A stretch of 9,628 bases of DNA from Candidatus Aminicenantota bacterium (lineage in GTDB: Bacteria; Acidobacteriota; Aminicenantia; Aminicenantales; Aminicenantaceae): contig JAFGNQ010000183.1 of NCBI GenBank assembly GCA_016926925.1, positions 1-9,628 of the forward strand. Direction: 5' to 3'. The notes under the pieces were generated by a model. It saw nothing but the letters and a program-made list of their open reading frames with translations, did no database searches and had not been told where the DNA came from. The translations under genes were made by a program, and so were the position numbers. Position 1 is the first letter of the stretch. The number at the start of each line of letters is the position of its first letter. This document shows positions 1 through 9,628 of the stretch, one piece after another.

Positions 1-2
1 AG

Positions 3-332
3 TCCATGTACGAAGAGGCTCTCGATATTTTTCAAAAAATTAACAATAAAGAAGAGATTATAATGACCTATGCCAAGATGGGAAAAAGAAGTGAAGCTAT
101 TCAATTGCTTGATGATCTATTAAACCAATCAAAGGAGGGTAGTGTCTACCCATTTGGGATCGCAATTATTTATTTTATACTTGGAGAGGACGATAAAGGA
201 TTTCTTTGGTTAGATAGGGCATTTCAGAGTCATAGTGTAGGAATGTTTTTTGTCAAGGTTGAGCCAGAGTTTGATACTGTTCGTGAGGATCCAAGGTTCA
301 AGGCACTGTTGAAGAAGATGAATTTGGATTAG
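3..332 (+). CDS. C-terminal end of a TPR-repeat protein (5' truncated by window edge)
   Basis: The frame is open from the left edge to a TAG at 330-332. The ATG at 6 is probably internal, because the first helices look like the middle of a tetratricopeptide repeat. Visible are helix pairs of TPR type: 'YEEALDIFQKI', then 'AYAKMGKRSEAIQLLDDLL' style residues, then 'IAIIYFILGEDDKGFLWLDRA'. The tail 'FDTVREDPRFKALLKKM' is the ending commonly seen on long TPR proteins fused to a Ser/Thr kinase, adenylate-cyclase or winged-helix DNA-binding domain in Acidobacteria-like genomes. Which N-terminal domain it carries cannot be told from here. The repeats would serve protein-protein contacts. It converges on the receptor gene at 387-3188, separated by 54 bp in which I see no convincing terminator. 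The TPR call is fairly safe; the parent protein is unknown. Confidence 0.75.
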   Translation, partial: SMYEEALDIFQKINNKEEIIMTYAKMGKRSEAIQLLDDLLNQSKEGSVYPFGIAIIYFILGEDDKGFLWLDRAFQSHSVGMFFVKVEPEFDTVREDPRFKALLKKMNLD

Positions 333-386
333 CCAAGGTTAGTGGAATGCACTCGCGCTTATTAGGGAAGTAGTATTTTGCTTTGC

Positions 387-3188
387 TTAGAACTGCAGTT
401 TTAATCCTACCTGAATGCGCCTTGGATAATCCATCCAACCGGGAATATTGAAATTCGCCTCATAGGCGTTGTAGGACCAATAGTCCAGAAATACATCCGT
501 GTTCAGTACGTTGAAGAAGTCGAGGAAGGCATGAATTCTCCAGGATTTGTAGATACGGAATGTCTTCTGCAGTCGAATATCCCACAAGTAATGATCTTCG
601 AACCTCCCTGGTATTGTCGTTCCATCTGACAGAGTTACATCAACGCCTTTCTCTTCGGCAATGATTCTTGTCCCCGGATAATAGGGATTCTGATTGAGAT
701 CCGGAATGCCAACTATTGTTATCCGCGGTTTTCCTGTCTGGTAGGAGAAATTTGTGCTGACCAAGATATCCCAGGGAAAATTGTAGCCGAATGAGAATTT
801 GAAGAGCCATCTCCGGTCGAGATTGAGGTATCCCTCGGAATTGATGAGGTCGTTGGGATCAGAGCCCTGTTTTCCGGTGTACCAGACCAGTGACTGGCTT
901 TGACTGTACCATCCAGTACTGCGCGAGGATAAATTAAGGCCTGTGGCTTTGGACCAGGTGAGAGATGTCTGCATCATCCAGCGATCGGAGTACTTCTTGT
1001 TAAGGGCCAGGATGATCCCATGGTATTTTTGTCCCCAACCATCAGGATTGGTGAGCAGGTGTTCCTCCTCCCCAGAATTGGTTATGTTGAATACCGTGTA
1101 GGTTTTTCCGTTGTCAGGGGATACTCTTTGTACCTCCTCGTAAATCCCGCCAATATCTCTGTAACCGATATTGTTCTTTCCATCCTTGTAAATATAAGTC
1201 AAGTCGACGGCAAAATTGGGAAATACCTCTCTCTGGAGTCCTACAGAGATCTGGTCAACATAGGGATTCTTCAAGTCGGGATCGACAATGTACCCCTGCT
1301 TTCCCGGAATTTCATACCACAGCTCCCAATCTGTTCCTATCCAATAATAGGCAATCCAATCCGGAACGTTGGGTCCAGGCCATTCCCAGTTGGCGATATA
1401 GGGATATGTGTAGTAGCGGCCTGCGGAACCTTTGAGCAATGTCTTCTGATCCGAGGTCAACTGTAAAGCAAATCCGAACCTTGGTGACCAGGATTTCCAG
1501 TCGATGAGGTTGTCAATTCTTGGTCCTTTTTCTGAGGTCTCCACCCAACCGTCCATTATAGTGAAAGGAGGAATGTATCCGTCGTGGTGGTCGAAACGGA
1601 GGCCGAAATTGATAGTCAATCGATCACTAACTTTCCATGAATCATCAAGAAATCCTCCGATGGTGTTCACCGTACCCCCGTAGCGCCAGACATTGTAGTC
1701 GTAGCGCAAGTAGTTATAACCATAGTAGTCTAAGTAGAGCTTCCCACCGCTATAGCTCCCCCAGGCTTCAGAAGTGCCGCGGTTGTATTGCACACCGACC
1801 TTGAAATCATGGTCACCACCGAGAAAGTCCTCAGCAAAGTAGGACAGTGTCGCATTGGCTGTATTTCGCGTGACGATATATTCCCAGGGCCATATGACCC
1901 CTCCCGATTGAATGCCTGTCCCTAAATCAATATGAACAGGATTGTTGACAGATGCTCCGGATTCTACTGCCTCAGGAGTAGGCAGAAAGTCAGATCCGCC
2001 CCAGTAACCTGAGTATTTGAGCTCGAAAAAGGCACTGTTGCTGATCAAAAATGTGTAGTGGGCATTCCAGGCATGAACCGGATCTGTTTCAGCACCGATA
2101 GTTTCAGGCATTTGCCATTCGCTAGGGGCATATGAGCCATACCCATACTGGTGGTCGTAAGAAAGAACGAAGCGGTGACTTTCAGTGGGCTGGATAGAGA
2201 ACTTGATGAACTGTTCGTTTTTTTTATTTTTAGATGGAAAGTCAGGATCGGTTTGCCACCACGATTCAAAATTATTGGCCAACTGTAAAACGCCGAAAAA
2301 CCAGAGTTTATCCTTGATCACCGGCCCGCCGAGTGTAGCTGCGACATCGAAAAAGCGGTGTCTTTTGTAAGAATCCCACTGCTCTTTATCAGGATTGTTG
2401 TCTCCGGTCAGGGCGTCAAACTGGCCATAGTAAGCAGCAGAACCTGAAAATATATTCCCGCCCGATTTGCTGACAATATTGACGACTGCTCCCGTGAAGT
2501 TGCCGTATTCAGAGGCTGCGCCTACGCCCTTGACTTCCACTTCTTCAAACATGTCGGCAGTAGACCAAATCCAGGCTGTGCCGATCTCGGGATTGCTCAG
2601 ATCGACACCATCCAGGTACATGGCATTTTCTTCTGAATTAGAGCCAAAGGCAGAAAATCGAGACTTGCCTCCCTCGCCAGTTAAAGAAAAGCCTGGATTC
2701 TGTTTGATAATGTCAAAGTATGTGCCTCGACCTGTAGGAAGTTTCTCGATAATATCCTTATCGTAGTTTGTGGTCAGGCTGGATTTGGTGACATCGACTA
2801 AGGGCGATTCCGCTGTGACTGTCACAGACTCTTCGAGTCTTGTCGGGCTCATAGTGATGTTTTCTGTTGTTGTGGTGTCGATGGCTACTCGCAAGTTTTC
2901 CCGTTCGATCGTCTGGAATCCTGGAAGAGTAAAAACGACACTATAGATACCAGGAGGCAAATTGATAAACCTGTATTCACCATCTTCATTCGTGATTTCA
3001 GACCGAGTGCCCATTAACGCCGGGCTCGAGATCTCGACGATGACCCCGGGGATAGCAATGCCTTGGTCATCAATGACTACTCCCATCAATCTTCCGGTTA
3101 GCCGTTGAGCATAGGCGAGGTCTGCAGATAAAAAAGAAATAGCGATAAAGCACACCAAACAGACAGATAAAATTTTTTTGGCTCCCAT
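387..3188 (-). CDS. TonB-dependent receptor with N-terminal carboxypeptidase-regulatory-like domain
   Basis: A 933-residue outer-membrane receptor. Residues 1-28 are a signal peptide (basic MGAKK start, hydrophobic core, cleavage likely after LAYA). Residues about 30-113 form a carboxypeptidase-regulatory-like beta-sandwich ('GVVIDDQGIAIPGVIVEI', 'NEDGEYRFINLPPGIYSVVF'). Residues about 118-245 form the plug ('ESVTVTAESPLVDVTKSS', 'ENAMYLDGVDLSNPEIG', 'GAVVNIVSKSGGN'). The rest is rich in alternating aromatic strands, as in a 22-strand barrel, and ends in the terminal aromatic 'RIQVGLKLQF'. No SusD-like partner, TonB or ExbBD lies nearby, so the substrate is unknown; glycans, peptides and siderophores are all possible. 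The Oar-like layout is typical of Acidobacteria. The ATG at 3186-3188 is preceded by GGAG with 5-base spacing and by a full-consensus promoter. It is divergent from the kinase gene. Length and domains look intact. Confidence 0.93.
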   Translation of the reverse strand: MGAKKILSVCLVCFIAISFLSADLAYAQRLTGRLMGVVIDDQGIAIPGVIVEISSPALMGTRSEITNEDGEYRFINLPPGIYSVVFTLPGFQTIERENLRVAIDTTTTENITMSPTRLEESVTVTAESPLVDVTKSSLTTNYDKDIIEKLPTGRGTYFDIIKQNPGFSLTGEGGKSRFSAFGSNSEENAMYLDGVDLSNPEIGTAWIWSTADMFEEVEVKGVGAASEYGNFTGAVVNIVSKSGGNIFSGSAAYYGQFDALTGDNNPDKEQWDSYKRHRFFDVAATLGGPVIKDKLWFFGVLQLANNFESWWQTDPDFPSKNKKNEQFIKFSIQPTESHRFVLSYDHQYGYGSYAPSEWQMPETIGAETDPVHAWNAHYTFLISNSAFFELKYSGYWGGSDFLPTPEAVESGASVNNPVHIDLGTGIQSGGVIWPWEYIVTRNTANATLSYFAEDFLGGDHDFKVGVQYNRGTSEAWGSYSGGKLYLDYYGYNYLRYDYNVWRYGGTVNTIGGFLDDSWKVSDRLTINFGLRFDHHDGYIPPFTIMDGWVETSEKGPRIDNLIDWKSWSPRFGFALQLTSDQKTLLKGSAGRYYTYPYIANWEWPGPNVPDWIAYYWIGTDWELWYEIPGKQGYIVDPDLKNPYVDQISVGLQREVFPNFAVDLTYIYKDGKNNIGYRDIGGIYEEVQRVSPDNGKTYTVFNITNSGEEEHLLTNPDGWGQKYHGIILALNKKYSDRWMMQTSLTWSKATGLNLSSRSTGWYSQSQSLVWYTGKQGSDPNDLINSEGYLNLDRRWLFKFSFGYNFPWDILVSTNFSYQTGKPRITIVGIPDLNQNPYYPGTRIIAEEKGVDVTLSDGTTIPGRFEDHYLWDIRLQKTFRIYKSWRIHAFLDFFNVLNTDVFLDYWSYNAYEANFNIPGWMDYPRRIQVGLKLQF

Positions 3189-3211
3189 AATAACTCCGTA
3201 TAGCGAGTTCC

Positions 3212-3247
3212 GGGGGATTTAGCTGACTTTCTTATTGATTATCCCCC
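3212..3247 (-). promoter_or_regulatory. Inverted repeat in the receptor leader (possible RNA hairpin or operator)
   Basis: GGGGGAT (3212-3218) and ATCCCCC (3241-3247) are perfect 7-bp inverted arms 22 bp apart. They lie wholly within the predicted 5' leader of the receptor mRNA, between the promoter and the GGAG ribosome-binding site. In RNA they would form a strong G:C stem with a large loop ending about 23 nt before the ATG. A regulator operator or a stabilising 5' hairpin are both possible. No T-run follows, so it is not an intrinsic terminator. Confidence 0.45.
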
Positions 3248-3258
3248 TTACGGTCCTA

Positions 3259-3288
3259 ATTATAAAAAACAGATCAAAAATATGTCAA
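3259..3288 (-). promoter_or_regulatory. Consensus sigma70-type promoter for the receptor gene
   Basis: On the minus strand, TTGACA (3288-3283) is followed after 18 bp by TATAAT (3264-3259). Both hexamers match the consensus 6 of 6, and the spacer is very T-rich. Transcription would start near 3252, giving a leader of about 65 nt before the ATG at 3188. The match suggests strong housekeeping-sigma expression. It is unproven for this organism, whose sigma factors may differ slightly. Confidence 0.75.
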
Positions 3289-3333
3289 GGAAGGATTGGA
3301 CAGCTTTTTCAATTACTTATTATCTCTATTTGT

Positions 3334-3362
3334 TTGACTCGTCTCTTTTAAATCGATATCAT
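3334..3362 (+). promoter_or_regulatory. Predicted promoter for the Ser/Thr kinase gene
   Basis: TTGACT (3334-3339), a 17-bp spacer and TATCAT (3357-3362) each match the sigma70 hexamers 5 of 6. The predicted start point, about 3369, lies only about 26 nt before codon 3395, where the zinc-ribbon frame would begin. This supports translation starting near 3395 rather than at the ATG at 3587. A second, weaker candidate is TTGGAC (3296-3301) with TATTAT (3318-3323), spacer 16. Confidence 0.5.
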
Positions 3363-3394
3363 TTACCCAGCAAAGGAATTGGGATACCGCGTCA

Positions 3395-6262
3395 GTCAAA
3401 TGTCCGAAGTGTCATTCTGAAAATGCCGAGAGTGCCAGCTATTGCTCTGATTGCGGCACTCATTTAAGGCTCCTTAAAGACATTCCTGAAGTTACTAAAA
3501 CAATAGAGACCCCTTTCCCCCAATTTACACCGGGCTCATCTCTAGCCGACAGATATGAAATCATCAGGGAGCTAGGCAAGGGAGGCATGGGAGAGGTCTA
3601 TTTGGCTGAGGACACCAATCTGAAACGTCAGGTGGCCATCAAGGTGCTTCCCCAGAAGTTCGCTCTGGACAAGGAGCGGCTGGCCCGGTTAGAGAGAGAG
3701 GCAAGGCTGCTGGCATCACTAAACCACCCGAACATTGCTACCATCCATGGCCTTGAGAGATCCGAAAGGCAGCAGTTCCTGGTGATGGAATTGGTAGAGG
3801 GCGATACTTTGGCCGAACGGATAAGGAAAGGGCCGTTGCCTGTAGATGAGACACTAGAGGTATGCCGACAGATCGCGGAAGGGCTGGAGTCAGCACACGA
3901 AAAAGGAATCATCCACCGTGACCTGAAACCATCCAACGTGAAGGTTACACCAGAGCGAATGGTGAAGATCCTGGACTTCGGATTGGCCAAAGCGTTTCTT
4001 GGCGAAGCCGCTGATTCGGGACTGTCCAAATCTCCGGCCATTACAGAGGAAATGACAGGGCGAGGAGTGATTCTCGGCACTGCTGCATATATGAGTCCTG
4101 AGCAGGCAAAAGGTAAGGCAGTTGATAAGAGGGCAGACATCTGGGCCTTTGGGTGTATTCTGTTTGAGTGTCTGACCGGGAAAAGGGTATTTAGAGGAGA
4201 TACAATCTCGGAAACTCTAGCCTCAATACTCAAAGATGAGCCCCAATGGAAAGATCTGCCGATTACCACTCTGCTAAAGATTACGGAGTTAATCAAACGT
4301 TGCCTCGTTAAGGATCCCCGAAATCGCCTTCACGATATTGCCGATGCCCGCATTGCTCTGGCAGAAATTCAACGTGAACCAGAGACGGCAATAATTTCAA
4401 CTGATCGAATGAAGGCTCCTGCTTTGCGTTTTTCCTGGGTATGGCTGCTCGCTAGTTTAATTGTGGGAGCCGCGGTTACGGCAATTGTGTTTTTCGGTTT
4501 GCTGCCGAGCCGTACTCAGGACATTGGAGACTATCAGAAGCAGTCACATTTCACTTTCGAACTGGATGAAGAGGAACAGATCGCTGTTGATATGGATCAG
4601 CTACTATTTGATATTTCGGCAAACGGAGAGACAATTGCCTGGATCGGGCCCCCTGAGCCTGAAAGAAAAATATTCTATCGTTCACTGGATAGTCTGGAGA
4701 TTAAGGCTGTTTCGGGAACGGAGGGAGCAGAAAACTTATATATTAAGCTCACTTTTGATGGCAGCGAGGTCTCGTTTGTTCGCGATGGGGTGCTTTGGCG
4801 GAGAACACTCGAAGGAGGAGTATCTCAGAAAATTTTCGATGGGGGGGCTGAGGGATCCATATGGAGTTGGGACTGGGGTAAGGATGGCTCTTTTGTTATA
4901 GGCCCGGCTTATTCCGGGTTGATCCGCCTTTCTAGGCCTGGAGCTGCACCTGAAACTTTGACTACGTTGAATGCCGAAGTGAATGAGGTTGTACACCAGT
5001 TTCCTCTTATTCTCCCGAATAAAAAAGCCGCACTTTTCTCGGTAGGCGCAGGGTATATGTATAATACGCACATCGAGACCCTGAATTTCGAAAGCCCTGA
5101 AGCAATAAGGCGACCCCTGCTTGAAAATGCGTATTTTGTCAATTATGTTCCCACCGGATATCTTCTTTTCGGGCGCGAAGGAACCATTTATGTGGCCCCT
5201 TTTGATTTGAAAAATTTGAGGTTGACTGGTCCGGAAGTGCCGGTGCTATCAAATATTCAAAGCGATCACTGGGGGATGGCTGACCAGTTTGCAGTCAGCC
5301 AGAATGGAACGCTAGTCTATATCCCCGAACAGGGATTAATGGACTATCAGCTGGCCTGGATAGATCTTCAGGGTGGGCTTGAACTGCTCCCTTTTCCATC
5401 GCAGCCGTATGGTAGTCTTAGGATATCGCCGCTTGCGGATCAAGTTTCTGTATGCAGCCGGAAGCTGGGACAGCGGGGAAGGAATCTCTATATCCTTGAC
5501 CTGCGACGGAACATAGCAAAGGAATTAGTGACAGCCGGAACAGATGATTACAATGGTTCATGGGGTTCTGACGGTTCCCGGCTTATTGTGAACTCCAACC
5601 AAGATGGACCTATAGCCCCATTCCTCATTGATTTTGCAGATACAACCGTCGAAAAAAAACTCATGACAAGTGAATATGATTGTCACGTAACATCTTGGTC
5701 CCGAGATGGCAAACAGCTCATTTACACGGAACGCTTGCCTTATGGGAAGATGCGCATCGGGAGCATTTCGCTTGGAGATCCGGAGAATAAAATAGCGTTG
5801 TTAACCTCTGGAGACGCTAACGAAAAGTCAGGTATCCTCTCTCCGGACGGATTGTGGATGGCCTATATTTCCTATCAACAGGAGCAGCCTGAAGTGTACA
5901 TTAGAAATATGGATGGCAGCATAAAGGAGAAGGTCTCGAGTGATGGAGGAGAGGAACCGGCTTGGTCTCTTGATGGAAAGAAACTTTTTTATATGAACAA
6001 GGAAGGAACCAAGCTTTTATCCGTCGAAGTGAAGAGAGGGGAGGAATTGGATTTAGGAAAAGAAACCGTAGTCATCGAAAAACCAGTTGGGTTCGATTTT
6101 TATAAAATTGGATGGCAATTTGGCAGGCCTTCTTACGATGTGCATCCTGACGGTCAGAAATTTCTGTTTATCGTCAAAAAGAAGAGCGAACAGAAAATGA
6201 AGGTGGGAGTCATCCTGAACTTTTTCGAGGAACTCAAGCGGAAGGTGCCTATTGGGAAATAG
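3395..6262 (+). CDS. Zinc-ribbon Ser/Thr protein kinase with transmembrane helix and WD40-like (PD40) beta-propeller
   Basis: About 955 residues if read from codon 3395; the first ATG is at 3587. Residue numbers count from 3395. Residues 3-20 are a Cys4 zinc ribbon (CPKC then CSDC). Residues about 54-330 are a Hanks-type kinase: glycine loop GKGGMGEV (61-68), ATP lysine K83 in VAIK, catalytic HRDLKPSN (H174, D176), DFG (D194), the APE-equivalent SPE (234-236) and DKRADIWAFGC. All catalytic residues are present. One hydrophobic helix (about 347-371) then crosses the membrane, putting the C-terminal half outside the cytoplasm. That half has PD40 beta-propeller motifs, for example 'SWSRDGKQLIYTE', 'ILSPDGLWMAYIS' and 'EPAWSLDGKKLFYM'. 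It is likely a receptor kinase sensing through the propeller; the ligand is unknown. The start is odd: the ATG at 3587 would cut the glycine loop, yet no canonical start codon exists upstream in frame back to the TGA at 3335. Homologues begin M-K-C-P-K-C, so GTC at 3395 sits where ATG is expected. Confidence 0.88.
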   Translation, partial: VKCPKCHSENAESASYCSDCGTHLRLLKDIPEVTKTIETPFPQFTPGSSLADRYEIIRELGKGGMGEVYLAEDTNLKRQVAIKVLPQKFALDKERLARLEREARLLASLNHPNIATIHGLERSERQQFLVMELVEGDTLAERIRKGPLPVDETLEVCRQIAEGLESAHEKGIIHRDLKPSNVKVTPERMVKILDFGLAKAFLGEAADSGLSKSPAITEEMTGRGVILGTAAYMSPEQAKGKAVDKRADIWAFGCILFECLTGKRVFRGDTISETLASILKDEPQWKDLPITTLLKITELIKRCLVKDPRNRLHDIADARIALAEIQREPETAIISTDRMKAPALRFSWVWLLASLIVGAAVTAIVFFGLLPSRTQDIGDYQKQSHFTFELDEEEQIAVDMDQLLFDISANGETIAWIGPPEPERKIFYRSLDSLEIKAVSGTEGAENLYIKLTFDGSEVSFVRDGVLWRRTLEGGVSQKIFDGGAEGSIWSWDWGKDGSFVIGPAYSGLIRLSRPGAAPETLTTLNAEVNEVVHQFPLILPNKKAALFSVGAGYMYNTHIETLNFESPEAIRRPLLENAYFVNYVPTGYLLFGREGTIYVAPFDLKNLRLTGPEVPVLSNIQSDHWGMADQFAVSQNGTLVYIPEQGLMDYQLAWIDLQGGLELLPFPSQPYGSLRISPLADQVSVCSRKLGQRGRNLYILDLRRNIAKELVTAGTDDYNGSWGSDGSRLIVNSNQDGPIAPFLIDFADTTVEKKLMTSEYDCHVTSWSRDGKQLIYTERLPYGKMRIGSISLGDPENKIALLTSGDANEKSGILSPDGLWMAYISYQQEQPEVYIRNMDGSIKEKVSSDGGEEPAWSLDGKKLFYMNKEGTKLLSVEVKRGEELDLGKETVVIEKPVGFDFYKIGWQFGRPSYDVHPDGQKFLFIVKKKSEQKMKVGVILNFFEELKRKVPIGK

Positions 6263-6406
6263 CACTGGAAAATAGAAAGGGTTCCCGAGGATAAATAGTG
6301 CCAGCTAAAGAAGAGGGGCGATGGGAATGCAGTGGCCGAGATGCCGTTCTTCCGATGTCATACTCGTAATTTATGCTCCATAAGATGCCCACGTCTGAAG
6401 GCTTTT

Positions 6407-6817
6407 TTACATATCTTCTTTGCTTATGATCTTAATGAGTTCTGCTGCCCTCAGGATTCTGACGTTTTTGAATGTCTTCAGCTCGAGGAGATGGCGGTCG
6501 CCGGAGACGATATAATCGGCCTTTCCTGCGATAGCACAGTCCAGGATTCGGTTATCGGCACCGTTGCTGAGGATATCGATCTCAGCCGTCGGCCTTACGA
6601 GCTCTGCCGAATATCCAACGGTTCGGATGGCGTCGGTGATATCCTCATCCTCCCAGTCGAACTTTGTTCGAAGGCAGTTGGCGAACTCGGCCAGAATGCT
6701 CGAGGATGTCAGAAGATGAAAGGTCCTTGAGCGCGCAAGCTCGAAGAGCTGCTCCGGCTTTCCGCTGAAAAGAAACGCCGATATGAGGATATTCGTGTCA
6801 AACACGACCCGGATCAC
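6407..6817 (-). CDS. PIN-domain toxin of a type II toxin-antitoxin pair (COG1569-like)
   Basis: A 136-residue single-domain PIN protein, the usual size for this family. PIN domains are Mg/Mn-dependent RNases; as toxins they cut tRNA or other RNA. Candidate metal-binding acids are all visible: D7 in 'VVFDTNILISAFLF', E44 in 'SSSILAEFANCL', D88 and D93 in 'GADNRILDCAI', and D107 in 'ADYIVSGDRHLL'. The layout, with the GADNRILDCAI block and the SGDRHLL ending, resembles the 'putative toxin-antitoxin system toxin component, PIN family' group more than classical VapC. Translation starts at a GTG (6815-6817) with GGAG just upstream. Its partner's stop codon lies only 2 bp before it, so the pair is almost certainly co-translated. 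It converges on the kinase gene across a 144-bp gap. Family call is strong; the RNA target is unknown. Confidence 0.9.
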   Translation of the reverse strand: MIRVVFDTNILISAFLFSGKPEQLFELARSRTFHLLTSSSILAEFANCLRTKFDWEDEDITDAIRTVGYSAELVRPTAEIDILSNGADNRILDCAIAGKADYIVSGDRHLLELKTFKNVRILRAAELIKIISKEDM

Positions 6818-6819
6818 GG

Positions 6820-6966
6820 TTAGCTCCGGATTCCGCGAGCCTCATGCACAAGTTTCTCGATGTCTTTCTCAGAGGTGATGTTTAGCCTCTTTGCAGTCTC
6901 CCGGCCGAGTCTTTTCAATCTTCGCCAGCGCTTCTCATCGAGATAATCCTCGTAGACCCTGACCAG
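6820..6966 (-). CDS. Small antitoxin partner of the PIN toxin (apparent CTG start)
   Basis: A 48-codon frame ending in TAA (6822-6820), 2 bp before the toxin's GTG. The product is small and highly charged: 'VRVYEDYLDEKRWRRL', then 'GRETAKRLNITSEKDIEKLV', then 'HEARGIRS'. The ending 'NITSEKDIEKLVHEAR' is the type of C-terminal toxin-binding helix seen in short antitoxins encoded before COG1569-type PIN proteins. No domain name can be assigned with certainty. It would neutralise the PIN RNase and probably repress the operon. The only usable start is CTG (6966-6964): an in-frame TGA (6969-6967) lies directly before it and no ATG, GTG or TTG follows before the conserved part. I see no good ribosome-binding site. 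The gene is too short and non-canonical for ordinary ORF calling, but its position and composition make it convincing. Confidence 0.7.
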   Translation of the reverse strand: MVRVYEDYLDEKRWRRLKRLGRETAKRLNITSEKDIEKLVHEARGIRS

Positions 6967-7052
6967 TCATATATTGATTTAGCGATTAGTTTTTTGCCAT
7001 AGGCCGATAATTCTTCACGAATCACATGGCGAAGAGTGTCTTCGAGTCTCAT
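6915..7052 (-). CDS. Hypothetical 45-codon ORF overlapping the antitoxin, possibly a gene remnant
   Basis: ATG (7052-7050) to TGA (6917-6915) on the minus strand, in a different frame from the antitoxin and overlapping its first 52 bases. The first 30 residues ('MRLEDTLRHVIREELSAYGK' followed by 'KLIAKSIYDW') look protein-like: an amphipathic acidic/basic helix of the kind that opens small helix-turn-helix or excisionase-like proteins. The last 15 residues, in the overlap, look random. A GGAAG stands 11 bases before the ATG. It could be a leader peptide whose translation feeds the start-poor antitoxin, or the 5' stub of a gene truncated when the toxin-antitoxin module inserted. It could also be chance. 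No function is assigned. Confidence 0.25.
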   Translation of the reverse strand: MRLEDTLRHVIREELSAYGKKLIAKSIYDWSGSTRIISMRSAGED

Positions 7053-7079
7053 AAAGGCTGAAACTTCCACAAATCAATT

Positions 7080-7140
7080 ACTTGACAAATAGTGTTCGAA
7101 TAGGGGAAAATAACCCCTGTAAGAACACGAAACGTCAAGT
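7080..7140. promoter_or_regulatory. 61-bp three-tier dyad operator overlapping the abiE promoter
   Basis: Three nested pairs of arms share one centre, base 7110: ACTTGAC/GTCAAGT (7080-7086 and 7134-7140), GTGTTC/GAACAC (7092-7097 and 7123-7128) and AGGGG/CCCCT (7102-7106 and 7114-7118). Twenty of 30 position pairs are complementary. The left arm contains a perfect -35 hexamer, TTGACA (7082-7087). An 18-bp spacer leads to GAAAAT (7106-7111), a 4 of 6 match to -10, so repressor binding would occlude the plus-strand promoter. The right outer arm reads TTGACG on the minus strand, a weaker -35 facing the toxin-antitoxin genes. AbiEi proteins are known to autorepress through inverted repeats in their promoters; that AbiEi binds here is inference. 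Confidence 0.65.
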
Positions 7141-7176
7141 TAAATAAGATTTTTACTTGATGTTTTGGGCATATAG

Positions 7177-7194
7177 AGGGGAAAATTATCCCCA
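7177..7194. promoter_or_regulatory. Second GGGG-N8-CCCC palindrome before abiEi (probable second operator)
   Basis: GGGG (7178-7181), then AAAATTAT, then CCCC (7190-7193) is a near-perfect palindrome: only one position pair (7183/7188) breaks it. It repeats the core of the upstream dyad (AGGGGAAAATAACCCC), with 8 rather than 7 bp between arms. The two centres are 75.5 bp apart, close to seven helical turns. TATAGA (7172-7177), a possible -10, abuts it. It lies 20 bp before the preferred abiEi start. Two operator copies would fit cooperative AbiEi binding. Confidence 0.55.
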
Positions 7195-7213
7195 TTGGAG
7201 CGCAAATCATAAA

Positions 7214-8011
7214 ATGAAAACCGCTGAATTCTTTTCCTTACATCCGGTTTTTTCTCTTGAGATGGCTGCTGAAGCCTTAAACCCTACGGGTGGTCAGACA
7301 GGGACAATAGAACGGCTCAAATATTATCTAGAAAAGGGACGGCTAAAGCTGATAACCCGGGGGATTTATGCAGTAATTCCTTCGAGTGTGGATCCTCAGC
7401 GATTCCAACCCGATCCTTTTTTGACAGCGGCCGCGGTCCGGACTGACGCTGTTTTTTCGCACCATAGCGCTCTTGAGCTCCTGGGAGCAGCCCATTCAAT
7501 GTGGGGGAAAATAACTCTTTATACGGAGAGAAGACGGAAACCTCTTCGCCTTGATGGCTCCAGCATACTTTTTCTGAACCATCCTAGATTAAAAATATCG
7601 AGTTTGCCGGAATCTTTCGGTACTCAAAGGGTAGAGAGGAGGGGGCAACTGTTGAGAACTACCGGTCCGGAACGAACGCTTGTCGAAGGATTTCGGCGGC
7701 CAGTGCTGGCCGGCGGACTTGAAGAGTTAGTTGATTCGGCCATTGGTTTTCCAACACTGAGTTTGGATCTTCTCGAGCAAGTCCTTTCTCGTTACGATAT
7801 CGCTATTCTATGGGCAGCGACAGGGTGGTTTTTAGAGCGTTTTCGGAAGACATTCCAGGTGAACGAGGAATTTCTCGAAAAAATCGAGCTCCGATGCCCA
7901 CGCTCCCCCCAGTATCTTGAACGAAATTCGCGTGGAGGTTGGCTCGCTTCGAGGTGGAACCTGATTCTTCCTGACGCGCTAAAACAGCCGGCAGAATATG
8001 ATAAGCGTTAG
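7214..8011 (+). CDS. abiEi: AbiEi-like antitoxin and transcriptional repressor of a type IV toxin-antitoxin system
   Basis: A 265-residue protein of the AbiEi/COG5340 type. In type IV systems this antitoxin does not bind the toxin but counters its effect, and it represses its own operon through an N-terminal winged helix. Residues about 1-55 fit that winged helix ('TAEFFSLHPVFSLEMAAEAL', 'GTIERLKYYLEKGRLKLI', 'TRGIYAVIP'). Family-typical segments follow: 'FSHHSALELLGAAHS', 'TTGPERTLVEGFRRP' and 'AIGFPTLSLDLLEQVLSRY'. The C-terminal 'CPRSPQYLERNSRGGWLASR' is also characteristic. I chose the ATG at 7214 because the family conventionally starts at 'MKTAEFF'. In-frame TTG/ATG at 7157/7160 would add 18-19 unrelated residues and translate through the second palindrome. 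Its stop overlaps the abiEii start by 14 bp, implying translational coupling. Confidence 0.88.
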   Translation: MKTAEFFSLHPVFSLEMAAEALNPTGGQTGTIERLKYYLEKGRLKLITRGIYAVIPSSVDPQRFQPDPFLTAAAVRTDAVFSHHSALELLGAAHSMWGKITLYTERRRKPLRLDGSSILFLNHPRLKISSLPESFGTQRVERRGQLLRTTGPERTLVEGFRRPVLAGGLEELVDSAIGFPTLSLDLLEQVLSRYDIAILWAATGWFLERFRKTFQVNEEFLEKIELRCPRSPQYLERNSRGGWLASRWNLILPDALKQPAEYDKR

Positions 8012-8981
8012 TCTGGAATATTTAGAGCGTTGTGCCGCCGATACCGGCTTCGAGATCGGTCCGCTCGAAAAAGTGATCCGACTCGGAGAGCTGGCCTCAC
8101 ATATTGCTCGGCACTCAATTCTCAAAGAGTCTTTGGTCCTAAAAGGAGGGTCAGCGCTCAATCTATGCTTTGGGCCGCCGAAGCGGCTTTCTGTCGATCT
8201 TGACTTCAATTACGTTGGCCATGCAGAGCGCGAGAGAATGCTTGAAGACAGGCCGCGAATAGAAGAGGCTGTAGCCGAAATATCACGCCGTCTGGGTTAT
8301 CGCGTTCAAAGCTCGGCCGAGGCATTCGCTGGACGGAAGCTTTTTCTGCTCTTCCGTTCAGTATTGGGTCAAAACGAACGGATTGAAATCGATTTAAATT
8401 ACGTTTTCCGTGTCCCGTTCGCTGGAATTGAAGAGCTTCAGCTTTGGCAGCCGGGAGAACTGGAAAAGCCATATGCCCGTGTCGCTGGATTAGTAGAACT
8501 TCTCATAGGAAAAATGCTTGCAATGCTGGATAGGGGAGCGGTTCGTGACGTCTGGGACGTGGCGAACCTGTCCAAACAGGCGCTCAATGTAATGAAGGAG
8601 CGGTCTTTTCGGGCTCAGTTCATTGCCCTATCGGCAGTCCTGGGTCATCCCCTCTCAACTTATCATCGAGAGAGGCTCGAGAGGCGTATCGGCGATCGCA
8701 TCATCAAAGAAGAGCTCCTTCCATTATTGATAGGTAATCCTTCTTTGAATGCGAATGAACTTGTCCAAAAGGCTTGGGCTGTCGTCGGGCCTTTCACAGA
8801 ATTGACAAGAGCGGAAAAGGAATATCTTGATAAGATTCACGAAGGCGTTTTAAATCCCGAAATTATTTTTCCAAATGCCCCGGAAAAATCCGCAAAATTC
8901 GCCGTTCACCCCGCTATTTTATGGAAAGTCTCTAATGTTCGTTCGTATTTGAGGGATGAAAAGAAGAGTAGCCGTGGCTAG
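7998..8981 (+). CDS. abiEii: AbiEii nucleotidyltransferase toxin (type IV toxin-antitoxin system)
   Basis: A 327-residue DNA polymerase beta-superfamily nucleotidyltransferase of the AbiEii family. These toxins transfer nucleotides to RNA (tRNA acceptor stems in characterised relatives) and cause growth arrest and phage abortive infection. The fold signature is complete: 'LVLKGGSALNLCFG' (G51, S52), the metal-binding DLD pair in 'SVDLDFNY' (D67, D69), and the third acid D132 in 'IEIDLNYVFRVPF'. The AbiEii-specific 'LLIGKMLAMLDRGAVRDVWD' (K172, D184) follows. The N-terminus 'YLERCAADTGFEIGPLEKVI' is also family-typical. The ATG at 7998 lies inside the end of abiEi, so both are read from one transcript. 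There is no strong ribosome-binding site, consistent with coupling to abiEi translation. No catalytic residue is missing, so the toxin should be active. It is followed after 59 bp by the TOTE primase gene on the same strand. Confidence 0.92.
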   Translation: MISVSLEYLERCAADTGFEIGPLEKVIRLGELASHIARHSILKESLVLKGGSALNLCFGPPKRLSVDLDFNYVGHAERERMLEDRPRIEEAVAEISRRLGYRVQSSAEAFAGRKLFLLFRSVLGQNERIEIDLNYVFRVPFAGIEELQLWQPGELEKPYARVAGLVELLIGKMLAMLDRGAVRDVWDVANLSKQALNVMKERSFRAQFIALSAVLGHPLSTYHRERLERRIGDRIIKEELLPLLIGNPSLNANELVQKAWAVVGPFTELTRAEKEYLDKIHEGVLNPEIIFPNAPEKSAKFAVHPAILWKVSNVRSYLRDEKKSSRG

Positions 8982-9007
8982 AACAAGGCACAGGATAGAT
9001 TTTCTTT

Positions 9008-9017
9008 AGGGGTTAAC
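9008..9017 (+). promoter_or_regulatory. Possible AbiEi operator half-site before the TOTE gene
   Basis: AGGGGTTA (9008-9015) is identical to the right half of the abiE dyad read on the minus strand (7118-7111). No matching CCCC arm follows, so this is a half-site at most. A TTGACA (9023-9028) sits nearby, but too close to the GTG at 9041 to drive it from a -35 position. Eight matching bases can occur by chance. Confidence 0.2.
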
Positions 9018-9040
9018 TGCTTTTGACATAAGAGAATAAA

Positions 9041-9628
9041 GTGGAATCCAAGGAAATAGCGCGCCTCGTAGCTGATGCTGAAAATCGGCTAAAACAGCTC
9101 GATGAAAGGCGAGTTAAGATTCTCACTGAGCTGGAAGATCTCCGCAAAAGACAAAAAACGCTTCTTAAGATCAGAGAACCCGAATCTCTATTTTCCCAAG
9201 CTTCGGTTACAAAAGATTCTACTGCCGATGAAAAGATTGCTCTTTTTCGTTCTTTATTCAGGGGAAGAGAGGACACTTTTGCACTCAGATGGGAAAGTTC
9301 CAGGAGTGGTAAGGCTGGTTATCAACCTGCATGCCGGAATGAATGGGTTAAGGGTATGTGTCGAAAGCCGGAGATTAAATGCGGAGAATGTGCGGCTCGT
9401 GATCTTGTTCCGCTCACTGAATCTGTGATAAGAAACCATCTCAAAGGATTCGATCCCGATAAGCCTCGTGTATCCGCTTCAAGCCGAGAGTTTGTCGTCG
9501 GGCTCTATCCTCTGTTACCTGATAATACATGTTATTTTCTCGCTGCCGACTTCGATAAGGATACTTGGATGGAGGATATATCGGGATTCATTGAAACATG
9601 CAGGGAATATGAGATTGTCAATACGCTG
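9041..9628 (+). CDS. TOTE conflict system archaeo-eukaryotic primase (AEP) protein, N-terminal part (cut by window edge)
   Basis: The frame is open from GTG (9041) to the right edge, 196 codons with no stop. The GTG is the only start: an in-frame TAA lies at 9029-9031. Residues about 1-45 are a charged coiled coil ('ENRLKQLDERRVKILTELED'). Residues about 64-196 match the AEP domain of TOTE conflict systems: 'DEKIALFRSLFRGREDTFAL', 'SGKAGYQPACRNEWVKGMC', and a Cys cluster (C98, C107, C114, C117) likely binding zinc. 'PLTESVIRNHLKGFD' and 'FVVGLYPLLPDNTCYFLAAD' lead into the metal-binding D170-F-D172. In known TOTE proteins the primase is followed, in the same chain or the next gene, by a superfamily II helicase and a nuclease. 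Those parts are expected beyond 9628. The systems are predicted to act against invading nucleic acid. Only AGAG precedes the start, so the ribosome-binding site is weak. Direction and spacing suggest possible cotranscription with abiEii. Confidence 0.87.
   Translation, partial: MESKEIARLVADAENRLKQLDERRVKILTELEDLRKRQKTLLKIREPESLFSQASVTKDSTADEKIALFRSLFRGREDTFALRWESSRSGKAGYQPACRNEWVKGMCRKPEIKCGECAARDLVPLTESVIRNHLKGFDPDKPRVSASSREFVVGLYPLLPDNTCYFLAADFDKDTWMEDISGFIETCREYEIVNTL

Follow-up and report, generated by a model that had tools for sequence, protein, structure and literature searches.

We conclude that the window, the whole 9628 nt stretch of Candidatus Aminicenantota DNA analysed here, is best explained as breaking off part-way through TOTE, third in an operon of abiEi, abiEii and TOTE, a reading to which we give about an even chance. 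Taken by itself, the cut-off gene is an ordinary TOTE family member, the 5' part of a kind of primase-helicase conflict gene that is known but has received little study. The gene is new within a known family; the recurrent order in which AbiE precedes TOTE is the new part, and is worth following.

The gene at the right edge (9041–9628, + strand) has a GTG start and runs for 196 codons to the contig edge, where it is still open. The earlier note had called it TOTE-type on account of SGKAGYQPACRNEW, KCGEC, LYPLLPDNTC and DFD, and had proposed a profile search. All four blocks are present, and the search assigned residues 64–193 (9230–9619) to the first half of the AEP-TOTE domain (PF22548, profile positions 1–116 of 230; NCBI also uses the name TOTE conflict system AEP). 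As the score was 149.4 bits against a Pfam cut-off of 27 (E = 1.6e-43), the match is not due to chance, and the interpretation as TOTE-type is supported. In an alignment of 81 TOTE proteins, each of the three residues of DFD (residues 170–172; 9548–9556), which from our knowledge of the AEP superfamily we take to be the first catalytic motif of the primase, is kept in 74/77 filled rows. Four cysteines (98, 107, 114 and 117; 9332–9391) that are kept in 65–66 of 74–75 filled rows probably form a metal site. The N-terminal stretch (residues 2–42; 9044–9166), helical as judged by eye, had been described as a coiled coil and a visible extra. The coiled coil is likewise a judgement by eye, and the stretch is not an extra but a feature of the TOTE family, because the columns that hold window residues 10, 20 and 30 are occupied in 63–64/81 rows. 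The window thus shares with the family the visible half of the primase, the DFD, the cysteines and the helical N-terminus. When the 196 aa fragment alone was used to query solved structures, nothing below E = 0.3 was returned.

Relatives include L001 (Desulfobacteraceae, 821 aa), L002 (Nitrospiria, 800 aa) and L003 (Bacteroidetes). In L001 and L002, AEP-TOTE is followed by ResIII/DEAD and then by Helicase_C, which is below cut-off in L001. A structure search with L001 returned XPBII and RAD25 as the best solved relatives of the helicase, and 7nqd (E = 1.3e-9) and 7nqf, which we take to be CAPP structures, as those of the primase. The helicase part was matched in 75/82 related loci (all but the window), and primase and helicase are in one frame in 69/82. 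The seven loci with no helicase match comprise four that are cut by a contig edge and three that are broken or unclear. A full-length profile returned 7996 proteins at E = 1e-50 or better, and all 120 of those listed contain PF22548 and PF04851, with PF04480 also present in P0081. As that profile was full-length, its matches cannot show that primase-only relatives are absent, and the 82-locus count is the better evidence for the helicase. The window's own full-length protein is not among the 120 listed, and the closest blastp matches among them share 49–54% identity with its 196 residues.

Nuclease-like C-termini are found in some relatives (PLDc_2 in L039 and L050, DUF559 in L065). A C-terminal extension of at least 80 aa is present in 9/64 frames that reach the helicase end in the L001 frame and absent from 55/64, a count that leaves out the L069 class described below. 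In the five tree rows nearest the window (L057, L001, L068, L063 and L065), only L065 has a nuclease-like C-terminus. On these counts, and by homology, the window's gene, visible only as half of a primase domain, very probably continues for about 800 codons that would encode the rest of the primase and, as in relatives of the same kind, an XPB/RAD25-like SF2 helicase. The presence of a nuclease is doubtful, as the nearest relatives mostly lack one, unlike the textbook form of TOTE. In a class of about 1000 aa (L069, L094, L097, L105, L112, L104 and L099), the helicase is followed by a conserved C-terminal part of about 290 aa. In L069, no Pfam match was found after the helicase and no nuclease motif was recognised there by eye; the C-terminus of this class may be an unrecognised nuclease or sensor. 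In L068, the TOTE gene is split by an insert of approximately 1.4 kb (about 8218–9604) that holds a 388 aa frame.

Upstream of the TOTE gene, a gap of 59 nt (8982–9040, + strand) with no promoter- or terminator-like site listed separates it from abiEii (7998–8981, + strand), a nucleotidyltransferase toxin gene of 327 codons that matches PF08843 (E = 3.2e-25; 89.9 bits against a Pfam cut-off of 22.5) and a PADLOC model (1.2e-74). This gene overlaps by 14 nt an abiEi-like antitoxin gene (7157–8011, + strand) whose match to PADLOC AbiEi (3.1e-62) begins at residue 20, and for which Pfam AbiEi_1 scores 15.5 bits, under the cut-off of 22.2. Translation of abiEi more likely starts from the ATG at 7214, the point at which the profile match sets in. 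The TOTE gene does therefore lie directly behind a toxin-antitoxin operon, and this was the most informative part of the earlier note. As the three genes are on the same strand with only the overlap and the short gap between them, we infer that they probably share one transcript. Promoter- and terminator-like sites in the region are no commoner than in shuffled sequences, and the one promoter-like site before abiEi (7082–7111) is within chance. The window AbiEii fits both nucleotidyltransferase motif patterns; among eight directly linked AbiEii, the first pattern fits 6/8 and the second 7/8. Elsewhere in the window, a PIN-domain toxin gene (6407–6817, − strand; PIN_3 2.7e-18, TIGR00305 2.9e-17) precedes the abiE pair on the opposite strand. 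Two further genes encode a TonB-dependent-receptor-like protein that includes a carboxypeptidase regulatory domain (387–3188, − strand) and a Ser/Thr kinase with PD40 repeats (3587–6262, + strand), and may point to Acidobacteriota-like bacteria. No Rfam families or tRNAs were found in the window.

PF22548 was found in 79/297, 29/295 and 29/395 genomes from the phyla of G001, G002 and G003, the genomes that hold L001, L002 and L003, respectively. AbiEii was sought in the 84 genomes where TOTE matched strongly (34 genomes made up of 32/79 from the first phylum together with G002 and G003; a further 23/29 from the second; and a further 27/29 from the third), and 80/84 were counted. The four left out (G322, G563, G663 and G946) have fragments or weak matches, and the G322 fragment has AbiEii beside it. 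An AbiEii within 5 kb of TOTE was found in 17/80 genomes from three phyla, and directly upstream on the same strand in 7/80 (G261, G288, G003, G039, G465, G791 and G814), where 0.89 and 0.034, respectively, were expected from AbiEii density under random placement, which ignores defence islands. Distances were measured from the primase match to the AbiEii match; by gene edges, G425 (4.8 kb) would also count. A remnant of AbiEii next to TOTE in G145 was below the cut-off and was not counted. Three of the 17 genomes (G524, G554 and G580) are from one clade, and the AbiEii of G524 is a remnant.

In the same 80 genomes, no HsdM was within 5 kb of a TOTE match among 150 listed of 302 rows, and no ParE among 150 listed of 450 rows. 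The nearest HsdM among the matches listed is 5.2 kb from the TOTE match, or 4.99 kb by gene edge (G590). By rows, 17/238 of the AbiEii rows and 3/302 of the HsdM rows were near TOTE (p = 1.6e-4, with random placement assumed for the expectations); the three HsdM rows are neighbour cluster C13, one member of which was confirmed as HsdM. When the 695 ORFs that lie no more than 5 kb from TOTE in 83 loci (one of them the window) were clustered blind, 22 neighbour families emerged, the ten largest of which were annotated via one representative each. AbiEi was the largest, with 12 loci, ahead of two groups of AbiEii with 8 each; next came SNF2 helicase (7), HsdR (6), AAA_14/DUF4143 (6) and DUF4062/HATPase (6).

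In held-out TOTE-positive genomes (12 + 4), AbiEii was within 5 kb in 0/16, an outcome with a probability of 0.02 if the first rate applies and of 0.23 if the direct-upstream rate does. With both sets pooled, AbiEii is within 5 kb in 17/96 (1.07 expected) and directly upstream in 7/96 (0.041 expected). The excess of AbiEii near TOTE stands and its rate is uncertain. AbiE is clearly optional: it is absent near most TOTE genes (63/80 genomes), and only some have it directly in front, as the window does.

Several observations bear on how independent these linkages are. A quick tree of 79 TOTE proteins, made by a short search and with long branches, requires eight changes for the eight directly linked rows (one of them the window); the window fills 22% of columns, and changes cannot separate gain from loss. 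The linked AbiEii belong to different PADLOC subtypes, PDLC02305 in the window and L068, and PDLC02294 in L069 and L108. On plasmid pCNAC48 of Aliarcobacter cryaerophilus, a 212 aa gene (AbiEi_4, E = 0.0092, below cut-off), AbiEii (PF08843, 3.8e-30) and, 6 nt further on, a TOTE primase-helicase (PF22548, 8.8e-69) lie in one direction. The recurrence of an AbiE pair before TOTE in distant bacteria suggests that both may belong to one defence unit.

AbiE is not the only kind of gene in this position. A search for genes on the same strand within 400 nt of TOTE found 51 upstream proteins, and 48 were scanned (L078, L090 and L117 left out). Pfam matches among the 48 were to AbiEii (6), HTH_26 (5), Fic (3) and PemK (1). 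The direct AbiEii of L064 and L080 are missing from the 48 because their frames overlap that of TOTE, and four of the five HTH proteins (L075, L082, L084 and L088) look like one clade (cluster C10). A PIN gene is directly upstream of TOTE in L051. In L120, a contig from a viral collection, a RelE-type toxin and an HTH antitoxin-like gene (450–1137, + strand) are directly before TOTE; genes on its far side looked phage-like by eye. On a plasmid of Acinetobacter baumannii, TOTE is preceded by HigB and a regulator, the regulator 25 nt away, and a toxin-antitoxin pair is directly in front in 2/9 plasmid TOTE loci opened. None of the three E. coli chromosomal TOTE loci opened, one of them a remnant, has a toxin-antitoxin gene directly in front. 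It is possible, if on balance unlikely, that TOTE genes have a promoter-proximal slot that is repeatedly plugged with growth-arrest modules (AbiE most often, and HigB/RelE-type, Fic, PemK/MazF and PIN), which would allow abortion should the primase-helicase fail, or would tie the cell to the locus. If so, TOTE would provide immunity with a back-up that can be exchanged. The Fic proteins directly upstream are of 473–501 aa (L056, 186–1682, + strand; L071, 1309–2814, − strand; L072, 8708–10129, − strand). Similar-looking genes of 184–201 aa overlap the TOTE start by 14–20 nt in L044 (759–1322, + strand), L040 (8894–9499, + strand) and L073 (7204–7758, + strand); that of L044 has no Pfam or PADLOC match. 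Possibly, they encode a dedicated TOTE partner.

Our working model, which we put forward tentatively as a whole, is a TOTE defence with AbiE as its abortive-infection back-up. The TOTE helicase would track along invading or replicating foreign DNA and the primase would prime or copy it, and the invader would be hindered. AbiEi would repress the operon and keep in check AbiEii, a putative toxin whose family has been proposed to inactivate tRNAs. Growth would then be stopped by AbiEii when host expression is shut down, or TOTE overcome, by an invader. AbiE would be an optional back-up that helps to keep the locus, and no working part of TOTE. If AbiE and TOTE do act together, TOTE gains a testable role, that of a defence backed up by abortive infection from within its own operon, and the connection already known for toxin-antitoxin pairs with CRISPR-Cas would be extended to a primase-helicase system.

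A possibility of real weight is that defence islands accumulate both AbiE and TOTE as independent genes, so that their nearness has no functional link. Other defence genes are indeed found near TOTE, with HsdR in 6/83 loci, SNF2 helicase in 7/83 and a type III Res before L002 (ResIII and RE_endonuc domains are among the upstream proteins), and both the held-out genomes and the E. coli loci opened fit independence. Against it, AbiEii was close to TOTE in 17 genomes and HsdM in none among 150 listed of 302 rows from the same 80, and the AbiEii-TOTE order recurs, its gaps ranging from about −23 to 60 nt. The broken TOTE genes bear on both readings. In 3/7 direct cases TOTE is broken (314 aa in G261, two pieces in G039 and a stop in G791) beside an AbiEii frame of 308–323 aa, as independent genes would allow. 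Loss of TOTE alone thus releases no deadly toxin there, and because TOTE was lost without loss of AbiE, these cases argue for a back-up role and against a strict guard.

It is improbable that the window's gene is a fragment or decaying copy and that TOTE does nothing here. The contig ends within the frame, and many TOTE genes are broken: among 5426 complete E. coli genomes, 1714 have a match, which in 681 spans 80% or more of the gene, and broken copies include a frameshifted E. coli remnant and the AbiE-linked cases above. However, the 196 codons contain no stop and keep the conserved sites, and the adjoining AbiE frames are open. The 681 E. coli genomes also make TOTE genes common. We consider it still less probable that the gene serves a mobile element as its replication primase-helicase and is not a defence gene. 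TOTE-like genes are carried by plasmids (247 records match the L001 protein, 91 over at least 80% of its length), for example pSinB, where one is beside tra genes, and E. coli TOTE loci have integrase, AlpA and DUF3987 genes nearby. The window neighbours are instead a TonB-type receptor, a kinase, a PIN protein and AbiE, and among the window frames scanned, which are part of those left of the edge, none was recognised as a replication or transfer gene.

The least probable reading, to which we give very little credence, is that the gene encodes a CRISPR-associated primase-polymerase with a helicase (CAPP_A, third type). The L001 primase is related to 7nqd, and the best PADLOC model for the 196 aa frame is a PrimPol labelled Cas-associated (1.5e-34), a model that full TOTE proteins match too. 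The accessible text of PMC8211822 describes some CAPP_A members with a helicase, behind a related primase in one type. The earlier note had named assignment to another AEP clade as the outcome that would count against TOTE. CAPP membership was rejected on score, as NF040561 (CRISPR-associated primase-polymerase type A1) gave 31.7 bits against a cut-off of 200, so the 196 aa frame misses the curated A1 model. No cas gene was seen in five window frames or in the 22 neighbour families (ten largest annotated), and neither cas1/cas2 nor a CRISPR array was found among the window frames scanned, the right flank being beyond the contig edge.

The abiE pair itself resembles known type IV AbiE toxin-antitoxin systems, in which, in the accessible text of PMC7725324, AbiEi-like and AbiEii genes overlap in one operon as in the window, and tRNAs are the proposed target of the toxin family. 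The window differs by the primase-helicase gene that comes next in the same direction. In the accessible text of PMC12737573, CreTA is an RNA pair that is held down by Cascade and guards CRISPR-Cas, and so places a growth-arrest pair with a defence system, as AbiE is placed with TOTE. The likeness is of logic only: any control of AbiE by TOTE would be hypothetical, and TOTE is broken beside AbiE in three of the seven direct cases. That AbiE and TOTE are functionally coupled is a hypothesis.

In the open literature, most subscription papers being outside its scope, we found no paper that names TOTE conflict systems and none that pairs AbiEii with an archaeo-eukaryotic primase, a pairing that may be in print elsewhere. 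Among the papers listed by a broader open-literature search, none describes an AbiE-TOTE pair in its title or the start of its abstract.

None of the 1151 phage records with a match covers 80% of the TOTE protein, as expected of a host-side gene. In viral contigs, six loci encode a TOTE relative, of which L120 and, by coordinates, L119 were looked at. The frameshifted E. coli remnant lies near pap and aerobactin genes.
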